A stretch of 64,000 bases of DNA from Paucidesulfovibrio gracilis DSM 16080 (GTDB lineage: Bacteria > Desulfobacterota > Desulfovibrionia > Desulfovibrionales > Desulfovibrionaceae). Shown piece after piece: positions 1-64,000 of this stretch. Location: the NCBI RefSeq assembly GCF_900167125.1, contig NZ_FUYC01000007.1:1-64000 (forward strand), read 5' to 3'. The position numbers and the translations under genes are program-made. How positions within the stretch are numbered: position 1 is the stretch's first letter; the number at the start of each line of letters is the position of its first letter. Below the pieces are notes generated by a model. The model did no database searches and had not been told where the DNA came from. It saw nothing but the letters and a program-made list of their open reading frames with translations.

Positions 1-75
<75 letters not shown>

Positions 76-283
76 TCAGTGAAGGGACACTCTGTTTACT
101 CGCGCCGCCCTTACCTGTCAACCCTTTCATTTCACTTTTTTCTAGAATAAAAATATCCGGTATCATTCATCATATTCTAGAGCTTTACTTTTGACATTTT
201 TCTGTTATATCCACACACTTCATTCATTCTCGGTGTGGTGTACGCACCAGAACAGCGAATCATCCCCGCAGGAGTAGTCTCAG
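76..283. promoter_or_regulatory. Divergent tRNA-Gly/dksA intergenic region with spaced inverted repeat
   Basis: This AT-rich stretch separates two divergent genes. It holds an 8-bp inverted repeat, TCTAGAAT at 141-148 and ATTCTAGA at 174-181, whose centres are about 33 bp apart. Each arm is itself nearly palindromic. A TTGACA lies at 191-196 but has no well-placed -10 box, so I do not assign a promoter. An operator role for the repeat is inference. Confidence 0.35.
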
Positions 284-646
284 ATGGATGCCAAAGATAT
301 CAAGTATTTCCGCGAAGTGCTCGAAGGTCTGCTCAATGACATCATGCAAAAAAGCCAAGAGACCATTGAGGATATGACCGAGTCCGGGGAGATCTATGCC
401 GACCCCGCGGACAGAGCCACAGCCGAATCTGACCGCGCCTTCACTCTGCGCATTCGCGATCGCGAACGCAAACTTGTGCGCAAGGTCCAGCAGGCGTTGC
501 AGCGTATTGATGACGGCGAATTCGGGCTGTGTTCCGAATGCGGCGAGGAAATAGGCACGGCACGGCTCAAGGCGCGCCCCATGACCACCCTCTGCATCCA
601 ATGCAAAAGTAAACAGGAAGAGGACGAAAAAGTACGGGGCGACTAG
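284..646 (+). CDS. dksA: RNA polymerase-binding transcription factor DksA
   Basis: This 120-residue protein is of DksA/TraR type and should bind the RNA polymerase secondary channel and adjust initiation together with (p)ppGpp. An N-terminal helical coiled coil carries the tip motif D40-P-A-D43-R-A45, matching the DxxDxA signature of true DksA proteins. A C-terminal zinc finger has C83-x2-C86 and C104-x2-C107, so it is the four-cysteine form. A GGAGTAG ribosome site lies ahead of the ATG. It is shorter than the 151-residue E. coli protein, mainly at the N terminus, as is usual outside gammaproteobacteria. The gene is followed 21 bp later by the RqcH-like gene and may be co-transcribed with it. 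Confidence 0.93.
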   Translation: MDAKDIKYFREVLEGLLNDIMQKSQETIEDMTESGEIYADPADRATAESDRAFTLRIRDRERKLVRKVQQALQRIDDGEFGLCSECGEEIGTARLKARPMTTLCIQCKSKQEEDEKVRGD

Positions 647-667
647 CAGTCAACTCGCGGCAAAACA

Positions 668-2206
668 ATGGAAGCCAACTTTTTTCGCCACCTGGTCCAG
701 GAGGCCGGGGAGGTGCTCCTCGGGCGACGGATCGAAAAAATCCAAGCCCCTGACGAGAATGTGTGGACCGTCCGCCTGGACGGTCCGCTTGCGACAAGAC
801 ACCTTCTCTTTCGTCCCGCCAAGCATGGGGGGCTGTTCTTCTTTTCCGAACAAAAACCGGCCAACCCGCTGGCTCCGCCCGCCCGCGTTATGTGGCTGCG
901 AAAGCGCATCCAAGGGCGACGCATCATTGCATGCCATTCGGACTGGTCCCGCTTGCGGCTGGCTCTTGAGTTGACGCCGTCCCGCCGCCAAGGAGCCGCC
1001 CGATTCGTATTGCTGGACCTGCGCACAGGCATCCGGCTGTCTGACGAACTGCCTGCAGATTTTTCGGACCGCATTTCCTGGCCAGACCTCAAATCAATTC
1101 AGAATGATCCCAACATCTGGCGGGGGCACCCCCAGATATCGCCACCATTACGCCGTCGTCTCACGGCTCTGGATGAGGAGGATGCCAGGGAGCTGTACGA
1201 ACTGGTTACCTGCGCGCAACGACCGGTCCGATTTTACGTTCCACAATATGCCGATGGTCCGGGCATGCCGTTGATTTGGCCTGTTTCCGGTCAAAACCAA
1301 ACTTTTCCTTCTGCTCTCAAAGCAGCCCAGGCCTGGGGTGTTCCCACGCTTTTTCCCGAGCTTGAAGCCCGGGTCGAACGGCCGGAACAGGTCCAGCGCA
1401 AACGCCGAACAAAGAAAATTCTTCGTGCTCTGGAGAAACTCGACCAGGAAAAAGCACGGTTGCAACGTCTTATGGATTTGCGCCAACAGGGAGAGATCAT
1501 CAAGGCCAACATGCATCTGCTGGCGGAGTATCACCCGGAGACCAGCCCCCTGCCGAAACAAATGAAGCTGTCACACCCGGAACACGGCGAGGCAGTACTT
1601 GATTTTGATCCACGACGTTCGCCTTCAGAAAACATGGAGCAATGCTTTCGGCTGGCGGACAAAGGCGAACGGGGCTTCGTGCATCTGGCCCGACGCCGCA
1701 ACGAGCTGGGCCGGGAGCTGGCCCGAGTGGAGCAGGGAAACATTTCCGCCCAGGATGCCCCGCCGTCTGCCAAAGAAGCAACGGCCCCCGCTCCGTTACC
1801 GAAAAAATGGCAACAGCTTGCCGTCCACCTCTTCACCACCTCGGACGGCTTTACCGTGGCGCGCGGCAAAAACAAAAAAGCCAACCACGAGATGCTCTCA
1901 AAGGCGGCAAGTCCCTTTGACTACTGGTTCCATGCCGCCAACGGTCCCAGTTCCCATGTCATTCTGAAACGGGATCATCCTGGGCAGGATGTACCCCGCC
2001 GGTCTCTTGAGGAGGCTGCGGCGCTCTGTTCGCTAAAAAGCGCCTTCAAGGCCGACGGCAAAGTGGAGATCATGTTCGCCCTTGTTAAGGACGTGCGCAA
2101 GGTCAAGGGCTGGGCGCATGGGCAGGTCAGCGTACAGCAGGTTCAGGGGACGGTAATCGCCAGACCGGATCAGGAACTGGAGACCCGACTCGCCCGACGA
2201 GAATAA
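668..2206 (+). CDS. NFACT family protein, RqcH/Rqc2 homologue
   Basis: This 512-residue protein has the layout of bacterial RqcH: an N-terminal NFACT-N region beginning near NFFRHL, a charged coiled coil around residues 230-290 (KRRTKKILRALEKLDQEKAR), and a C-terminal NFACT-R RNA-binding domain around 375-490 containing ARGKNKKANHEMLSK and DYWFHA. Family members bind stalled 50S subunits carrying peptidyl-tRNA and add alanine tails for degradation. Older annotations call them fibronectin-binding proteins. The length is somewhat below the 550-570 residues of Bacillus RqcH, consistent with a reduced middle region. It overlaps nothing and converges on the permease gene 6 bp downstream. Confidence 0.85.
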   Translation: MEANFFRHLVQEAGEVLLGRRIEKIQAPDENVWTVRLDGPLATRHLLFRPAKHGGLFFFSEQKPANPLAPPARVMWLRKRIQGRRIIACHSDWSRLRLALELTPSRRQGAARFVLLDLRTGIRLSDELPADFSDRISWPDLKSIQNDPNIWRGHPQISPPLRRRLTALDEEDARELYELVTCAQRPVRFYVPQYADGPGMPLIWPVSGQNQTFPSALKAAQAWGVPTLFPELEARVERPEQVQRKRRTKKILRALEKLDQEKARLQRLMDLRQQGEIIKANMHLLAEYHPETSPLPKQMKLSHPEHGEAVLDFDPRRSPSENMEQCFRLADKGERGFVHLARRRNELGRELARVEQGNISAQDAPPSAKEATAPAPLPKKWQQLAVHLFTTSDGFTVARGKNKKANHEMLSKAASPFDYWFHAANGPSSHVILKRDHPGQDVPRRSLEEAAALCSLKSAFKADGKVEIMFALVKDVRKVKGWAHGQVSVQQVQGTVIARPDQELETRLARRE

Positions 2207-2212
2207 TTCGGT

Positions 2213-3316
2213 TCAGCAGTCCTCGCCCCGATTCTGCAACGCCTCATGGTACTCCTCACCGTAGATTTGCAGCATGACCATGACAAAGGAAAGGATCAAC
2301 GGTCCATAAAGTATTCCTTTGAAACCGAACACGGACACGGCGCCGAGAATGGCGAGGAAGATGTAGAACGGCGAGACCTTTTGTGCCCCCCGCAACAAAA
2401 GGGGCCGTAAAAACGTATCGATGTTGACGACCAGACCAATGCACCAGAGGAACAGGAACAAAGACCAGCCCCACTCCCCGTTCACGGCAAGATAGATGAC
2501 CGCGGGCCACCAGATCAGGCTGGCACCCACCACGGGAATAAGCGCGGCAAAGGCCATCATGGTTCCCCAGAACAAACCGGGAAAGCCCACCGCAGCAAAG
2601 CCGATCCCCCCGGCAAGACCTTGCAGGGCCGCCACAAAAAGGCTGCCCAGAAGCACACTCCGCGAAACCCGTTGCAGACTGTCGATGATGATATCTTCCT
2701 GGTATCGCTTCAGCGGACAGAGGTACTTGAGCCGTTGAACCATATTGGGTCCATCCAGCAGGAAAAAAAAGATCATCCCCACCAGCAGCAGAAATTTAAG
2801 CAGCAACCCGGCCGCGTCCCGCAGCAGCCCCCGGCTCATATCCAAAAGGTATTGGGCGAATTGTTCGGAATAGCCGAGCAGCTTTTCATCCAGATTAAGT
2901 TGCTCGACCTTCACGAACGGAAGATGCACCTTGACCCATTCCAGATAGCCGGCCATGGCACCGTCCCCGATCCACCGATCGAAATCCGTTGTCACGGCCC
3001 ATTCGCGAATGGCACGCAAGGACTCTGCCCCCTGGACCGCCAATCCGAAAAGAAGGAAAAAAAGCGGCACAACAATCAATAGAGCAATGCCGCACGTGGT
3101 CAATCCGGCAGCAATGGTACGCCGATACCCGACCCGAGGCACCAGTCGTATATATAAAGGATAGGTAATGATGGACAACACGGCTGCAAACACGAAAGTG
3201 TGCAGGAAAGGAGAAAAAATCCGATAGGTCAAAAAAAGAGCGAAAAGAAGCAGCACCCCTAAAAAGGATGTATAAATCCGGCTGCCCAAAAAAGGCGTGG
3301 CGTTTCGATCCCCCAC
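2213..3316 (-). CDS. AI-2E family transporter (PerM-like membrane protein)
   Basis: This 367-residue integral membrane protein has about eight predicted transmembrane segments: paired N-terminal helices, a soluble loop around residues 100-165, then a hydrophobic bundle with the family signature GFPGLFWGTMMAFAALIPVVG. The family contains the AI-2 exporter TqsA, PerM and Na+/H+ antiporter-like members, so the substrate cannot be given. The start is GTG at 3316, chosen because AAGGAA lies at proper spacing. It is transcribed towards the NFACT gene, and the two stop codons lie only a few bases apart with no obvious terminator between them. Confidence 0.88.
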   Translation of the reverse strand: MGDRNATPFLGSRIYTSFLGVLLLFALFLTYRIFSPFLHTFVFAAVLSIITYPLYIRLVPRVGYRRTIAAGLTTCGIALLIVVPLFFLLFGLAVQGAESLRAIREWAVTTDFDRWIGDGAMAGYLEWVKVHLPFVKVEQLNLDEKLLGYSEQFAQYLLDMSRGLLRDAAGLLLKFLLLVGMIFFFLLDGPNMVQRLKYLCPLKRYQEDIIIDSLQRVSRSVLLGSLFVAALQGLAGGIGFAAVGFPGLFWGTMMAFAALIPVVGASLIWWPAVIYLAVNGEWGWSLFLFLWCIGLVVNIDTFLRPLLLRGAQKVSPFYIFLAILGAVSVFGFKGILYGPLILSFVMVMLQIYGEEYHEALQNRGEDC

Positions 3317-3340
3317 GTTTGCATTCCTTGTTGTTGAGAA

Positions 3341-3550
3341 TTATTCACGATCCTGTTCCCCGTCTTTTTTTTGACGGGAGTCCATCCTGTCACGAAACGT
3401 CAGGCTCGCCAGGCACCCGCAAAGCATGCCCAGCGCTACGGCCTTGGGCAGGGGGATAAGGCCGGTCCAGCCCACAATGGCTCCCAAGGAGCCACCCAAA
3501 AAAATACCCTTGACCATCACTTCCATGGTCTTCCACATGTTGCCTGCCAT
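3341..3550 (-). CDS. Small conserved-type membrane protein, function unknown
   Basis: This 69-residue protein has one or two hydrophobic stretches (GIFLGGSLGAIVGWTG and AVALGMLCGCLASL) and a very charged tail ending DSRQKKDGEQDRE. An AAGGA ribosome site precedes the ATG. The stop lies 24 bp before the GTG start of the AI-2E transporter on the same strand, so the two probably form an operon and the small protein could be an accessory subunit. I recognise no named family. Confidence 0.65.
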   Translation of the reverse strand: MAGNMWKTMEVMVKGIFLGGSLGAIVGWTGLIPLPKAVALGMLCGCLASLTFRDRMDSRQKKDGEQDRE

Positions 3551-3727
3551 GGGATCCTTCCTTGCTGTAAGAAAAAGCGCGAGTTCGATGTCGTATCGGG
3601 TGGTCGTGGATTTCTTGTGTCACAAATTGCCACGCCCCACAAGAAGCGCTTCCCTTTCCGACCGAAAGCGCATAGGTTTTCCACTCGGCATTGAGACCGT
3701 CCTGAAACCAACAACCTCAAAGATATT

Positions 3728-4711
3728 ATGCTCCACCGCATCCTTCGATCCATTGTGGAGGTATTCAAGCAAGGCACCTCCGCCTCCTTGACGTTGTTCA
3801 AGGTCATGATCCCCATCGTGTTCGCGGTGCGACTGCTCCAGGAATTCGACCTGATCCGGCTCCTGGCCGATCCCTTGGGACCGGTAATGCGGTTGGTGGG
3901 TCTGCCTCCGGAAATGGGTCTCGTCTGGGCAACCGCGCTCCTGAACAACATTTATTCCGGCATGATCGTTTTTCTCTCCCTGGTGGAGAACGCCCCGATA
4001 ACCGAGGCGCAGGCCACTGTCCTGGGCGTCATGGTTCTCATCGCGCACGGTCTGCCCGTAGAATTATCCATTGCCCGCAAATCCGGACCACGGCTTTTCT
4101 TTCAAGGGCTTTCCCGCGTCGGTGGCGCTCTGCTGCTGGGGTGGCTGCTGAGCCAAATATATACCAACTTCGACCTGCTTCAGGGACCGGCCAACGTGCT
4201 CCTGCAACCGGAAGCGGGTACCGGTCCCGTTCCCTGGGGACCATGGATCCTGGATCAAGCAGTAAATCTGATTTCCATTTACGGCATCATCCTGGCTCTG
4301 GTCGGGATCATGCGCATACTTGAAGCCGTGGGCGTCATCAATCTGGCGAACCGTCTGCTCCGTCCGCTCCTGCGCATCATCGGCATCGGTCCCAAAGCTT
4401 CGGCCATTACCGTGGTAGGGCTTACCCTGGGCCTTTCCTATGGTGGTGGCCTGATCATTCACGGCGCACGCTCCGGCGAAATCGACCGTCGCGACGTCTT
4501 TTACTCCCTTACCCTCATGGGGGTCTGCCATAGTCTTGTGGAAGATACGTTCCTCTTGGTCATGCTTGGAGGACACCTCTCCGGCTTACTTTGGGGACGC
4601 CTGTTCTATTCCCTGTTTTTCGTGGCCCTGCTTGTTCAATTGGTGCGATACCTCCCCGGACGATTTTGTGATCGCTTTTTCTGGGGACCGCCCGAATCCA
4701 AAGGAGCATAA
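3728..4711 (+). CDS. Nucleoside recognition (Gate) domain membrane protein
   Basis: This 327-residue polytopic membrane protein carries two Gate-type repeats, around residues 20-125 and 180-300, each with the glycine-rich pattern seen in nucleoside transporters and the spore proteins SpmA/SpmB (for example LGLSYGGGLIIHGARSGEI). The family is thought to form ligand-gated or transport modules, but the substrate here is unknown. The gene begins a plus-strand run. Its stop is two bases before the start of ridA, so the two are translationally close and probably co-transcribed. Confidence 0.75.
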   Translation: MLHRILRSIVEVFKQGTSASLTLFKVMIPIVFAVRLLQEFDLIRLLADPLGPVMRLVGLPPEMGLVWATALLNNIYSGMIVFLSLVENAPITEAQATVLGVMVLIAHGLPVELSIARKSGPRLFFQGLSRVGGALLLGWLLSQIYTNFDLLQGPANVLLQPEAGTGPVPWGPWILDQAVNLISIYGIILALVGIMRILEAVGVINLANRLLRPLLRIIGIGPKASAITVVGLTLGLSYGGGLIIHGARSGEIDRRDVFYSLTLMGVCHSLVEDTFLLVMLGGHLSGLLWGRLFYSLFFVALLVQLVRYLPGRFCDRFFWGPPESKGA

Positions 4712-4713
4712 CC

Positions 4714-5106
4714 ATGTCGGAAATCCAAATGATCCACACCTCCAAAGCCCCGGCCGCCGTGGGACCGTATTCCCAAGGAACCGCATGGAACGCTTTGGTC
4801 TTTGTCAGCGGCCAGCTCGGCCTGCTGCCTGAGAGCGGCACTTTTGCCGGTGGTCCCGAAGACTTCGAATCGCAAGCACGTCAGGCACTGCGCAATATGT
4901 CCGCCATTCTGGATGCCGCTGGATCAAGCCTGGAGCAAGTGCTCAACGTGGAAGTCTTTCTGACCGACATGGGGCAATTCGCCACATTCAACGCCATCTA
5001 TGAAGAATTTTTCAACACGCACAAGCCTGCACGAGCCGCCGTGGAAGTCGCTGGCCTGCCTAAAGGCGGGCTGGTCGAGGTAAAATGCACCGCCACAAAA
5101 TCGTAA
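4714..5106 (+). CDS. ridA: RidA family reactive intermediate (enamine/imine) deaminase
   Basis: This 130-residue protein is of normal RidA (YjgF/YER057c/UK114) length. The family hydrolyses 2-aminoacrylate and related enamines or imines made by PLP enzymes, protecting other PLP enzymes. The N-terminal KAPAAVGPYSQG, the catalytic arginine in HKPARAAVEV (R107) and the acidic residue in LVEVKC (E122) are all present. It acts as a cytosolic trimer in characterised relatives. It overlaps no neighbour, follows the Gate protein by two bases, and lies just upstream of the aromatic-pathway attenuator region. Confidence 0.92.
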   Translation: MSEIQMIHTSKAPAAVGPYSQGTAWNALVFVSGQLGLLPESGTFAGGPEDFESQARQALRNMSAILDAAGSSLEQVLNVEVFLTDMGQFATFNAIYEEFFNTHKPARAAVEVAGLPKGGLVEVKCTATKS

Positions 5107-5107
5107 C

Positions 5108-5137
5108 TTGACACACCTTTTCACCAAAGTGTAAACA
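5108..5137 (+). promoter_or_regulatory. Candidate promoter and small palindrome upstream of the Phe leader
   Basis: TTGACA at 5108-5113 is a perfect -35 hexamer located two bases after the ridA stop. With an 18-bp spacer the -10 would be TAAACA (5132-5137), which is weak. The same bases form one arm of the palindrome TAAACA-A-TGTTTA (5132-5144). If this promoter is real, the transcript starts very near the leader ATG and the leader peptide may be translated from a leaderless or near-leaderless mRNA. Read-through from ridA is the alternative. Confidence 0.35.
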
Positions 5138-5224
5138 ATGTTTATGACGACCCGAATCCGCACGAATTTCTTTTTTGTGTTTTTCTTTTTTACGGCTTTC
5201 CGCGGCCTCGGGGTGACGTTGTAA
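5138..5224 (+). CDS. Phenylalanine-rich leader peptide (pheL-like attenuator peptide)
   Basis: This 28-codon open frame starts at ATG 5138 (or in frame at ATG 5144) and ends at TAA 5222. Nine of its residues are phenylalanine, including FFFVFFFF at codons 11-18, and a further Phe codon falls at 5198-5200. This resembles the E. coli pheA leader peptide, which has a comparable Phe run. No good Shine-Dalgarno site is visible. It precedes, by 103 bp, the gene for the first committed enzyme of the ADTH aromatic pathway, and it overlaps the left arm of a predicted antiterminator at 5199-5207. It is too short to be picked up by ordinary gene finders. Confidence 0.72.
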
Positions 5225-5286
5225 TCGATTTTCAACATATCAGATCGCCTCAAAGGGTCGCGGATCGTTCCGCGGCCTTTTTTCTT
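5199..5286 (+). terminator. Transcription attenuator: terminator with competing antiterminator
   Basis: The terminator stem pairs 5256-5264 (GGTCGCGGA) with 5269-5277 (TCCGCGGCC), nine pairs including one G-U, with a TCGT loop and TTTTTT at 5278-5283. The identical 9-mer TCCGCGGCC also occurs at 5199-5207, inside the leader frame just after the Phe run. It can pair with the same 5256-5264 arm and so exclude the terminator. A ribosome stalled on the Phe codons (5168-5191) would leave 5199-5207 free and allow read-through. A ribosome that reaches the stop at 5222 would cover it and the terminator would form. Confidence 0.72.
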
Positions 5287-5327
5287 TGGCTCCGGAACAC
5301 CCCGATCCCGGCGAAAAGGAGCTGACA

Positions 5328-6140
5328 ATGCTGCTGGGAAAAGCTGTTCGAATGGAACGCATCATGAATCGGGACAATGGCCGTTTGATCGTGGTTCCCC
5401 TGGATCACGGAGTAACAGTCGGTCCGATCTATGGCTTGGTGGATCTGCGAGACACGGTCAACAAGGTAGCGGACGGAGGAGCCAACGCCGTGCTCATGCA
5501 CAAAGGCCTGCCCCGTTGTTCGCACCGGGGAACAGGACGCGACATCGGATTGATCGTACATCTTTCCGCATCCACGGCACTCTCCCCCACACCCAACGCA
5601 AAAACCATGGTCGGTACCGTGGAAGACGCCATCAAACTTGGAGCCGACGCGGTAAGCATTCACGTGAACCTGGGCGACGAAAGCGAACGCTCCATGCTCT
5701 CGGATCTCGGTGCACTCTGCTCCCGGGCCGGAGACTGGGGAATGCCCGTACTGGCCATGCTCTATGCTCGCGGTCCCAAGGTAAAAGATGAATACGCCCC
5801 GGATGTCGTGGCCCACTGCGCCCGGGTGGGAATGGAGCTTGGAGCCGACATCGTCAAGGTCAACTACACGGGTGATCCGGAATCATTCCAACGCGTCACC
5901 GAAGGATGCTGCGTTCCCGTGGTCATTGCTGGCGGCCCCAAAGTCGACAGCAACTACGACCTGGTCCGCATGGTTCATGACTCGGTCCAGGCGGGCGGAG
6001 CCGGCATTTCCGTGGGGCGAAACATCTTCCAGCACGACCATCCCGCCCGTCTGGTGCGCTCCCTGTACAAGGTCGTCCATGAGGGATGGAGCGTGGAACA
6101 GGCTCTTCCGCTCCTGGATTCTCCCGAAAGCGCACAATAA
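5328..6140 (+). CDS. 2-amino-3,7-dideoxy-D-threo-hept-6-ulosonate synthase (class I aldolase family)
   Basis: This 270-residue (beta/alpha)8 aldolase-family protein has the FbaB/LacD-like pattern of archaeal and deltaproteobacterial ADTH synthase. It should condense L-aspartate semialdehyde with a deoxy-ketohexose phosphate, the first step of the alternative route to 3-dehydroquinate used in place of DAHP synthase. Visible landmarks are [11 protein letters not shown] near residue 25, YARGPK (Y146) and the Schiff-base lysine K177 in DIVKVNY, then a GGPK phosphate loop. ATG 5328 with AAGGAG upstream was preferred to an upstream in-frame TTG. No partner dehydroquinate synthase II gene follows: a strong terminator closes the unit. 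Regulation by a Phe attenuator is indicated by the upstream leader. Confidence 0.85.
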
Positions 6141-6174
6141 ACAAACTCTTCCTTCCTGTGTCGGCAAGACCTAC

Positions 6175-6206
6175 GGCCCGGTTGATTCACCGGGCCTTTT
6201 CGTTTA
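6175..6206 (+). terminator. Rho-independent terminator after ADTH synthase
   Basis: A perfect 8-bp stem (GGCCCGGT at 6175-6182 with ACCGGGCC at 6189-6196), a 6-base loop, and TTTTCGTTT form a convincing terminator 35 bp after the ADTH synthase stop. It makes that gene a single-gene transcript downstream of its attenuator. Confidence 0.88.
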
Positions 6207-6289
6207 CATATCAATGAATTAAATAAAGCATTATAGGATCGTCATCGGTTGACACCGTTTTTTTGTCCAGACCCATTGCATTCCTGACA

Positions 6290-6305
6290 TTATTTAACTA
6301 AATAA
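6290..6305. promoter_or_regulatory. A/T-rich palindrome upstream of cheY
   Basis: TTATTTA-AC-TAAATAA is a 7-bp inverted repeat with a 2-base centre, about 80 bp before cheY. TTGCAT at 6277-6282 is spaced 17 bp from TAAATA (6299-6304), so the palindrome could coincide with the -10 region of a cheY promoter and serve as an operator. This is inference from symmetry alone. Confidence 0.3.
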
Positions 6306-6387
6306 GGAAGAATACTCGGGTGTCTTGCATAGACAAATGGGCACGGCGATCCGGCCTGACCGTGATCAAGCAGGGAGGACTTAGACA

Positions 6388-6768
6388 ATGCCCGCAGATA
6401 AAAGCATGAGAATTCTGGTGGTTGATGACTTTTCCACCATGCGGAAAATCATTAAAAACATCCTGCGTCAGCTTGGATTTGAAAATGTCGTGGAAGCTGA
6501 CGACGGCACCACCGCATGGGATGTTTTGAACAAGGACAACATCGACTTTGTCGTTTCGGACTGGAACATGCCCAAGATGACGGGCATTGAGCTGTTGCGC
6601 AAGGTTCGCGCCAGCGAAGAATACGCCGACACCCCCTTCCTGATGGTTACAGCTGAGGCCCAGCAGGAAAACATCATCGAAGCGGTGCAGGCCAAGGTTT
6701 CCAACTATATTGTCAAACCCTTCACTCCGGAAACCATGAGTGAAAAAATCGACAAGATCTTCGGCTGA
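6388..6768 (+). CDS. cheY: CheY-like single-domain response regulator
   Basis: This 126-residue stand-alone receiver domain has the acidic pocket D13-D14, phospho-acceptor D58 in VSDWNMPKM, the switch threonine T88 in MVTAEA and K110 in IVKPF. The sequence FSTMRKIIKNILRQLGF is close to canonical CheY, which when phosphorylated binds the flagellar motor switch. A GGGAGGA ribosome site precedes the ATG. It is flanked by terminators on both sides, so it is transcribed alone. The FliT-like and GT9 genes a few kilobases away are compatible with a motility neighbourhood, although no CheA or motor gene is in view. Confidence 0.9.
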   Translation: MPADKSMRILVVDDFSTMRKIIKNILRQLGFENVVEADDGTTAWDVLNKDNIDFVVSDWNMPKMTGIELLRKVRASEEYADTPFLMVTAEAQQENIIEAVQAKVSNYIVKPFTPETMSEKIDKIFG

Positions 6769-6799
6769 CTGATTCTCGTTTTATCGCCAAAGACCAAAT

Positions 6800-6828
6800 G
6801 GGGAGTGTTTCGGCACTTCCCTTTTTTT
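6800..6828 (+). terminator. Rho-independent terminator after cheY
   Basis: The stem GGGGAGTG (6800-6807) with CACTTCCC (6814-6821), with one G-U pair and a 6-base loop, is followed by seven T residues. It lies about 30 bp after the cheY stop. Confidence 0.85.
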
Positions 6829-7001
6829 GTTGCACATCCCTATTCACAAAACTGCACTTTTCTGCACATTTTACTCTTTTTTTCTGCACATCTCGCGTGA
6901 CCTAAAACATAATAACCCGATTTTATTACTTTTCATTTTTAGGCACGATCCCTGCTATATGGTTTGTGTACTGCAACCAACCAGTGCAACAGGACCATTG
7001 C

Positions 7002-7433
7002 ATGAATACCTCACCCCTTCTGCTTACAGCCACGCTTTTGGCACTGCTTTGCGCGGCTGCGGCCCAGGCGCAGGATAACCAAGGTTCTGCGCCATGGGCC
7101 GCCCTCTTGGGGCTGCGCGAAACACCATGCGTAGGGAAAATGCTGCCAACAAAGCAGCGCAAGGAATTCATGCAACTCAAACGAGAACACGAAGATCTGC
7201 GACGGAAATTGGGACGGGAACTCTACACACGCCAACTGGAATACGATGTGTATTCGCGCTCCCGCCAGCGGCAAAAGGATCTGGACGAACTGGCCGATGA
7301 AATGCAGCGATTGCGGCAAAAACTGGTACATGAGGACCAACGCTTTTGCTCGGTGGTGCAGGAACGGTTCGGCCTGGATATCTCCAAGAATCTGCACTGC
7401 GTTCCCATGGACGCCATTTCCGCTGAAAAATAA
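7002..7433 (+). CDS. Exported helical protein, Spy/ZraP-like (tentative)
   Basis: This 143-residue protein begins with a clear signal peptide (residues 1-23, LLLTATLLALLCAAAAQAQ) and should be periplasmic. The mature part is strongly helical and charged, with heptad-like stretches (KEFMQLKREHEDLRRKLGRE, KDLDELADEMQRLRQKL). This recalls periplasmic Spy/CpxP/ZraP-type chaperone or metal-sensor proteins, but I see no diagnostic motif. Two cysteines, one in TPCVG and one in HCVPMD, could form a disulfide. Start ATG 7002 was chosen over an upstream in-frame ATG at 6966 because AGGA is correctly placed and the signal peptide then begins properly. It is coupled to the SHOCT gene 12 bp downstream. 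Confidence 0.65.
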   Translation: MNTSPLLLTATLLALLCAAAAQAQDNQGSAPWAALLGLRETPCVGKMLPTKQRKEFMQLKREHEDLRRKLGRELYTRQLEYDVYSRSRQRQKDLDELADEMQRLRQKLVHEDQRFCSVVQERFGLDISKNLHCVPMDAISAEK

Positions 7434-7445
7434 GGAGAATGCCAC

Positions 7446-7739
7446 ATGCCCTTCGGGGAACCACTTATGCACCACGCCAATTGCTCGTCGTTTACCGACG
7501 CCATATTTCATGGGTTTTCAGGACACCAAGGCTGGTTTCAGGGCTTTCACTTCCCGTTCGGAATGCTTGGACTGATTTTGCTGGTGGCGGGTACCATTTG
7601 GCTGCTTACCCGGAGGCGGGAATCCGTGTGCCAGGAAGCTCCGGATGTTTCGGCACTGGAGCTACTCCAACGCCGCTACGCTTCCGGGCATATTGATCGG
7701 GAAGAGTACCTCCGTCGTCGTACTGACCTGAATTCCTAA
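7446..7739 (+). CDS. SHOCT domain membrane protein
   Basis: This 97-residue protein has one transmembrane helix around residues 38-56 (FGMLGLILLVAGTIWLL) and a C-terminal SHOCT domain (LELLQRRYASGHIDREEYLRRR), the short amphipathic module found at the ends of many small membrane proteins. The N-terminal part is rich in His, Phe and Gly (FHGFSGHQGWFQGFHFPFG). TAAGGAG overlaps the stop of the preceding exported protein, so the pair is an operon. The molecular role of the family is not established. Confidence 0.75.
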   Translation: MPFGEPLMHHANCSSFTDAIFHGFSGHQGWFQGFHFPFGMLGLILLVAGTIWLLTRRRESVCQEAPDVSALELLQRRYASGHIDREEYLRRRTDLNS

Positions 7740-7765
7740 CGTATTTCTCTCCCCTCCTCACTCTA

Positions 7766-7804
7766 CCGGGACGCGGCGATTGCTGCCCCCTCGCCGCGTC
7801 CCGG
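7766..7804. repeat. 14-bp perfect hairpin
   Basis: CCGGGACGCGGCGA (7766-7779) pairs perfectly with 7791-7804 across an 11-base loop. There is no T tract on either side, so it is not a standard terminator by itself. It lies 27 bp after the SHOCT gene and 5 bp before a second, longer hairpin. Confidence 0.7.
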
Positions 7805-7809
7805 CATAC

Positions 7810-7856
7810 ACGGAGAAACGCCCCAAAGCTGTATCTGCTTTGGGGCGTTTCTCCGT
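7810..7856. repeat. 20-bp perfect hairpin
   Basis: The 20 bases at 7810-7829 (starting ACGGAGAAACG) pair perfectly with 7837-7856 across a 7-base loop. In the plus direction a T-rich CTTTT follows about 7 bases later, so it may act as the terminator for the SHOCT operon. The stem is far longer than terminators normally need. Confidence 0.7.
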
Positions 7857-8141
7857 ATCAGTCTTTTCGATACAAAAAAAATTCGTTGCTCCCCATGGGG
7901 AACTTTCCATGCCGACATCCGGGAACCCGACGCAACGGCAAGTTACCAACCGGACCGGCCCATCCTCGCCTTTTGCGGGTCAGCCGCCCCTGAAGTAGCA
8001 GCTATCGCTTGACGTTCCAGGCTACGTAAACACCCGGCCTGCCACGACAGCAGCACTCTCAGGGAGCGCACGAACAGCACCATTCGCGAAAGGCACCAAT
8101 GTTCCGGTATGAAACCGTCCTCACTCCGACGGAACCGTTCG

Positions 8142-8495
8142 TTACCCCATCCGGTTTACGAAACGGGGCATACCGGCTCCAGGATGGCGGCGTTGGGAAC
8201 CATACGCAACGGAGCGCTTACGCTTACCCTGAAGCTGCTGCAACTCCTGCCGCACGTCTTCACGCTGGCGCCGCGCCTCGCCGACGATACCCTGGTGCAA
8301 ATCCTGTAGACGTTGCAGCGCCTCAAGCATCCGCTTCTCCACACTCTCATCGCGCAGCCGCCAACTTTCCGCCACAAGGAATTCCCTCCTGCGGGCAAGC
8401 TCAGCCGCTCCATCGAGATCTCCCTCCCGAAGCAGGCGCATCTCTTCCTGGGCCGTACAGGTAGCCTGTTCCAAAAGCTCCAAAGCGGAGCTCAT
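8142..8495 (-). CDS. FliT/FlgN-like helical protein (flagellar chaperone candidate)
   Basis: This 117-residue all-helical, highly charged protein has a layout (LLREGDLDGAAELARRREFLV near the N terminus, then QELQQLQGKRKRSVAYG) that matches the general pattern of FliT/FlgN-type flagellar export chaperones: an anti-parallel helical hairpin followed by a terminal segment. I see no diagnostic signature, so this is inference. Start ATG 8495 lies one base after the stop of the upstream gene, so the two are translationally coupled. The N-terminal extension of the same frame would overlap that gene and was rejected. Confidence 0.5.
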   Translation of the reverse strand: MSSALELLEQATCTAQEEMRLLREGDLDGAAELARRREFLVAESWRLRDESVEKRMLEALQRLQDLHQGIVGEARRQREDVRQELQQLQGKRKRSVAYGSQRRHPGAGMPRFVNRMG

Positions 8496-8496
8496 C

Positions 8497-9102
8497 TCAG
8501 GCCTCCCCGCCAACCTGGATTTCGGTGCGAATGGTCTCGACCACGCCTTCCCACTTGGAAACTGCGGGCAAAAATTCGTATTCCAGCAAGTCGGCCAAAA
8601 GAACCCAGTCCTCATTCGAAAGAACTTCCGTCATTTCGGTGAAAAGGACGGAAAGCTGTTTGCTGGCTGCGAGAAAATCGGGCTGACTGCTGAGACCGAA
8701 CTCTTCGCGCAGGGTTCCGACCATGGCCAGAAAACTGCGGACCACATCAAGCAGATCCTGATAGGTCTCCAAGGCCTCGGCATCGTCGGCCTGACGGAAC
8801 AATTCCGCCACCTCGCGCCCGCCCTTACTCATAAGCTGGATAACCTTGTGCAGTTCCTGCGTGATGTCCACGGCCATTTCCGCAACGGGTACGCTACGGA
8901 TTTCCACCTTCTCAATCTCCTCGGACTCGATGTCTTCAGCTTGATGCGGGTAGATTTCGGAAAACGGCTGACCATTCAGGAACACATCGGTGACGACACG
9001 GTTCTGGAGCGCGTCGTTTTCCATCAGGCTTTCCAACACCTGCTCCAGATTTTCAAAATCGTTCAGGGCCACTGCGGACTGCTGGCCATCGATTACGATC
9101 AT
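8497..9102 (-). CDS. Hypothetical acidic helical protein
   Basis: This 201-residue acidic protein has no recognised domain. The N terminus (MIVIDGQQSAVALNDFENLEQVLESLM) looks like a short beta-alpha unit with a ubiquitin-like flavour. The remainder is predicted helical with hydrophobic heptads. It has no signal peptide or membrane helix. AAGGAG is well placed ahead of the ATG. It is the middle gene of a minus-strand set with the GT9 glycosyltransferase upstream and the FliT-like gene downstream, which hints at a role in flagellar secretion or glycosylation, unproven. Confidence 0.7.
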   Translation of the reverse strand: MIVIDGQQSAVALNDFENLEQVLESLMENDALQNRVVTDVFLNGQPFSEIYPHQAEDIESEEIEKVEIRSVPVAEMAVDITQELHKVIQLMSKGGREVAELFRQADDAEALETYQDLLDVVRSFLAMVGTLREEFGLSSQPDFLAASKQLSVLFTEMTEVLSNEDWVLLADLLEYEFLPAVSKWEGVVETIRTEIQVGGEA

Positions 9103-9185
9103 GGGGATTCTCCTTTCCCTTGTCGGTGAACTGCAAATTTTGCCTCAGGGCAATACGGCCTAAAGCAATACAAAAACCATGCCGC

Positions 9186-10775
9186 TCACGACAATTCCGA
9201 CAGAAACCCTTCCATAAGCGCCCGATGCCGCCTTGTGAGGGACACGAGATGATCCAACGCATCCCCTTTGGATTGCAGTTCAAAATGCCACAACATACCC
9301 AGAACCTCCAATTCCGGCTCCCGAGCAAGCGTAGATTGGACCCTCTGGCAGGTGGCCAGCACTTTATTTTGAACAGCCCGCACCGGTCGCGTAGCAAGCA
9401 CCTGGGATTGCTGCTCCAACAAAAATAATAAATCGCGGGCTTCGGAAAACGCCGCTGTCAGGCGTTCCGCTTGTTCGGAACACAGCCCGCCACAAGGTTC
9501 AGCCGTTTTCTCTCCTGGACTGGGCAGAGACGCGTCGTCAAAAAAGCGACGATACAAGCGACGCTGCATGCCGATCCAGCGGGTTCGGTCCTCATGCGCA
9601 TGTCCGGAAAGCGATTCCAAATCCATAAACCCGTCATCCCCGCGAACACTCCGCCAAACCCTTGCCCCCGCGGGAATCGCCTGCTCCACGCCTCCGGAAA
9701 AAAACTCTGCAACCGCCGCTCTGTATACAATCTCCGGCGACACGCTTTGCCGACACCGGTGCCGTTCCTTGCAGGAGGAACCAAAGGCACAGGGGTGGCA
9801 GGATATATCCGGCTCAAAGCAGAGACTGCCTTCGCGATACGGCCCGGTGTCAAACGGTTGAGCCGTGGCAAGAAACACCGCGGCAACAGGCGTTCCCAAA
9901 CCTGCGGCCAGATGCATGGTTCCCGTATCGTTCGTCACGAGCAGTTCAAGCCGCGGAAGCACGCCCGCCAGTTGTGTGAGCGAGGTTCGCCCCACCAAAT
10001 TGATCACAGATCCGGCAAATCCGGAAACAAACCGTTCGGCCAAGGTTGTTTCCGCATCACTGCCGAGCAACACCGGCGTCAATTTTTGATGCTTGGCAAA
10101 GAAATGCGCCGTCCGCAAAAACGCATCCACAGGCCAACGCCGTTGATCCTCGCTCGCACCGAGTTGGATTCCAAGGAAACGGCTTTCACCGTGCTCCTCC
10201 TGGCTATGCAGGAGCGCCGTAACATCCGCTTCCAGTCGTTCGCCCTCCCCTCCCTGGGGAAGCTTGAGCGAAAAGCGGCTGCTGCGACTCCCCACGCCCG
10301 CCACGCAGCGAAACAAGTCCACCACATTAAAGGGGCTGGCACCCCGATGGCCGGAGGCCAGCTGTAAAAAAGCGGCCCAGGACGATGAGTCCGCGTTGAA
10401 TCCGTATTCATCCACGCTGAACCCGCGCACCGCATCCGGCGATCGATTTGGAGACAACGCCCGGGCCAGCAGCCTGGCCGGAAGGGACGGCGTCAGGTTC
10501 ACGATTCGGTCGGGAGCATACTCTCGCTGCACCCAACGACGCAATTGATCGAAATCACGGACCGCCCCCCGCCAATCCTTCTGCAGTGCGGCCAGCAAGC
10601 GCGCCCCAGGGAAAGATCCCAACCAGTCCACGCCGTCGAGCAATGCTCCGGCATGCGCAAAATTATCAAGACAAAGCAGCCCGACACGATCTCCCGCATC
10701 GGTCAAGCCGGAAACAACAGGCTGGGTCTGGATAAGGTCGCCGAATCGGGTCAGGTTGAGTACGAGCACATTCAT
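9186..10775 (-). CDS. Glycosyltransferase family 9 (heptosyltransferase-like) protein
   Basis: This 529-residue protein starts with the GT9 hallmark MNVLVLNLTRFGDLIQTQPVV and contains the C-lobe pattern LGIQLGAS, VLLGSDAE and LLVTNDTGTMHLAAGLGTPVAAVF, the nucleotide-sugar binding region of ADP-heptose transferases. It is about 150 residues longer than a standard heptosyltransferase. The extra C-terminal part (after about residue 370) is helical and unidentified. A CxxCAFGSSCKERHRC segment has four closely spaced cysteines. ATG 10775 gives the canonical N terminus, and an upstream extension was rejected. Linkage to a FliT-like gene suggests flagellin or surface glycan modification rather than lipopolysaccharide core, by inference. 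Confidence 0.8.
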   Translation of the reverse strand: MNVLVLNLTRFGDLIQTQPVVSGLTDAGDRVGLLCLDNFAHAGALLDGVDWLGSFPGARLLAALQKDWRGAVRDFDQLRRWVQREYAPDRIVNLTPSLPARLLARALSPNRSPDAVRGFSVDEYGFNADSSSWAAFLQLASGHRGASPFNVVDLFRCVAGVGSRSSRFSLKLPQGGEGERLEADVTALLHSQEEHGESRFLGIQLGASEDQRRWPVDAFLRTAHFFAKHQKLTPVLLGSDAETTLAERFVSGFAGSVINLVGRTSLTQLAGVLPRLELLVTNDTGTMHLAAGLGTPVAAVFLATAQPFDTGPYREGSLCFEPDISCHPCAFGSSCKERHRCRQSVSPEIVYRAAVAEFFSGGVEQAIPAGARVWRSVRGDDGFMDLESLSGHAHEDRTRWIGMQRRLYRRFFDDASLPSPGEKTAEPCGGLCSEQAERLTAAFSEARDLLFLLEQQSQVLATRPVRAVQNKVLATCQRVQSTLAREPELEVLGMLWHFELQSKGDALDHLVSLTRRHRALMEGFLSELS

Positions 10776-11147
10776 ATTCCATGCATACCCTGAACAGGAC
10801 GGACACGCCAGTGTTGCGAACACGGACACCATTGCCACACCCGATCCCCTGGAGTGCCTGCGCTGTTTTCCCCCTCCGGGGATGGAAAGCCGTTTGCCGC
10901 TCCCGCTCTGTTCGCGTATATGAAAGAATGATCCCGCTTTAACGGACGCAGGGAATCATGAACGGTTTGTTCCTCCCGCTGAACGGCAACGCCTCGTTTC
11001 TCGCCCCGTCCATCCCGCCCATCCGCACCGTTCACCGAAAAGGAGATGCGCTTCGGCGCCCGGGCTTGCTATGAATAGCCTCACAGACAAGCCCATCACC
11101 CTTCCAAGGGACACTTTTTTGAACATTGACGAGGAGGAATCACCGCC
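10776..11147. promoter_or_regulatory. Divergent GT9/acs intergenic region
   Basis: These 372 bases separate divergent genes. I find no strong sigma70 or sigma54 match and no terminator. A 26-codon frame (ATG 11071, TGA 11149-11151) overlaps the acs start codon in the ATGA arrangement and could be a translationally coupled upstream frame. It has no good ribosome site and may be chance. GAGGAGGA ahead of ATG 11148 is the acs ribosome site. Confidence 0.4.
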
Positions 11148-13130
11148 ATGACCGATGAAAAAATTGAAAGCCTGAGTAAAGAATCCCGTCTGTTCCTGCC
11201 GCCGACCAATCCCACGGCCGCTGTCGGAAGTCAGGAGGAGTACGAAAGGATTTATCGGCGCTCCATCGACGACATGGAGGGGTTCTGGGCGGAACGCGCC
11301 GACGAGCTGCTTTCCTGGGAAAAAAAATGGGATAACGTGCTGGAATGGGATTTCGACGTTCCGGAAATCAAATGGTTCTCGGGTGGGAAGCTCAACGTGG
11401 CCTACAACTGCCTGGACCGGCACCTGGAAAACGGCCGTCGAAACAAAGCCGCGCTTATCTGGCAGGGTGAGCAGGACCAGGACGTGAAGGTCTACACCTA
11501 TCAGATGCTGCACGACGAGGTCTGCCGATTCGCCAATGTGCTGAAGAAAAAGGGCATCAAAAAAGGGGACCGCGTTTCCATCTACCTGCCCATGATTCCG
11601 GAACTTGCCGTGGCCATGCTGGCCTGTGCCCGCATCGGAGCGCCCCACTCCATCGTGTTCGCTGGCTTTTCCGCCAATGCCCTGCGTGACCGCATCAATG
11701 ACTGCGGTTCCAAAGTCCACATCACAGGCACCGCCGTGAACCGTGCCGGACGACAGATTCCGCTGAAACCCAACACGGATGAAGCGCTCAAGGAATGCCC
11801 GGGCGTGGAACAGGTCGTGGTCGTGGATTCCGCCCCCGGCTATCAGGCCGACATGGTGGAGGGCCGCGACGTCTGGTGGCACGAGGAAATGGCTGAGGAC
11901 GACGTGCACGGCGGTTGCCCTTGTGAGAGCATGGAATCGGAAGATCCGCTGTTCATCCTCTATACCTCCGGTTCAACGGGCAAACCCAAGGGCGTGTTTC
12001 ACACCCAGGCCGGCTACCTGACGTATACCGCCCACACCTGCCAATGGGTCTTTGACCTCAAGGACGACGATGTGCATTGGTGCACAGCGGATATCGGTTG
12101 GGTCACGGGCCACTCCTACATCGTGTACGGGCCTCTGGCCTTGGGAGCCACATCCCTGATGTTCGAGGGCGTTCCCACGTATCCCAACCCGGACCGGTAC
12201 TGGCAAATCTGCCAGAAATTCAAGGTCAACATCTTTTATACCGCCCCCACGGTCATCCGAGCGCTCATGCGCGAAGGCGACCAGTGGACCCAAAATCACG
12301 ATCTTTCCAACCTGCGTGTGCTGGGTACGGTGGGCGAGCCGATCAACCCCGAAGCCTGGATGTGGTATTACAAACAGATCGGCAATTCCAAGCTGCCCAT
12401 CGTGGATACCTGGTGGCAAACGGAAACGGGAGGACACGTCATCTCCGGCCTGCCCTACGCCACCCCCATGAAACCAGGTGCCGCTTCCACACCGCTGCCC
12501 GGCATTGACGCAGCCATCATCGACAAGGACGGCAAGGAAGTCGGTCCCGACGAAGGCGGCTTTTTGGTGATCCGCAAGCCCTGGCCCGGAATGCTGCGCG
12601 GTGTTTGGGGCAACCAGGAACGCTTCAAGGCAACCTATTTCGCCGGGTTCCCCGGTACCTACGAATCCGGCGACGGCGCCCGTCGGGACGAAGACGGCTA
12701 TTTCTGGATCATGGGCCGCGTGGACGACGTGATCAACGTCTCCGGCCATCGCCTCGGCACAGCGGAAATCGAATCCGCCCTGGTGGCGCATCCCGCTGTG
12801 TCCGAAGCGGCCGTGGTGGGCATGCCGCACGAAGTCAAAGGCCAGTCCATCTATGCTTACGTGACCCTGAAAGGGGACGAGGACGAATCCGATGAACTGC
12901 GCAAAGAACTGGTGACCCATGTGCGCAAGGAGATCGGCCCGCTGGCCGCTCCTGAAATCATGCAGTTTGCACCCGGACTGCCCAAAACCCGCTCCGGCAA
13001 AATCATGCGCCGCATCCTGCGCAAAATCGCTGAGGGTGACACATCCAACCTGGGCGACACTTCCACTCTGGCCGATCCCGGCGTGGTTCAGGATCTCATC
13101 GAAGGCAATGCGGACCTGACCGAAAAATAA
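11148..13130 (+). CDS. acs: Acetyl-CoA synthetase (AMP-forming)
   Basis: This 660-residue protein is full length for Acs, which activates acetate to acetyl-AMP and then acetyl-CoA in the cytosol. The N terminus has the ACS-specific cap. The adenylate-forming signature [11 protein letters not shown] lies near residue 272, [12 protein letters not shown] near 420, and the hinge and A10 region ends with [12 protein letters not shown], whose lysine is the usual site of regulatory acetylation. It leads a plus-strand cluster with a two-component sodium:solute symporter and a cNMP/CBS regulator, the familiar acs-yjcH-actP style arrangement for acetate uptake and use. Confidence 0.95.
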
Positions 13131-13153
13131 TCCGCAACGCATACAGGGGACAC

Positions 13154-13173
13154 GGCCCCGCCACGGCGGGGCC
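13154..13173 (+). other. GC-rich hairpin between acs and the symporter small subunit
   Basis: GGCCCCGCC pairs with GGCGGGGCC across a 2-base centre, giving a perfect 9-bp palindrome with no T tract. It may be an mRNA processing or stability element separating acs expression from the symporter genes. It is not a terminator. Confidence 0.45.
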
Positions 13174-13201
13174 ATAACCACAACCCCACAAGGGAGGGAA
13201 A

Positions 13202-13456
13202 ATGACACAGGAAAAAATGCAACAGTATTGGAGAACCAACCTGCGCTACATGGTCGTTCTTCTCGCAATCTGGGCGCTTGTCTCCTACGTGTGCGGCATT
13301 TTGCTCGTGGAACAGCTCAACACCATCCAGCTCGGAGGGTTCCCCCTGGGGTTCTGGTTCGCTCAGCAAGGCTCCATCTACGTATTCGTCGTGCTCATCT
13401 TCGCCTACTACGTGCTGATGCGCCGTTTGGACCGCAAGTTCGACGTTCACGAATAA
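13202..13456 (+). CDS. DUF4212 protein, small subunit of sodium:solute symporter
   Basis: This 84-residue protein has two transmembrane helices (VVLLAIWALVSYVCGILLV and IYVFVVLIFAYYVLM) separated by a polar loop containing the FPLGFWFAQQGSIY motif typical of DUF4212. Such proteins are always found immediately before a VC_2705-type sodium:solute symporter and are regarded as its small partner. An AGGGAGG ribosome site is present. The gene lies 40 bp ahead of the large subunit. Confidence 0.9.
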   Translation: MTQEKMQQYWRTNLRYMVVLLAIWALVSYVCGILLVEQLNTIQLGGFPLGFWFAQQGSIYVFVVLIFAYYVLMRRLDRKFDVHE

Positions 13457-13496
13457 AAGCGAGTGGGTACACACGTAAATCAACAAGGAGCCTCGC

Positions 13497-15308
13497 ATGA
13501 ATAGCATACAAATCTGGACATACGTTATGGTCGGGCTGACGTTCGGCATCTACCTGACCATTGCCTGGCTTTCCCGCGTGAAAGACGCCAAGGGATTCTA
13601 CGTTGCGGGCGGCGGCGTGCCGCCCATGGCCAACGGCCTGGCCACTGCTGCGGATTGGATGAGCGCCGCCTCATTCATCTCCATGGCTGGACTGATCTCC
13701 TTCATGGGATACAACGGAAGCGTGTACCTCATGGGCTGGACCGGCGGCTATGTGTTGCTGGCTCTGCTGCTGGCCCCCTACCTGCGTAAATTCGGCAAAT
13801 TCACGGTGCCGGACTTCGTGGGGGACCGCTACTATTCCAACACGGCCCGCGTTGTGGCCCTGATCTGTGCCATCTTTGTTTCCCTGACGTACGTCGCGGG
13901 ACAAATGCGCGGCGTGGGCGTGGTCTTTTCCCGCTTCCTGGAAGTGGACGTGAACACCGGCGTGTTCATCGGCATGGGCATCGTGTTTTTCTATGCGGCC
14001 CTGGGCGGCATGAAAGGCATCACCTGGACCCAGGTGGCCCAATACTGCGTGCTCATCCTGGCGTTCCTGATCCCGGCCGTGGCCATCTCCATGAAGATCA
14101 CCGGCTCCCCCATCCCCCAGATCGGGTTCGGCGGCGTCATTGCCTCTGGACCGGACACCGGGCAACACCTGCTCAGCAAACTGAATGAAATCGGCGTGGC
14201 CCTGGGCTTTGGTGGGTATACTTCGCCCTTTGCGAACCTGTCCATGCTCAACGTGTTCTGCATTACCATGGCCCTGATGGTGGGTACTGCGGGTCTGCCC
14301 CACGTGATCATCCGGTTCTACACCGTTCCCAGCGTGCGTGCGGCGCGGCTCTCGGCCGGCTACGCCCTGCTGTTCATCGCCATTCTTTACACCACGGCGC
14401 CCGCGGTTGCCTCCTTTGCCCGCTACAACATGGTCCAGACCCTGAAGGAAGTCGACTACAAGGCGGAGCAGGCGACCCCTCTGCCGGATTGGTTCCAAAA
14501 CTGGACGGCCACGGGATTGGTTGCCTGGGTGGATAAAAACAACGACGGTAAAGTGCAGTACCTTGGTCCGGCCAAGGGCGGCGGTGCAGCCATCGAAGGC
14601 AAGCCCGTGCTGGCCGAAACCGGAACCGACCAATACGGTCTGCCCGTCCTTGCCAATGCTCCCACCACCAACGCCAACGAACTGTATGTGGACCGCGACA
14701 TCATGGTGCTGGCCAACCCGGAAATCGCCCAATTGCCCGCATGGGTCATCGCTCTGGTGGCGGCGGGCGGGCTGGCCGCGGCCCTGTCCACGGCTTCGGG
14801 CCTGTTGCTTGTCATTGCCTCGGCTATCTCGCATGACCTCTATTATCGGATCATCAACCGTCAGGCCTCCGAAAAACAGCGCCTGCTGGTGGGCCGGGTC
14901 ATGATCGGCGTGGCCGTGTGCATCGCCGGATACTTCGGCATCAACCCGCCCGGGTTTGTGGCCCAGGTGGTTGCTCTGGCCTTTGGCCTGGGCGCGGCTT
15001 CCTTCTTCCCGGTCATCGTCCTGGGCATCTTCTGGAAACGTACCACCCGGGAAGGAGCCATCGCCGGAATGGTCGCAGGCATCGGATTCACCATGCTCTA
15101 CATCATCCAATGCACACCGGCCTTCATGGGTATGGAACCCTGGCTGCTGGGCATCAAGTCAACAGGCATCGGCACGGTGGGCATGCTTCTGAACTTTGTG
15201 GTGACCTTCACGGTCTCCCTGATGACCCCGCCACCCCCGGCGGAAATCCAGGAACTGGTGGAGAGCGTGCGCATTCCACGCGGAGCGGGCGCGGCCACAG
15301 ACCACTGA
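13497..15308 (+). CDS. Sodium:solute symporter family large subunit (acetate/monocarboxylate type)
   Basis: This 603-residue protein of the SSS family has about 13 transmembrane helices. FYVAGGGVPPMANGLATAADWMSAASFISMAGL is the first-helix signature region of the family, and GTAGLPHVIIRFYTV and AAGGLAAALSTASGLLLVIASAISHDLYY match the sodium and substrate core. A periplasm-facing insert around residues 315-410 carries a VDKNNDGKVQYLG segment that looks like a calcium-loop-like turn. Coupling with acs and DUF4212 makes acetate, or another short monocarboxylate, the likely substrate. Confidence 0.9.
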   Translation: MNSIQIWTYVMVGLTFGIYLTIAWLSRVKDAKGFYVAGGGVPPMANGLATAADWMSAASFISMAGLISFMGYNGSVYLMGWTGGYVLLALLLAPYLRKFGKFTVPDFVGDRYYSNTARVVALICAIFVSLTYVAGQMRGVGVVFSRFLEVDVNTGVFIGMGIVFFYAALGGMKGITWTQVAQYCVLILAFLIPAVAISMKITGSPIPQIGFGGVIASGPDTGQHLLSKLNEIGVALGFGGYTSPFANLSMLNVFCITMALMVGTAGLPHVIIRFYTVPSVRAARLSAGYALLFIAILYTTAPAVASFARYNMVQTLKEVDYKAEQATPLPDWFQNWTATGLVAWVDKNNDGKVQYLGPAKGGGAAIEGKPVLAETGTDQYGLPVLANAPTTNANELYVDRDIMVLANPEIAQLPAWVIALVAAGGLAAALSTASGLLLVIASAISHDLYYRIINRQASEKQRLLVGRVMIGVAVCIAGYFGINPPGFVAQVVALAFGLGAASFFPVIVLGIFWKRTTREGAIAGMVAGIGFTMLYIIQCTPAFMGMEPWLLGIKSTGIGTVGMLLNFVVTFTVSLMTPPPPAEIQELVESVRIPRGAGAATDH

Positions 15309-15327
15309 TCACTCCGAAGACACTCCA

Positions 15328-15355
15328 GGGGAAGCCCCACCGGGCTTCCCCTTTT
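15328..15355 (+). terminator. Terminator after the symporter gene
   Basis: GGGGAAGCCC (15328-15337) pairs with GGGCTTCCCC (15342-15351) over a CACC loop, followed by TTTT. The short T run suggests partial termination before the regulator gene that starts at 15417. Confidence 0.75.
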
Positions 15356-15416
15356 CCCGATGCCGGGGTATGGAGAAACAGGGAACATCCCGGCATGCAA
15401 CCCAGGGGGGAAAATC

Positions 15417-17336
15417 ATGGCCACCCTGCCCGGCGAACAGCCGTCCGTCATCATCGATTTTCTGGGACGCACGCTGCCCTTCAGCCTGCTGCGGCACACG
15501 GACCTGGAAAAACTGGCTGCCCACTGTACCGTGGATTTCCAGACAGCCGGAACCCGCCTCCTGATCCGCAATGAAACCCACCCCCGTGAACTCCTGGTGG
15601 TGCAAAAAGGCGGCGTCAAGCTGACGGTTCCAGGTCCGGACCAGAAGGAAGCTCTTCTGGATTACCGCGGTGAAGGGGGATGTGTCGGCGAATTAGACCT
15701 GCTGCAAAATCGCCCCGCACAAATGGACGCCACCACCGTGGAAGACACCTTTTTTCTGGCCATCCGCAAAGACGCGTTCCTCGAACTGATCAAGACACAA
15801 CCCTTGGTCACCGAATATTTTTTACGGGATTTTTCCGAAACCTTTCTGCCCCGCGCCTTCTCGGAAATGCGGGAACGACATGCAGCCCTGACCTGCGACA
15901 GCGGACTCTATCTCTTCAGCACTCGGCTGGGAGATATGACCGGCCGCCCTCCGGTGGGAACCAAATTCGGCGAGTCCATCCAAATGGCAGCCTGGAAAAT
16001 GTCCAAACATCACGTCGGGTCACTCCTGGTCCGCGAGCCATCCGGTGAAGTGGCGGGCATCGTCACGGACAAGGATCTGCGCAAGGCCGTGGCATTGGGG
16101 ATGGATTACGGCGCCCCTATCGAAACCATCATGTCCACGCCTGTTGAGAGCATGGACGAAGGCGAAGTCTGTTTCGACGCCCTGCTGCGCATGATGACCC
16201 GACAAATCCACCATCTTGTCATTACCCGCGATCAACAGGTTACCGGGGTGGTCACCTCCCATGACATCATGGTGTTGCAGGGCAAGTCCCCCATGTCCCT
16301 GTTCCGCGACATCCAGGCCCAGGAGGATGTACAGGGTCTGCACTCCATCACGGACCGCATCCCACAAGTGCTGCGGACGCTGGTGGAGGAAGGGGCTAAG
16401 GCCGGACACATCACGCGCATGATTACGGTGATCAACGATCTGGTGCTGGAAAAATTGCTCACCCTGCTGCTGCGCGAAATGGGACCGCCCCCACTGCCGT
16501 TTTGCTGGCTGCTGCTGGGCAGCGAAGGACGGCGTGAGCAGACCGTGGCCACGGACCAGGACAACGCCCTGGTATACAAAGACCCCAATGACGACATCCT
16601 GCAACGGGCTGCGGATGTGTATTTCAGCGCCTTTGCGCAAAGGGCCATCGACGAACTGGTCCGCTGCGGGTTCCCGCCCTGTCCGGGCGAGATCATGGCT
16701 TCCAACCCCAAATGGCGTCAGCCGCTGTCCGCATGGCGCAATCATTTTGAACGTTGGATCATGATGCCCAACCCGGAAGAAGTCCTCCACGCCACAATCT
16801 TTTTCGATTTTCGCGCGGCATTCGGCGATCGAGATCTTGCCCTGACCCTGCGGGAGCATGTGGCACGACATGCACCACGACAAGACGTTTTTTTGCGTCA
16901 TCTGGCCGCGGATTGCCTGACAACCCGCCCGCCCTTGTCTTTTTTCCGTAATTTCGTGGTGGAGAAAAGCGGTGAGCATAAAAACCGGGTCGACATCAAA
17001 CAACGCGGACTGGTGCCGTTCGTGGATTTCGCCCGAGTGCTGGCCCTGCGCCATGGCCTGGCGGAAACCAACACCCTGGCCCGGCTGCGCCGTCTGCGCG
17101 AACAAGGACACATTCCTGAAGAACTGGCCCGTGACGCTGCCGACGCCTTTGAATTCCTGCTCCAACTGCGGCTTGTCCACCAGCTCGGCCAAGTCGAGGA
17201 AGGACGTCCGCCGGACAACCACATTGCCCCGCAAGAGCTTTCCGAGCTGGAACGTCAGACCCTCAAAGAGGCCTTCGGGGTCATCGGCCGCCTGCAAAGC
17301 CACCTGCGCAACATTTTCCGGCTGGAATTGGGGTAA
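15417..17336 (+). CDS. cNMP-binding/CBS/DUF294 nucleotidyltransferase-like signalling protein
   Basis: This 639-residue cytosolic protein has, in order, a cyclic-nucleotide-binding-type beta barrel (about 15-140), a pair of CBS domains (about 170-290, with the SDE-like motif in GIVTDKDLRKAVALG and GVVTSHDIMVL), and a GlnD-like nucleotidyltransferase region (about 340-480) with the intact active-site motif GSEGRREQTVATDQDN, ending in a DUF294 C-terminal domain. Proteins of this type stand beside acs/actP operons in many bacteria and are proposed to control acetate activation post-translationally. ATG 15417, with GGGGGG eight bases upstream, was preferred to the longer frame. Confidence 0.9.
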   Translation: MATLPGEQPSVIIDFLGRTLPFSLLRHTDLEKLAAHCTVDFQTAGTRLLIRNETHPRELLVVQKGGVKLTVPGPDQKEALLDYRGEGGCVGELDLLQNRPAQMDATTVEDTFFLAIRKDAFLELIKTQPLVTEYFLRDFSETFLPRAFSEMRERHAALTCDSGLYLFSTRLGDMTGRPPVGTKFGESIQMAAWKMSKHHVGSLLVREPSGEVAGIVTDKDLRKAVALGMDYGAPIETIMSTPVESMDEGEVCFDALLRMMTRQIHHLVITRDQQVTGVVTSHDIMVLQGKSPMSLFRDIQAQEDVQGLHSITDRIPQVLRTLVEEGAKAGHITRMITVINDLVLEKLLTLLLREMGPPPLPFCWLLLGSEGRREQTVATDQDNALVYKDPNDDILQRAADVYFSAFAQRAIDELVRCGFPPCPGEIMASNPKWRQPLSAWRNHFERWIMMPNPEEVLHATIFFDFRAAFGDRDLALTLREHVARHAPRQDVFLRHLAADCLTTRPPLSFFRNFVVEKSGEHKNRVDIKQRGLVPFVDFARVLALRHGLAETNTLARLRRLREQGHIPEELARDAADAFEFLLQLRLVHQLGQVEEGRPPDNHIAPQELSELERQTLKEAFGVIGRLQSHLRNIFRLELG

Positions 17337-17340
17337 GGGT

Positions 17341-18132
17341 ATGACAGACAAAAAAGCACGACTCCAGGCAAAACCCCAGTCCCGTATAAACGATCCATCG
17401 TCAACCATGCGGCAACGTTTCCTGCAGCGGCTGCGGCTACCTGGTCTGCACCGGGAAACCGACCTGCCCCAGCTGCTTCAAATGCGGAAGCACTTTCGCA
17501 ATCTGGATCAAAAACGATCCCTTGCCGACTACACATTTTGCGTTGTGGATACGGAATTGACCGGGCTTTCTCCCCGACGGGACGAAATCGTTTCCATCGG
17601 GGCGGTTCGCATCCGCGGACTGCGTATTGCCCCAAAGGACACTTTTTTCACGCTGGTGCAGCCCCGCATGGACCTGCCCAAACGTTCCACCCTGGTACAC
17701 CGCATCACTCCAACCGAAGTGGCTCATGCCCCCCGCCTGCGGACCGTGCTGCCGAGGTTCATTGATTTCTGCGACAATAGCCTTATCGTGGGACATCATG
17801 TAGGCCTGGACATGAGCTTTTTGAACCGTGCCCTGAAACGCATCCACGGCTTACCGCTGAACACGCCCTGTCTGGACACCATGCGGCTGGCCCGGGCCTA
17901 CGAGGAGCAACTTTGGGAAGGCTTCTATGATCAGTTCAAAATGAACGTTTCCTACCATCTGCCGGATCTGGCCGAAGCGTTCGGGCTTCCGGCCTTTACC
18001 GCCCACCATGCCCTGGCCGACGCGTTCCAAACCGCGTACCTTTTCCTCTTCCTGGTGCGAAAATTGTCCGGCGGCCGACTCAAGACGCTTCAGGATCTGC
18101 ATAACGCGGCAAAACCACGACGGTTTCTCTAG
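17341..18132 (+). CDS. 3'-5' exonuclease, DnaQ/PolC epsilon-like (DEDDh)
   Basis: This 263-residue protein has the exonuclease domain at about residues 60-235. All acidic residues are visible: D and E in VVDTELTGL, D in HHVGLDMSFL, and H...D in AHHALADAF, so it is a DEDDh-type enzyme. The start is four bases after the regulator stop, so the two are translationally coupled. Such exonucleases accompany CBS/DUF294 proteins in acs clusters, which points to a role in nucleotide or RNA turnover linked to acetate metabolism and not to the replicative polymerase. The biochemical substrate is unknown. Confidence 0.87.
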   Translation: MTDKKARLQAKPQSRINDPSSTMRQRFLQRLRLPGLHRETDLPQLLQMRKHFRNLDQKRSLADYTFCVVDTELTGLSPRRDEIVSIGAVRIRGLRIAPKDTFFTLVQPRMDLPKRSTLVHRITPTEVAHAPRLRTVLPRFIDFCDNSLIVGHHVGLDMSFLNRALKRIHGLPLNTPCLDTMRLARAYEEQLWEGFYDQFKMNVSYHLPDLAEAFGLPAFTAHHALADAFQTAYLFLFLVRKLSGGRLKTLQDLHNAAKPRRFL

Positions 18133-18146
18133 GAGGTTCCACCACC

Positions 18147-18524
18147 ATGAAGACGTATTTCGTCCTGCTCTGCGTCTTATTCTTCTCCAGCGGACTCTTG
18201 CGGATCTGGAACATTATCCAGGGGGTTCCCGCGCTGCTGGCGGTTTCCCACGCTTCAGACCTGATCCTCTTCGCCCTGTGCCTGCGGGTATGCTTCGGCG
18301 TGGCCTGGAACCGACGCTACTTTCATCCGCCCCAGGTCCGTTTGATCTACTGGGGAACCATGCTGCTGGGTATCGTTTCCACCACCTTGCGAGGATTGGG
18401 ACCACGAGCGGGCCTGCCTTTTGAGCCGGCATCCTTGCCCGATCTGTTGCTCTGGCTTCTGACGTTTATCCTGTTTGCAGCTCCGGCCGTTCTCCTGGAC
18501 CACAGTCTACGTCGCAACGGATGA
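18147..18524 (+). CDS. Small integral membrane protein, function unknown
   Basis: This 125-residue protein has about four hydrophobic segments (residues 4-20, 32-50, 65-83, 95-115) and few soluble residues, so it lies in the inner membrane. AGGAGG is correctly placed ahead of the ATG, and the start lies 14 bp after the exonuclease stop, so it is the distal gene of the acs-linked run. I recognise no family. It could be an accessory to the symporter. Confidence 0.7.
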   Translation: MKTYFVLLCVLFFSSGLLRIWNIIQGVPALLAVSHASDLILFALCLRVCFGVAWNRRYFHPPQVRLIYWGTMLLGIVSTTLRGLGPRAGLPFEPASLPDLLLWLLTFILFAAPAVLLDHSLRRNG

Positions 18525-18606
18525 TTCTCCACGGTTACGGGCAGCGCGGTTGACAGGGGGGAGGCGAATCCCTATCTGTTACACCACGACAAACAAGGAG
18601 ACGTTC

Positions 18607-18957
18607 ATGGCTTACGACATCCGACTGGTAAAGCTGATCACCGGCGACCTCGTCGTCGGAAAATGGAGCGAGGACGGAAAGAGCATCACCGATCCCGCCA
18701 TCCTGCAAACCGTTCCCTCCCAGCAGGGCGTGCAGATGATGCTTCTGCCCTTCGGCTATCCCTTTGAGACCGAAATGGGCGGCGAACTTTCCACCGAGCA
18801 CGTGCTGTACGAATACAAGACCTTCCCGGAAGAGCTGAAAACCCGCTACATGGAAGCCAGCAGCAATCTGACGCTGTCCTCGCCGGGCGACCTGCACAAC
18901 CTGGAACAAATGGTTTCTCCCGGTGGCGGCGGACTGTCCGACCTGCTCAAAAAATAA
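18607..18957 (+). CDS. Conserved-type hypothetical protein, LSm-like fold possible
   Basis: This 116-residue soluble protein starts with a beta-strand-rich segment (YDIRLVKLITGDLVVGKWSED) resembling the first strands of an Sm-like barrel, followed by a helical part and a glycine-rich tail (SPGGGGLSDLLKK). AAGGAGA precedes the ATG. No named family is recognised. The Sm-like reading is a guess from the strand pattern. A strong terminator closes the transcript just before the next gene. Confidence 0.65.
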   Translation: MAYDIRLVKLITGDLVVGKWSEDGKSITDPAILQTVPSQQGVQMMLLPFGYPFETEMGGELSTEHVLYEYKTFPEELKTRYMEASSNLTLSSPGDLHNLEQMVSPGGGGLSDLLKK

Positions 18958-18977
18958 CGATCCCACATCGCAAGCCC

Positions 18978-19031
18978 GGGGGACGGCAGACCGGCGCCAC
19001 CAAGCATCGGTCCGCGCGTCCCCCTTTTTTT
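18978..19031 (+). terminator. Two-stage terminator ending five bases before the radical SAM start codon
   Basis: The outer stem GGGGGACG (18978-18985) pairs with CGTCCCCC (19017-19024), the inner stem GACCG (18989-18993) with CGGTC (19008-19012), and seven T residues follow. It terminates the upstream hypothetical gene. Its T tract ends five bases before ATG 19036 of the next gene, leaving no room for a Shine-Dalgarno sequence. Confidence 0.82.
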
Positions 19032-19035
19032 ACCT

Positions 19036-21609
19036 ATGAAACATCTGCTCCCCCTGCTGCCCAAACCGAGCCGATACCTTGGTTCGGAATGGGGTTCGGT
19101 CCGCAAAACCGATGCGGAAACCCGCGTCCGTGCTGCGCTGGCATTTCCCGACCTCTATGAGGTGGGCATGTCCTACATGGGACAACGCATCCTCTATGAA
19201 GCCGTGAACCGCTGTCCGGGCTTGGCCGCCGAACGGGTCTATACTCCCTGCGTGGACGCCGCCGCCATCCTCCGCGAGCACGAAACCCCTCTGGCCACCA
19301 TGGAAAGCGACATTCCTCTGGCCAGCCTGGATGCCGTGGCCTTCAGCCTGACGCATGAACTCTGCTACACCAACGTACTCTTCATGCTCGATCTGGCCGG
19401 AATTCCCCTGCGGGCGGATCAACGGGACGACTCCCACCCCCTCATCGTGGCGGGGGGCGGCGCCTGCTTCAACGCCGAACCTCTGGCGGATTTTCTGGAC
19501 CTGATGGTTCTGGGGGATGGCGAGGAGATCCTGCCGGATCTGCTTCAACGGTTGGCCCAGGCCAAAGAGGCGGGTACGGACAAAAACACCTTTCTTCGCT
19601 CCCTGGCCGGACTCCCCGGCTACTACGTGCCGTGGCTCTTTCAAGGCAACGACGCCGAGGCACCCACGCCCCTGCAACCCGGATACGAATCCGTGGAAAA
19701 AGCCCTGGTCACCGACCTGGACAGCACGCCTTTTCCAACCCAAACCCCGGTTCCATTCGGCGCGGTCCATGACCGGTTGACCCTGGAAATCGCCCGGGGC
19801 TGTACGCGGGGATGCCGGTTCTGCCAAGCCGGAATTCTCTATCGTCCGGTCCGCGAGCGCAGCCTGAACACCCTGGAAAGCCTGCTGCAACGTGGCTTGG
19901 CTGAAACAGGGTGGGAGGAGACCTCGTTTCTTTCCCTTTCCACCGGGGATTACTCCGCACTGGACAGCCTCTTTGCCGAAACCTTTGACCGTTGCGCCGC
20001 TGAACAGGTCGCCATTTCCCTGCCTTCGCTCCGGGTGGGATCCCTTTCCCCCACTATCATGCAGCGAATGGCCAGCATCCGCCGTACCGGCGCCACCATT
20101 GCCCCGGAAGCGGGCAGTCAGCGTCTGCGCGATGTGATCAATAAAGGGGTGGACGAGGAAGGGCTACTCGAGCATGTCCGCCAACTTTTTGAAAATGGCT
20201 GGCAATCCGTCAAACTCTATTTCATGATCGGCCTGCCCACCGAAACCAAGGAAGACCTGGACGCCATTCTGGAGCTGTGCCGTAGCGTCCGCAGTGCAGC
20301 CGGGACCGATGTGAAACGGCTTCAAGTCACGGCCGCGGTTTCGCCCTTCGTCCCCAAGCCGCACACCCCGTTCCAGTGGGAACGCCAAATCTCCCTGGAG
20401 GAGATGCATGAACGTCTGGCCTACCTCCGCGACCTGTTCCGCCGGGAAAAGCGGCTGACCCTCAAGCATCATATTCCGGAAATGAGCTATCTTGAAGGTA
20501 TTTTTTCCAGGGGTGACCGCCGGCTGGGTCCGGTGCTGGAAACCGCGTACCGCAAGGGCGCGCTCTTTTCGAGCTGGAAGGATCACCTTCGCCTGGAACA
20601 GTATCTTGAATCGCTGAGGGAACACGGCCTGGACCCGGAACCATTCCTGGCGGAGCGGGATACGGGCGCCACATTGCCCTGGGAGCATCTGCATACCGGA
20701 GTCAGCAAGCGCTTTCTGCTCACGGAGCGTCGCCGCGCCCTGGGTGAAAAAATCACGCCCGACTGTCGCTATAATACCTGCCGGAATTGTGGTGTATGCA
20801 ACCATCAAGGCCGTCGGACCGAACTGGAAAACCAGGCCGGAAAAGACATTCAGCCCAGAATGGTCTTTCATGAACGGGATCAGCAGCGACACCACGAGGC
20901 CATTCCAACCACAGTGACGGACCATGACGACCTTTCCGCCAAAGGAACCCATGTACGCCTCTGGATGCACAAGACCGGTCCCGCCTCCTACCTGAGTCAG
21001 CTGGAGCTTCAAGCCGTATTCGAACGGGCTTTCCGGCGGGCAAACATCCCTCTGAGTTTTTCCGCGGGATTTCACCCGATGCCACGGCTCTCCTTTGGCC
21101 GCGCGCTGCCCGTTGGGGTGGAAAGCCTGGCCGAATGGGTCAACGTCTACATCCGGCGGCCCATGGTCCCCAAAGACATCTTTCAGGGATTACTGGGCCA
21201 GCTGCCGGGCGGCATGCACGTGACTCGTGTGGAACCGCTGGACATGGGACGCAAACAGGCTCAACCGGAATACGAGGTCTGGAGCGTTGTGTTTCAGGGA
21301 GAGGATGCCGAAAAACGTCAGGCCTTGTGGCTGGATTTGGAAAACCGTGAAGAGATCATGGTGGAACGGAAAAACCGCAAAGGCATCAAACGCACCAATG
21401 TACGCCCCCTGATGCTCTGGTCTGTTCCGGAAGTGGAACTCCAGACCGGGGAGTATGGGGTTCGCATTGGATTCGACTGGTCCGGCGGCTACGCCAACCC
21501 GTTGACCATGCTGCGCTGCCTGGAGCCGGAAATGGACATTACCATTGCGCCGGGGAAGACCCGTTTGATCAAGCTTGAGCAAAGCTTCAGCCAGCCACCC
21601 AAGCCGTAG
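19036..21609 (+). CDS. TIGR03960-type radical SAM protein fused to a TIGR03936/DUF2344 domain
   Basis: This 857-residue protein has an N-terminal B12-binding-like region (about 20-190), a radical SAM domain (about 235-480) with the cluster motif CTRGCRFC for [4Fe-4S] binding, a cysteine cluster around residues 579-590 (CRYNTCRNCGVCNHQG) and a C-terminal DUF2344-like domain (about 640-850). This two-domain fusion is widespread in anaerobes and often lies near rne/rng or ribosomal-protein genes. Its reaction is not known to me. The N terminus MKHLLPLLPKPSRYLG matches the family, so ATG 19036 is retained even though no ribosome site is visible and a terminator lies directly upstream. Confidence 0.88.
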   Translation: MKHLLPLLPKPSRYLGSEWGSVRKTDAETRVRAALAFPDLYEVGMSYMGQRILYEAVNRCPGLAAERVYTPCVDAAAILREHETPLATMESDIPLASLDAVAFSLTHELCYTNVLFMLDLAGIPLRADQRDDSHPLIVAGGGACFNAEPLADFLDLMVLGDGEEILPDLLQRLAQAKEAGTDKNTFLRSLAGLPGYYVPWLFQGNDAEAPTPLQPGYESVEKALVTDLDSTPFPTQTPVPFGAVHDRLTLEIARGCTRGCRFCQAGILYRPVRERSLNTLESLLQRGLAETGWEETSFLSLSTGDYSALDSLFAETFDRCAAEQVAISLPSLRVGSLSPTIMQRMASIRRTGATIAPEAGSQRLRDVINKGVDEEGLLEHVRQLFENGWQSVKLYFMIGLPTETKEDLDAILELCRSVRSAAGTDVKRLQVTAAVSPFVPKPHTPFQWERQISLEEMHERLAYLRDLFRREKRLTLKHHIPEMSYLEGIFSRGDRRLGPVLETAYRKGALFSSWKDHLRLEQYLESLREHGLDPEPFLAERDTGATLPWEHLHTGVSKRFLLTERRRALGEKITPDCRYNTCRNCGVCNHQGRRTELENQAGKDIQPRMVFHERDQQRHHEAIPTTVTDHDDLSAKGTHVRLWMHKTGPASYLSQLELQAVFERAFRRANIPLSFSAGFHPMPRLSFGRALPVGVESLAEWVNVYIRRPMVPKDIFQGLLGQLPGGMHVTRVEPLDMGRKQAQPEYEVWSVVFQGEDAEKRQALWLDLENREEIMVERKNRKGIKRTNVRPLMLWSVPEVELQTGEYGVRIGFDWSGGYANPLTMLRCLEPEMDITIAPGKTRLIKLEQSFSQPPKP

Positions 21610-21631
21610 ACGCTCCCTTGCCGTGCATTGA

Positions 21632-21666
21632 AAAAGCCCCCGCCGCATTCCGCGACAGGGGCTTTT
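21632..21666. terminator. Bidirectional terminator between convergent genes
   Basis: AAAAGCCCC (21632-21640) pairs with GGGGCTTTT (21658-21666) around a GC-rich loop with further pairing (CGC/GCG). T tracts exist on both strands, serving the radical SAM gene on the plus strand and the lipoprotein gene on the minus strand. Confidence 0.85.
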
Positions 21667-21692
21667 CATTTCTTACGGAAAGGCTGACGCGG

Positions 21693-22100
21693 TTATTCCT
21701 CCACGGTCACCTGCACCAGCTTGTAGGTTTCCAGCGGGCCGCCCTCACGATCACGGATGCGCACTTCGACCACGCCCCGCCCGGCACGTAGCGGCATAAA
21801 TACATACCTGGCACGGAAATCCTCTTCCAGCACCGAATCCAAACGAAGCAAAGCCGGGTCAAACGCCACTCCGGCGAATACGTATCCCGACAGTTTGGGA
21901 TCCCGCATATCCAGCGTCAGAGGAACGCCGACATACGCGGTTTCCTCAAAGGTCTGCTCGCCGTCCACGGTCAACTCCGTAGGACCGGGATCCCCTCCGA
22001 CCCAACTCGGCATGATGGAACAGCCTTGCGCGGCAAGCAGTCCCAAAATCAAAAGAAACGGAAACTTCCGACGCAATGCCCGTTTACAACCATGCAGCAT
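21693..22100 (-). CDS. Small lipoprotein, function unknown
   Basis: This 135-residue protein has a type II signal peptide: basic start (KRALRRKF), hydrophobic core, and lipobox LAAQGC with the acylated cysteine near residue 27. The mature part is beta-rich and acidic and resembles a small Ig-like or BACON-like sandwich, with no recognised family. The ATG at 22100 overlaps the TGA of the upstream oxidoreductase as TGATG, indicating translational coupling. A periplasmic or outer-membrane partner coupled to a cytosolic disulfide reductase is an odd pairing. Confidence 0.7.
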   Translation of the reverse strand: MLHGCKRALRRKFPFLLILGLLAAQGCSIMPSWVGGDPGPTELTVDGEQTFEETAYVGVPLTLDMRDPKLSGYVFAGVAFDPALLRLDSVLEEDFRARYVFMPLRAGRGVVEVRIRDREGGPLETYKLVQVTVEE

Positions 22101-23800
22101 CAAAGCTCCAATCCCCATTTTTTCAAACCAGCCATGCCGCCCTGGAGGTTGAACACTTCAGCGAATCCTTGATCCATAAGCGTAATCTGGGCCTCGTAGG
22201 ATCTGGCTCCGGTGTTGCAAATCAGCATGATGCGCTTATCCCGCGGCACTTCGGCCAACCGCTGCGCCAACTGCCCCTGAGGAATGTTGTGCCATTTTTC
22301 CAACCGTTCCACATACGCCCCGGCGTCGGCCTCCTCTCGGCAATCCAGGAAAAAGCACTCGCCCTGGTCCGACTCCCAGCACTCGGCGAATTCGTCGGGC
22401 ATGACCCCGACGTTGCGACCATCCAGCACGTTGTCGGCCACGTTGCCCAGGGAGTTGAGCACGTCCATGGCGGAGGCGAACGGCGGAGAATAGGCCAATT
22501 CCATATTGGACAGGTCATCCACTGTGGGCTTGTGCGGCAGGAGCGCGGCCACGGCATTGATCCGGCCCACCATGGCGTCCCCGGTTCCGGCGAATCCCTG
22601 AATACCGAGTACGCGACGGGTACCTTTTTCCACCACTAGTTCCAGGGTCATCAATTCCTTGGTGGGATAAAAATGGGCGCGGTCCAGCTGAATTTGAAAG
22701 ACGCTCACCGCGTCAAAACCGGCTCGCTTGGCCGCTGCCAAAGAAAGCCCCGTTCCAGCTGCCGACGTCTCGAACAACTTGACCACAAAGGATCCAACGG
22801 CCCCGGGAAAAGTCTTGCCGCGGCCAGCCAGGTTGTCACCGATGACACGGCCCTGGCGGTTGGACATGGACCCCAGTGGCAAAAAGAACGGCTGCTCCGT
22901 GACCAAATGCTTGACCACCACGCAATCGCCGCCAGCGTAGATATCCGGATCCGTGGTGCGCATTTCTTCGTCCACCACTATGCCGCCCCGCTCATGACAA
23001 TCCAGCCCGCATTCCCTTGCCAGGGCGTCGCCCGGAACCACGCCCGTGGCCATAACCACGAGGTCGGCTTCCAGTTCTCCAGCGGAGCTAACCACCTTGG
23101 TGACGCGTTCCGTTCCTTGAATCTCCTGCACGGTGTGGCCGAGCAAAAACTCTACGCCGTTCTCCTCCATATGCTTTTGAGCCATATGCGCGAGGGAGGG
23201 GCTGACCAGGCCGGGAAGGATCTGATCCGTAATTTCCACCACGGTTGTTTCCACGCCCCACATGTCAGCCAACGCCTCGGCCATTTCCAATCCAATGAAC
23301 CCGGCACCGACGATCACGGCCTTGGACACCTCGCCCTTGGTGACAGCGGCGCGGATATCCTCGGCGTCATGCAAATCGGAAACCATGTGAACCCCGGGGA
23401 GGTCCGCACCGGGCAGTGGCAACTTTCTGGGGGAACTACCCGTGGCGATAACAAGCTTGTCGTACGGCAAATATTCCTGCTCGCCGCTATCGAGCCGCTG
23501 CACAAGCACACGTTTGTTTTCCCGGTCAATGGACAGCGCACGTGTACGAGGCTGCATATCCACCCCCTTGACGTCGCGGAAGAATTCCACGTCGCGGGTC
23601 ATATGAAAGCTGGTGTTGCGCAGTTCCTTCACTTCCGAGACATCGCCGGACACATAGTAGGGAATGCCGCATCCACCGTAGGAAAAACAGTCGTTCTGGT
23701 CGATCATGGTCACAGTGGAGCCGGGTTCGAGCCGTTTGAAACGGCAGGCGGTTTTCGGCCCCAGGGCCACCGCGCCGATGATGAGTACGTGTTGGGACAT
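22100..23800 (-). CDS. FAD-dependent CoA-disulfide reductase-like protein fused to rhodanese
   Basis: This 566-residue protein consists of a pyridine nucleotide-disulfide oxidoreductase (residues 1-450) and a C-terminal rhodanese domain (about 465-560). The single redox cysteine C44 in SYGGCGIPYYVSG is the CoA-disulfide reductase pattern, lacking the CxxxxC of glutathione reductase. The FAD site IIGAVALG is slightly atypical (A for GxGxxG). The rhodanese active loop is CNTGARS with an intact cysteine. Relatives such as Npsr and CoADR-Rhd reduce polysulfide, persulfide or CoA disulfides with NAD(P)H, fitting a sulfur-rich cytoplasm. ATG 23800 was chosen because it gives the canonical FAD-binding N terminus. 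Confidence 0.87.
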   Translation of the reverse strand: MSQHVLIIGAVALGPKTACRFKRLEPGSTVTMIDQNDCFSYGGCGIPYYVSGDVSEVKELRNTSFHMTRDVEFFRDVKGVDMQPRTRALSIDRENKRVLVQRLDSGEQEYLPYDKLVIATGSSPRKLPLPGADLPGVHMVSDLHDAEDIRAAVTKGEVSKAVIVGAGFIGLEMAEALADMWGVETTVVEITDQILPGLVSPSLAHMAQKHMEENGVEFLLGHTVQEIQGTERVTKVVSSAGELEADLVVMATGVVPGDALARECGLDCHERGGIVVDEEMRTTDPDIYAGGDCVVVKHLVTEQPFFLPLGSMSNRQGRVIGDNLAGRGKTFPGAVGSFVVKLFETSAAGTGLSLAAAKRAGFDAVSVFQIQLDRAHFYPTKELMTLELVVEKGTRRVLGIQGFAGTGDAMVGRINAVAALLPHKPTVDDLSNMELAYSPPFASAMDVLNSLGNVADNVLDGRNVGVMPDEFAECWESDQGECFFLDCREEADAGAYVERLEKWHNIPQGQLAQRLAEVPRDKRIMLICNTGARSYEAQITLMDQGFAEVFNLQGGMAGLKKWGLEL

Positions 23801-23978
23801 AATCTTGAACCTCGCGGTTTTGTCGGAAAAGGATGAAGGCTTATAGCCGCTGGTTCGACCCGATGCAAGCCAGGCCGCCATGCGGCAGGATCAATCGCTC
23901 CTGGAGACAACGGAACCGATGAAAAGGCGTCCTCCTTTCCATCGGCTCCGATTGTATAATGACATGCGAAATGGCCGC

Positions 23979-25163
23979 CTACTGCAAGAATTCCTGCAAC
24001 GCTTTGCCCAGACGGGCTACGCCTTCGCGGATCATCTCCTCCGACGCATTGGAAAAATTCAGCCGCAGCGTGTTTTCCCCTTCACCCGGATCTACGTAGA
24101 ACGGTTTGCCCGGGACAAAAGCCACCTTACAGGCAACGGCCTTATCCATGAGCTGCATGGAAGAACAGCCTTGCGGCAGCGTCACCCACAGGAACATACC
24201 GCCTTCCGGTTCGGAAATGGTCACGCCTTCAGGAAAATGCTCCCGAATAGCCTCCACCATGACGTTACGCTGGTGGCCATAGCGTTCCCGTATCATGGCG
24301 ATATGCGCGTCCATGTCAAAATGCTGCAACAACTCTACCATGATGCGCTGCGTCAGGGATGGGGTATGCAGGTCGGACGCCTGTTTTACGCGAATAAGCG
24401 CATCGCGCACATCGCCCCGTGCCACGATCCAGCCCAGACGGAATCCCGGCGTGGCGATTTTGGAAAATGACCCCATAAGGATGGATTGCCCCTCGGCAAA
24501 GGTATAGACCGAGGGCAGATGCTCTCCTTTGAAGCGCAGCTCGCCGTAGGGATCGTCCTCCACAAACAGCAGCCCCCGCCGCAGGCAAAGCTCAGCCACG
24601 GCGCGGCGCTTTTCCAAGGAATAGGACAGTCCCGAGGGATTCTGGAAGTTGGGTACCGCGTAGAAAAGCTTGGCCGGAGCCTCGTCCAGCAACGCTTCCA
24701 ATGCATCAAGATCCGGACCATCCTCTAACAGCGGAATGGTGCGGAACTGAGGCTCAAACACGGAAAAGGACTGGATGGCCCCCAGGTACGCGGGACGCTC
24801 CAACACCACGGTGTCGCCCTGATCCAGAAAGACTTTGGCGACCATGTCCACACACTGCTGGGATCCGGTTGTGATCAGGATATCATCCGGATCAAGCTTC
24901 AACCCCATACGTTGATCATAGCGCTCTGCGATCCAGGCCCGCAATTCGGGATCACCCTCGGTAGGGGCGTATTGCAAGGCGCTCACGGGAGCATTGGTCA
25001 AGGCACGCTGGGCGGCCTCGGCGATGGCCTTTGACGGAAAGCATTCGGGATTGGGCAGTCCACCGGCAAAGGAAATGATGGAGGGATCCGCCGTAACCTT
25101 CAGAATTTCACGGATAAACGAACGGTGCACCTTGCCCATTCGTTTGGCAAACGTTTCCTGCAT
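23979..25163 (-). CDS. PLP-dependent aminotransferase, class I/II (LysN/2-aminoadipate type)
   Basis: This 394-residue protein shows the fold-type I aminotransferase layout: ISFAGGLPNPECFP near residue 30, substrate and cofactor loop ITTGSQQCVDMVAKVF (about 97), NFQNPSGL (about 173), FVEDDPYGELRF, the PLP lysine in SFSKIATPGFRLGWI (about K232) and the carboxylate-binding arginine in NTLRLNFSN near the C terminus. This subgroup acts on aromatic, branched-chain or 2-aminoadipate substrates, so specificity is open. AAGGAG precedes the ATG. It is monocistronic as far as the sequence shows. Confidence 0.9.
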   Translation of the reverse strand: MQETFAKRMGKVHRSFIREILKVTADPSIISFAGGLPNPECFPSKAIAEAAQRALTNAPVSALQYAPTEGDPELRAWIAERYDQRMGLKLDPDDILITTGSQQCVDMVAKVFLDQGDTVVLERPAYLGAIQSFSVFEPQFRTIPLLEDGPDLDALEALLDEAPAKLFYAVPNFQNPSGLSYSLEKRRAVAELCLRRGLLFVEDDPYGELRFKGEHLPSVYTFAEGQSILMGSFSKIATPGFRLGWIVARGDVRDALIRVKQASDLHTPSLTQRIMVELLQHFDMDAHIAMIRERYGHQRNVMVEAIREHFPEGVTISEPEGGMFLWVTLPQGCSSMQLMDKAVACKVAFVPGKPFYVDPGEGENTLRLNFSNASEEMIREGVARLGKALQEFLQ

Positions 25164-25326
25164 GTTTTCAACTCCTTGAATCGCGACACGCTACTCCGCC
25201 GCCCCACGGAACGCAAGCATGGACTCAAAGAGACGGACTGATTCGCGGCGTCCCACGCTGCGCCCATGGAATGCACCCACGACTCGTCAAAACAGCCGAA
25301 GGCGACGGAGGTTCTGACATAAGCGT

Positions 25327-25357
25327 GCAAAACAAAAGGGCCGGGAAACCCCGGCCC
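25327..25357 (-). terminator. Rho-independent terminator (minus strand)
   Basis: In the minus direction GGGCCGGG pairs with CCCGGCCC over a 4-base loop and is followed by TTTTGTTTT. It closes the small gene ending at 25395. Confidence 0.86.
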
Positions 25358-25394
25358 TAAGCGAAGAGAGGAGGAGACGAGAAAATGAGGGGTA

Positions 25395-25739
25395 TTATGG
25401 CTCCAGCTCGGTTCGAAGCCAGGAGCGCACTTCCTCTGTGGGCGCATACACGCCCTTGTGTCCACCAACATGCTTGTGGAACGAGTCCGCCACTTCCGTG
25501 GGGAGTTCCCTGGTCCATAGCTCCCGGGCCTCTTCAGAGTTCCGTCGGATCAAAATGGCCCGGGGACGATCTTCCCAATTGTACACCACAAAGTAATTGG
25601 TATAGTCATCCTTGGACCGGACCGGCTGAAATCGACCATGCCAAGAGTTGTTGCCCCATTCAAGATACAGGGTCACGGCATCCTCAGGGGTCATGTTCCA
25701 GTCGATTTCCAGATTGCGATAGTTTTTCAGGCTTGCCAT
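25395..25739 (-). CDS. Small soluble protein of Desulfovibrio type, function unknown
   Basis: This 114-residue protein is rich in aromatic residues and begins MASLKNYRNLEIDWNMTPED, followed by LYLEWGNN and a core FVVYNWEDRPRAILIRR. I believe it belongs to a small family seen in Desulfovibrio genomes (possibly the one labelled DVU0772 family), but I cannot confirm that. No membrane segment or signal peptide. AGGAG is well placed before ATG 25739, and an upstream in-frame ATG at 25760 lacks a site. It is transcribed alone with its own terminator and diverges from the methyltransferase gene. Confidence 0.7.
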   Translation of the reverse strand: MASLKNYRNLEIDWNMTPEDAVTLYLEWGNNSWHGRFQPVRSKDDYTNYFVVYNWEDRPRAILIRRNSEEARELWTRELPTEVADSFHKHVGGHKGVYAPTEEVRSWLRTELEP

Positions 25740-25822
25740 GTGTTTCTCCTGCTGTTTCAAGAATGATAACTTTTACTATTAAGTTGTCAAGCTCTTTTTT
25801 GTTTTCTAAAAGGTAGCAATCA

Positions 25823-26584
25823 ATGTCCTCACTTCCATTGCTCATTGACTTTCATAAGGATGGCCAACGTCTGGGACCAGGCGGAAGCGCTGCCTCACGA
25901 CACGCCCTTCAGCTAGGAAAAGTTCCAACCGATCAACCACTGCGCATCGCAGACATCGGATGTGGAACAGGAGCCTTGAGTCTGCAATTGGCGCAGGAAA
26001 CGCGTGCCCATATCACCGCTGTGGATTTTATACCGGATTTTCTCGAAACCCTTCGCCGACGAGCCAAACGCCAGGGGGTGGAGAACCGGATCCATACTTT
26101 GTCGGCCTCAATGGACGAGCTGCCGTTCAACAGCGAGCAATTCGACGTAATCTGGTCCGAAGGGGCGGTGTACAATATGGGGTTTGAACGGGGGATAAGC
26201 TACTGGCGTCAATTCCTGAAGCCCGGCGGCAAGCTGGTCGTTTCGGAGCTGAGCTGGCTGACTCCTGCACGGCCCAAGGAAATCCAAACGTATTGGGAGG
26301 CCGAATATCCCGAGGTGGATACGGCTCCCGCCAAACTTACTGTTCTGGAACGCAACGGATATGCCCCATTGGGGTACTTCCCACTCCCGGAATCATGTTG
26401 GGAAAATTACTTCGCCCCCATGCGAGAACGTTTTCCGGACTTTTTGCAAGAGCACGATCACAGCGCAGAAGCCCTGGCCCTTGTGCAGGCGGAACAGCAG
26501 GAGATGGATCTGTATGCCCGGTTCCGTTCCTTCTTCGGATATGGAGTCTACATTGCCCAACGTTTCGACAGTACGAACGAATGA
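25823..26584 (+). CDS. Class I SAM-dependent methyltransferase
   Basis: This 253-residue protein has the Rossmann methyltransferase core: motif I IADIGCGTGALSLQLA near residue 43, acidic end of strand 2 (TAVDF), motif III region SMDELPFNSEQFDVIWSEGAVYNMGFE, and post-motif LKPGGKLVVSELSW. It is closest in style to UbiE-like small-molecule methyltransferases. The substrate cannot be told from sequence. No recognised operon partner, and the promoter lies in the short AT-rich gap to the divergent small gene. Confidence 0.85.
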   Translation: MSSLPLLIDFHKDGQRLGPGGSAASRHALQLGKVPTDQPLRIADIGCGTGALSLQLAQETRAHITAVDFIPDFLETLRRRAKRQGVENRIHTLSASMDELPFNSEQFDVIWSEGAVYNMGFERGISYWRQFLKPGGKLVVSELSWLTPARPKEIQTYWEAEYPEVDTAPAKLTVLERNGYAPLGYFPLPESCWENYFAPMRERFPDFLQEHDHSAEALALVQAEQQEMDLYARFRSFFGYGVYIAQRFDSTNE

Positions 26585-26977
26585 CCGGGAGATCGGCAAA
26601 ATTCGGCTGCCCAAAACGCTCACGCTACGTCAGAACACCTCCCGGCGTGCAGTGTTGCAGACTTTTTCCGGCCACACTTCTAGAGCGTCCAACAAACTGA
26701 TACCATGTACAAAAGTATGATCAACGATGAACAACAGTAAACAACATGCCAAACAAAAAAAGTGGTTCGCCCTGCCCGGACAGGGCGAACCATGCGGAAA
26801 TATCAACACGAAGAGAATGATCCGGGATGATGCTGCAGAAAGAACAAGGAAGACGTGGCGGCGGCGGATCAGGCGAAAGAACGCGGCTCAGTATCGAAGG
26901 CGGTGCTGCTGAGAGGCCGGGGGAATGAGCGCGGGGAGGCTGCTGGAACAGGAACGCAAAGCAGAAATACGCGTGGT
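26585..26977. other. Intergenic interval, minus-strand 3' UTR of the small gene
   Basis: Nothing coding is convincing here on either strand. Several short plus-strand frames have atypical composition. The interval is bounded on the left by the methyltransferase stop and contains a minus-strand terminator at 26751-26791. The 190 bases between that terminator and the small gene would be an untranslated 3' tail of the small-gene transcript. Confidence 0.5.
26751..26791 (-). terminator. Strong minus-strand terminator
   Basis: GGTTCGCCCTG (26764-26774) pairs perfectly over 11 bp with 26781-26791 across a 6-base loop. In the minus direction it is followed by a T-rich tract (TTTTTTTGTTT on the minus strand). 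It should end the transcript carrying the 56-residue gene. Confidence 0.86.
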
Positions 26978-27148
26978 CTATTCCTTTTCAGGCGACCAGT
27001 TGGGGTCACGATACTTGCCGGGATTGTAAATCCGCCAATCCTGACCATCGTCATACTTTTCATCGGCACCGGGGTACGGAACGTACACCCGACCCTCATG
27101 ATTTTTTTCCTGGCTGTTGTCGCGAATATTATTGAAAATATTTTCCAT
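26978..27148 (-). CDS. 56-residue acidic, tyrosine-rich small protein (overlooked gene)
   Basis: ATG 27148 to TAG 26978 encodes 56 residues starting MENIFNNIRDNSQEKN, with an aromatic core (VYVPYPGAD, DDGQDWRIYNPGKY) and end DPNWSPEKE. An AGGGG ribosome site is suitably placed and a strong terminator lies about 190 bp downstream on the same strand. The composition is that of a real soluble protein (many Y, N, D and P, no frameshadow bias) and other frames across the interval are disrupted or atypical. No family is recognised. It lies 90 bp after the fumarase beta gene on the same strand, so it may be the last cistron of the fumarate operon. Confidence 0.65.
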   Translation of the reverse strand: MENIFNNIRDNSQEKNHEGRVYVPYPGADEKYDDGQDWRIYNPGKYRDPNWSPEKE

Positions 27149-27238
27149 GAGTATTCACCCCTAAGGCAAGGATTTCAAGGCCTTTCCACCAAAGGAAAGG
27201 GACCGGCGGACCAAGCCGCCGGCCCCTCAATGCACCAA

Positions 27239-27790
27239 TTACCCGTCGGGGTCAAGCTTCGGTTTCACGTATAATTCACCCCCGTGGCAGTCATTGACCA
27301 CCAGCAGCGGGAAATCCTTCACTTTCATGGCGCGAACAGCTTCCGGTCCCAATTCATCAAAGGCAATCACCTTGGATTGTTCGATACATTGGGAAAGCAA
27401 AGCGCCGGCACCACCTGTGGCTCCGAAATACACGGCCTTGTGTTCCTTGAGGGCATTCTTCACCGCGTCATTCCGTTTGCCCTTGCCTATGGAAGCCTTA
27501 AGGCCCAGGCTATGCAGCCGAGGCGCGTAGGTATCCATGCGATAACTCGTAGTCGGACCGGCCGCCCCAATGGCCCGCCCGGGAGGCGCGGGAGTGGGAC
27601 CGACGTAGTAGACCACAGCCCCTTCCAAAGGAAACGGCGGCGTTTCGCCCTTGTCGAGCAGGTCCACGATTTTCTTGTGTGCGGCGTCGCGGGCCGAATA
27701 AATGACACCGGAAAGGCGCACCACATCACCCGCTTTAAGCTGTACGACGTCTTCGTCCGTAAGTGGCGTTTGCAAGTTGTATTCGCTCAT
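27239..27790 (-). CDS. Class I (Fe-S) fumarate hydratase, beta subunit
   Basis: This 183-residue protein matches the C-terminal (beta) half of iron-sulfur fumarase/L(+)-tartrate dehydratase: LQTPLTDEDVVQLKAGD, then the swivelling-domain pattern GRAIGAAGPTTSYRMD and GATGGAGALLSQCIEQ. With the alpha subunit it forms the oxygen-sensitive enzyme interconverting fumarate and L-malate. Its start codon overlaps the alpha stop (TAATG), so synthesis of the two is coupled. The neighbouring fumarate reductase genes set the physiological context. Confidence 0.93.
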   Translation of the reverse strand: MSEYNLQTPLTDEDVVQLKAGDVVRLSGVIYSARDAAHKKIVDLLDKGETPPFPLEGAVVYYVGPTPAPPGRAIGAAGPTTSYRMDTYAPRLHSLGLKASIGKGKRNDAVKNALKEHKAVYFGATGGAGALLSQCIEQSKVIAFDELGPEAVRAMKVKDFPLLVVNDCHGGELYVKPKLDPDG

Positions 27791-28626
27791 TACAAAACCA
27801 CCTCCTCATGCCGGGCCGAATGACACTGGATGTTCACGGCAACGGGCAGACTGGCAATATGGCAAGGTTCCAGCGCAATCTTCACGGCCAGGCAGGTGGT
27901 CTTGCCGCCCATGCCCATGGGACCGATGCCCAACGCGTTGATCTCGTCCAGAAGTTCCTGTTCCATAGCCGCCACCTCGGGGTCGGGATGCACGTCGTCC
28001 AAGGCACGAGCCAAGGCCCGCTTGGATATCTTGGCCGCATGGTCAAACGTGCCGCCCACGCCCAGGCCGATAATGGTGGGCGGGCAAGGATTGGGACCAG
28101 CCTCGGCCACACGCTGGACCACGAATTTCTTAATACCCTCCCATCCCTGGGCCGGAGCCAGCATGGTCACGCGGGACATGTTTTCACTTCCCCCGCCTTT
28201 GGCCATGAAGGTAATCTTGAGTTTGTCCCCAGGGACCACATCCGTATGGATGATGGAAGGCGTATTGTCGCCGGTGTTTTTACGGGTCAGGGGGTTACAG
28301 GCTGAATTGCGCAAGAAGCCTTTTTTGTAGCCCTGGCGAACCCCTTCATCAATGGCTTCGGCCAAATTGCCGTCCACCACGACCTCCTGCCCCAATTCCA
28401 CAAAAAAAACCGCCAGCCCCGTATCCTGGCAAAGCGCCAAACCCGTATTTTTTGCGAGATCCGCATTTTCCAGCAATTGCCGGAAAATTTCCCGGGCCGA
28501 CGGCGACTCCTCGCGCTCAAATGCAGCTTCCAAAGCACGTCGCACATCATCGGGCAAATTGACGTTGGCGGAAACACACATCCGGGCCACGGCCTCGGTT
28601 ATCTCCGCCGGTTGAATCGTTCGCAT
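27790..28626 (-). CDS. Class I (Fe-S) fumarate hydratase, alpha subunit
   Basis: This 278-residue protein is the N-terminal (alpha) half of class I fumarase and carries the [4Fe-4S] cluster. Cysteines at ALCQDTGL, NSACNPLT and NPCPP fit the three ligands. The segment CQDTGLAVFFVELGQEV is characteristic. ATG 28626 was chosen over ATG 28632 because the GGAGGA ribosome site is only correctly spaced from the inner start: it directly abuts the outer one. The gene lies 15 bp after frdB and directly before the beta subunit, making a fumarate reductase-fumarase operon. Confidence 0.93.
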   Translation of the reverse strand: MRTIQPAEITEAVARMCVSANVNLPDDVRRALEAAFEREESPSAREIFRQLLENADLAKNTGLALCQDTGLAVFFVELGQEVVVDGNLAEAIDEGVRQGYKKGFLRNSACNPLTRKNTGDNTPSIIHTDVVPGDKLKITFMAKGGGSENMSRVTMLAPAQGWEGIKKFVVQRVAEAGPNPCPPTIIGLGVGGTFDHAAKISKRALARALDDVHPDPEVAAMEQELLDEINALGIGPMGMGGKTTCLAVKIALEPCHIASLPVAVNIQCHSARHEEVVL

Positions 28627-28641
28627 GCTCATTCCTCCGCC

Positions 28642-29391
28642 CTATTTGCAGCTCTTGCAGGAAAACAAGCTCTTGATGGCCGTGATGCCCATCTTGCGCC
28701 GCAAAAACGCGAGCTGATCCTGCAGGGGCAGGTGTTTGGGACAGACATCCTCGCAGGCCAACAATCCCATGCAGCCGAAGATGCCTTCATCGTTACCGAT
28801 GATCTCGTAGTATTCCTTGTCCGTGCGTTGGTCGCGCGGATCAATGACAAAACGGGCCACGCGGTTCAGGGAAACCGCGCCCAGAAAATCGTCGCGCAAG
28901 CGGGCTGTGCCGCAAGCCGACACACAGCAGCCGCATTCCACGCAACGATCCAGCTCGTAGATGGACTCGGCCACCTCGTTCTCCATGCGCTCTTCCTCGG
29001 CGGACGGATCAAATTCTTTGTTCGTATGAATCCAGGATTCCACTTTATTATACATCTCGCGGAACCAGGAGCCAGTATCCACGGAAAGATCACCCACCAG
29101 CTGGAACACGGGCAACGGCAGAAGCGTTATCTCGCTGGGAAGATCTTTTGTTTTGGTGTGGCAGGCCAATCCGGGCCGCCCATTGATGACCATGCCGCAA
29201 GAGCCGCAAATTCCCGCGCGACAGCAAAAATCGAACTGCAATGAGCTGTCCTTTTCCTCGCGGATGCGGTTCAGGGCGATGAACAAGGTCATGGAGTCGG
29301 TTTCCTCCAACACGAACTCGTCCATGTGCGGCGTGGACTCCGAATTTTGGGGATTATACCGGAAGATGTTGAACTTCAGCAGTCTGGCCAT
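28642..29391 (-). CDS. frdB: Fumarate reductase/succinate dehydrogenase iron-sulfur subunit
   Basis: This 249-residue protein carries a plant-type [2Fe-2S] domain (CCRAGICGSCG...GLAC, about 56-78) and a C-terminal domain with cysteine groups CVECGCC and CMGLLACEDVCPKH for the [4Fe-4S] and [3Fe-4S] clusters. It passes electrons between the flavoprotein and the membrane cytochrome b. The frdA stop TAA is immediately followed by the frdB ATG, so translation is coupled. Direction (fumarate reduction versus succinate oxidation) cannot be told from sequence. Confidence 0.94.
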   Translation of the reverse strand: MARLLKFNIFRYNPQNSESTPHMDEFVLEETDSMTLFIALNRIREEKDSSLQFDFCCRAGICGSCGMVINGRPGLACHTKTKDLPSEITLLPLPVFQLVGDLSVDTGSWFREMYNKVESWIHTNKEFDPSAEEERMENEVAESIYELDRCVECGCCVSACGTARLRDDFLGAVSLNRVARFVIDPRDQRTDKEYYEIIGNDEGIFGCMGLLACEDVCPKHLPLQDQLAFLRRKMGITAIKSLFSCKSCK

Positions 29392-31311
29392 TTATTTATC
29401 CCCCTTCGCATCGGCGGACTCTCCGCCATCCTTGCCTTTGTCGTCGGCGGCGTCCGCCCCTTTCGCGGAATCGGCCTCGGTCTCCTGACCGTCCATGGGA
29501 ATGATGTCCATCTTTCCGTAACCGCGATAGCCCGGCGGAATTTCAAAGGTGGAGGTTGCCGGTTCATACTCAAGGGAAGGCAGGTCATCGTCAGGGTTTT
29601 TCCAATACGCCAATGTCCGCTTGAGCCAATCCCGATCGTTGCGTGCGGTATAATCCTCACGGTTATGCGAACCGCGGGATTCGGTACGCTCCAGTGCGCC
29701 ATAGGCCACCATAAGGGCCATTTTCACCTGTCCCTCGATCTTCAGCGCGGCCGACAGTTCCGGGTTGGCTCCAAGACCGTCCGAGGCAAGCCCCACCTTG
29801 CGGGCGCGTTCCAACGTATCCTGCAATTCCTGCACGCACACGTTGAGGTCGGCGTCGTTACGGAAAATGTTAGCACCGCGATTCAGCGAATCCTGCATGG
29901 CGGCCCGCACCTTGTACACATTTTCCCGACCGTTGCTCCCGGCGATCAGCGCATCGATACGCGAACGCTCATGGGCCACGGCCTCGTCAATAACCGCAGA
30001 GTTGAAGCTGACTTCGGCTCCACGCACGTATTCCACGATCTTCCGGCCGACAATACCGCCGGCAACCACGGTCTCCGCCAGGGAATTTCCACCCAAGCGG
30101 TTGAAGCCGTGCATGTCCCAACACGCGGCTTCGCCCGCAGCGAACAACCCGCGGAGTCCGTATGCGGCGCCGTCCTTATCGGTACGCACGCCGCCCATGG
30201 AATAATGCTGCGTGGGACGCACCGGGATGAGCTGATGGATAGGATTAATCCCCAAAAAGCCAGTACAGATTTCATACACTTCACGGAGCTTTCCGGTGAT
30301 GTGTTTTTCACCCAGGTGACGGATGTCCAGCCAGAGATGATCCCCGTAGGGACTTTTCACGCCCTTGCCTTCACGAATGTGGTGGGTCATCCAGCGGGAG
30401 ACCACGTCGCGGGAAGCCAGCTCGGCCTTTTCCGGCTCATAGATGTGCATGAAGCGCTCTTCGTTCACATCCAGCAGAGTACCGCCGTCCCCCCGGCATC
30501 CCTCGGTAACGAGGATATCGGTGGGCACAATGCCCGTGGGATGAAACTGCACGGCCTCCATGTTGCCCATGGGAACCACGCCGGTGTTCAGGGCCGTAAT
30601 GTGTCCGCCGCCATCGCAAACCACCGCGTTGGTGGTATTGGGGTAAATACGGCCAAACCCGCCGGAGGCGATCATCGTGGCCTTGGCAAGATAGACCCGC
30701 AACTCACCGGTCTTCAAGCAGCGAACCACGGCGCCGTAGCAGGTTTCTCCGTCATGAATCAGGGCAATGGCCTCGGTTTTATCGTGAACTTCCACACCGA
30801 GCTGGGCGCAGCGGTTGTCCACCGTAAACAACACGGAATGGCCGGTGCCGTCGGAAACGTAGCAGGTTCGCCATTTGGCTGTCCCGCCGAAAGCACGGGC
30901 CGTGATCAGCCCGCGATTTTCCTCTTTTTCAACTTTTTCAAATTCCTTGCCGCCCTTAAAGTACTTGCTGCGTCCCGGAACCACGCGGTTCCAGGGTACG
31001 CCCCAGTGCGCCAGACGTCGCATTTCAATGGGGGCGGTTTCCGCAAACAAGCGGGCCACTTCCTGGTCACAGCCCCAGTCGGACCCCTTGACCGTATCTT
31101 CGAAATGCACGTCCGGACAGTCGCCCTCACCCATGGCGGAATTACCGAGCGCCGCCTGCATGCCTCCCTGCGCTGCCGAGGAATGCGACCGTCTCGCCGG
31201 AACCAAACTCAAGCATATGGCCGAGAAACCGGCCTGTCCCGCTTCAATGGCAGCGCGTTCTCCGGCAAGTCCCGCGCCGATGACCAGTACGTCCGTATAA
31301 ATGGTCTGCAT
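29392..31311 (-). CDS. frdA: Fumarate reductase/succinate dehydrogenase flavoprotein subunit
   Basis: This 639-residue protein has an N-terminal FAD-binding motif (VLVIGAGLAGERAAIEA), the flavinylation region HSSAAQGGMQAALGN (H43 is the likely covalent FAD ligand), the capping domain with HPTGI and the catalytic region with THHIREGKGV and RLGGNSLAETVV. The C-terminal 30 residues form an acidic, lysine/aspartate-rich tail (DSAKGADAADDKGKDGGE) not needed for the fold. The large size and membrane partner suggest the Wolinella-like quinol:fumarate reductase class. It is the second gene of the operon, with an AGGAGGG ribosome site. Confidence 0.94.
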   Translation of the reverse strand: MQTIYTDVLVIGAGLAGERAAIEAGQAGFSAICLSLVPARRSHSSAAQGGMQAALGNSAMGEGDCPDVHFEDTVKGSDWGCDQEVARLFAETAPIEMRRLAHWGVPWNRVVPGRSKYFKGGKEFEKVEKEENRGLITARAFGGTAKWRTCYVSDGTGHSVLFTVDNRCAQLGVEVHDKTEAIALIHDGETCYGAVVRCLKTGELRVYLAKATMIASGGFGRIYPNTTNAVVCDGGGHITALNTGVVPMGNMEAVQFHPTGIVPTDILVTEGCRGDGGTLLDVNEERFMHIYEPEKAELASRDVVSRWMTHHIREGKGVKSPYGDHLWLDIRHLGEKHITGKLREVYEICTGFLGINPIHQLIPVRPTQHYSMGGVRTDKDGAAYGLRGLFAAGEAACWDMHGFNRLGGNSLAETVVAGGIVGRKIVEYVRGAEVSFNSAVIDEAVAHERSRIDALIAGSNGRENVYKVRAAMQDSLNRGANIFRNDADLNVCVQELQDTLERARKVGLASDGLGANPELSAALKIEGQVKMALMVAYGALERTESRGSHNREDYTARNDRDWLKRTLAYWKNPDDDLPSLEYEPATSTFEIPPGYRGYGKMDIIPMDGQETEADSAKGADAADDKGKDGGESADAKGDK

Positions 31312-31321
31312 GGCGTCCCTC

Positions 31322-31981
31322 CTAGGCCAGAGCGTTGATGAACCAGAACCGAATCAGGGTCGCCAGTCCGATACAGATAAACACGAGGGTCAGGATGTTC
31401 TCACCCCGGTGCAGTCCAGCACGGCCGTCAGCCTTGATCACGCCCCATTTCACGGCGATGCGGTACAGCCCCACGCCCACGTGCATTTCCACCATGGGCA
31501 ACAGCACGAGGTAGAACCCCGTCCAGAATCCACCCTGGATGCGCGCTGCGGACTTGGCCGCGGTAATGGGCAGGTCCGTCAGCACTACCCACATGTGGAT
31601 GGATCCCATGATCAAAATAATCATGGCCGTAACCGCCTGCACGATCCACAGCCACGTATCCTTGTGACTCATCATTTTGGCATGGGAAAAAATAATCTTC
31701 ATGCCCTCGAAACGAAACGGCAGCTTGCGCGCGGCCAAAAGGAAATGAAAAAGGAAAAGCAAAAAGATCAGCGGTCCGCCGACCTGGGCCATACCCGTGC
31801 TTTCAAAAAATTCAGCAATAGCGTTCATTACGCCCGGTCCGATAAGGACACTCGCCACCAAAATCATGTGCGCCCACATGAACAGGATCAAGCCGACGCC
31901 GGACAACATCTGGCAAACATCCAGAATGCCGTCCCACTTCGACGTTCTGCCAGCGATAATGCTGGTTTCAACGGTCATCAC
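31322..31981 (-). CDS. frdC: Fumarate reductase cytochrome b subunit (dihaem type)
   Basis: This 219-residue membrane protein has five transmembrane helices and histidines in MWAHMI, LFLFHFLL, FSHAK, GSIHMWVV and VEMHVGVG, suitable for two b haems as in Wolinella FrdC. It anchors the FrdAB catalytic dimer and exchanges electrons with menaquinone. The GGAGGG ribosome site and ATGATG start mark the first gene of the frdCAB-fumarase operon. The 200-bp gap to the divergent M16 peptidase must hold both promoters. Confidence 0.93.
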   Translation of the reverse strand: MMTVETSIIAGRTSKWDGILDVCQMLSGVGLILFMWAHMILVASVLIGPGVMNAIAEFFESTGMAQVGGPLIFLLFLFHFLLAARKLPFRFEGMKIIFSHAKMMSHKDTWLWIVQAVTAMIILIMGSIHMWVVLTDLPITAAKSAARIQGGFWTGFYLVLLPMVEMHVGVGLYRIAVKWGVIKADGRAGLHRGENILTLVFICIGLATLIRFWFINALA

Positions 31982-32060
31982 ACCCTCCGGGAAAGAAGTG
32001 GACTGATCATATAAAAGCCTCCAAGCGGAAAGGTTTACTTGTACCTTTGTGAATCTTTTG

Positions 32061-32077
32061 TCAATATGCGCTATTGA
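32061..32077. promoter_or_regulatory. Palindrome in the frdC/M16 divergent promoter region
   Basis: TCAATA-TGCGC-TATTGA is a perfect 6-bp inverted repeat with a 5-base centre. On the minus strand it overlaps TTGACA (32064-32059), a possible -35 of the frd promoter, so a regulator bound there could repress the fumarate operon. It does not match the FNR or CRP consensus. The regulator is unknown. Confidence 0.35.
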
Positions 32078-32183
32078 AAACCGTTATCCGTTCCCGGCTT
32101 GACACCGCTGGAAACGCCCGAGTACACCCCTCGACAACGCCGAAAAAGAATCTAACTATGGGAGAAAAAGGAGTGCATACCGC

Positions 32184-34859
32184 ATGTATCGAACCATACT
32201 GCTGCTGGGGTTGTTGCTCATGACTTCAGCCTGCGCAGGCAAAACGCAACCGATCTCCACCCCGGCTCAAAACGGATTCGACTTCACCCAGGCCGTGTCC
32301 CAGGCCGAAGCCCCCATGGTGACCCGCCTTGAAAACGGGCTGACCGTGCTCGTCAAAGAGGACGACCGTTTTCCCCTGACCACGGTCCGGCTTTACGTCC
32401 ACGCCGGGTCCGCCTATGAACGCCCGGACCAGGCAGGCATCAGCCATCTGCTTGAGCACATGGTGTTCAAGGGATCGGCCAACCGCGCTCCAGGAGAAAC
32501 CGCCCGGATGATCGAATCCGTGGGCGGCAGCCTCAATGCGGGGACCAGCTGGGACTATACCGTATATTATGTTGAAGTGCCGGATCAGGAGTGGAAGCTC
32601 GGACTGGAAACTGTGCGCGAAATGGCCTTCCACGCCAACATTGATCCCAACGAACTGGAACCGGAAAAGGAAGTCGTTCTGGCGGAATTGGAACGAGGTG
32701 AAGACGCTCCCGGTTCAAAACTCTTCAAGGCGCTTCAATCCATGGTCTGGCCCGGTACCAGCTATGAATGGCCCATCATCGGCTACCGCGACACGGTATC
32801 CTCGTTCACAGCCGAGGATATCAAGGAGTATATCGCCCAGCTTTACCAGCCTCAATCCATGCTCTTGGTGGTCACCGGCAAGGTGGACACGGAGCAGGTT
32901 CTGGACGAAGTGAGCCGAGCCTTTGGGGAATATAAAAACACCCAGAGTGTACCTGAAGTAACGGCAGCTCCATTGCCCGCTCCCAACGGTCCACAAATCC
33001 AGGTTGTTCCCGGAAAATGGAACAAGGTATATCTCGGACTGGGCTTTCCCATTCCGGACCTGGGTTCTGCCCAGGCCACGGGGCTTGAGGTGCTCGGCCA
33101 GGCTTTGGGAGGTGGCGACACTTCGCCCCTCTACCGTACCTTCAAATATCAAAAGCGACTCGTGGACGACATCAGCACCTACGCCCTGACCCTGGACCGG
33201 GTGGGCATGTTCTATATTTCCGCGACACTGGATGCGGAAAACCTTGACGAATTCTGGACCGAGCTGCTGGACTACTTTGCGGAACTGGACGCTTCGGCCC
33301 TGACGGATCGGGAATTGGAGCGCGCGAAGCTTAACCTCGCGGATTCCCTGTTCCTGACAAAAGAGACGCTTTCCGGCCTGGCTTCCAAGCTCGGTGCCTT
33401 CCAATTCTTCTACGGCGGACAAAACGCGGAAGCCTACTATCTTCATGAACTGGCTCGCGTGGACCGTGCAGAATTGGGAGAACTCATGGCCGAGTATCTG
33501 CGCCCGGAACGACTTTCCGGTGCGTTGCTCACGCCGGAGGGCACGGAGATCAACGCCCGGGCCATGACCAACGCCGTGAACGCCCACTGGCCCCGCCAGA
33601 TTGAGCAACAGGCAGCCGAGGATGCGCCGAAACAAGGCAACGTCCGCGAAATCGCCTTGCCCGGAGGCAGCACCCTGGTCCTCCTGCCGGACCACACTCT
33701 CCCCTACACGGCCTTATCCCTGTATTGGCCAGGCGGTGACGGTTCCCTGGATCCCACGGAACAAGGTTTGGCCACGCTTACGGCCAAAGCCCTGACCAGA
33801 GGAACCCCGGACATGACCGCCACCCAGATCGAGGATTACCTCTCGGACAGAGCGGCCAGCGCCGCAGCCATGGCCGGGCGCGACACCTTCGCCTTCAACG
33901 CCAAATATCCGGCGTGGTTTGCCGGAGACGTTTTGCCGGTCTTTGAAAAAATGCTCACGGCTCCTACATGGCCTCTTAAGGAAATCGACCGGGCCAAGCA
34001 GGACCAGGTCGCCAGCATCAAACTGCGGGAAGACAAGCCACTCGCCACGGCCTTCCGGCATATCTTCCCCTTCCTGTTCCAGGATGGCCCTTATGCCTTT
34101 CTCCATGCAGGAGAGGTGGAACAGGTGGACGCCTTCAGTCCGGCACAGATCGAACGTTTCTGGGAACGTCAGTCACAGATGCCGTTCGTCATGGCCGTAT
34201 GCGGCACCTTTGACGCCAAGGGGATCGAGGCCTTTGCCTCCCGCCTGGCCACGGAGTTGACCCGCCCAGGCAACGAATACACGTATGTTCGCCCTGCCTG
34301 GAACACGGAAAAAGTATCCGAGATGCATCTCCCGGACCGCAATCAGGCCCACCTGCTGACCATCTTCCCTGTACCGGGTACGGAAAACCTGGAGGCCAGC
34401 GCGGGACTGACGCTGTTGCGTGCCGCGCTCTCCGGCCAAAGCGGACTGCTTTTCCGCGACCTGCGGGACAAGGAGGGACTCGGCTACACTGTGACCGCCC
34501 TGCTCTGGCAGGCGCCTAAAACCGGCTTCATGGCATTTTACATCGGTACGGAGCCGGAAAAGCTCCAACAGGCCGAAGAAGGCTTTGAACGCACGGTGCG
34601 TATGCTGCATGATGCGCCCCTTCCGAACGACGAGCTGGAACGGGCCAAAAACGTCCTCACCGGCGAATACTACCAGGACCACCAGACCTTGCTCTCCCGT
34701 AGCCGCCAAGCTGCCAATCTGTTGGTGCAGGGACTGGACAGGGACATGGAAAAAGAACTCATTGATCTGGCCCAGACCCTGAAGCCGTCGGACCTACGCG
34801 AGCTGGCCCGGAAATACCTGCTCTGGGACGAGGCCTACAACCTTACGGTCAAACCCTGA
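32184..34859 (+). CDS. M16 family zinc peptidase, two-domain lipoprotein
   Basis: This 891-residue protein has an N-terminal lipoprotein-like signal (LLLGLLLMTSACAGK, cysteine near residue 17), then two M16 units. The first has the inverted zinc motif HLLEH (HxxEH) at about residues 92-96 with a downstream glutamate (about E170, KEVVLAELERG), so it is catalytic. The second (about 490-890) lacks HxxEH and carries the RDLRDKEGLGYTV element that completes the active site. This is the pitrilysin-like arrangement for peptide degradation in the periplasm. AAGGAG precedes the ATG. No operon partner is evident. Confidence 0.9.
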   Translation: MYRTILLLGLLLMTSACAGKTQPISTPAQNGFDFTQAVSQAEAPMVTRLENGLTVLVKEDDRFPLTTVRLYVHAGSAYERPDQAGISHLLEHMVFKGSANRAPGETARMIESVGGSLNAGTSWDYTVYYVEVPDQEWKLGLETVREMAFHANIDPNELEPEKEVVLAELERGEDAPGSKLFKALQSMVWPGTSYEWPIIGYRDTVSSFTAEDIKEYIAQLYQPQSMLLVVTGKVDTEQVLDEVSRAFGEYKNTQSVPEVTAAPLPAPNGPQIQVVPGKWNKVYLGLGFPIPDLGSAQATGLEVLGQALGGGDTSPLYRTFKYQKRLVDDISTYALTLDRVGMFYISATLDAENLDEFWTELLDYFAELDASALTDRELERAKLNLADSLFLTKETLSGLASKLGAFQFFYGGQNAEAYYLHELARVDRAELGELMAEYLRPERLSGALLTPEGTEINARAMTNAVNAHWPRQIEQQAAEDAPKQGNVREIALPGGSTLVLLPDHTLPYTALSLYWPGGDGSLDPTEQGLATLTAKALTRGTPDMTATQIEDYLSDRAASAAAMAGRDTFAFNAKYPAWFAGDVLPVFEKMLTAPTWPLKEIDRAKQDQVASIKLREDKPLATAFRHIFPFLFQDGPYAFLHAGEVEQVDAFSPAQIERFWERQSQMPFVMAVCGTFDAKGIEAFASRLATELTRPGNEYTYVRPAWNTEKVSEMHLPDRNQAHLLTIFPVPGTENLEASAGLTLLRAALSGQSGLLFRDLRDKEGLGYTVTALLWQAPKTGFMAFYIGTEPEKLQQAEEGFERTVRMLHDAPLPNDELERAKNVLTGEYYQDHQTLLSRSRQAANLLVQGLDRDMEKELIDLAQTLKPSDLRELARKYLLWDEAYNLTVKP

Positions 34860-34877
34860 GCGTACGCACCGCATTCC

Positions 34878-34908
34878 AAGCTGCGGGGGGCGCGTCCTCC
34901 CGCAGCTT
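34878..34908. other. Hairpin after the M16 gene
   Basis: AAGCTGCGGG (34878-34887) pairs perfectly with CCCGCAGCTT (34899-34908) over an 11-base loop. There is no T tract, so it may be a Rho-dependent or mRNA-stabilising 3' end for the peptidase transcript. Confidence 0.5.
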
Positions 34909-34986
34909 GCACCAAGCCATGCGCTTGCGCATCGCCCCGCTCCCAGGCTACAACACTTCATCCTCATCGTATGGCAGGAGAACGAT

Positions 34987-35322
34987 ATGCCTCTCATCTT
35001 CGGCGCACCCAAAAAAAATCCCCACGCCCAGGACGACCGCCAGGATCGGCGAATCGCCATGGCGCGGGAACACTATCTCGCGGGTAAGGTCAGAGTCGTC
35101 ACCACGGATGAAATGCCGAATCGACAAATCCAGGGCACCTTTGGGCTGTTGGTCTGCCGATCCTTCAGCTTTGACAATGCATTTTACGGTCTTGTGGCGC
35201 AAGCACTGGACGTAAACGCGGATGCGGTGCTGGCCTATCGTGAATCCGTATCCTTCCACCCCGAAGGGGACCGCTACTACTCCTGCTACGGAACGGCCGT
35301 CCGCCTCAAGTCGGAAAAATAA
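34987..35322 (+). CDS. YbjQ/DUF74-like small protein (tentative)
   Basis: This 111-residue soluble protein ends with QGTFGLLVCRSF, a helix, VNADAVLAYRES, and YYSCYGTAVRLK. The spacing of these elements resembles the YbjQ (UPF0145, heavy-metal-binding) fold, with the conserved GxVxGR start, ADAVVGVR and YGTAVR. The N-terminal 35 residues are charged and probably disordered. A GCAGGAG element lies close upstream. No operon partner: the stop faces the histidine kinase gene. Similarity is judged by eye only. Confidence 0.55.
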   Translation: MPLIFGAPKKNPHAQDDRQDRRIAMAREHYLAGKVRVVTTDEMPNRQIQGTFGLLVCRSFSFDNAFYGLVAQALDVNADAVLAYRESVSFHPEGDRYYSCYGTAVRLKSEK

Positions 35323-35341
35323 CCCTCAAGCGGAGAAGGCT

Positions 35342-36835
35342 TCACGCGCCATCGGCGGGTGCGTCTTCCACTCCCCACGGAAGGCGGACGCTGACCACCG
35401 TCCCTGTTTGATCGTCAGTCCGCATGATCACGTCCCCTCCCAGGGTCTTTGCGATCAGCCTGGCTGAGTAGGTTCCGATCCCGGTACCAGAGCGTTTCCC
35501 CAAAGTGACGTACTTTTCAAAAAAGCGGTGGCGTATCTCTTCAGGCACCGCGCCCTGATTGGCAATATCGATACAAACCTGCGTCCGTCCTGCCGTCATA
35601 TCAACTTCGACGGATCCGTCGTCAGGCGAGGCTTCCACCGCGTTGGCCACCAGATTGGCGAGCATCGAATAACACAGCGTTTCCTCGGCCCGAATCACCA
35701 GGGCATCACCGGATTGCACGGCGGTACCGTTGAGTCGTACATGGGTCTGCACTCCCCGCGCCCGGAGCATAGGTCGCTTGTCGTCCAGAGTCCGGAACAC
35801 GATGGGAATCAAATCAACATCTTCGTTATGGAACGTATAGTTCCCCTGCTCCATTTTATAGAGATCAAGGGACATGTTGACCATCTTCAGAACGCGGTAT
35901 CCCGCGTTTTCAATCATGCCAAGCTGCTGCCGCAGCTCCGGAGTAAGCCCCTCATCCTCCCTTGACATGGCCGCCAGGCTGATGATGCCGCTGAGCGGGG
36001 ACTTGATGTCATGGTGTGTGATCCGCTCCATATCTTCCCGCACCATCTCCAGCTTGCGCCGTTCGCTCACATCCCGCATGGAGACCAGATACGCAGGTTC
36101 ACCCTCCCAATCCAGTGTGGAAACACGCAATTCCAGCGTCACGTTATCCCCTTCCGTGAGCATGCAAATCTCCCGAGGCTCATCCCCACATTCGTGAATC
36201 ATGGGCAGCCATCGCTTACCCAACTCCGGACAGCCGTCGAACAAGCAGACCGCCACAGGATTGGAAAACAAGACCTTGCCTTGCCGATCCACAACAAACA
36301 CGGCATCGGGTATGGAGTTGAGCACGCGGCGCAAGCGTTGTTCCTGGCGTTCCACTTCCTGATTTTTCAGCGTCAATTCACGGCGCGCATTGACCAGCTC
36401 ATTGTTCAGCTGCATGAAGTCCGTCAGCATACGATCTTCCTCTTCATGCCCATTGCCTTTTCGCTGCTGTGCATCGCGCAACAGCGCGGCCTGCTCATTG
36501 AGCATGGCTAGCAGATCGTCATAGAGCGTAAAGAGGTTGTCCGGAGAGCGGGACACGATGCAGAACAACGAATCCGAGGAACGCAGTCCGAAAAACGTCA
36601 TGGGGGTGGCACCGTTCCCGGTCAACACGTTCATTTCCCAGGAAAGAGCCGCACCATGCGCGTTCAACGTATTCAAAAATGAATGGAATTTTGGTTGGGA
36701 TCCAAGATCAAGCAGCGAAAAAAACGACGCGGGGCGGTTGTGGAACAACCCCAGCCCATCGGCCAGGACGCGTTCAACATGCCCATACGAATCGCACTGA
36801 AAGACCGCCCCGGCGGCTAAGGCACGTTCCTGCAT
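35342..36835 (-). CDS. PAS-containing sensor histidine kinase, coupled to a cobalamin protein
   Basis: This 497-residue kinase has an N-terminal sensory region of about 110 residues, a coiled coil (about 110-170), a PAS domain (about 170-260, SIPDAVFVVDRQGKVLFSNPVA), a HisKA box RITHHDIKSPL with phospho-acceptor H275, and a HATPase domain (NLVANAVEASPDDGS; then GTGIGTYSARLIAKTLGG). It has no membrane segment, so it is cytosolic, and no receiver domain. The ATG overlaps the TGA of the cobalamin-binding gene as TGATG, so the two are translationally coupled. This makes the B12 protein its probable partner. No response regulator gene is adjacent. Confidence 0.88.
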   Translation of the reverse strand: MQERALAAGAVFQCDSYGHVERVLADGLGLFHNRPASFFSLLDLGSQPKFHSFLNTLNAHGAALSWEMNVLTGNGATPMTFFGLRSSDSLFCIVSRSPDNLFTLYDDLLAMLNEQAALLRDAQQRKGNGHEEEDRMLTDFMQLNNELVNARRELTLKNQEVERQEQRLRRVLNSIPDAVFVVDRQGKVLFSNPVAVCLFDGCPELGKRWLPMIHECGDEPREICMLTEGDNVTLELRVSTLDWEGEPAYLVSMRDVSERRKLEMVREDMERITHHDIKSPLSGIISLAAMSREDEGLTPELRQQLGMIENAGYRVLKMVNMSLDLYKMEQGNYTFHNEDVDLIPIVFRTLDDKRPMLRARGVQTHVRLNGTAVQSGDALVIRAEETLCYSMLANLVANAVEASPDDGSVEVDMTAGRTQVCIDIANQGAVPEEIRHRFFEKYVTLGKRSGTGIGTYSARLIAKTLGGDVIMRTDDQTGTVVSVRLPWGVEDAPADGA

Positions 36836-37536
36836 CACTTCGGCGACTCCAGGAGCCTGTACGCCGCGGCCACGGCTTCCTCGGCATTGCGTGCAGAGGC
36901 ATCCGCTCCTACCTGCTCCACCAGGCCAGGATTAAGCAAAAACGGCAGGCCGCCGACCATCACCTGAACGGACGCTCCGACCTGGGAATCCCGCACGCAG
37001 CGCACCAAACGGCGCACCAAATGCACATTGGACGTCAGCGATACCGATATCCCGAGCAACACCGCTTCACGCTGCTCCAGGGCTTCCACAACGGCCTGAT
37101 CCGGGCTGTTGGCTCCCAGGTAATAGGTATGCCAGCCCTCCATTTCGAAAAAATCGCAAACCATACGCATGCCCAGTTCATGCAACTCCCCGCCCACGCA
37201 ACAGCCCACCATGCTTTTGCCGATCTTGGGCGCCGAGGCGATGTTCGGGAATAATTGGGACATGATCAACTGGGTAGCCGCCGTACAGTAATGCTCGGTG
37301 GCTACGGAAATGACATTGGCCTGCCAGAGCCGGCCCACTTCGTAGAGCACGGGCTGAAAGACGTTCAGATATACATCGCGTACGCTCATGCCGTCATCGT
37401 GAACGGCCCGCAGTATACGTTCTGAGGCACGGAGCCGTTCCCCGGCCATGAGCAATTGGAAGTAGGTTTCCGCAAGGCCTTCCAGTCGTATGTCCGTGAA
37501 TGAGGCTTCCGACATCCGCACGGCGCTACCCTCCAT
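36835..37536 (-). CDS. Cobalamin (B12)-binding regulator, CarH-like light-sensing module without DNA-binding domain
   Basis: This 233-residue protein has a four-helix cap (about 15-100) with W71-x9-E81-H82, the signature of adenosylcobalamin photoreceptors such as CarH, followed by a Rossmann B12-binding domain (about 108-230) with the axial-histidine motif E117-L-H119-E-L-G122 (ExHxxG), and GGLPFL near residue 195. There is no MerR-type N-terminal DNA-binding helix: only about 15 residues precede the cap. It probably acts through a partner protein, most simply the coupled histidine kinase. ATG 37536 with GGGAG upstream was chosen; the longer frame overlaps the upstream gene. Confidence 0.87.
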   Translation of the reverse strand: MEGSAVRMSEASFTDIRLEGLAETYFQLLMAGERLRASERILRAVHDDGMSVRDVYLNVFQPVLYEVGRLWQANVISVATEHYCTAATQLIMSQLFPNIASAPKIGKSMVGCCVGGELHELGMRMVCDFFEMEGWHTYYLGANSPDQAVVEALEQREAVLLGISVSLTSNVHLVRRLVRCVRDSQVGASVQVMVGGLPFLLNPGLVEQVGADASARNAEEAVAAAYRLLESPK

Positions 37537-38011
37537 GCGCGTCTCCCGGAGTACCGGAATGCAAGGTCCAAAAGTCCGAATCCTTTGGAAGAGCCGCAAA
37601 ATCATCAAGGTGATCAAGCATCCACCGATAAAACGGCTCGATCTCACCATATGTTTCCCGACGCAATCGACGCTCGAACAATTGCAGACTTTCCCGCAGC
37701 ATCACACGCCAATACTCCAGCTGCACCCCACGCGCCATGTAGGTCTGCAACACCCAGCCCACGGTCTCGGTCAACACCTGGGGATCGTACAGTTGAAACA
37801 CCGAACTCATGAACTCAAAATGGTTGACGTGGTTGGTACGCATCAATTCCCGAAGCGCATCGGGATAACAGTCGGACCGGCGGGGATGACTGTCCATGAT
37901 GTTGGACACTTCCTCAGCAAGGCCGGTCTTGGCGGAATCGAACTCCGCAGCGGCTTCCGGTCCCGGCTGTTGCAATTGTTTCGCGTGCCGCAGCAACACA
38001 TCCTTGGTCAT
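37526..38011 (-). CDS. Helical protein upstream of the B12-kinase pair, unknown function
   Basis: This 161-residue protein, if started at ATG 38011 (AAGGAA upstream), is almost all helical, with a long bundle (residues 60-145: ELMRTNHVNHFEFMSSVF, ARGVQLEYWRVMLRESLQ, GEIEPFYRWMLDHLDDF). The pattern recalls sensory globin-like or RsbRD-type N-terminal bundles, but I cannot place it. It overlaps the B12 gene by 11 bp and begins the three-gene set, so it is likely a third component of the signalling unit. Starts at 38026 and 38035 are possible alternatives. Confidence 0.65.
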   Translation of the reverse strand: MTKDVLLRHAKQLQQPGPEAAAEFDSAKTGLAEEVSNIMDSHPRRSDCYPDALRELMRTNHVNHFEFMSSVFQLYDPQVLTETVGWVLQTYMARGVQLEYWRVMLRESLQLFERRLRRETYGEIEPFYRWMLDHLDDFAALPKDSDFWTLHSGTPGDAHGG

Positions 38012-38088
38012 GCTTTCCTTGCACATACTTCTCATTTTACTATCTATACGATGTTCCCGGCTAGGCCGCAACCACCAATCCCAAAGAC

Positions 38089-39156
38089 TCAGCGTTGGCG
38101 GGCAAGACGTCGATCCAGCAAGATCAAATCCGCCAGCACCAGGGAAACCATGGCGCGCAGCACAGGTACGATGCGTGGGATGGCGGAAATATCGTGTCGT
38201 CCGCCAATGCGAATAGTCGCCTCTTTTCCGGCGCTGTTCACAGTGCGCTGCTCCAGAGCAATGGAAGGGATCGGCTTCACAGCCACCCTGGCCAGCACAT
38301 CCTGCCCCGAGGCGATGCCGCCCAATACGCCTCCGGATTTATTGCTCGCGAACCCTTTGGACGTCATGGGGTCATTGTTCTGGGAACCCAGGAGACGAGC
38401 CGCGGCAAATCCTTCGCCGATTTCCACGCCCTTTACGGCGCCCACGCTCATCAATGCCCCGGCCAGGCGCGCATCCAGCTTCCCGAATACAGGTTCGCCC
38501 AACCCGGGCGGGACGCCCTGGGCGCGGATCTCAACCACCCCGCCCAGCGTGTCGCCCTGGCGCTTCACGTCGCGGATGCGCTGCTCCCATTGTTCCGCGG
38601 TTTGCGGACCCGGCGCAAAAAACGGCATCTCCCGGGTTGTGTCCCAGTCCACTTCACCGGCCACCGGCGGCAGGCCTCCAAGCTCCACAGTGCGGGCCTG
38701 AACGGAAATACCTTCCAGCGCGAGCAGTTGAGCAGCCACAGCGCCCCCGGCAACGCGGGATACGGTTTCCCGCCCGGAAGAACGGCCGCCTCCACGGTAA
38801 TCGCGCACCCCGAATTTTGCATGAAACCCGAAATCCGCATGCCCGGGACGAAACACGTCCTTGATGTCCGAATAGTCCCTGGAGCGCTGATCCTGATTGG
38901 CAACGTGAAAGGCAATGGGCGTCCCCGTGGTCACCCCCTCAAACACGCCGGAAAGCAACCGCACGGCATCCGCCTCCTGACGTGCGGTGGAGGCCGGTCC
39001 CTTTCCGGGGCGACGCAGATCCAAATCCGCCTGGATCATCGCCTCATTCAGCGGCACCCCGGCGGGACAACCATCAATGACCCCGCCAAGTCCGGGACCG
39101 TGGGATTCTCCATAGGTCGTCAACCGAAACAATTCACCAAACACATTCCCGCTCAT
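38089..39156 (-). CDS. aroC: Chorismate synthase
   Basis: This 355-residue protein is full length for AroC, which converts EPSP to chorismate using reduced FMN. It begins with the family signature GNVFGELFRLTTYGESHGPGLGGVIDGCPAG, and the other signatures, GGRSSGRETVSRVAGGAVA and KGVEIGEGF, are present; the arginine-rich FMN/EPSP pocket is intact. It lies five bases after trkA in a minus-strand run with aroK at its head, so two shikimate-pathway genes flank a potassium uptake pair. Confidence 0.95.
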   Translation of the reverse strand: MSGNVFGELFRLTTYGESHGPGLGGVIDGCPAGVPLNEAMIQADLDLRRPGKGPASTARQEADAVRLLSGVFEGVTTGTPIAFHVANQDQRSRDYSDIKDVFRPGHADFGFHAKFGVRDYRGGGRSSGRETVSRVAGGAVAAQLLALEGISVQARTVELGGLPPVAGEVDWDTTREMPFFAPGPQTAEQWEQRIRDVKRQGDTLGGVVEIRAQGVPPGLGEPVFGKLDARLAGALMSVGAVKGVEIGEGFAAARLLGSQNNDPMTSKGFASNKSGGVLGGIASGQDVLARVAVKPIPSIALEQRTVNSAGKEATIRIGGRHDISAIPRIVPVLRAMVSLVLADLILLDRRLARQR

Positions 39157-39160
39157 ATGC

Positions 39161-39817
39161 TCACCCCGTCACTTTGATCACATCTTCGGCATTGCCCAGC
39201 ACCACCAGCACGTCCCCATCGTGCAGGGTCATGTCTGGCCCTGGTACGAAACTAAACTGTCGGTCTTCCTTGTGCTTCCAGGCCACGACCTGTACGCGGT
39301 AATCCGTGGGCAGCCGCAGGTCACGCAATGTGCGGCCGCCCCAGTGCTCCACCTCCACCTCACGGACAAGCACCCCTTTGCCCAGGGCCAGATAGTCCAG
39401 CAACCCCGGCACAGCGAGCCGGTGGGCAAGTTGCCGCGCCACAAATTGCTCAGGAAAGACAACAAAATCAACGCCGAGCCGCTTGAGCACCTTTTCATGC
39501 TCAGGACTGACAGCCTTGACCCAAATATTGTTCACACCCAATTCCTGTAGATTGAGCGCCACCAGAATGCTGGCTTCCATGGACCGGCCAATGGAAACGA
39601 CCACATAATCCAAATCCTTGAATCCAAGTTGCTCCAAAGCCTTTGGGTCCGTGCCGTCGGCCTGGAAAACCTGGGTCAGCACTTCCTGCGCGTGTCGCAC
39701 ATGGGCTTCGCTGATGTCCACGCCCACTACGTCGTGGCCCAGTTCCGCCAGTGCCTCGCCAAGGGAATATCCAAACTTGCCCAGGCCGATGATGCCCACT
39801 TCAATTCGTTTTCCCAT
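39161..39817 (-). CDS. TrkA/KtrA-family potassium uptake regulatory protein
   Basis: This 218-residue protein has an RCK domain: an NAD-binding Rossmann core (VGIIGLGKFGYSLGEALAELGHDVVGVDIS, residues 5-40) and a C-terminal TrkA-C domain (about 145-218, ending VLVVLGNAEDVIKVTG). Such subunits form an octameric ring that gates the TrkH/KtrB channel in response to nucleotides. It directly follows the trkH gene and is followed five bases later by aroC. The length of one RCK unit matches KtrA rather than the double E. coli TrkA. Confidence 0.92.
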   Translation of the reverse strand: MGKRIEVGIIGLGKFGYSLGEALAELGHDVVGVDISEAHVRHAQEVLTQVFQADGTDPKALEQLGFKDLDYVVVSIGRSMEASILVALNLQELGVNNIWVKAVSPEHEKVLKRLGVDFVVFPEQFVARQLAHRLAVPGLLDYLALGKGVLVREVEVEHWGGRTLRDLRLPTDYRVQVVAWKHKEDRQFSFVPGPDMTLHDGDVLVVLGNAEDVIKVTG

Positions 39818-39856
39818 ATCCTCTCCCTTGCCGTCATGTCACGGCAGCCCGTCGGT

Positions 39857-41221
39857 CTAGCCCAGTGGAACATCCTTTTCCGGCAGGCGGTATCGCGGTT
39901 CCTCCTGCCAGGCAACCAAGGCGGAGAGCAGCCAAATCGGCCCAAGCCGCCCCACCAGCATTAACGTCATGACCAATAGCTTACCGACCACGGAAAGGTT
40001 CGCCGTCATGCCGGTACTCAACCCAGCGGTTCCAAAGGCCGAGGTCGCCTCAAAAAGAGTTTCCAGGAGAAGCCCACGCGCCTCGGCATGCGGCACGTCT
40101 CCCCCTTGCACGATGTTAAGTACCAGCGTGGCCGTACAAATCAGCATAGCGGCCACAGCGACCAAAGTAAAAGCGCGTCCCATGGTCAGCCGGTCCACGG
40201 CAAAACGTCCCACCTTGACCTGCTGCCCCCCCCGGAACTGGGCCTTCAAAAACGCCCACATGACCCTGGCCGTTGTCGTTTTGACGCCTCCGGCACAAGA
40301 TCCGGGTGATCCCCCCACAAACATCAGTCCGATCATGACCAGCAGGGACACGTTCGTCATATTGCCAACTTCTAGCGAATTGAACCCGGCGGTGCGGCAG
40401 GAAACCGATTGAAACAGAGCGGCAAGCCCGATTTCGCTCCAGGAAGCTTCCCAGACTCCTCCCAGCATCTCGGCAAAAAAAATCGCCACGGTTCCGGCCA
40501 ACACCAGAAACAAACTGGTGGAAAGCACCATGCGTGAATGCCAGGTCAGCCGCGGCCGAAGAGACTCCGGCCGGGGACTCCAGCGCCCACGCAACACACG
40601 GACGCAATCATGGATCACAAAAAAACCAAGTCCCCCCACTGTAATTAAAAAAATGAACACCAAATTTACCGGCAGATTACCGCGCCAGCTGGTCAGACTG
40701 TCCGCTTCCAGGGAAAAGCCCGCGTTGCAAAACGCGGATACCGAATGAAACACCGCGCTCCAAACGGAGAATCCCTGTGTATCCAGCAGAAACAAGGCCG
40801 ACGCCCCCATGGCCTCCAGTGCCAGGGTTCCCAGCACGACCAAGAGGATAAAACGACGCAGACTGAACGAAGGGTCATGCAGCAGTGTTTTCCCTACAGC
40901 GGTCCTATCCGCAAGGGAAACCCGACGCCCCAGGAGAAAAAAAATCAGGCTGGAATAGGTCATAACGCCTAGACCGCCCAATTGAATGAGACAGAGGAGA
41001 ATGCCTTGACCGGCAAAACTGAAGCTCGTTCCGGTATCCACGACCACAAGACCGGTGACGCAGACAGCGGACGTGGAGGTAAACAGAGCATCCAGCCAAC
41101 TCAAGGGCGCGTTTCCAGGCTGCTGGGCAAAGTCGAAATGCAGGATCGCTCCGCCCAGGGAAATGGCTCCGAGAAACGACCAAATAGGAAGCCAGAACGG
41201 TGAAAACAATTTGGATCGCAT
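39857..41221 (-). CDS. TrkH/KtrB-family potassium transporter
   Basis: This 454-residue membrane protein has the four M1-P-M2 repeats of the SKT superfamily. The selectivity loops are visible as TSAVCVTGLVVVD, SAFCNAGFS, SCRTAGFNS and SAFGTAGLSTGMT, each with the essential glycine. It is the K+ channel subunit, gated by the adjacent KtrA-type protein. Start ATG 41221 was chosen because the longer frame would overlap aroK. It is the second gene of the minus-strand run. Confidence 0.92.
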   Translation of the reverse strand: MRSKLFSPFWLPIWSFLGAISLGGAILHFDFAQQPGNAPLSWLDALFTSTSAVCVTGLVVVDTGTSFSFAGQGILLCLIQLGGLGVMTYSSLIFFLLGRRVSLADRTAVGKTLLHDPSFSLRRFILLVVLGTLALEAMGASALFLLDTQGFSVWSAVFHSVSAFCNAGFSLEADSLTSWRGNLPVNLVFIFLITVGGLGFFVIHDCVRVLRGRWSPRPESLRPRLTWHSRMVLSTSLFLVLAGTVAIFFAEMLGGVWEASWSEIGLAALFQSVSCRTAGFNSLEVGNMTNVSLLVMIGLMFVGGSPGSCAGGVKTTTARVMWAFLKAQFRGGQQVKVGRFAVDRLTMGRAFTLVAVAAMLICTATLVLNIVQGGDVPHAEARGLLLETLFEATSAFGTAGLSTGMTANLSVVGKLLVMTLMLVGRLGPIWLLSALVAWQEEPRYRLPEKDVPLG

Positions 41222-41252
41222 CTTGGCCTCGTACGCTTGACGACGAAAAACC

Positions 41253-41771
41253 TCAACCCATCGAGGAAGAAAGGAAATCCTGCACCACACGCACCTGCTG
41301 CGCCAATGTGCCGTGTTCCACTGTCAAAGAAGCGCAGGAACAATACAAAGGCTCGCGTTCCCCGAGAACCTCCCGCACCTCTTCGACAAGCCCGCGTCCC
41401 GTGAGTGAAGGACGCTGCCCTGATTTGGGATCGTTCTCCAGACGCCGAATCAGTTCTTCTTCCGGCACGCGCAGATACACGACCACCCCTTGCTGCAATA
41501 TATCACGATTTGTCCGGCTGAGTACAATCCCGCCCCCGCATGCCACAATATGGGGAGGCTGATCCGCTGCATCCCGCAGGGCTTGGGACTCGGCCCGACG
41601 AAACGCTGCCCACCCATTTTGTTCAACATATTTTTCCACCACCATCCCGATTCGCTCCACCACGATCGCATCCGTATCCGTAAACCCTTCGTTCAGCTCA
41701 CGGGCCAATTCCCGCCCGAGAGTGGTCTTCCCGCTGGCACGGGCGCCAATTAAAAAAACATGTTGTTCCAT
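41253..41771 (-). CDS. aroK: Shikimate kinase
   Basis: This 172-residue P-loop kinase phosphorylates shikimate at the 3-OH. The Walker A loop is GARASGKTT (residues 9-17), D34 in TDTDAIV is the shikimate and Mg ligand, and CGGGIVLS and GQRPSLTG, with the lid arginine, are the AroL/AroK signatures. AAGGGGA precedes ATG 41771. The A in the P-loop (GxxxSGKT) and the sequence overall are nearer to AroL. It heads the aroK-trkH-trkA-aroC run. Confidence 0.92.
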   Translation of the reverse strand: MEQHVFLIGARASGKTTLGRELARELNEGFTDTDAIVVERIGMVVEKYVEQNGWAAFRRAESQALRDAADQPPHIVACGGGIVLSRTNRDILQQGVVVYLRVPEEELIRRLENDPKSGQRPSLTGRGLVEEVREVLGEREPLYCSCASLTVEHGTLAQQVRVVQDFLSSSMG

Positions 41772-41899
41772 GGGTTCCCCTTGTTTTTCAAGCCGTTGCC
41801 CGGCTCGGGCCACATCCGGCCCCAGGGCTTTGCATCCGTGCAGGAATCATGTAGAACCGCCCTGCTTTCGCAAATCGCATCAGTACGAGGTTTCCACAC

Positions 41900-42910
41900 A
41901 TGAAGACCGCAATATTCGGTTTCGCGGGCGCGGGCAAGACCGACCTGTTCGCCGCCCTTGCCGGTCCCGCCGCATTGGCGGGCAATCGTGCCATGGTCAA
42001 GGTGCCCGAGCCGAGGCTCGATCCGCTCATTACCCTGTTCGAGGCCCGCAAGGTCACCTACAGCGAGATCGAATACCTCGACATCCCCGGTGGGGGTGGC
42101 AAGGGCGAAGGACTTGGTGAGCGAGTGCTCAATGAGGTCCGTTCCTACGACTGCCTTCTCGGGGTTCTGGACGCTTTTTCCGGACTCAACGACCCGCACA
42201 AGCAGTGGCAGGCCATTGAAGCGGACATGATGGTCTCGGACATGGCCGTCATTGAAAAAAAGCTGGAGCGCATGGTTCTGGACAAAAAAAAGAACGCGCC
42301 CGGCTATGACGCCGCCCAGGAAGCCCTGCTCAAGCGGGCCATGGAATGCCTGGAGAACGAAACGCCCCTGCGTGAAGACCAGGACTTGGCGCATGCTCCG
42401 GAATTGCGCGGATTTGCCTTCCTTTCGGCCAAACCCGTGCTCTACATTTGGAATGGCGGAGAAGCGGATTTCGCGGCCCTGGAATTGCCGGAAGAACGCC
42501 CCGGCCAGAATCATATCGCCGTGGCCGCCAAGTTGGAGCGCGAACTTGCCGAAGTGGAAGACCCGGAAGAGCGTCAGATGTTCCTTGACGATCTGGGTAT
42601 CAAGGAAACAGCTCTCGACAAAGTCATTGCCAAAACTTACGACCTGCTGGGACTCATCTCCTTTCTCACGGCCGGAGAAAAAGAAGTCCGAGCCTGGCCC
42701 GTTCGCAAGGGTGCCAAGGCTCCCGAAGCCGCAGGCGTGATCCACTCGGATTTTGAAAAGGGATTCATCCGTGCCGAGGTCATCGGATATGACGATTTCC
42801 TCACGCATGGGACGTTCAAAGCTTGCAAAGACAAAGGCCTGGCCCGGCTTGAAGGCAAGGAATACGTGGTCAAGGACGGAGACATCATCGAATTTCGGTT
42901 CAATGTATAG
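41900..42910 (+). CDS. YchF/Obg-related GTPase or ATPase, divergent
   Basis: This 336-residue protein has a P-loop GFAGAGKTD near residue 8, a Walker B-like region EYLDIPG, and a YchF-type C-terminal TGS domain (EAAGVIHSDFEKGFIRAEVIGYDDF; KDGDIIEFRFNV). YchF proteins differ from other GTPases in using an NxxE specificity loop and binding ATP: here NGGE (about residue 182) occupies that place. It is shorter than E. coli YchF (363) and has a degenerate N-terminal sequence, so it may be a paralogue with a different role. It stands alone between two minus-strand units. Confidence 0.82.
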   Translation: MKTAIFGFAGAGKTDLFAALAGPAALAGNRAMVKVPEPRLDPLITLFEARKVTYSEIEYLDIPGGGGKGEGLGERVLNEVRSYDCLLGVLDAFSGLNDPHKQWQAIEADMMVSDMAVIEKKLERMVLDKKKNAPGYDAAQEALLKRAMECLENETPLREDQDLAHAPELRGFAFLSAKPVLYIWNGGEADFAALELPEERPGQNHIAVAAKLERELAEVEDPEERQMFLDDLGIKETALDKVIAKTYDLLGLISFLTAGEKEVRAWPVRKGAKAPEAAGVIHSDFEKGFIRAEVIGYDDFLTHGTFKACKDKGLARLEGKEYVVKDGDIIEFRFNV

Positions 42911-43108
42911 GCGGATTTTTGAGGGGACATCTGCTGCCTTGATGCGCTACTGACAGATTTTTGCGTAGCAGGCCACACAGCGATCACGACGTTTTGGATC
43001 GCTTGCCCGCCGGGTCTCTTCGAACAGCCTGTGCTGCGCCCCCCCTGCGGTCCGTCATTTCGTCCCTGTACACATCAACCTTCCCCCTCTCTTTTCATCG
43101 AAATATAC

Positions 43109-43140
43109 AAACGGTCCGCGCCCCGAGGTGTGGACCGTTT
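43109..43140. terminator. Shared terminator between the YchF-like gene and lysR
   Basis: AAACGGTCC (43109-43117) pairs with GGACCGTTT (43132-43140) around a 14-base loop. T residues follow on both strands, though short. The lysR stop codon (43142-43140) lies inside the right arm. It can serve either convergent gene. Confidence 0.6.
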
Positions 43141-44036
43141 TATTGTTCAGTGGTCGGTTCGCCCCCCCGCCAGCCGGCCGGATCGCCCAATATTCTATGC
43201 ACGGCCTCAGCCAGCCCGCGCACATGAGCCGGAGCACCGGCATCCCCTCCGTGCAGCGTGATGTCGATGCTTGGCAAATCCGGCAAGCCACTGTCAGAGT
43301 CCAGTACCTCCATATCACTTGAAACCGTATTTTCCGAAACGACCGTCACGGCCAGTCCAGCCGATACAGTGGCCCTGATTCCCGAAAGGCTTCGGCTCAC
43401 GCTCACGACGCGATACGGACGACGCTGGCGGCGCAATCGCTCCAAAGCGGCATCGCGAAACGCGCAATATCCGGGTGGAAACATGGCGAGAGGAAGCGGA
43501 TCGGCCAAATGTGCACGTCCGCCGCACGCTGAAGCCCAGACCAGCCGTTCGCGTCGAACAACTTCCCCTCCCCGGCTCCGGGGTTGCCGGGTGACCAAAG
43601 CCAAATCCAACTCCCCCCCCAGGAATTTGGGCATCAGGTCCACGCTAAGCTCACAGCAGACTTCAACCTGCACATCCGGCCATTGCCGACTGTAATGCTC
43701 CAATACTCTCGGCAGGAAAAAGCTGGCATAATCATCCGGCAGGCCCAAACGCACCGCGCCCAAACTTCTTCCCGTGCGCAACGCATCCACTGCGGCGTCG
43801 TTGAGCGCCAAAACCTCCCGGGCATAGGCGAGCAAGGTCTCCCCCGCTTCGGTAAGATCCACATGTCGGCTGTCACGCTCAAACAATCGTTGTTCCACTT
43901 GTTTTTCCAAGCGTTTGACCTGCCCGCTCACGGCGGCCTGCGTGCGGCACAACTGCCGTGCGGCTTTAGTAAAACTGCGGCATTCCACCACGGTCACCAG
44001 CGTCCGCAACAACTCCGTATCCAGATGTATTTGCAT
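43140..44036 (-). CDS. LysR family transcriptional regulator
   Basis: This 298-residue protein has the LysR helix-turn-helix at residues 3-62 (LRTLVTVVECRSFTKAARQLCRTQAAVSGQVKRLEKQVEQRLFER) and a type 2 periplasmic-binding-protein effector domain (about 90-290). It is divergent from the glycine-betaine-type binding protein gene with a 173-bp gap, so it is the probable regulator of that gene. The inducer is unknown: a quaternary amine is plausible by linkage. Its effector domain shows no family-specific signature I recognise. Confidence 0.88.
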   Translation of the reverse strand: MQIHLDTELLRTLVTVVECRSFTKAARQLCRTQAAVSGQVKRLEKQVEQRLFERDSRHVDLTEAGETLLAYAREVLALNDAAVDALRTGRSLGAVRLGLPDDYASFFLPRVLEHYSRQWPDVQVEVCCELSVDLMPKFLGGELDLALVTRQPRSRGGEVVRRERLVWASACGGRAHLADPLPLAMFPPGYCAFRDAALERLRRQRRPYRVVSVSRSLSGIRATVSAGLAVTVVSENTVSSDMEVLDSDSGLPDLPSIDITLHGGDAGAPAHVRGLAEAVHRILGDPAGWRGGEPTTEQ

Positions 44037-44209
44037 CCCTGTATCAATTCCTACCCATTACGTTTTGTTATGACTGCCATTACGGTTTACCGTTTGCCGC
44101 AAATCGTCGTTTCGAGGTAGACAGCTCGTTTGAATCGGATCAATGGGTAGCAATACCCTTGGAAATCACGCCAAGCAAGCCCTGTCGCAGGGCCAAAAGG
44201 AGAACGTTC
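44037..44209. promoter_or_regulatory. lysR/binding-protein divergent promoter region
   Basis: The gap contains two copies of CCATTACG (44054 and 44078, 24 bp apart) and an ACGG-TTTA-CCGT inverted repeat (44082-44093). Symmetric elements of this size are the usual footprint of LysR proteins. No T-N11-A box is clear. Confidence 0.35.
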
Positions 44210-45055
44210 ATGCGCATCAAGCAGATCTTGGCAGCTTTGGTTGCCGTAACCTGCCTCTGCCTCCCTCTCTCTGCCAATGCCGACCAGGACAAAATCAAAC
44301 TCGCGTATGTTGAATGGGCTGAAACCGTTGCCAGCACCAACGTGATCAAACTGGTTCTGGAACAGGCCGGATACGAAGTTGAAATCATTCCCGTCAGCGC
44401 CGCCGTCATGTGGACCAGCGCCGCTACCGGTGATGTGGACGGATTCACCGGCGGCTGGCTGCCCAAGACCCAGGGCCAGTACCTGAAGCGCCTGAAGGAT
44501 CAGGTGAATCTTCTCGGTCCGAACTTGGAAGGCGCCCGCATCGGTTTGGCCGTGCCCACTTACGTGGAGCTTGACAGCATTGCCGATCTCAAAGACAACG
44601 CCGACATGTTCGAAGGCCGTATCATCGGCATCGACCCCGGTGCCGGCATCATGGTCAACGCGGAGAATGCTGTTGAAGACTATGAGCTGGATGATTTTGA
44701 ATTGATGGAAGGCTCCGGTGCCACCATGACCGCCGTGCTGAAAAACCGCATTGAAGAAAACAAAGCCGTGGTCGTCACCGCCTGGAGTCCGCATTGGAAG
44801 TTCTCTCGCTGGGATCTCAAGTACCTTAAGGATCCCAAGAAGTCTTTTGGTGGTGAGGAATACATCGCTTCCGTTGCCCGCCTGGGCCTGGAAGACGACG
44901 CTCCCCACGCCTTCAGCATTCTGGACAACTTCCACTGGACCATGGACGAATGCCAGCAAGTCATGCTTTGGGGCCGTGAATCCAGCCCGGCTGAAGCCGC
45001 AGCCCGCTGGGTCAAGGAAAATCCCGATCGCGTGGCCGAATGGCTCGCTCAATAA
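44210..45055 (+). CDS. Glycine betaine/choline-type ABC transporter substrate-binding protein (orphan)
   Basis: This 281-residue protein has a classical signal peptide (LAALVAVTCLCLPLSANA, cleavage near residue 24) and a mature domain of ProX/OpuAC type: KIKLAYVEWAETVASTNVIKLVLEQAGYEV, WTSAATGDVDGFTGGWLPKTQG, and the tryptophan-containing TAWSPHWKFSRWDLKYL that in relatives supplies the aromatic cage for trimethylammonium. It lacks an adjacent permease or ATPase gene, and its only neighbour is the LysR regulator. It could feed a transporter encoded elsewhere. Start ATG 44210 with AAAAGGAG was chosen. Confidence 0.87.
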   Translation: MRIKQILAALVAVTCLCLPLSANADQDKIKLAYVEWAETVASTNVIKLVLEQAGYEVEIIPVSAAVMWTSAATGDVDGFTGGWLPKTQGQYLKRLKDQVNLLGPNLEGARIGLAVPTYVELDSIADLKDNADMFEGRIIGIDPGAGIMVNAENAVEDYELDDFELMEGSGATMTAVLKNRIEENKAVVVTAWSPHWKFSRWDLKYLKDPKKSFGGEEYIASVARLGLEDDAPHAFSILDNFHWTMDECQQVMLWGRESSPAEAAARWVKENPDRVAEWLAQ

Positions 45056-45442
45056 AAAAAGGGATACCTTGTCCTCTTCGCGCTCGGGCATGCCGATACC
45101 CGTGCGCCCCTTTCCCCTCCCCGTTTACCTCGGGGAGGGGTTTGATTTTCCCGGCCCTTATTCTTTGACCCGACGTGGAAACATCCAGTGCCACCTGTTC
45201 ATCACCAATTTATTTCAACCCCGATTTCATCCTTCGCCCGTTCCGATTATTCCACAAAATCCCTCCTGTGCAGTCGAAAACCTGCTCCGCCCCCCCTATT
45301 CCGGGATGCTGACAGGTTCACGAAGTGGCCTGGCAACGACTTCATGCCCATCCACCAACACAATAAATGAGTAGGCACCTCTTCCGCACGACTTGCCGAG
45401 AGAGAAAGTCGGACTTATTTCCTTAATGTCAGGAGGAATAAA
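45056..45442. other. Intergenic region between binding protein and ferredoxin
   Basis: It holds the terminator at 45114-45149. The remaining 290 bases show no gene, tRNA or riboswitch I recognise, apart from AT-rich stretches near 45200-45260 that could hold a ferredoxin promoter. Confidence 0.5.
45114..45149 (+). terminator. Terminator after the binding-protein gene
   Basis: CCCCTCCCC (45114-45122) pairs perfectly with GGGGAGGGG (45132-45140) across a 9-base loop and is followed by TTTGATTTT. Confidence 0.82.
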
Positions 45443-45652
45443 ATGAACGAAGCGAACAGAAAACGGCCCTTGAGTCTTGACCTTGGTCCTTGCCACGGCT
45501 GCATGGGCTGCGTGGAGATGTGTCCTGAAATTGTCGGCTGGGATGATGAGACGGAGCGCCCTTATCTGAAACGACAGGAAGCTACGGAAGAAGAAATCCG
45601 GGACGCCATGGCTTGCTGCCCAAAAGACTGCTTTGAGTTCACCGATGAATAA
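45443..45652 (+). CDS. Ferredoxin, Desulfovibrio-type single [4Fe-4S]
   Basis: This 69-residue protein has CHGCMGCVEMCPE at residues 17-29 and a distant CCPKDC near 58-63, the layout of Desulfovibrio ferredoxin I, in which C-x2-C-x2-C and a later CP ligate one [4Fe-4S] cluster. An extra cysteine (C27, CVEMCP) and adjacent CC near the C terminus leave two more thiols than the basic type, so a second cluster cannot be excluded. A very strong AGGAGGA site precedes the ATG. Likely a small cytosolic electron carrier. Confidence 0.9.
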   Translation: MNEANRKRPLSLDLGPCHGCMGCVEMCPEIVGWDDETERPYLKRQEATEEEIRDAMACCPKDCFEFTDE

Positions 45653-45657
45653 ACACA

Positions 45658-45688
45658 AACGGCGCATGCATCAGTAGCATGCGCCGTT
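45658..45688 (+). terminator. Hairpin after the ferredoxin gene
   Basis: AACGGCGCATGC (45658-45669) pairs perfectly over 12 bp with 45677-45688, loop of 7. The T tract is poor, so it acts at most as a weak terminator or 3' stabiliser. Confidence 0.6.
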
Positions 45689-45833
45689 CCAATTGTTCCG
45701 ATCATCCGTTTTGCAGGAGGTTATGCGCTGATTTGCCTCCACCGACAGCAATCCCCGGCTAAGAAGACCCAAACCCAGCGCACCCCGCAGCCCTCTGCCG
45801 CGCTGCTTCCGCGAGATGCAGGGCAGCGGTGCA

Positions 45834-46412
45834 TTATTTCATTTCCCCTTCCTTGCTGAATGGCCCGCCACACTCGGCGGAACAACAACTATCCAAGAGG
45901 AAGCCGTTATAGGCGTGAAAAATGCGGATCAACTTGATTCGTTCTTCTTCCGTGACTGGCTGCGGCTTTGCTTCTTCAACATGGTTCAATAAATCCTCCC
46001 AGTGAGGAATAGCCGCCATTCCCTCCCGGATCACCTCCCGGGTGGCCGGATCAAGCAACAGCGCCTCTTTAGAATCGGTGACCACCGCCAGGGCGGCGGG
46101 GCCATTTTCCACCAGACGCGCCGCAATGGCAGTTTCCCGCTCAAAGCTACTCACACTGCCCGAACAGAATATTACGACGAGCATCGGTCGTTCCGCGTCA
46201 TCATAGACTACCAAGTCTAGGTTGCGTCGGAAGGTTTCCCCGTCCACCACATAGGCGAACGGAACTTTTGCCTTGATCTGCTCACGCGGATAGCCCCGCT
46301 CTTCCACCAGCAAGCGGGCCAAGGCCTGCCGGAACTCCTCGTATGTGGTTTCCTCGATTTCCTCGCCTGTGAGAAAATCCCGCAATGTATTTCCAAGGCT
46401 GACTTCATGCAT
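45834..46412 (-). CDS. Type I restriction HsdR N-terminal-like domain protein, degenerate
   Basis: This 192-residue stand-alone protein resembles the N-terminal nuclease domain of HsdR (HSDR_N type): EEFRQALARLLVEERGYPREQI, then RRNLDLVVYDDAERPMLVVIFC. The aspartate in NLDLVVYD (D66) is present, but the PD-(D/E)xK Glu and Lys that should follow in LVVExK are replaced (VIFCS), so nuclease activity is doubtful. No HsdM/S genes are near. A cysteine group near the C terminus (DSCCSAECGG) is unexpected. AAGGAG precedes ATG 46412. It lies between the ferredoxin and the end of the nuo operon. Confidence 0.7.
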   Translation of the reverse strand: MHEVSLGNTLRDFLTGEEIEETTYEEFRQALARLLVEERGYPREQIKAKVPFAYVVDGETFRRNLDLVVYDDAERPMLVVIFCSGSVSSFERETAIAARLVENGPAALAVVTDSKEALLLDPATREVIREGMAAIPHWEDLLNHVEEAKPQPVTEEERIKLIRIFHAYNGFLLDSCCSAECGGPFSKEGEMK

Positions 46413-46456
46413 GATGGCTCCTTTGTCCCTGTTTGCCTGCAAATCGTACCATGGGC

Positions 46457-46488
46457 CAAAGAAAAGGGGAACTTCCTTGGAAGTCCCC
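46457..46488 (-). terminator. Terminator of the nuo operon (minus strand)
   Basis: An imperfect stem (GGGGAACTTCC region at 46466 with GGAAGTCCCC ending 46488) is followed in the minus direction by TTTTCTTTG. It lies about 40 bp beyond the nuoN stop and is the first terminator downstream of the thirteen-gene operon. Confidence 0.72.
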
Positions 46489-46525
46489 CATTTTGGTTCC
46501 GATGCTGGGCAGTCAGCCTGGAGAG

Positions 46526-47953
46526 CTAGGGCATCATTGCCTTGCCCGCCTGAATCGCCACGTTGAACACAGGTCCGGGGATAACTCCCAGGATGAACAC
46601 CACGGCGGCCAGCATTCCGGCCCCGGCAACGCTGAAGGGGCTGTTGTCCGGCAAAGGAAGCTCTTCTTCGGCATCGTTGGTGTACGCGTGGCGCACCATG
46701 TTCAGATAGTAGTAGATGGCTATGGCGCTGTTAGCGGCCAACAAGATGACCAACCAGTTGTACCCGTTGTTCCATGCGGCAGTGATCAGGAAGAACTTGC
46801 CCATGAATCCCATGGTCGGGGGCAACCCCACCAAGGCAAACGCACCAATGGCCAGAGAAAAAGCAAGGCCAGGCGAACGCTTGTGCAGACCGTTCAAATC
46901 CTTCAACCGCAGGTTACGGCCATCAACAGCAATGCGGCTGACAACCCAGAAACAAAGCAGGTTCATGAGGATGTACGTCAGGGCATAGAACGCCGCAGCC
47001 GAAATCCCGGCCGCGGTTCCGGCCACAAGCCCGACCATGATGTACCCGGCGTGGGCAACGGAGGAAAATCCGAGCAAACGCTTGATGTCGGTCTGGGCCA
47101 ATGCCGCAAAGTTACCGTAGGTCATGGAAATGCCGCCGAGCACAGCCATGATGGTCATGATTTCCATTCCAGGCTCGAACAGGGCAGCCAACCGGATGAG
47201 TACCACGATGGCGCCGAGCTTTGGCAGCGTAGCGGCATACGCGGTGGTCTCGTTGCTGGCTCCCTGGTAAAGGTCCGGGCACCAAAAATGGAAGGGGAAC
47301 AAGGCCAGCTTGAAGAACATGCCGCCCATGAACATGGTCAGACCCGCAACAGCCATGGGGTTGGTCGCGAAGTTCCAATCCACCTTGGCCAGCTCACTGA
47401 TATAGCTGGTGTGCGCTCCGGCCAGTACATACGAAAACCCGAACAGGGCGATGGCCGTGGCCACGGCGCCGAACAGAATGTACTTGATGCCCGCTTCCGC
47501 AGCTCCTTTGTCGTGGGCGCGAAGCGGGATCATGGCGTACACGCAATAGGACGAAAGCTCCATGGCCAAATAAATGGTGATCAATTCCACCGAAGAGGCG
47601 ATGATCATCAGCCCGAAAGCGGACAACGCCATGAGCAGGTAATAATCCGGCCGCTTGTCGTCATCCAGCGTCTGGTTGCGAGTGGCGTTCAGTACGGTCA
47701 CAAAGAAGCCGAATGCGATGGCCCCCTTGAAGAACAACGACATGAAGTCCACTTTGTAGACGCCGTAGAACATGAGTCCATGCGGCGACCAGAAGGAGAT
47801 GATGGTAACAAGGGTTCCAAGGCCAGCCGCAAACGGCAGCCATTTTTCAACAGGCGGCTCCCAGTCCCTGCTGCCGAGACTGAACACGAACAATACCGCG
47901 ATGACCAGCAGCAGGTACAATTCCGGGACAATAGCTATCAGGTTGAAATTCAC
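46526..47953 (-). CDS. nuoN: NADH-quinone oxidoreductase subunit N-like antiporter subunit
   Basis: This 475-residue protein with about 14 transmembrane helices is the last gene of the operon. The Mrp-type signature is visible as ELSSYCVYAMIPLRAHDKGAAEAGIKYILFGAVATAIALFG, with the channel lysine and glutamates in helices 5, 7, 8 and 12 (AGLTMFMGGMFFKLALFPFHFWCPDLYQGA; RLLGFSSVAHAGYIMVG). It sits next to NuoK in the membrane arm in known complex I. The stop and start of nuoM are 12 bp away. Confidence 0.9.
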   Translation of the reverse strand: MNFNLIAIVPELYLLLVIAVLFVFSLGSRDWEPPVEKWLPFAAGLGTLVTIISFWSPHGLMFYGVYKVDFMSLFFKGAIAFGFFVTVLNATRNQTLDDDKRPDYYLLMALSAFGLMIIASSVELITIYLAMELSSYCVYAMIPLRAHDKGAAEAGIKYILFGAVATAIALFGFSYVLAGAHTSYISELAKVDWNFATNPMAVAGLTMFMGGMFFKLALFPFHFWCPDLYQGASNETTAYAATLPKLGAIVVLIRLAALFEPGMEIMTIMAVLGGISMTYGNFAALAQTDIKRLLGFSSVAHAGYIMVGLVAGTAAGISAAAFYALTYILMNLLCFWVVSRIAVDGRNLRLKDLNGLHKRSPGLAFSLAIGAFALVGLPPTMGFMGKFFLITAAWNNGYNWLVILLAANSAIAIYYYLNMVRHAYTNDAEEELPLPDNSPFSVAGAGMLAAVVFILGVIPGPVFNVAIQAGKAMMP

Positions 47954-47965
47954 GTTCGCAACTCC

Positions 47966-49504
47966 CTAGTTCTTCACCGCTTCCGCGTCACCAAAGAGAT
48001 CGCGGGCGGCCAGTTGCAACGGTTGTTCCTCTTCCACCTGCACCAACTGGGACCTCTCCCCAAAGTCGTCCAAGAGCTTTTCGATGGACGGATCAATGAT
48101 CTTGAAGAAGATGCCGGGCTGCAAGCCGATGTAGAGCACAAACACTGCGGGAACGGTCAGGTAGACCCATTCGCGGGAGTTGAGATCCCGCCACTTGGCG
48201 GCCGTTGTCGGACGCCCCCAGGCCATTTTCAGCGACACGCGGAACATGTACGCCGCCGCGATCAAGGCTCCAGGCACCACCAGGGCACCAAGCCAGACGT
48301 TCTCGCTGAACGCTCCCACAAAGACGAGCAGTTCCCCGACGAACCCGTTGGTTCCCGGGAAGCCAAAGGAGGCCAGTGCAAACAGCCCCCAGAAGAACAT
48401 GTAGGCAGGCAGATACTTGCCCAACCCCATGTTGTCGGTAATTTCACGGCTGTGACTCCGTTCGTACACCGCACCGATCATCATGAAGAGACCGCCGGTG
48501 ACGATGCCGTGGTTGAGCATCTGGAAAAGCGCTCCTTCAACGCCTCGGACGTTGAAGAGGAAGATGCCCAACGTTACGAAACCCATATGCCCCACAGAGG
48601 AGTAGGCCACCAACTTTTTGATGTCCGACTGCCCCAGAGCCACCGCGCCTCCATACAAAATCGAGGCCACGGAGATGCCGATCATCAGCGGCGCGAAGTA
48701 TTCGCTGGCCGCCGGAGTAAGCGGCAGACAGAAGCGCAGGAATCCATACGTACCCATCTTCAGCAGCACTGCCGCCAGAATGACGGAGCCGGCAGCTGGA
48801 GCCTGCACGTGTGCCGCAGGCAACCAAGTATGGAAGGGGAACATGGGAACCTTGATGGCAAAGGCCAGCGCCAGCGCCAGGAAGCACCAGAACTGGAACT
48901 TAAAGCTGAAGGTCATGGTCATGAGTTCCGGAATGGAGAAGGTTCCACCCGCAATGCGGAAGGCAACCACCGCCACCAGCAACATGCACGACCCGGCCAG
49001 GGTATAGAGGAAGAACTTAATTGACGCGTAGCGCCGTTGATCCCCACCCCAGACGGCAATGAGCAGATACATGGGTACCAGCATGGCCTCCCAGAATACG
49101 TAAAACAGGACCAGATCAAGCGCGGAAAACACGCCGATACAGGCACTGGTCATAAACAGGAGGCAGAAGTGGAATTCCTTGATCCGTTTACCAATGTACG
49201 TCCAAGAGCACATCACGCAAAGCGGCAGGACAGCGAGCGTCAACAGCACCATGAGATAACTGATGCCGTCAATGCCGAGGTGGTATTCCAACCCCCACTC
49301 GCTCACCCAGGGAATCCGCTCCACGAACTGGAACTCTGATGAGAAGTTGAACCAATAAAGCGGGATGGCCAGGATCAATTCCATGATGGAAACGATCATG
49401 GTGTACATCCTCGCGGCAACTTCGCCGCGAATGACGAACAGACCCGCCGCCGCCAAAAGCGGGAACACTATCAATGTGGTCAGAACCGGGTAGCCGAAGT
49501 CCAA
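47966..49504 (-). CDS. nuoM: NADH-quinone oxidoreductase subunit M-like antiporter subunit
   Basis: This 512-residue protein has 14 predicted transmembrane helices and the NuoM pattern WEAMLVPMYLLIAVWGGDQRRYASIKFFLYTLAGSCMLLVA, with the conserved helix-7 lysine in FAIKVPMFPFHTWLPAAHVQAPAAGSVILA and the helix-8 KKLVAYSSVGHMGFVTLG. The first 20 residues of the frame include RKKKRRR and overlap the upstream gene; a TTG start at 49504 with GGAG seven bases upstream was preferred. It provides one proton channel of the membrane arm. Confidence 0.9.
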   Translation of the reverse strand: MDFGYPVLTTLIVFPLLAAAGLFVIRGEVAARMYTMIVSIMELILAIPLYWFNFSSEFQFVERIPWVSEWGLEYHLGIDGISYLMVLLTLAVLPLCVMCSWTYIGKRIKEFHFCLLFMTSACIGVFSALDLVLFYVFWEAMLVPMYLLIAVWGGDQRRYASIKFFLYTLAGSCMLLVAVVAFRIAGGTFSIPELMTMTFSFKFQFWCFLALALAFAIKVPMFPFHTWLPAAHVQAPAAGSVILAAVLLKMGTYGFLRFCLPLTPAASEYFAPLMIGISVASILYGGAVALGQSDIKKLVAYSSVGHMGFVTLGIFLFNVRGVEGALFQMLNHGIVTGGLFMMIGAVYERSHSREITDNMGLGKYLPAYMFFWGLFALASFGFPGTNGFVGELLVFVGAFSENVWLGALVVPGALIAAAYMFRVSLKMAWGRPTTAAKWRDLNSREWVYLTVPAVFVLYIGLQPGIFFKIIDPSIEKLLDDFGERSQLVQVEEEQPLQLAARDLFGDAEAVKN

Positions 49505-49530
49505 AGCGCGTCTCCGTTTTTTTTTCCGAT

Positions 49531-51318
49531 CTAGGCCAAGTACCAGACCAGAGCGAACACACACAGCGCCAGGATGGCGGCCAACCCCAGGTAATCCTGC
49601 AGGCGGCCCGTCTGCACCTTGGCACCGAGCTTGCCGACGTTCATGACCGTATAGGCCGAACCGTCTACAACGGTGTCGATTCCTTTGCGATCAAACCAAG
49701 CGGAGCCTCTGGCGAGTCCCATCAGACCAGCCAGCCCGCCCACGCGGTAGGCCTTGGTCCAGCGATCATCGATCCACGCCAGGGGACGGCAAACCAGCCA
49801 CATCACCAACTTCCCGATAAGACGGTAGAAGTAGTCGAAATCCAGGTTGAGCTGCTTGTGCGGGGTAATGACCTTGCGGCAGTAGTAGAAAGCCAGGCCA
49901 GAGAATCCAAGCAGGAGCAGGGATTGCAGCACATGCCAGGTCGTCCAGGGAACGTACATGTGTTCCACTTCAAAGGGCAGATAGGCGTACAGCATCTGCG
50001 GATACACGCCCTGCGCGATACACAACGCCCCGCCGATTGTCATGGCCGTATACATATTCCAGGGGATGGGCCGCAGCTTGCGGTCGCTCTTGGGCTTGCC
50101 GCCCCAGAACGCAAAGTACGGAAGTTTGATGCCCACTGAAATGAACGTCCCCACGGCCGCAATCTCCATGCCCAATGCAAGCCAGGTACGATGCGCCTCG
50201 GCCGCTCCAGTGATGGTCATGGTTTTGGAGATGAAGCCGTTGAACAATGGCCAGCCCGAGATGGACAAGGCCGCTATCATGTAAAGGACCATCACCCATG
50301 GAAGCCGTCCGACCAGACCGCCCAACTCATCGAGCTTCTGCGTTCCAGCGGAATAGAGCAGACAGCCGACACCCATGAAGAGCAACCCCTTATAGAGGAT
50401 ATGGGCGTAGGCATGAGCGCAGGCGCCGTTGAGCGTCATGGCGGTGCCGATACCGATACCCGCCACCATGTATCCCACCTGGGAAACAATATGATAGGAA
50501 AGAATCCTTCGAGCGTTGTTTTCCATGCAGGCGTACAGCACGCCGTAGACAGCCATAACCGTACCAGCCACTGCCAACACCTCCCAGCCTGCGAATCCGC
50601 GACAAAGCACGTACACAGCAGTCTTGGTGGTGAAGGCACTCATGAACACAGAACCCGTCACGGTGCCGCGAGGATACGCGTCAGGCAGCCATGCGTGCAG
50701 CGGAACAACAGCGGCGTTAACGCAGAAACCGGCGAGAATCAGCCAATGGTAAAATTTGGCTGTGGCCGGGTTGATGTACTCAAAGGCAAAGGTTCCCGTG
50801 GCATTGTACTGAAACAGCAGTCCCGCCAGCAGGAAGAGTCCGCCAATGGTATGGTAGAGGAAATACCGGAATCCTGCCCGGGTTGAGGCGTCGTTTCGCG
50901 CCAACCAAATCAGGAACGTGGAGCCGATGCTCATCAGTTCCCAGAAGACGAACAAGGTCAGGTAGTCCCCGGAAAAGACACAGCCCAAACCGCCCGCCAC
51001 GTAAAGCGCGGCAGAGGCATGCTGGAACTTGTCGTCCACATGCAGGGCGTAGGTGAAGCCGATCAGCGAGACAATGGAGAACACCTGGGCGAAGATGATG
51101 GACAATTTGTCCACCCGGCCCAGGACAAGGGTCTCGCCCATCCAGTTCAACGTGCCGTAGACACCCGGCTCCATGGCAAACACCGAATAAATGGCCAGCA
51201 GCGGCGGCAAAAGCAGCAGCCAACGCCAGTATTTGGAGTCACCCTTAAAAAAGGGCAGCGCCAGGGCCAGGGTCAAAAACCCCAACGAAGGATGGATGAA
51301 ACTAGTCGCCTGAATCAT
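49531..51318 (-). CDS. NuoL-like antiporter subunit with C-terminal lateral helix
   Basis: This 595-residue protein has the antiporter core (SIGSTFLIWLARNDASTRAGFRYFLYHTIGGL; VNAAVVPLHAWLPDAYPRGTVTGSVFMSAFTTKTAVYVL; RRILSYHIVSQVGYMVAG) and an extended C terminus of NuoL type (FDRKGIDTVVDGSAYTVMNVG...QTGRLQDYLGLA), the region that forms the lateral helix lying along the other antiporters. It is therefore the distal pump of the membrane arm. Its start overlaps the 89-residue small membrane gene by 17 bp. Confidence 0.88.
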   Translation of the reverse strand: MIQATSFIHPSLGFLTLALALPFFKGDSKYWRWLLLLPPLLAIYSVFAMEPGVYGTLNWMGETLVLGRVDKLSIIFAQVFSIVSLIGFTYALHVDDKFQHASAALYVAGGLGCVFSGDYLTLFVFWELMSIGSTFLIWLARNDASTRAGFRYFLYHTIGGLFLLAGLLFQYNATGTFAFEYINPATAKFYHWLILAGFCVNAAVVPLHAWLPDAYPRGTVTGSVFMSAFTTKTAVYVLCRGFAGWEVLAVAGTVMAVYGVLYACMENNARRILSYHIVSQVGYMVAGIGIGTAMTLNGACAHAYAHILYKGLLFMGVGCLLYSAGTQKLDELGGLVGRLPWVMVLYMIAALSISGWPLFNGFISKTMTITGAAEAHRTWLALGMEIAAVGTFISVGIKLPYFAFWGGKPKSDRKLRPIPWNMYTAMTIGGALCIAQGVYPQMLYAYLPFEVEHMYVPWTTWHVLQSLLLLGFSGLAFYYCRKVITPHKQLNLDFDYFYRLIGKLVMWLVCRPLAWIDDRWTKAYRVGGLAGLMGLARGSAWFDRKGIDTVVDGSAYTVMNVGKLGAKVQTGRLQDYLGLAAILALCVFALVWYLA

Positions 51319-51571
51319 AGAATTCCTCGTCCCGAGCGATAAAAGGCTGAACGATTTTCTTCATGACGATGACCATGCCCAGACCGAAAAGCAGTCCGAA
51401 GCCGGCCCAGAACCCCGTATATTTATCCAGCCCGAAGTGGGGATGGTGCGGAGTCCAGATGAAGTTGAGGGCCACGAGGACCGCGAGGATCGCATACATC
51501 GCGATCAGCAGCGTGCTCCCTTTTTCCCGCAGCTTCTCAAAGAAAGCGCCGAGTGGTGTGAGTTCCGCCAT
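51302..51571 (-). CDS. Small two-helix membrane protein in the nuo operon
   Basis: This 89-residue protein has two transmembrane helices (LLIAMYAILAVLVALNFIW and FWAGFGLLFGLGMVIVMKKIV) joined by the polar loop TPHHPHFGLDKYTG, and an acidic tail ARDEEFYDSGD. It is not one of the fourteen standard subunits. Its gene lies between two antiporter-like genes, overlapping the NuoL-like gene by 17 bp and separated by 10 bp from the MrpD-like gene. An assembly or coupling factor of this specialised complex I is a reasonable inference. Confidence 0.75.
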   Translation of the reverse strand: MAELTPLGAFFEKLREKGSTLLIAMYAILAVLVALNFIWTPHHPHFGLDKYTGFWAGFGLLFGLGMVIVMKKIVQPFIARDEEFYDSGD

Positions 51572-51581
51572 TTGCAGCCCC

Positions 51582-53072
51582 CTAGAAGATGCCGTTGCCG
51601 AGCACCTTGATGAAGTTCAGGAACGTCTCCGGGAACAGACCCAGGAAGACCGAAATCAACGCCGTGACAAACAACGGAATGACCATGGTCTTGGACGGTT
51701 CGGAATACTGTCCCACATTGGCCTCGGGCGCAGGCTTAAAGAAGAAGGCCCGCACCAGGATGGGAACAAAGTACCCGGCGTTGAGTGCCGTAGACAGCAG
51801 CAATGCAACCAAAAGGATGGTCTGATGGGCGTCGAGCGCCCCGTTGACCAGATACCATTTGGAAACAAAGCCGCAGACCGGCGGCATACCGATCATGGAC
51901 AGGGAGGCGATACCAAATGCTGTGAAAGTCCACGGCATACGCCAGCCGTATCCGTTCATTTTGCTGATCTTCTTATTATGTGTGGCCACATAGATGGCGC
52001 CGGCACAGAAGAACAAGGTAATCTTTGAAAAGGCATGGTGCGGGATGTGCATCACACCGCCCTGCACAGCCATGGGGGTAAGCATACAAACACCGACCAC
52101 CACGTAGCTGAGCTGGGAAACCGTGGAATAGGCAAGTCTGGCCTTCAGGTCGTCCTTGGTAAGGGCAATGAGGGAGGCCACCACAATGGTGAAGGCCGCC
52201 ACATACGCCGTGGGGATTCCCAAAAAGAGCTTGTCCATGGTTTCCAGACCGAACCCCGAAAGGATCACCCGGCACACCGAGAACACACCGGCCTTAACAA
52301 CGGCCACCGCGTGCAGCAACGCCGAAACAGGCGTGGGCGCGACCATGGCCGAGGGAAGCCAGTTGTGGAACGGCATGAGCGCCGCCTTGGCCAGACCGGC
52401 GATGTACAGAACATAGGTAACGGTCACGAGGATCGGATTCTCGGCCACTACCTCGGCGGAGAAAATGCCTGTGACGATATCGCCAAGCTGGAAGTCCAGC
52501 GTGCCGCACAACACGTATGTCAGCACCATGGCGGGCAGCAGGAAGAGCTTGGACGTACCCATCAAGTAGACCAAGTATTTCCGTGCGCCGTTGAAGGCCT
52601 CCTCGTCCTCGTGGTGCGCGACCAGAGGATACGTGAAAACCGTAATGACCTCATAGAAGAGGTACAGCGTGAAGATGTTGGCCGAGAAACTCACTCCCAT
52701 GGCGCCGAAAATCGCGATGGCGAAACAGAAGTAATATCTCGTTTGCGCATGTTCGTTCAGGCCGCGCATGTAGCCGACGTTGTAGCTCGTGGCAAACATC
52801 CAGAGGAAGGAAGCCACCAGCGCGAAGATGATGCCCAGACCGTCCACACAGAAGCTGACGGAGATACCGGGCATGATGGTAAACAATTTATAATAAGGAA
52901 TCTGGCCGCTGAGCACTGCCGGTACGAACGAGAGGTTCAACAGGAAGGTCACGGCGCCAGCGATCAGGGAGACCGCTTCACGCTTGTAGATATCCTTCCT
53001 GAAGAGCCAGATGAAGTACGGCGCGAGCAGTGTCACCGCCAGGGGCAGAAGCAGGCGTGCGCTCTCATTCAT
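51582..53072 (-). CDS. MrpD/NuoL-like antiporter subunit (fourth antiporter homologue)
   Basis: This 496-residue protein has about 14 transmembrane helices and the Mrp signature: ANIFTLYLFYEVITVFTYPLVAHHEDEEAFNGARKYLVYLMGTSKLFLL, then GLAKAALMPFHNWLPSAMVAPTPVSALLHAVAVVKAGVF, then KARLAYSTVSQLSYVVVG. It has no NuoL-type lateral-helix extension. It immediately follows nuoK and gives this operon four antiporter-type subunits instead of the usual three (L, M, N). Position in the complex cannot be inferred with certainty. Confidence 0.88.
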   Translation of the reverse strand: MNESARLLLPLAVTLLAPYFIWLFRKDIYKREAVSLIAGAVTFLLNLSFVPAVLSGQIPYYKLFTIMPGISVSFCVDGLGIIFALVASFLWMFATSYNVGYMRGLNEHAQTRYYFCFAIAIFGAMGVSFSANIFTLYLFYEVITVFTYPLVAHHEDEEAFNGARKYLVYLMGTSKLFLLPAMVLTYVLCGTLDFQLGDIVTGIFSAEVVAENPILVTVTYVLYIAGLAKAALMPFHNWLPSAMVAPTPVSALLHAVAVVKAGVFSVCRVILSGFGLETMDKLFLGIPTAYVAAFTIVVASLIALTKDDLKARLAYSTVSQLSYVVVGVCMLTPMAVQGGVMHIPHHAFSKITLFFCAGAIYVATHNKKISKMNGYGWRMPWTFTAFGIASLSMIGMPPVCGFVSKWYLVNGALDAHQTILLVALLLSTALNAGYFVPILVRAFFFKPAPEANVGQYSEPSKTMVIPLFVTALISVFLGLFPETFLNFIKVLGNGIF

Positions 53073-53074
53073 AG

Positions 53075-53383
53075 CTAATCCTTCAGCGTGGAAACTTCAC
53101 GGGTTTTCGTGGTGCCGAATCGTTTGGCAACCACTACGATGATGGACAGCACCAGCGTGGCTTCGGCCGCGGCCAAACCCATGACCAGAAGCGTGCCCAA
53201 CTGTCCCAGAACCGCGTCGGTTTCGGTAAGCTGCGCGGCCGCCACAATGGACAGCCCGGCACCGTTGAGCATCAGCTCTACGGCAATCAGCATACCGACC
53301 AGACTTCGGCGCTGTGCAATCCCAAAGAGCCCCAGGCAGAGCAGCAGGAGCGCAACCAGTTGATACAACGTGAGCGGACTCAT
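53075..53383 (-). CDS. nuoK: NADH-quinone oxidoreductase subunit K
   Basis: This 102-residue protein has three transmembrane helices, with the buried glutamates in LVGMLIAVELMLNGAGL (helix 2) and AAAEATLVLSIIVVV (helix 3), which make the first proton half-channel. ATG 53383 overlaps the nuoJ stop as ATGA, and the GGGGGAAG ribosome site supports it. The longer upstream frame was rejected. Confidence 0.93.
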   Translation of the reverse strand: MSPLTLYQLVALLLLCLGLFGIAQRRSLVGMLIAVELMLNGAGLSIVAAAQLTETDAVLGQLGTLLVMGLAAAEATLVLSIIVVVAKRFGTTKTREVSTLKD

Positions 53384-53889
53384 TTCTTCCCCCTCTTCTC
53401 CCAAGCCAGCAGCACGGCTCCCGACATGGCCACCAGCAGCACCACGGAGATCAGCTCAAAAGCCAGGAAATAGGAGCTGAGCAGCCCCTCTCCGAGTTGC
53501 TGGATAGAGACCTCCGCGGGCATCAACGAACTTGCCGGCGGCCGATTCATGATCAGCCACGCCAAGACGCCCCCCACGGACATGACCGCGCCCAGTGCGT
53601 ACAGATGTTGCCGCACCGGAGCGGGTTCGCTCTCATCGCCATGCCCGTGCGCATCCGTGAGCATGACCGCGAAGAAAATCAACACGGCCACTGCGCCGAC
53701 ATAAATCAGCAGTTGCATGAACGCCATAAACGGGGTTCCGAGCAACATATACATACCGGCAACGCCAATGAGCGTACTGATCAGACCGATCAAGGCACGC
53801 ACAAGACTGCTGCTGCCGACCGCCACGATCCCGCCCCCGAGAATGATGAGGGCGTAGACCCAAAATGCGATTTTAGCCATCAGTTCCAT
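53380..53889 (-). CDS. nuoJ: NADH-quinone oxidoreductase subunit J
   Basis: This 169-residue protein has five transmembrane helices. The helix-3 region LLIYVGAVAVLIFFAVMLTDA is the NuoJ signature that includes the pi-bulge segment controlling the E-channel. It overlaps nuoK by 4 bp and follows nuoI by 5 bp. It belongs to the central axis of the membrane arm. Confidence 0.93.
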   Translation of the reverse strand: MELMAKIAFWVYALIILGGGIVAVGSSSLVRALIGLISTLIGVAGMYMLLGTPFMAFMQLLIYVGAVAVLIFFAVMLTDAHGHGDESEPAPVRQHLYALGAVMSVGGVLAWLIMNRPPASSLMPAEVSIQQLGEGLLSSYFLAFELISVVLLVAMSGAVLLAWEKRGKK

Positions 53890-53894
53890 AGTGC

Positions 53895-54485
53895 CTACGC
53901 CTCACTCTTTGCCGCGCTTGCCGTGTCCGCCGCGGAAGCGCCGGGGACGGCTTTTGCGGATTGTTCAGCCTGACGCTGAAGCCGTTGCAGCAGGTCGAAC
54001 TTAAAGTCGTCCCTGCTGGTTCCCACCAGATAGATATTGTTGGAATACCGCAACGACCCCACCGGGCAATTCTCAATGCACGTCCCGCACAAGCTGCACA
54101 GGCTGTAATCGTACATGAATTTGGCAGGTTCCTTGGGAGCCTTGGGCTTTTTGACCTTTTCCCCACGCTCCTCGGCTTCCTTCATGGCCTGCTCTTCTTC
54201 GGGAGTCGGCTTGGGAGCCTTGGCCTTGACCACCGTAAGGCATCCGCTGGGGCAGTTGGTCACACACATCATGCAGGCGATACATTTGGCCTTGAGCGGA
54301 TCCTTGGGCTTGGGCACCAGTTCCACATGCCCGCCAAACGTCTGCTCCACGTCCTCGTCCACGGTTTCACGGGGATAATGCACCGTGACCGTGGGCTGCA
54401 CAAAGTACTTGCCCGTGACCCGCAAGCCCACAAACAGGCTCCAGAGATCCTTGACGCTTTGAATAACTTCTTTCACTGCACTCAT
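53895..54485 (-). CDS. nuoI: NADH-quinone oxidoreductase subunit I, with charged linker between clusters
   Basis: This 196-residue protein has two ferredoxin motifs, C68-x2-C71-x2-C74-x3-C78 and C130-x2-C133-x2-C136-x3-C140, ligating the N6a and N6b clusters. The 51 residues between them contain a lysine/glutamate-rich segment (KAPKPTPEEEQAMKEAEERG) absent from the E. coli or Thermus proteins, and the C-terminal 25 residues are Ala-rich. ATG 54485 gives a normal N-terminal amphipathic anchor. It bridges NuoB and the quinone region with whatever supplies electrons in place of NuoEFG. Confidence 0.92.
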   Translation of the reverse strand: MSAVKEVIQSVKDLWSLFVGLRVTGKYFVQPTVTVHYPRETVDEDVEQTFGGHVELVPKPKDPLKAKCIACMMCVTNCPSGCLTVVKAKAPKPTPEEEQAMKEAEERGEKVKKPKAPKEPAKFMYDYSLCSLCGTCIENCPVGSLRYSNNIYLVGTSRDDFKFDLLQRLQRQAEQSAKAVPGASAADTASAAKSEA

Positions 54486-54502
54486 TTGTTTTCCGCCCTC
54501 CC

Positions 54503-55474
54503 CTAGAACACCTTCATGAAGAAAGCGGTTGCCAAAAGGTTCACCGTCCCCAGCGGCAACAGCCACTTCCAGTTGATGTTCAGCAACTGGACAAAGGTCA
54601 CGCGGGGATATGTCCAGCGGATCCAGATGATGAACAGCAAAATCGCGTAGGCCTTGGGCAGGAACCACCACCAGCCGTCCGATCCGAACGGTCCCTGGTA
54701 GCCGCCCAGGAAAAGCACGGTGGCCACACTGGCGACCACAACCATGTACGCGTACTCGGCCATGAAGAAGAGTCCGAAGCCCATGCTCGAGAATTCCGTA
54801 TGGAACCCGGCCGTAAGCTCGGATTCTGCTTCGGGAAGGTCGAACGGCGCACGGTTTGTTTCGCCCACGGCGCTAATGATGAAGATGATGAAGGCCAATG
54901 GCTGCCAGACCACATTCCATTGCCAGGGCCATGCGCCCTGCCCTTCGGTGATCGCCACAAAATCCAGTGTGCCGGTCATGAAGGCCACGGCCAGCACGGA
55001 CAGCAGCAACGGAATTTCATAGGCCACGGACTGCGCCACGGCACGGGCCGCACCGAGCAGGCCGTATTTGTTGTTGGAGGCCCAGCCCGCCAGGAGCAGG
55101 GCCAGAACGTTGAATCCGGCAAAGGCCAGGATCAAAAGCATGCCCAGATTGATCTGCATGCCTGTGAGGATCGGCCCGTACGGCAACACCAGGAACAGCA
55201 ACAACACCGGGAACATGGACAGCAAGGGCGCCATCCAGAACAAGATGGGATCTGCTCCGTTGGGCATGACAAGCTGCTTACACATCAGCTTGATGCCGTC
55301 CACGAGCGGCTGCAGGATACCCTGCGGGCCAACCTCGAAGGGGCCGGGCCGACGCTGGATGAACCCGGCGCCTTTGCGTTCGAAATAGACCAACACCAAG
55401 GCGTTCAGGCCGACCCAGGCCATGATCGCAATCAAGGCGATGATCATATGCAAGAGTTGGGGATGAATGCTCAT
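54503..55474 (-). CDS. nuoH: NADH-quinone oxidoreductase subunit H
   Basis: This 323-residue protein has eight transmembrane helices. The sequence shows the quinone-channel signature VYFERKGAGFIQRRPGPFEVGPQGILQPLVDGIKLMCKQ near residue 30 and the E-channel glutamates in SAVGETNRAPFDLPEAESELTAGFHTEFSSMGFGLFFMAEY. It connects the hydrophilic and membrane arms. AGGGAGCGAGA precedes the ATG. Confidence 0.95.
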   Translation of the reverse strand: MSIHPQLLHMIIALIAIMAWVGLNALVLVYFERKGAGFIQRRPGPFEVGPQGILQPLVDGIKLMCKQLVMPNGADPILFWMAPLLSMFPVLLLFLVLPYGPILTGMQINLGMLLILAFAGFNVLALLLAGWASNNKYGLLGAARAVAQSVAYEIPLLLSVLAVAFMTGTLDFVAITEGQGAWPWQWNVVWQPLAFIIFIISAVGETNRAPFDLPEAESELTAGFHTEFSSMGFGLFFMAEYAYMVVVASVATVLFLGGYQGPFGSDGWWWFLPKAYAILLFIIWIRWTYPRVTFVQLLNINWKWLLPLGTVNLLATAFFMKVF

Positions 55475-55483
55475 TCTCGCTCC

Positions 55484-56656
55484 CTACCTGTCGATTTCCG
55501 GAATGATCAGGTCCAGACTGCCCAGGACCGCCACGGCGTCCGCCAGCAACATTCCCCGGCACGCCTCGGCAAAACAACTCAAGTTGGAGAAGCCCGGAGC
55601 GCGCAGCTTGATGCGATATGGAACCTTGCTGCCGTCGCTGACAACGTAGACACCGACCTTGCCCCGGCCGCCTTCCACCGCGAAGTAGGCCTCACCGGCA
55701 GGCATCTTGGCCTGCGGCTTGGGTGCGCCCTTGACCAGGTGCGGCCCTTCGGCACCGGGAAGCTGTTCCAGAGCCTGCTCAATGATGCGGCAACTCTGTT
55801 CCATTTCCTCCATGCGGACCAAGTAGCGCCCCATGGAACAGGCCGTTGTCTCGGTAGGCACCTTAAAGTCGAAGCGGTCGTACACGCCGAACGGTTCGCT
55901 TACGCGCAGGTCGTAGGCCAGACCCGCACCGCGGGCAACGGGACCGGTAGCGCCGTAGCGGGCCACCATGTCCTTGTCCATGATACCGATGTCTTCCACA
56001 CGTTTGCGCAGAATGATGTTGTCCGTGACCAGATCCTTGTACATGGGCAGGCGTTCACGGAACCGGGCAATGAATGCCTTGGTTCCTTCAAGGAACGTTT
56101 CGTCCAGGTCGCAGGCAACGCCGCCAAGACGGAAGTAGGAATAGGTCAGGCGGGAGGCTGTCGGCCGCTGAAGCAAATCCAGCAGATGTTCACGATCATC
56201 GAACGCGTACATGATGGGCGTGAACGCGCCCAGGTCCAGAATGTAGGCGCCCCACCAGAGCAGATGCGAGGTGAGGCGGTTCATTTCATTGGTGATGACG
56301 CGGATGTATTCGGCCCGTTCAGGCACTTCGATCCCGGCGAGTTTTTCAACCGCACCGCAATAGGCCCAGTTCCAAGCCAGGGGATGACCGTAGTCCACAC
56401 GGCCCATATTGGGCATGAACTGTCCCCAGGTTTTGGTCTCGCCCATTTTCTCGTGCATCCTGTGCAAATAGCCGAACACGGGTTCAGCGCGCAGGATGTA
56501 CTCGCCATCCAGTTCGAGGACCACGCGCAACACTCCGTGCGTGGAGGGATGCTGTGGTCCCAAGTTCAAAATGAGGGAATCGGGCCGGGCTTCTTTGGCG
56601 AAATTCCTGGTATAGAAATCGCCGCCGACCTGTTCCAGATTGGGATAACGTGTCAT
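55484..56656 (-). CDS. nuoD: NADH-quinone oxidoreductase subunit D (49 kDa)
   Basis: This 390-residue protein has the quinone-site pattern NLGPQHPSTHGVLRVVLELDGE (the invariant histidines on the 49-kDa loop) and RGLMLAD-like GMLLADAVAVLGSLDLIIPEIDR at the C terminus. It is a separate gene from nuoC, as in Thermus and not the fused E. coli form. Together with NuoB it forms the quinone-reduction cavity. Confidence 0.95.
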   Translation of the reverse strand: MTRYPNLEQVGGDFYTRNFAKEARPDSLILNLGPQHPSTHGVLRVVLELDGEYILRAEPVFGYLHRMHEKMGETKTWGQFMPNMGRVDYGHPLAWNWAYCGAVEKLAGIEVPERAEYIRVITNEMNRLTSHLLWWGAYILDLGAFTPIMYAFDDREHLLDLLQRPTASRLTYSYFRLGGVACDLDETFLEGTKAFIARFRERLPMYKDLVTDNIILRKRVEDIGIMDKDMVARYGATGPVARGAGLAYDLRVSEPFGVYDRFDFKVPTETTACSMGRYLVRMEEMEQSCRIIEQALEQLPGAEGPHLVKGAPKPQAKMPAGEAYFAVEGGRGKVGVYVVSDGSKVPYRIKLRAPGFSNLSCFAEACRGMLLADAVAVLGSLDLIIPEIDR

Positions 56657-56676
56657 AGCTCAATCCTTCCCGTTGC

Positions 56677-57210
56677 CTAGCCTTCGGCCGGTGCTTCTTC
56701 GGCGGGTTCGTCCGCGAACAGCGCCTCAACAGCGGCGCTGCAGGTCTCCGTTTCATACAGCGACATCAGACTCTTCAGCCCGGTACGCTTTTTGTCGGTC
56801 TTCAGCAGCGGCGGCTGGATGCGTTGATCTTCTTCCGCCGGCAACAGCAGAGGAATGAGGTTGGCATGCCCCTCAAAAACAACACCGTGAAAATCGCAGG
56901 TTTCCCGCTCATGCCAATCCGCGCCCTGGAAGATGTCCGAGATGGTGGGAACCGTGGGCTCCTCACCGGAAACCAACACCTTGAGCGTAATCCGCCCCGG
57001 TTTGGTCATCTTGTCAAAATGGTACACCACGAGCATTCCGTCCGTGGTATCCAGGGCCAATACGTCCTCCACGAACCAACCGTCTTTGTAGAGACGTTGT
57101 GCGGCTTTCCGCAGGACAGTCGGTTTAAGGAAGAACACCCATTCCTGGCCTGTTTTGGCAAAATCGGCCCGGGCTTTACATTCCACAGGAAGGCCGTCGA
57201 ACAATTTCAT
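56677..57210 (-). CDS. nuoC: NADH-quinone oxidoreductase subunit C (30 kDa)
   Basis: This 177-residue protein shows the respiratory-chain 30-kDa signature ERETCDFHGVVFEGHANLIPLLLPAEED near residue 102. It stabilises NuoD. An acidic, Ala/Glu-rich tail (ALFADEPAEEAPAEG) ends the protein. The stop is 20 bp before the nuoD ATG, and the start is two bases after the nuoB stop. Confidence 0.93.
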   Translation of the reverse strand: MKLFDGLPVECKARADFAKTGQEWVFFLKPTVLRKAAQRLYKDGWFVEDVLALDTTDGMLVVYHFDKMTKPGRITLKVLVSGEEPTVPTISDIFQGADWHERETCDFHGVVFEGHANLIPLLLPAEEDQRIQPPLLKTDKKRTGLKSLMSLYETETCSAAVEALFADEPAEEAPAEG

Positions 57211-57211
57211 A

Positions 57212-57763
57212 TCAGCCCTCCTCCTTCAGCGCGGGAACCGGCCACCAGCGGCGTCCCGTGATCTGCTGCTGCAGCGTGAACAACCCCTCGAGCAGCCCCT
57301 CCGGACGGGGAGGACACCCGGGGACATAGACATCCACGGGAACGAGCGTATCGATTCCCTCCACCAGGTTGTAGGCTCCCTTGAAATTAAACGGCCCACC
57401 AGAGATGGCACAGTTGCCCATGGCCAAAACGTACTTCGGTGCGGGCATCTGCTCGTACAGACGGACAATGGCGGGAGCCATCTTCTTGGTCACAGTACCG
57501 GCCACGATCATCAAATCGGCCTGCCGCGGGGAAGGCCGGAACACCTCGGCGCCGAAGCGGGCCAGGTCGTACCGGGCCATACCGGTGCTCATCATTTCGA
57601 TGGCGCAGCAAGCCAGTCCAAAGGTCATGGGCCAGATGGACATGGCCCGACAGACATTGAGGATCTTGTCCACAAGCTGGATCTGGACCAGTGCCGGCTC
57701 CACAGTCCCCGCGGTTTGCCGCAGGGTTGCCAGTTCCTCTACAGATTGATTCGGCGTGGCCAT
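57212..57763 (-). CDS. nuoB: NADH-quinone oxidoreductase subunit B (PSST)
   Basis: This 183-residue protein carries the N2 cluster ligands: vicinal cysteines C52-C53 in [10 protein letters not shown], a third in [10 protein letters not shown] and a fourth in [10 protein letters not shown]2 is the terminal [4Fe-4S] that reduces quinone. It overlaps nuoA by 25 bp. All expected residues for function are intact. Confidence 0.95.
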
Positions 57764-58119
57764 GAAAACACCCCTTTAGCCCAGAAATAGACAATGGATA
57801 CGCCCAGAACGAAAAGGAAAATAAAGACCTTGACGAACGGCAACCAGCCCTCGATGGAGCCATAGGCCGTGGCCACCGGGAACAGGTACAGCACGTCCAC
57901 GTCGAACGCGAGAAAGATCAAAGCGTAACAGTAATAGGAAATGCCCCACTTGACCCAGGAACTGCCATGCGGACGCATGCCGCACTCAAACGGCATTCCC
58001 AGATCGCCTCCTCTGGCCTGCGGCCCAAGCAGCACGGCCAGAATCAGCGGACCAACCCCGAAGAGCAGCCCGCCGAGTAGAAACAGCACAATGGCAAGAT
58101 GCAACCAACTGAAGACCAT
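57739..58119 (-). CDS. nuoA: NADH-quinone oxidoreductase subunit A
   Basis: This 126-residue protein has three transmembrane helices and the family loop [38 protein letters not shown], containing the cysteine on loop 1-2 that responds to the active/deactive state. It is the first gene of the operon. AGAGGT is placed ahead of the ATG. No nuoE, F or G precedes it. Confidence 0.95.
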
Positions 58120-58331
58120 ACGTGACCTCTACCCCTTGTTTTGTGCGGCGCCCGAATTCGGCCCGGGCGCATGCCACCTACACGGAATGGTGCTTTTTTT
58201 TGCCCCATAACCCAAGTTACGTCAAGAACTTCGTGAAATATTTCATCTAGTGTCGCGGCATTCAAGGCATGCCCTGGCTTACCTCGCGTACGCCCTCCCC
58301 CTCGATTTTACATCCGAAAAAGAGACAAAAC
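58120..58331. promoter_or_regulatory. nuo promoter region with perfect palindrome
   Basis: This is the 212-bp gap upstream of nuoA, shared with the 3' end of the GGDEF gene. TGAAATATTTCA at 58234-58245 is a perfect 12-bp palindrome, located 10-15 bp upstream (minus direction) of a TTGACG that could be a -35. It may be an operator for the nuo operon. The regulator is unknown. Confidence 0.35.
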
Positions 58332-59645
58332 TCATTCACCGGACGTTGAGCACCACTTTCGGCCGGACCGCTTTGCGGCATACATGGCCGTATCCGCCAG
58401 ATGCAGCAATTCCCCAGCAGTTGTCGCATCATGCGGAAACATGCTGATACCAAGCGTGGCGCCCACAAAATGCTTTTCCCCGGCAACGTCAAACGGCTCC
58501 TCCAGGGAAGACAACAGCTCCTGAGCAACATGCTCCGCGTTTTCCAATGAATCCACAGCAGAAAGCAGGACGCCGAATTCGTCGCCGCCGATCCGGGCCA
58601 GGGTGTCGGCCGAGCGTACACGCTGCCCGAAACGATGCGCCACGGAGCGCAAGACCTCATCCCCGACCTGGTGACCAAAGCCATCGTTGATCTTTTTGAA
58701 ATTGTTCAGATCAATGAAAAAAATCGCCATTTTGTTGCCGTAGCGCTCAGCGCTCTGCAAAAAATGCTCAAGACGATCAAAGAACAATGTCCTGTTCGGA
58801 ACCCCGGTCAGCTCATCAAAATTCGCCCGTCGGTGCAGGTTCAGCTCACAGGTTTTGCGGGCCGTGACGTCTTCCACCACTCCCTCAATCACCTTCTCTT
58901 CACCGCCCCGAACCAACCGGGAGCTTTCCGAAAGCCAAACGATCTGCCCATCGGCGCGCCGCACCTGGTATTCCCAATTGGAAACATACCCCTCTTCATC
59001 CAACGTTTCCAAATAGAGGCGATATTGTTCGGCATCCAAAACCATCGACTGGATCAAGCCCGGCACCTCCACCATGTCGTCCGGACATTCATATCCCAGG
59101 ACGCGGGCCAAGGCAGGATTGGCTTCAATCAACGTCCCGTCCAGTCGCATTTGAAAAATCCCTTCAACGGCTTTGACAAAAAAGCTACGATACCGCTCCT
59201 CGGCGCGGCCCAGGGCTTCCGCAGCCCGTTTGCGCCGTACGATTTCATGTTCCAGACGAGTCTTTTGCCGGTGCAAATCCAAAAAAACCTTCACCTTGCT
59301 GCGCAGCATGTACGGATCCACGGGACGCAACAGATAGTCCACGGCACCGGCCTCGTATCCGAGTTTCACCGATGCCTCGTCCTGAAAAATGGAGGTGATA
59401 AAGATAACAGGGACATGCCGACCGCGATCCATTTCCTTGATGGTTCGGCACGTATCGTACCCATCCATTCCCGGCATTTGGATATCCAGCAAAATCAGCG
59501 CGAAGTCATGTTCACGCACCAATTCCACGGCCTCATGTCCATTTTCCGCCATGCGAACCACACAGTCGTGCTTTTTGAGCAACTGTTCCAAAAGCACCAG
59601 GTTCATGGGCGTATCGTCCACAATGAGAATTTCCAACGGATTCAC
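58332..59645 (-). CDS. Response regulator with PAS and GGDEF domains (diguanylate cyclase)
   Basis: This 437-residue protein consists of a receiver domain (1-120, acidic D10-D11, phospho-acceptor D54 in ILLDIQMPGMDGYD), a short coiled coil, a PAS domain (about 155-265, GIFQMRLDGTLIEANPALARVLGY, with PAC) and a GGDEF domain (about 270-430) with intact ARIGGDEFG, so c-di-GMP synthesis is likely. No EAL domain. The start is GTG 59645, chosen because AGGAGAG is correctly spaced. It lies 11 bp after the ComB-like gene and shares its direction, so the two form an operon. Confidence 0.9.
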   Translation of the reverse strand: MNPLEILIVDDTPMNLVLLEQLLKKHDCVVRMAENGHEAVELVREHDFALILLDIQMPGMDGYDTCRTIKEMDRGRHVPVIFITSIFQDEASVKLGYEAGAVDYLLRPVDPYMLRSKVKVFLDLHRQKTRLEHEIVRRKRAAEALGRAEERYRSFFVKAVEGIFQMRLDGTLIEANPALARVLGYECPDDMVEVPGLIQSMVLDAEQYRLYLETLDEEGYVSNWEYQVRRADGQIVWLSESSRLVRGGEEKVIEGVVEDVTARKTCELNLHRRANFDELTGVPNRTLFFDRLEHFLQSAERYGNKMAIFFIDLNNFKKINDGFGHQVGDEVLRSVAHRFGQRVRSADTLARIGGDEFGVLLSAVDSLENAEHVAQELLSSLEEPFDVAGEKHFVGATLGISMFPHDATTAGELLHLADTAMYAAKRSGRKWCSTSGE

Positions 59646-59656
59646 GACCAACTCTC

Positions 59657-60361
59657 CTATGAGGTTGCCGTGGAAGCGGCGATCGGAACCAGCGCGGGCA
59701 ACCCGAAATCCGATGTCACGACTTCCAGCGCCGTTTCCTGACTGTCCAACATCATGCAGGCGTCAAAATCTTCAGACGGCGCATCCGTCCGGGCGGGATC
59801 GTCGAACATGGCCGCCGCTGGTCGGTTGCGCAGGTGACCGTAAAGCACCTGATGATTATTCGGATAATCTTCCACCGCGTTTTTCAAAAACATGGCACAC
59901 ATGGAATTTTCCAGGCTGCGCTGTCCATCGGCTCCGGCGGGAGCCACCAAAGCGACCTCGTCGGCATTGGAGGATTCCAACGCCTGCGCCACGGCGGTAA
60001 TATTGCCGAAAAAGAAAGGGAAAATTCGATTATGGTCCCGCAATCGAACAATAGCGGGTACGGCACCGGAGGACACGAGCACCACGGTTCGGTCCCGGAG
60101 GTCCGCCTCGCGGCACAGGGTGGGAGAACACGGCAGGTCAAACCCTTGCGGCGTGATGCCGTCCCATTCCCCGGCGAGCAACCAGTCCGGATGCCGTGCA
60201 TGCACCTCGGCCGCCTCCTCTGGGTCGCTTGCCAGCAAGACCTTGGCACCGGACTGGATCACCGCGTACGCAGTCGCCCATGCACGGAAAACATTCGCCA
60301 CAGCCACCACGCCCACGGAGTCAGGTACGGCATCCAGGTTCTCAAAAATGGTCAAACGCAT
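59657..60361 (-). CDS. 2-phosphosulfolactate phosphatase (ComB)-like protein, divergent
   Basis: This 234-residue protein follows the ComB pattern (2-phosphosulfolactate phosphatase, coenzyme M pathway): [14 protein letters not shown] in place of VDVLRATTT, then [17 protein letters not shown] in place of GE-GFDLGNSP, and [13 protein letters not shown] where ComB has TTSNGTxA. Motif residues are altered (D to N, GNSP to PCSP), so the original reaction may be lost. The GGAGG ribosome site and ATG 60361 set the start. It is followed 11 bp later by the GGDEF regulator. Role unknown. Confidence 0.68.
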
Positions 60362-60497
60362 GAGATCCTCCGGTTTGACCGGAAGATATTTCACATTTCC
60401 AGCACACAGTAAAGGGGGGACCGCTGTTCTTGATTATTGCACCCGCAGCCCGTATGGAGAAATCCCCACCACGCTGTATCCCCCCTGCGGAGGCACT

Positions 60498-61466
60498 ATG
60501 CATCGCAAAAAACGCGTCCTGGTTACGGGCGGAGCCGGGTTCCTCGGCTCCCACATCTGCGAGTCGCTCCTCACGAAAGGGCACGAGGTGCTCTGCGTGG
60601 ATAATTTTTTTACCGGCGGGAAGGAAAACATCCTCCATCTCCGGGACAATCCGCACTTCGAACTGCTGCGGCACGACGTGACGTTCCCGCTCTATGTCGA
60701 GGTCGATGAGATATACAGCCTGGCATGCCCCGCATCTCCCATCCATTACCAGCAGGATCCGGTGCAAACCACCAAAACAGCGGTACACGGCTCCATCAAC
60801 ATGCTCGGGCTGGCAAAACGCATTAAGGCCAAAATTCTATTGGCCTCCACATCCGAGGTTTACGGCGACCCCGCCCGGCATCCCCAAACCGAGGACTACT
60901 GGGGCAATGTAAACCCCATTGGTCCCCGCGCCTGCTACGATGAGGGCAAACGATGCGCCGAAACCCTGTTTTTCGACTATCGCCGCCAACACGGATTGAA
61001 CATCCGCGTGGCCCGAATATTCAACACCTATGGCCCGCGCATGGCCGTGGACGACGGCCGCGTGGTCTCCAACTTCATCATGCAGGCGCTGCGGGGCCAG
61101 CCCATCACCATTTACGGAGACGGCAGTCAAACCCGGTCCTTTTGCTATGTGGAAGACATGGTGGAAGGATTGCAATGTTTTATGAATTTGAAAAGCGACA
61201 ACCCCGGTCCGATGAACCTGGGTAACCCCGTGGAATCGACAATACGGGAAATCGCGGAAACCGTGTTGCGGCTGACGGGATCCGGGTCGCATATTGAACA
61301 CCGGCCGCTGCCGGAGAACGACCCTGTCCAGCGCTGCCCCGACATCGGCCGGGCCAGACAACACCTGGGCTGGGAACCGCGTGTGACCCTGGAAGAAGGA
61401 TTGTCGCGTACTATCGAATATTTCCGCACGGTACTCAACAAAGAGCGCGCCCGCCCCCCCTTTTGA
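60498..61466 (+). CDS. UDP-glucuronate decarboxylase (UDP-xylose synthase) family
   Basis: This 322-residue extended SDR has the NAD motif [17 protein letters not shown] at residues 9-25, the catalytic triad TSEVYGDP (T/S) and Y-x3-K in [10 protein letters not shown], and the family-specific [25 protein letters not shown] plus [18 protein letters not shown]. It most closely matches UXS, which turns UDP-glucuronate into UDP-xylose for surface polysaccharide. ATG 60498, with GGAGG, was chosen; the 180-residue longer frame upstream runs through an intergenic region and the opposite-strand gene. Confidence 0.9.
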
Positions 61467-61503
61467 GGACACCTAACAGGCTGTTGAAAAACGCTCCGGC
61501 GCC

Positions 61504-62643
61504 TCAGGCCGGTTCAGTGCCTTCCCGTTCCCGCAACAGTTTTTCCACCAGATCAACCCAGGCATCCATGCCGCTGGCCGCCCAGTCCGGCCATTGGAAA
61601 GGCGGTGGAGCAGGAGCACTGATCACAGCTGCGATACGCAGGGCCATGGCTTTAGGATCCGATGGATCCTCCAAAAGATTCTCCGGCGGCAGAAATGCAC
61701 AACTGCCGTTGCTGGAACTGCTCACGGTTCGCACACCCATGGCCAAAGCCTCCATGACCGCATTGGAACACGCATCATAAAAAGTGGGCAGGACAAAGAC
61801 ATCCCCGGAGGCATAGAACGAACGCATATCCTCCACCCGACCCAGAAACCGAACCCGATCCGCCACCCCGAGCTTGCGGGCATAGGCCTGCCAGCGGCCT
61901 GCGCCGCGCCCTCCGGCCACATGCAGCACATACCGCTCCGGCAGCAGAGCCAAGGCCTGCAACAGCCCCCGCAACCCCTTGAGCATAAAATTCGTCCCGG
62001 CCGTCAACAGTACGACCTGGGCATCCTTGATCCCCGCAGCAGAACGAATTTCCGCCCGTTCCACCGGGTCTGCGGCATGGAACCGCCCCAAGTCCGGACG
62101 GTTGTAAATCACGGGCATAACTTCAGGACGTAAAAACGGATGCGCCTCCACCATCCATTGGCGGGTTCGCTCGGAGTTGGCCACGATCACCGGTGTGGTC
62201 CGGGCCTGGATCCGTTCAATCCACCAGCTGACCCAATTGGCCGGAGAAAGACGACGACGCAGCATCTTCAACGCACGACGCGGACCACGCGGCCAGGCCC
62301 GACGAGAAAGCCGCCAAAACACGGGCAAAGGGCCGCCCCCCTGTCGAAACACGTCCTGATAAAACGTTTTGCCAAGCCCCACGGACAGGTCATACCCGCC
62401 CTTTTTCCTGGCCCGTTCCGCAGCCAAGGCATACCAGAGCACCTTGAGCCACTTGAACGGCCCAAAACGCCCCACAACAACGGGATGTACGCCGGGCGGA
62501 GGTTCCACCTCGGCCCTCGCGCAGATGAAATCCACTTGATGTCCGGCTTCGGCCAATGCCTTGGCCAGCCGCCAACCAAACCCCTCGGCCCCGCCATAGC
62601 GGGAAAAACGCGGCATCATCACCGCAATACGCGCTGTGTTCAT
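61504..62643 (-). CDS. Glycosyltransferase, GT4/GT-B family (WaaG-like)
   Basis: This 379-residue protein has the GT-B layout: N-lobe MMPRFSRYGGAEGFGWRLAKALAEAGHQVDFI, C-lobe GTNFMLKGLRGLLQALALLP, RVRFLGRVEDMRSFYASGDVFVLPTFYDACSNAVMEALAMG (the E-x7-E-like nucleotide-sugar site, here D-x7-E). Such enzymes add hexoses to lipopolysaccharide core or exopolysaccharide. ATG 62643 was chosen. A weak GGGA precedes it. It converges on the UDP-xylose synthase gene, compatible with a surface glycan theme. Confidence 0.85.
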   Translation of the reverse strand: MNTARIAVMMPRFSRYGGAEGFGWRLAKALAEAGHQVDFICARAEVEPPPGVHPVVVGRFGPFKWLKVLWYALAAERARKKGGYDLSVGLGKTFYQDVFRQGGGPLPVFWRLSRRAWPRGPRRALKMLRRRLSPANWVSWWIERIQARTTPVIVANSERTRQWMVEAHPFLRPEVMPVIYNRPDLGRFHAADPVERAEIRSAAGIKDAQVVLLTAGTNFMLKGLRGLLQALALLPERYVLHVAGGRGAGRWQAYARKLGVADRVRFLGRVEDMRSFYASGDVFVLPTFYDACSNAVMEALAMGVRTVSSSSNGSCAFLPPENLLEDPSDPKAMALRIAAVISAPAPPPFQWPDWAASGMDAWVDLVEKLLREREGTEPA

Positions 62644-62764
62644 GTCCCGGCCACTTTGACAGCCCCCCGAGGGGAAGGCAAGACCGGGCTTGCCAGAAGC
62701 TCCCCCCGAACGGTAGGGTTTCATGGAACTTTTCTCCAAGCATCCATACCAAGGAATATGTACC

Positions 62765-63406
62765 ATGCAAGATATTACGAAATTTCTTACAGGATTCCGG
62801 AAGTTTCAGCAGCACTGCCTGACCAATGAAGGGGAATTGCTTGAACAACTCCGCCAGGGACAGGCACCCAAGGTGCTCATGATCGCCTGCTGCGATTCGC
62901 GGGTCGACCCAGCGGTTCTCATGGATTCGGACTTGGGAGAACTGTTTACCTTGCGCAATATCGCCAGCATCGTCCCCCCCTATGAACGTGGCGGCGGTTT
63001 CCACGGCGTCAGCTCGGCCATCGAATACGCGGTCCGCCATCTCCAGGTGGAACACATCGTGGTGCTCGGCCACCGCCAGTGCGGCGGTGTCCATGCCTTA
63101 CTCAACGGCTGCGGTCCGGACGACGACTTTATCGACGAATGGGTGAACATCCTGGAACCAGCCCGGCAATTGGCCATGGAAAAATATGCCGATGCAAACC
63201 CGGCCGAACGGGAACGGGCCTGTGAACAAGCTTCGGTATTGGTTTCCTTGCGCAACCTGCTGACGTTTCCATGGATCAAAGAGCGCTTTGAAAATGAAAC
63301 GCTGATCCTGCACGGCTGGTATTTTGATTTGGAAACCGGAGAACTCCTCAGCTATCATCCCGACACCAAGCAATTCGAAACCTTGGTGGCTATTGATCAC
63401 GACTGA
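62765..63406 (+). CDS. Beta-class carbonic anhydrase
   Basis: This 213-residue protein catalyses reversible CO2 hydration. Zinc ligands are C42 in IACCDSRVD, H103 and C106 in LGHRQCGG, with the Asp-Arg dyad D44-R46. It is normal in length for the bacterial class. AAGGAA lies before ATG 62765, and the longer frame to 62723 has no site. It precedes the DUF1848 gene by 10 bp, and the two may be co-transcribed. Confidence 0.92.
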   Translation: MQDITKFLTGFRKFQQHCLTNEGELLEQLRQGQAPKVLMIACCDSRVDPAVLMDSDLGELFTLRNIASIVPPYERGGGFHGVSSAIEYAVRHLQVEHIVVLGHRQCGGVHALLNGCGPDDDFIDEWVNILEPARQLAMEKYADANPAERERACEQASVLVSLRNLLTFPWIKERFENETLILHGWYFDLETGELLSYHPDTKQFETLVAIDHD

Positions 63407-63416
63407 CGGTAGCGGC

Positions 63417-64000
63417 ATGATTCTATCCGCCAGTCGCCGTACCGATCTGCCCGCTCTGTATACCCCGTGGTTTTTGGAACGGGTGCGGCAGGGCTGGTGC
63501 GCGGTCCCCAACCCGTTCAACCCCCGGCAGGTAAAACGCGTTTCCCTACGCCCCGACGACGTGGACGCTCTGGTGTTCTGGACGCGCTGGCCCGCCCCCC
63601 TGCTGTCAAGGTTGGATGAACTGGAGTCACTGGGCCTGAACCGTTTCCTGTTTCTGGTCACACTGCTGGGATATGGCCGTGATCTGGAACCCAGGCAACC
63701 GCGACTCGCTTCACGCATCCGGGCGTTTCAGTCCCTGTCCCGACGCATTGGACCGCAACGGGTAGTATGGCGCTACGATCCCATTCTTCTGAGCCGGGCC
63801 ACGCCTCCTGAGTGGCATGTTTCCATGTTTACGGAATTGGCCCGCGCATTACGCGGTTCCACGGAACGTTGCGTGGTCAGTTTTCTGGAGGAATACACAA
63901 AAATCAAAACACGCATGCGCTCCCTGGTTTCCCAGGGGTACGCCCCCGATCCACCGGACCTCATACGACAGAACCGACTTCTGCAAAGGCTGGCCCGCAT
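63417..64000 (+). CDS. DUF1848 family protein (partial, runs off the window)
   Basis: From ATG 63417 the frame stays open to the end of the window (about 194 codons). It starts ILSASRRTDLPALYTPWFLERVRQGWCAVPNPFNPRQVKRVSL, then VFWTRWPAPLLSRLDEL, LVTLLGYGRDLEPRQP, WRYDPILLS and CVVSFLEEYTKIKTR. These blocks are the core of DUF1848 proteins, which usually carry a C-terminal cysteine cluster and are suspected radical-SAM-like enzymes. The cysteine cluster would lie beyond the window. No function is established. Confidence 0.8.
   Translation, partial: MILSASRRTDLPALYTPWFLERVRQGWCAVPNPFNPRQVKRVSLRPDDVDALVFWTRWPAPLLSRLDELESLGLNRFLFLVTLLGYGRDLEPRQPRLASRIRAFQSLSRRIGPQRVVWRYDPILLSRATPPEWHVSMFTELARALRGSTERCVVSFLEEYTKIKTRMRSLVSQGYAPDPPDLIRQNRLLQRLAR

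Follow-up and report, generated by a model that had tools for sequence, protein, structure and literature searches.

In enteric bacteria, the pheL-pheA and pheST attenuators (Rfam RF01859, Phe_leader) combine a leader peptide containing a run of Phe codons with mutually exclusive antiterminator and terminator arms and a U-tract. One leader can also sense several amino acids, as in ilvGMEDA of E. coli, where a single multivalent leader carries Ile, Val, and Leu codons. End-product control may instead be divided among isozymes, and the E. coli DAHP synthases AroF, AroG, and AroH are assigned to Tyr, Phe, and Trp by allostery together with the TyrR and TrpR repressors. Classical trp attenuators of Corynebacterium and Streptomyces contain complementary gGCC-rGCy-GGCC triples in the antiterminator and terminator, and the same study of Actinobacteria saw only Trp codons and trp operon targets, with no phenylalanine or tyrosine elements (PMC1262725).

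A Phe-rich leader upstream of ADTH synthase

The window, the whole stretch of DNA analyzed here, is 64,000 nucleotides long and comes from a sulfate-reducer-like genome. It includes a gene for 2-amino-3,7-dideoxy-D-threo-hept-6-ulosonate (ADTH) synthase, which opens an unusual pathway to the aromatic amino acids (5328-6140; TIGR01949 and PRK07226; its 393 bits exceed the curated TIGR01949 cut-off of 299). The upstream ridA gene ends at a stop codon at 5106, leaving an intergenic region of 221 nt (5107-5327). In this region, all on the forward strand, are a leader frame rich in Phe codons, a duplicate of the terminator right arm, and the terminator itself, with 13 pairs and a U-tract. The longest reading of the frame (5138-5224) has 28 codons, nine of them Phe, with its stop codon at 5222, and its regulatory run FFFVFFFF (5168-5191) is kept as a Phe run in relatives. 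The terminator pairs 5252-5264 with 5269-5281 around the loop TCGT (-20.8 kcal/mol) and is followed by T residues at 5278-5283, and the predicted transcript 3' end lies near 5283. A sequence-only reading of this locus had called the terminator perfect; the stem lies where it was placed, but two of its 13 pairs are G.U and it is therefore not strictly perfect. The same reading correctly saw that TCCGCGGCC occurs twice (5199-5207 and 5269-5277) and that either copy can pair with GGTCGCGGA at 5256-5264, with one G.U. The full antiterminator 5' arm spans 5198-5208 within the leader frame and pairs with 5254-5264, so that the terminator left arm is common to both structures; covariation and folding support all three arms. 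A Shine-Dalgarno (SD) sequence, AAGGAG, precedes the ADTH synthase gene at 5316-5321.

Chance does not readily produce this layout. Among 3,000 dinucleotide shuffles of the intergenic region, 13 contained a frame with at least six aromatics in eight residues and 5 contained a terminator below -15 kcal/mol, but none (0/3000) contained both. Together with the covariation of the arms in relatives, this bears out the earlier proposal of a phe attenuation layout before ADTH synthase. The locus has a short frame rich in Phe codons, an intrinsic terminator, and a competing antiterminator with covariation (under-powered in a tree-aware test), as attenuators generally do.

Like pheL-pheA and pheST, the window has a Phe-run leader, exclusive arms, and a U-tract. 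Unlike in those systems, the downstream genes here encode ADTH synthase, a symporter, or a CoA ligase, the start appears to be near-leaderless, and the leader frame itself contains the antiterminator arm. The RF01859 covariance model gave no match to 5050-5340 at E values up to 5 and did not reach its gathering score of 55 bits, and the best-scoring relative (L007) attained 31.9 bits against the same threshold. The window attenuator thus works like Phe_leader but is not a member by score. The Rfam covariance models of the T-box families did not match the window, where a conserved leader frame is found instead. An Rfam search of the window and its relatives returned no family of which they are members, and the other weak matches (e.g., mir-942) were set aside as chance. 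GGCC-type complementary triples are common to the classical trp attenuators and the ADTH leader attenuators.

The start of the leader was examined across 138 related leaders. A TTGACA-like box (at least 5/6 matches) is present in 125 of them, and the distance from the start of the box to the leader ATG is 36-38 nt in 98 of those 125. SD matches before the leader ATG are mostly no longer than 3 nt (102/138), whereas those before the ADTH gene are mostly 5-8 nt. Because of this box-to-ATG spacing and these short SD matches, the first codon of the leader ORF probably coincides with the transcription start or follows it by a few bases. In the window, the -35 box TTGACA lies at 5108-5113, no SD sequence precedes the leader, and the -10 region is weak; a hexamer TAAACA at 5132-5137, placed by comparison with relatives, follows an 18-nt spacer, matches the consensus poorly, and was not reported by a consensus promoter scan of the window. 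ATG 5144 is the one that matches the conserved distance from TTGACA. The nearest relatives, L086 and L087, lack ATG 5138, which would sit at the -10 box, so the true leader probably runs from ATG 5144 (5144-5224), in line with the orthologous Phe leaders of its clade. The 28 codons and nine Phe of the sequence-only reading, although placed at the right coordinates, would then become 26 codons and eight Phe.

A shared element, TGTAAACAATGTTTATG (5130-5146), ends in the leader ATG and is a possible operator. It looks like an inverted repeat overlapping the -10 region and is possibly a repressor site common to the window and symporter leaders. Its 17-base pattern, TGTAAACANYGTTYATG, occurs at only two sites in the 3.18-Mb genome when at most one mismatch is allowed, namely the window leader and the Phe leader of the symporter. 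This restriction to two Phe leaders, and the overlap with the -10 region, would suit a transcription factor that recognizes TGTAAACANYGTTYATG as a TyrR-like half site and exerts the main control, with the hairpin secondary. We regard this as very unlikely, as the element is not kept in most relatives (e.g., L087 and the Pseudodesulfovibrio set) and such a factor leaves the codon content and the arm covariation unexplained. A factor at TGTAAACANYGTTYATG may nevertheless act in addition to the attenuator.

Conservation, covariation, and the proposed switch

The comparison drew on 199 distinct regions upstream of ADTH synthase genes, taken from one genome family and from named contigs, and 198 of these regions were long enough for the leader count. 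Leaders with at least six aromatics in eight residues were found in 139/198 regions compared with 0/198 shuffled ones, and terminators below -10 kcal/mol in 143/199 compared with 1/100 shuffled; some spurious automatic leader calls (L162, L168, and L172) were left out of the leaders used in the argument. Cultured relatives that share the leader include Pseudodesulfovibrio pelocollis (L011) and Salidesulfovibrio brasiliensis (L012). Other families sampled within the phylum likewise have such leaders before most close ADTH homologues, with a different tail and terminator sequence. There, a second version of the attenuator is seen in L216-L239: a tail of the GLP type comes after the aromatic cluster, and the hairpin is of the GGCCGTGG/CCACGGCC type.

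The terminator left arm (GGCCGCN'GGC) pairs with the end of the leader frame, for which GCC-NGC-GGC is typical. Over 10 hairpin-anchored columns and 66 distinct sequence triples, 89% of antiterminator pairs are standard, falling to 32-45% when the arms are slid, and the observed pairing (0.886) exceeds all 2,000 partner permutations (maximum, 0.868). The first base of a Cys/Arg/Ser codon forms the informative column and pairs with the left arm in 88% of cases (T-A, C-G, A-T, and T-G). The same left-arm base pairs with the terminator's own right arm in 42%, the mismatches being mostly G.A and G.G. Because this variable column pairs so much more often with the leader than with the right arm, the comparison indicates that the terminator left arm is tuned to the leader. 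By a regex-based count, which includes some misplaced anchors, leader and left-arm bases form Watson-Crick pairs in 107/143 cases, against a mean of 62 and a maximum of 82 in 10,000 permutations. Individual changes among close relatives in the genus follow the same pattern: the operon leader of the host genome (L002) has AGC with T in the arm, while a leader from the same genus (L166) has TGC with A, and for the leader arm, left arm, and right arm, in that order, the window leader (L001) and L086 have T/A/T where L087 has C/G/C. A tree-aware pair test pointed in the same direction (about 3 same and 0.1 opposite), with too few independent pairs for significance. The antiterminator arm and the terminator, the two alternative stems that the sequence-only reading asked to be compared in relatives, do covary.

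This pairing also bears on the residues of the ACGLG type that form a conserved tail after the aromatic run. Such a tail would suit a TnaC-like arrest, in which free Phe itself, rather than the supply of Phe-tRNA, is sensed by the leader peptide as it is made. RNA pairing explains the tail, however, since a change in the Cys/Arg/Ser codons goes with a change in the left arm; the rest of the peptide is unconserved in sequence and length, and the aromatic residues swap with gene content. Direct sensing by the peptide is therefore exceedingly improbable.

Folding was performed with the ribosome placed at different codons of the 28-codon numbering. When the polymerase has reached 5266-5270 and a ribosome is held at Phe codons 11-16, the antiterminator arm pairs with a probability of about 0.99, whereas a ribosome at the stop codon gives 0 for the antiterminator and 0.91 for the terminator. 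Once the right arm is made, the terminator outweighs the antiterminator at equilibrium even with a stalled ribosome, and the switch must therefore be kinetic. A kinetic decision agrees with the general theory of ribosome-mediated attenuation (PMC1183508). Some features count against such a switch: the -10 region is weak, the leader has no SD sequence, and the antiterminator arm is 14-24 nt ahead of the stop codon, where a ribosome that has reached the stop would mask just part of it. In folds without a ribosome, the 5' part of the leader pairs with the leader end.

From the layout, its conservation and covariation, and the predicted folds, we infer the start site, the stalling, the termination, and the response to Phe as follows. 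Transcription would start at ATG 5144 or a few bases before it, with the ribosome trailing RNA polymerase. When Phe-tRNA is ample, the ribosome would translate through the Phe codons as far as the stop codon at 5222 and mask or disrupt the arm at 5198-5208, allowing the hairpin at 5252-5281 to form and transcription to end near 5283. When Phe-tRNA is scarce, the ribosome would stall within 5168-5191 and leave the arm at 5198-5208 free; this arm could pair with 5254-5264 as soon as the latter is made, before the right arm exists, and the polymerase would continue into ADTH synthase. That a Phe-responsive, ribosome-mediated transcription attenuator controls ADTH synthase is, in our judgment, highly probable.

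Leader codons, isozymes, and further targets

A tree of the 199 enzymes sorts the leaders by isozyme and context. In the clade of the window gene, all 18 of 18 rows have Phe-rich leaders, and nearly all adjoin ridA and the gene upstream of it; relatives that keep ADTH synthase while lacking the Phe codons and the duplicate arm, which would have spoken against the original proposal, were not found there. Another solo isozyme type has Tyr-only leaders with runs of YYYY, and Phe, Tyr, and Trp codons all occur in the leader of the ADTH copy at the head of the aroB'-pheA-aroA-tyrA-trp operon. In the genomes tabulated, the operon copy with its mixed leader is accompanied by a Phe-only or a Tyr-only isozyme, never by both. 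Repeated independent origins of the Phe-only and Tyr-only leaders were considered and dropped, as AU tests do not reject a single origin of the main groups. Tandem duplicated ADTH synthase genes head the operon in L037, L099, L106, L107, L111, and L024, with one mixed leader before the first copy. In two genomes without a close ADTH synthase match (L296 and L297; G052 and G011), an aromatic leader directly precedes pheA (prephenate dehydratase-like).

Twenty operons were fetched further downstream so that gene content could be set against leader codons. Trp codons occur in the leader cluster of all 8 of 8 operons with trpE-trpF and in 3 of the 9 without trp genes for which enough sequence was available (Fisher p 0.007), and by this comparison the codon content of the leader follows the gene content of the operon. 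A neutral frame or a U-rich tract would give no such match. This result bears on a rival account, in which the hairpin is a plain terminator of ridA, ADTH synthase has an independent promoter after it, and the Phe-rich frame arises by chance from U-rich sequence. The position of the hairpin downstream of ridA fits that account, and U-rich stretches are easily read as Phe; orthologous leaders, however, use Tyr (TAT/TAC) and Trp (TGG) codons that a U-tract does not give, leaders stand without ridA before operons, the symporter, and the CoA ligase, the leader and terminator arms covary, and a search for a promoter-like site between the hairpin and the gene found none. A plain ridA terminator is thus highly improbable, and an attenuator that reads aromatic codons is the reading we retain.

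The host genome has three ADTH synthases: the window copy with its Phe leader, the head of the aro-phe-tyr-trp operon (L002, L004) with the leader ...FYFWYWF..., and a third without an aromatic leader (L003/L005; G000:C8:61149-61946), which lies downstream of a phage-repressor-like gene (S24 peptidase type) and belongs to a clade without leaders throughout. The earlier suggestion that Phe controls the first step of the pathway would therefore hold for the window copy, which has the Phe codons, but this is one of three isozymes and not the whole step. Likewise, Phe would be the amino acid read here, but a Phe-only reading is too narrow, given the Tyr-only and Phe/Tyr/Trp leaders before other isozymes. 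A genome search found neither a conventional aroB nor a type II DAHP synthase, nor any recognizable DAHP synthase, the sole DAHP-type match being KDO8P synthase. Since neither a recognizable DAHP synthase nor a standard AroB is present, the ADTH route is probably the sole entry to aromatic amino acids in this genome.

A covariance model built from the attenuators (R1) identified the two ADTH leaders and two further leaders in this genome. The second Phe leader, MSDYILGLGAFFFFFFFFFILARGKEGTV (L281:1065-1242; G000:C2:301094-301242), has nine Phe in a row and precedes a small frame and a sodium:solute symporter (PF00474), the substrate of which could be Phe or phenylacetate. The third, MQESTSPLCFTGFFFGFFFRRPIQPVA (L282, minus strand; G000:C4:89877-90001), scores lower at 30 bits, lies directly before phenylacetate-CoA ligase-like and ACT-domain genes, and is kept in L291 and L292; the ligase-like protein scores 601 bits, just below the NCBIfam cut-off of 646. 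Orthologues of the symporter and the ligase-like gene keep aromatic leaders in several relatives, and no aromatic leader was seen at symporter orthologues in some of the other genomes examined. In G032 the symporter comes after a PaaK homologue. An indolepyruvate oxidoreductase alpha subunit is present in this genome, so a route from phenylacetate through phenylpyruvate to Phe is possible, judging from known anaerobic metabolism. L290 (G057:C13) has two tandem symporters, with a leader of the Phe type (NFLFAFFGF) for one and of the Tyr type (YFYAYYGY) for the other; such a pair lends itself to tests of substrate specificity. The notion of a single locus confined to ADTH synthase is accordingly too narrow, as the leaders are phylum-wide and also precede a transporter and an acyl-CoA ligase gene in this genome.

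A possible tRNA-sensing code for aromatic metabolism

Like ilvGMEDA, the operon of this genome has a multivalent leader (Phe/Tyr/Trp), but in the ADTH leaders the set of amino acids varies from isozyme to isozyme of a single enzyme and tracks the genes of the operon. As with AroF, AroG, and AroH, first-step isozymes are split between end products; here, however, the assignment is apparently made by leader codons and on a different enzyme, ADTH synthase. A gene cluster for aromatic amino acids in Desulfovibrio hydrothermalis changes together under pressure, and attenuation is not mentioned there (PMC4162548). In the literature we searched, which includes few subscription journals and is weak evidence of absence, no attenuation or other regulation of ADTH synthase is described, in agreement with the earlier statement that no case was known; no paper connects attenuation and leader peptides with Desulfovibrio in a way that bears on this system, and the ADTH compound appears in passing mentions only. 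What seems to be new is the division of codon sets between first-step isozymes, in an archaeal-type ADTH pathway and with near-leaderless leaders.

On balance, we lean toward the view that the ADTH route is controlled mainly by near-leaderless attenuators that form one family across the phylum, with codons that list the products made below each leader and divide the isozymes among them, and that this family was recruited in some lineages to symporters with Phe or Tyr leaders and to phenylacetate-CoA ligase. If this is true, synthesis, uptake, and aryl-acid salvage of Phe would form one tRNA-sensing regulon. The leaders would then be a readable code, in which codon content predicts the end product that controls each isozyme, and would give substrate hypotheses for poorly annotated transporters such as the tandem symporters of L290. 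Isozyme specialization would have come about through changes in a 30-codon leader, not in an enzyme or a repressor, which would make its evolution testable.
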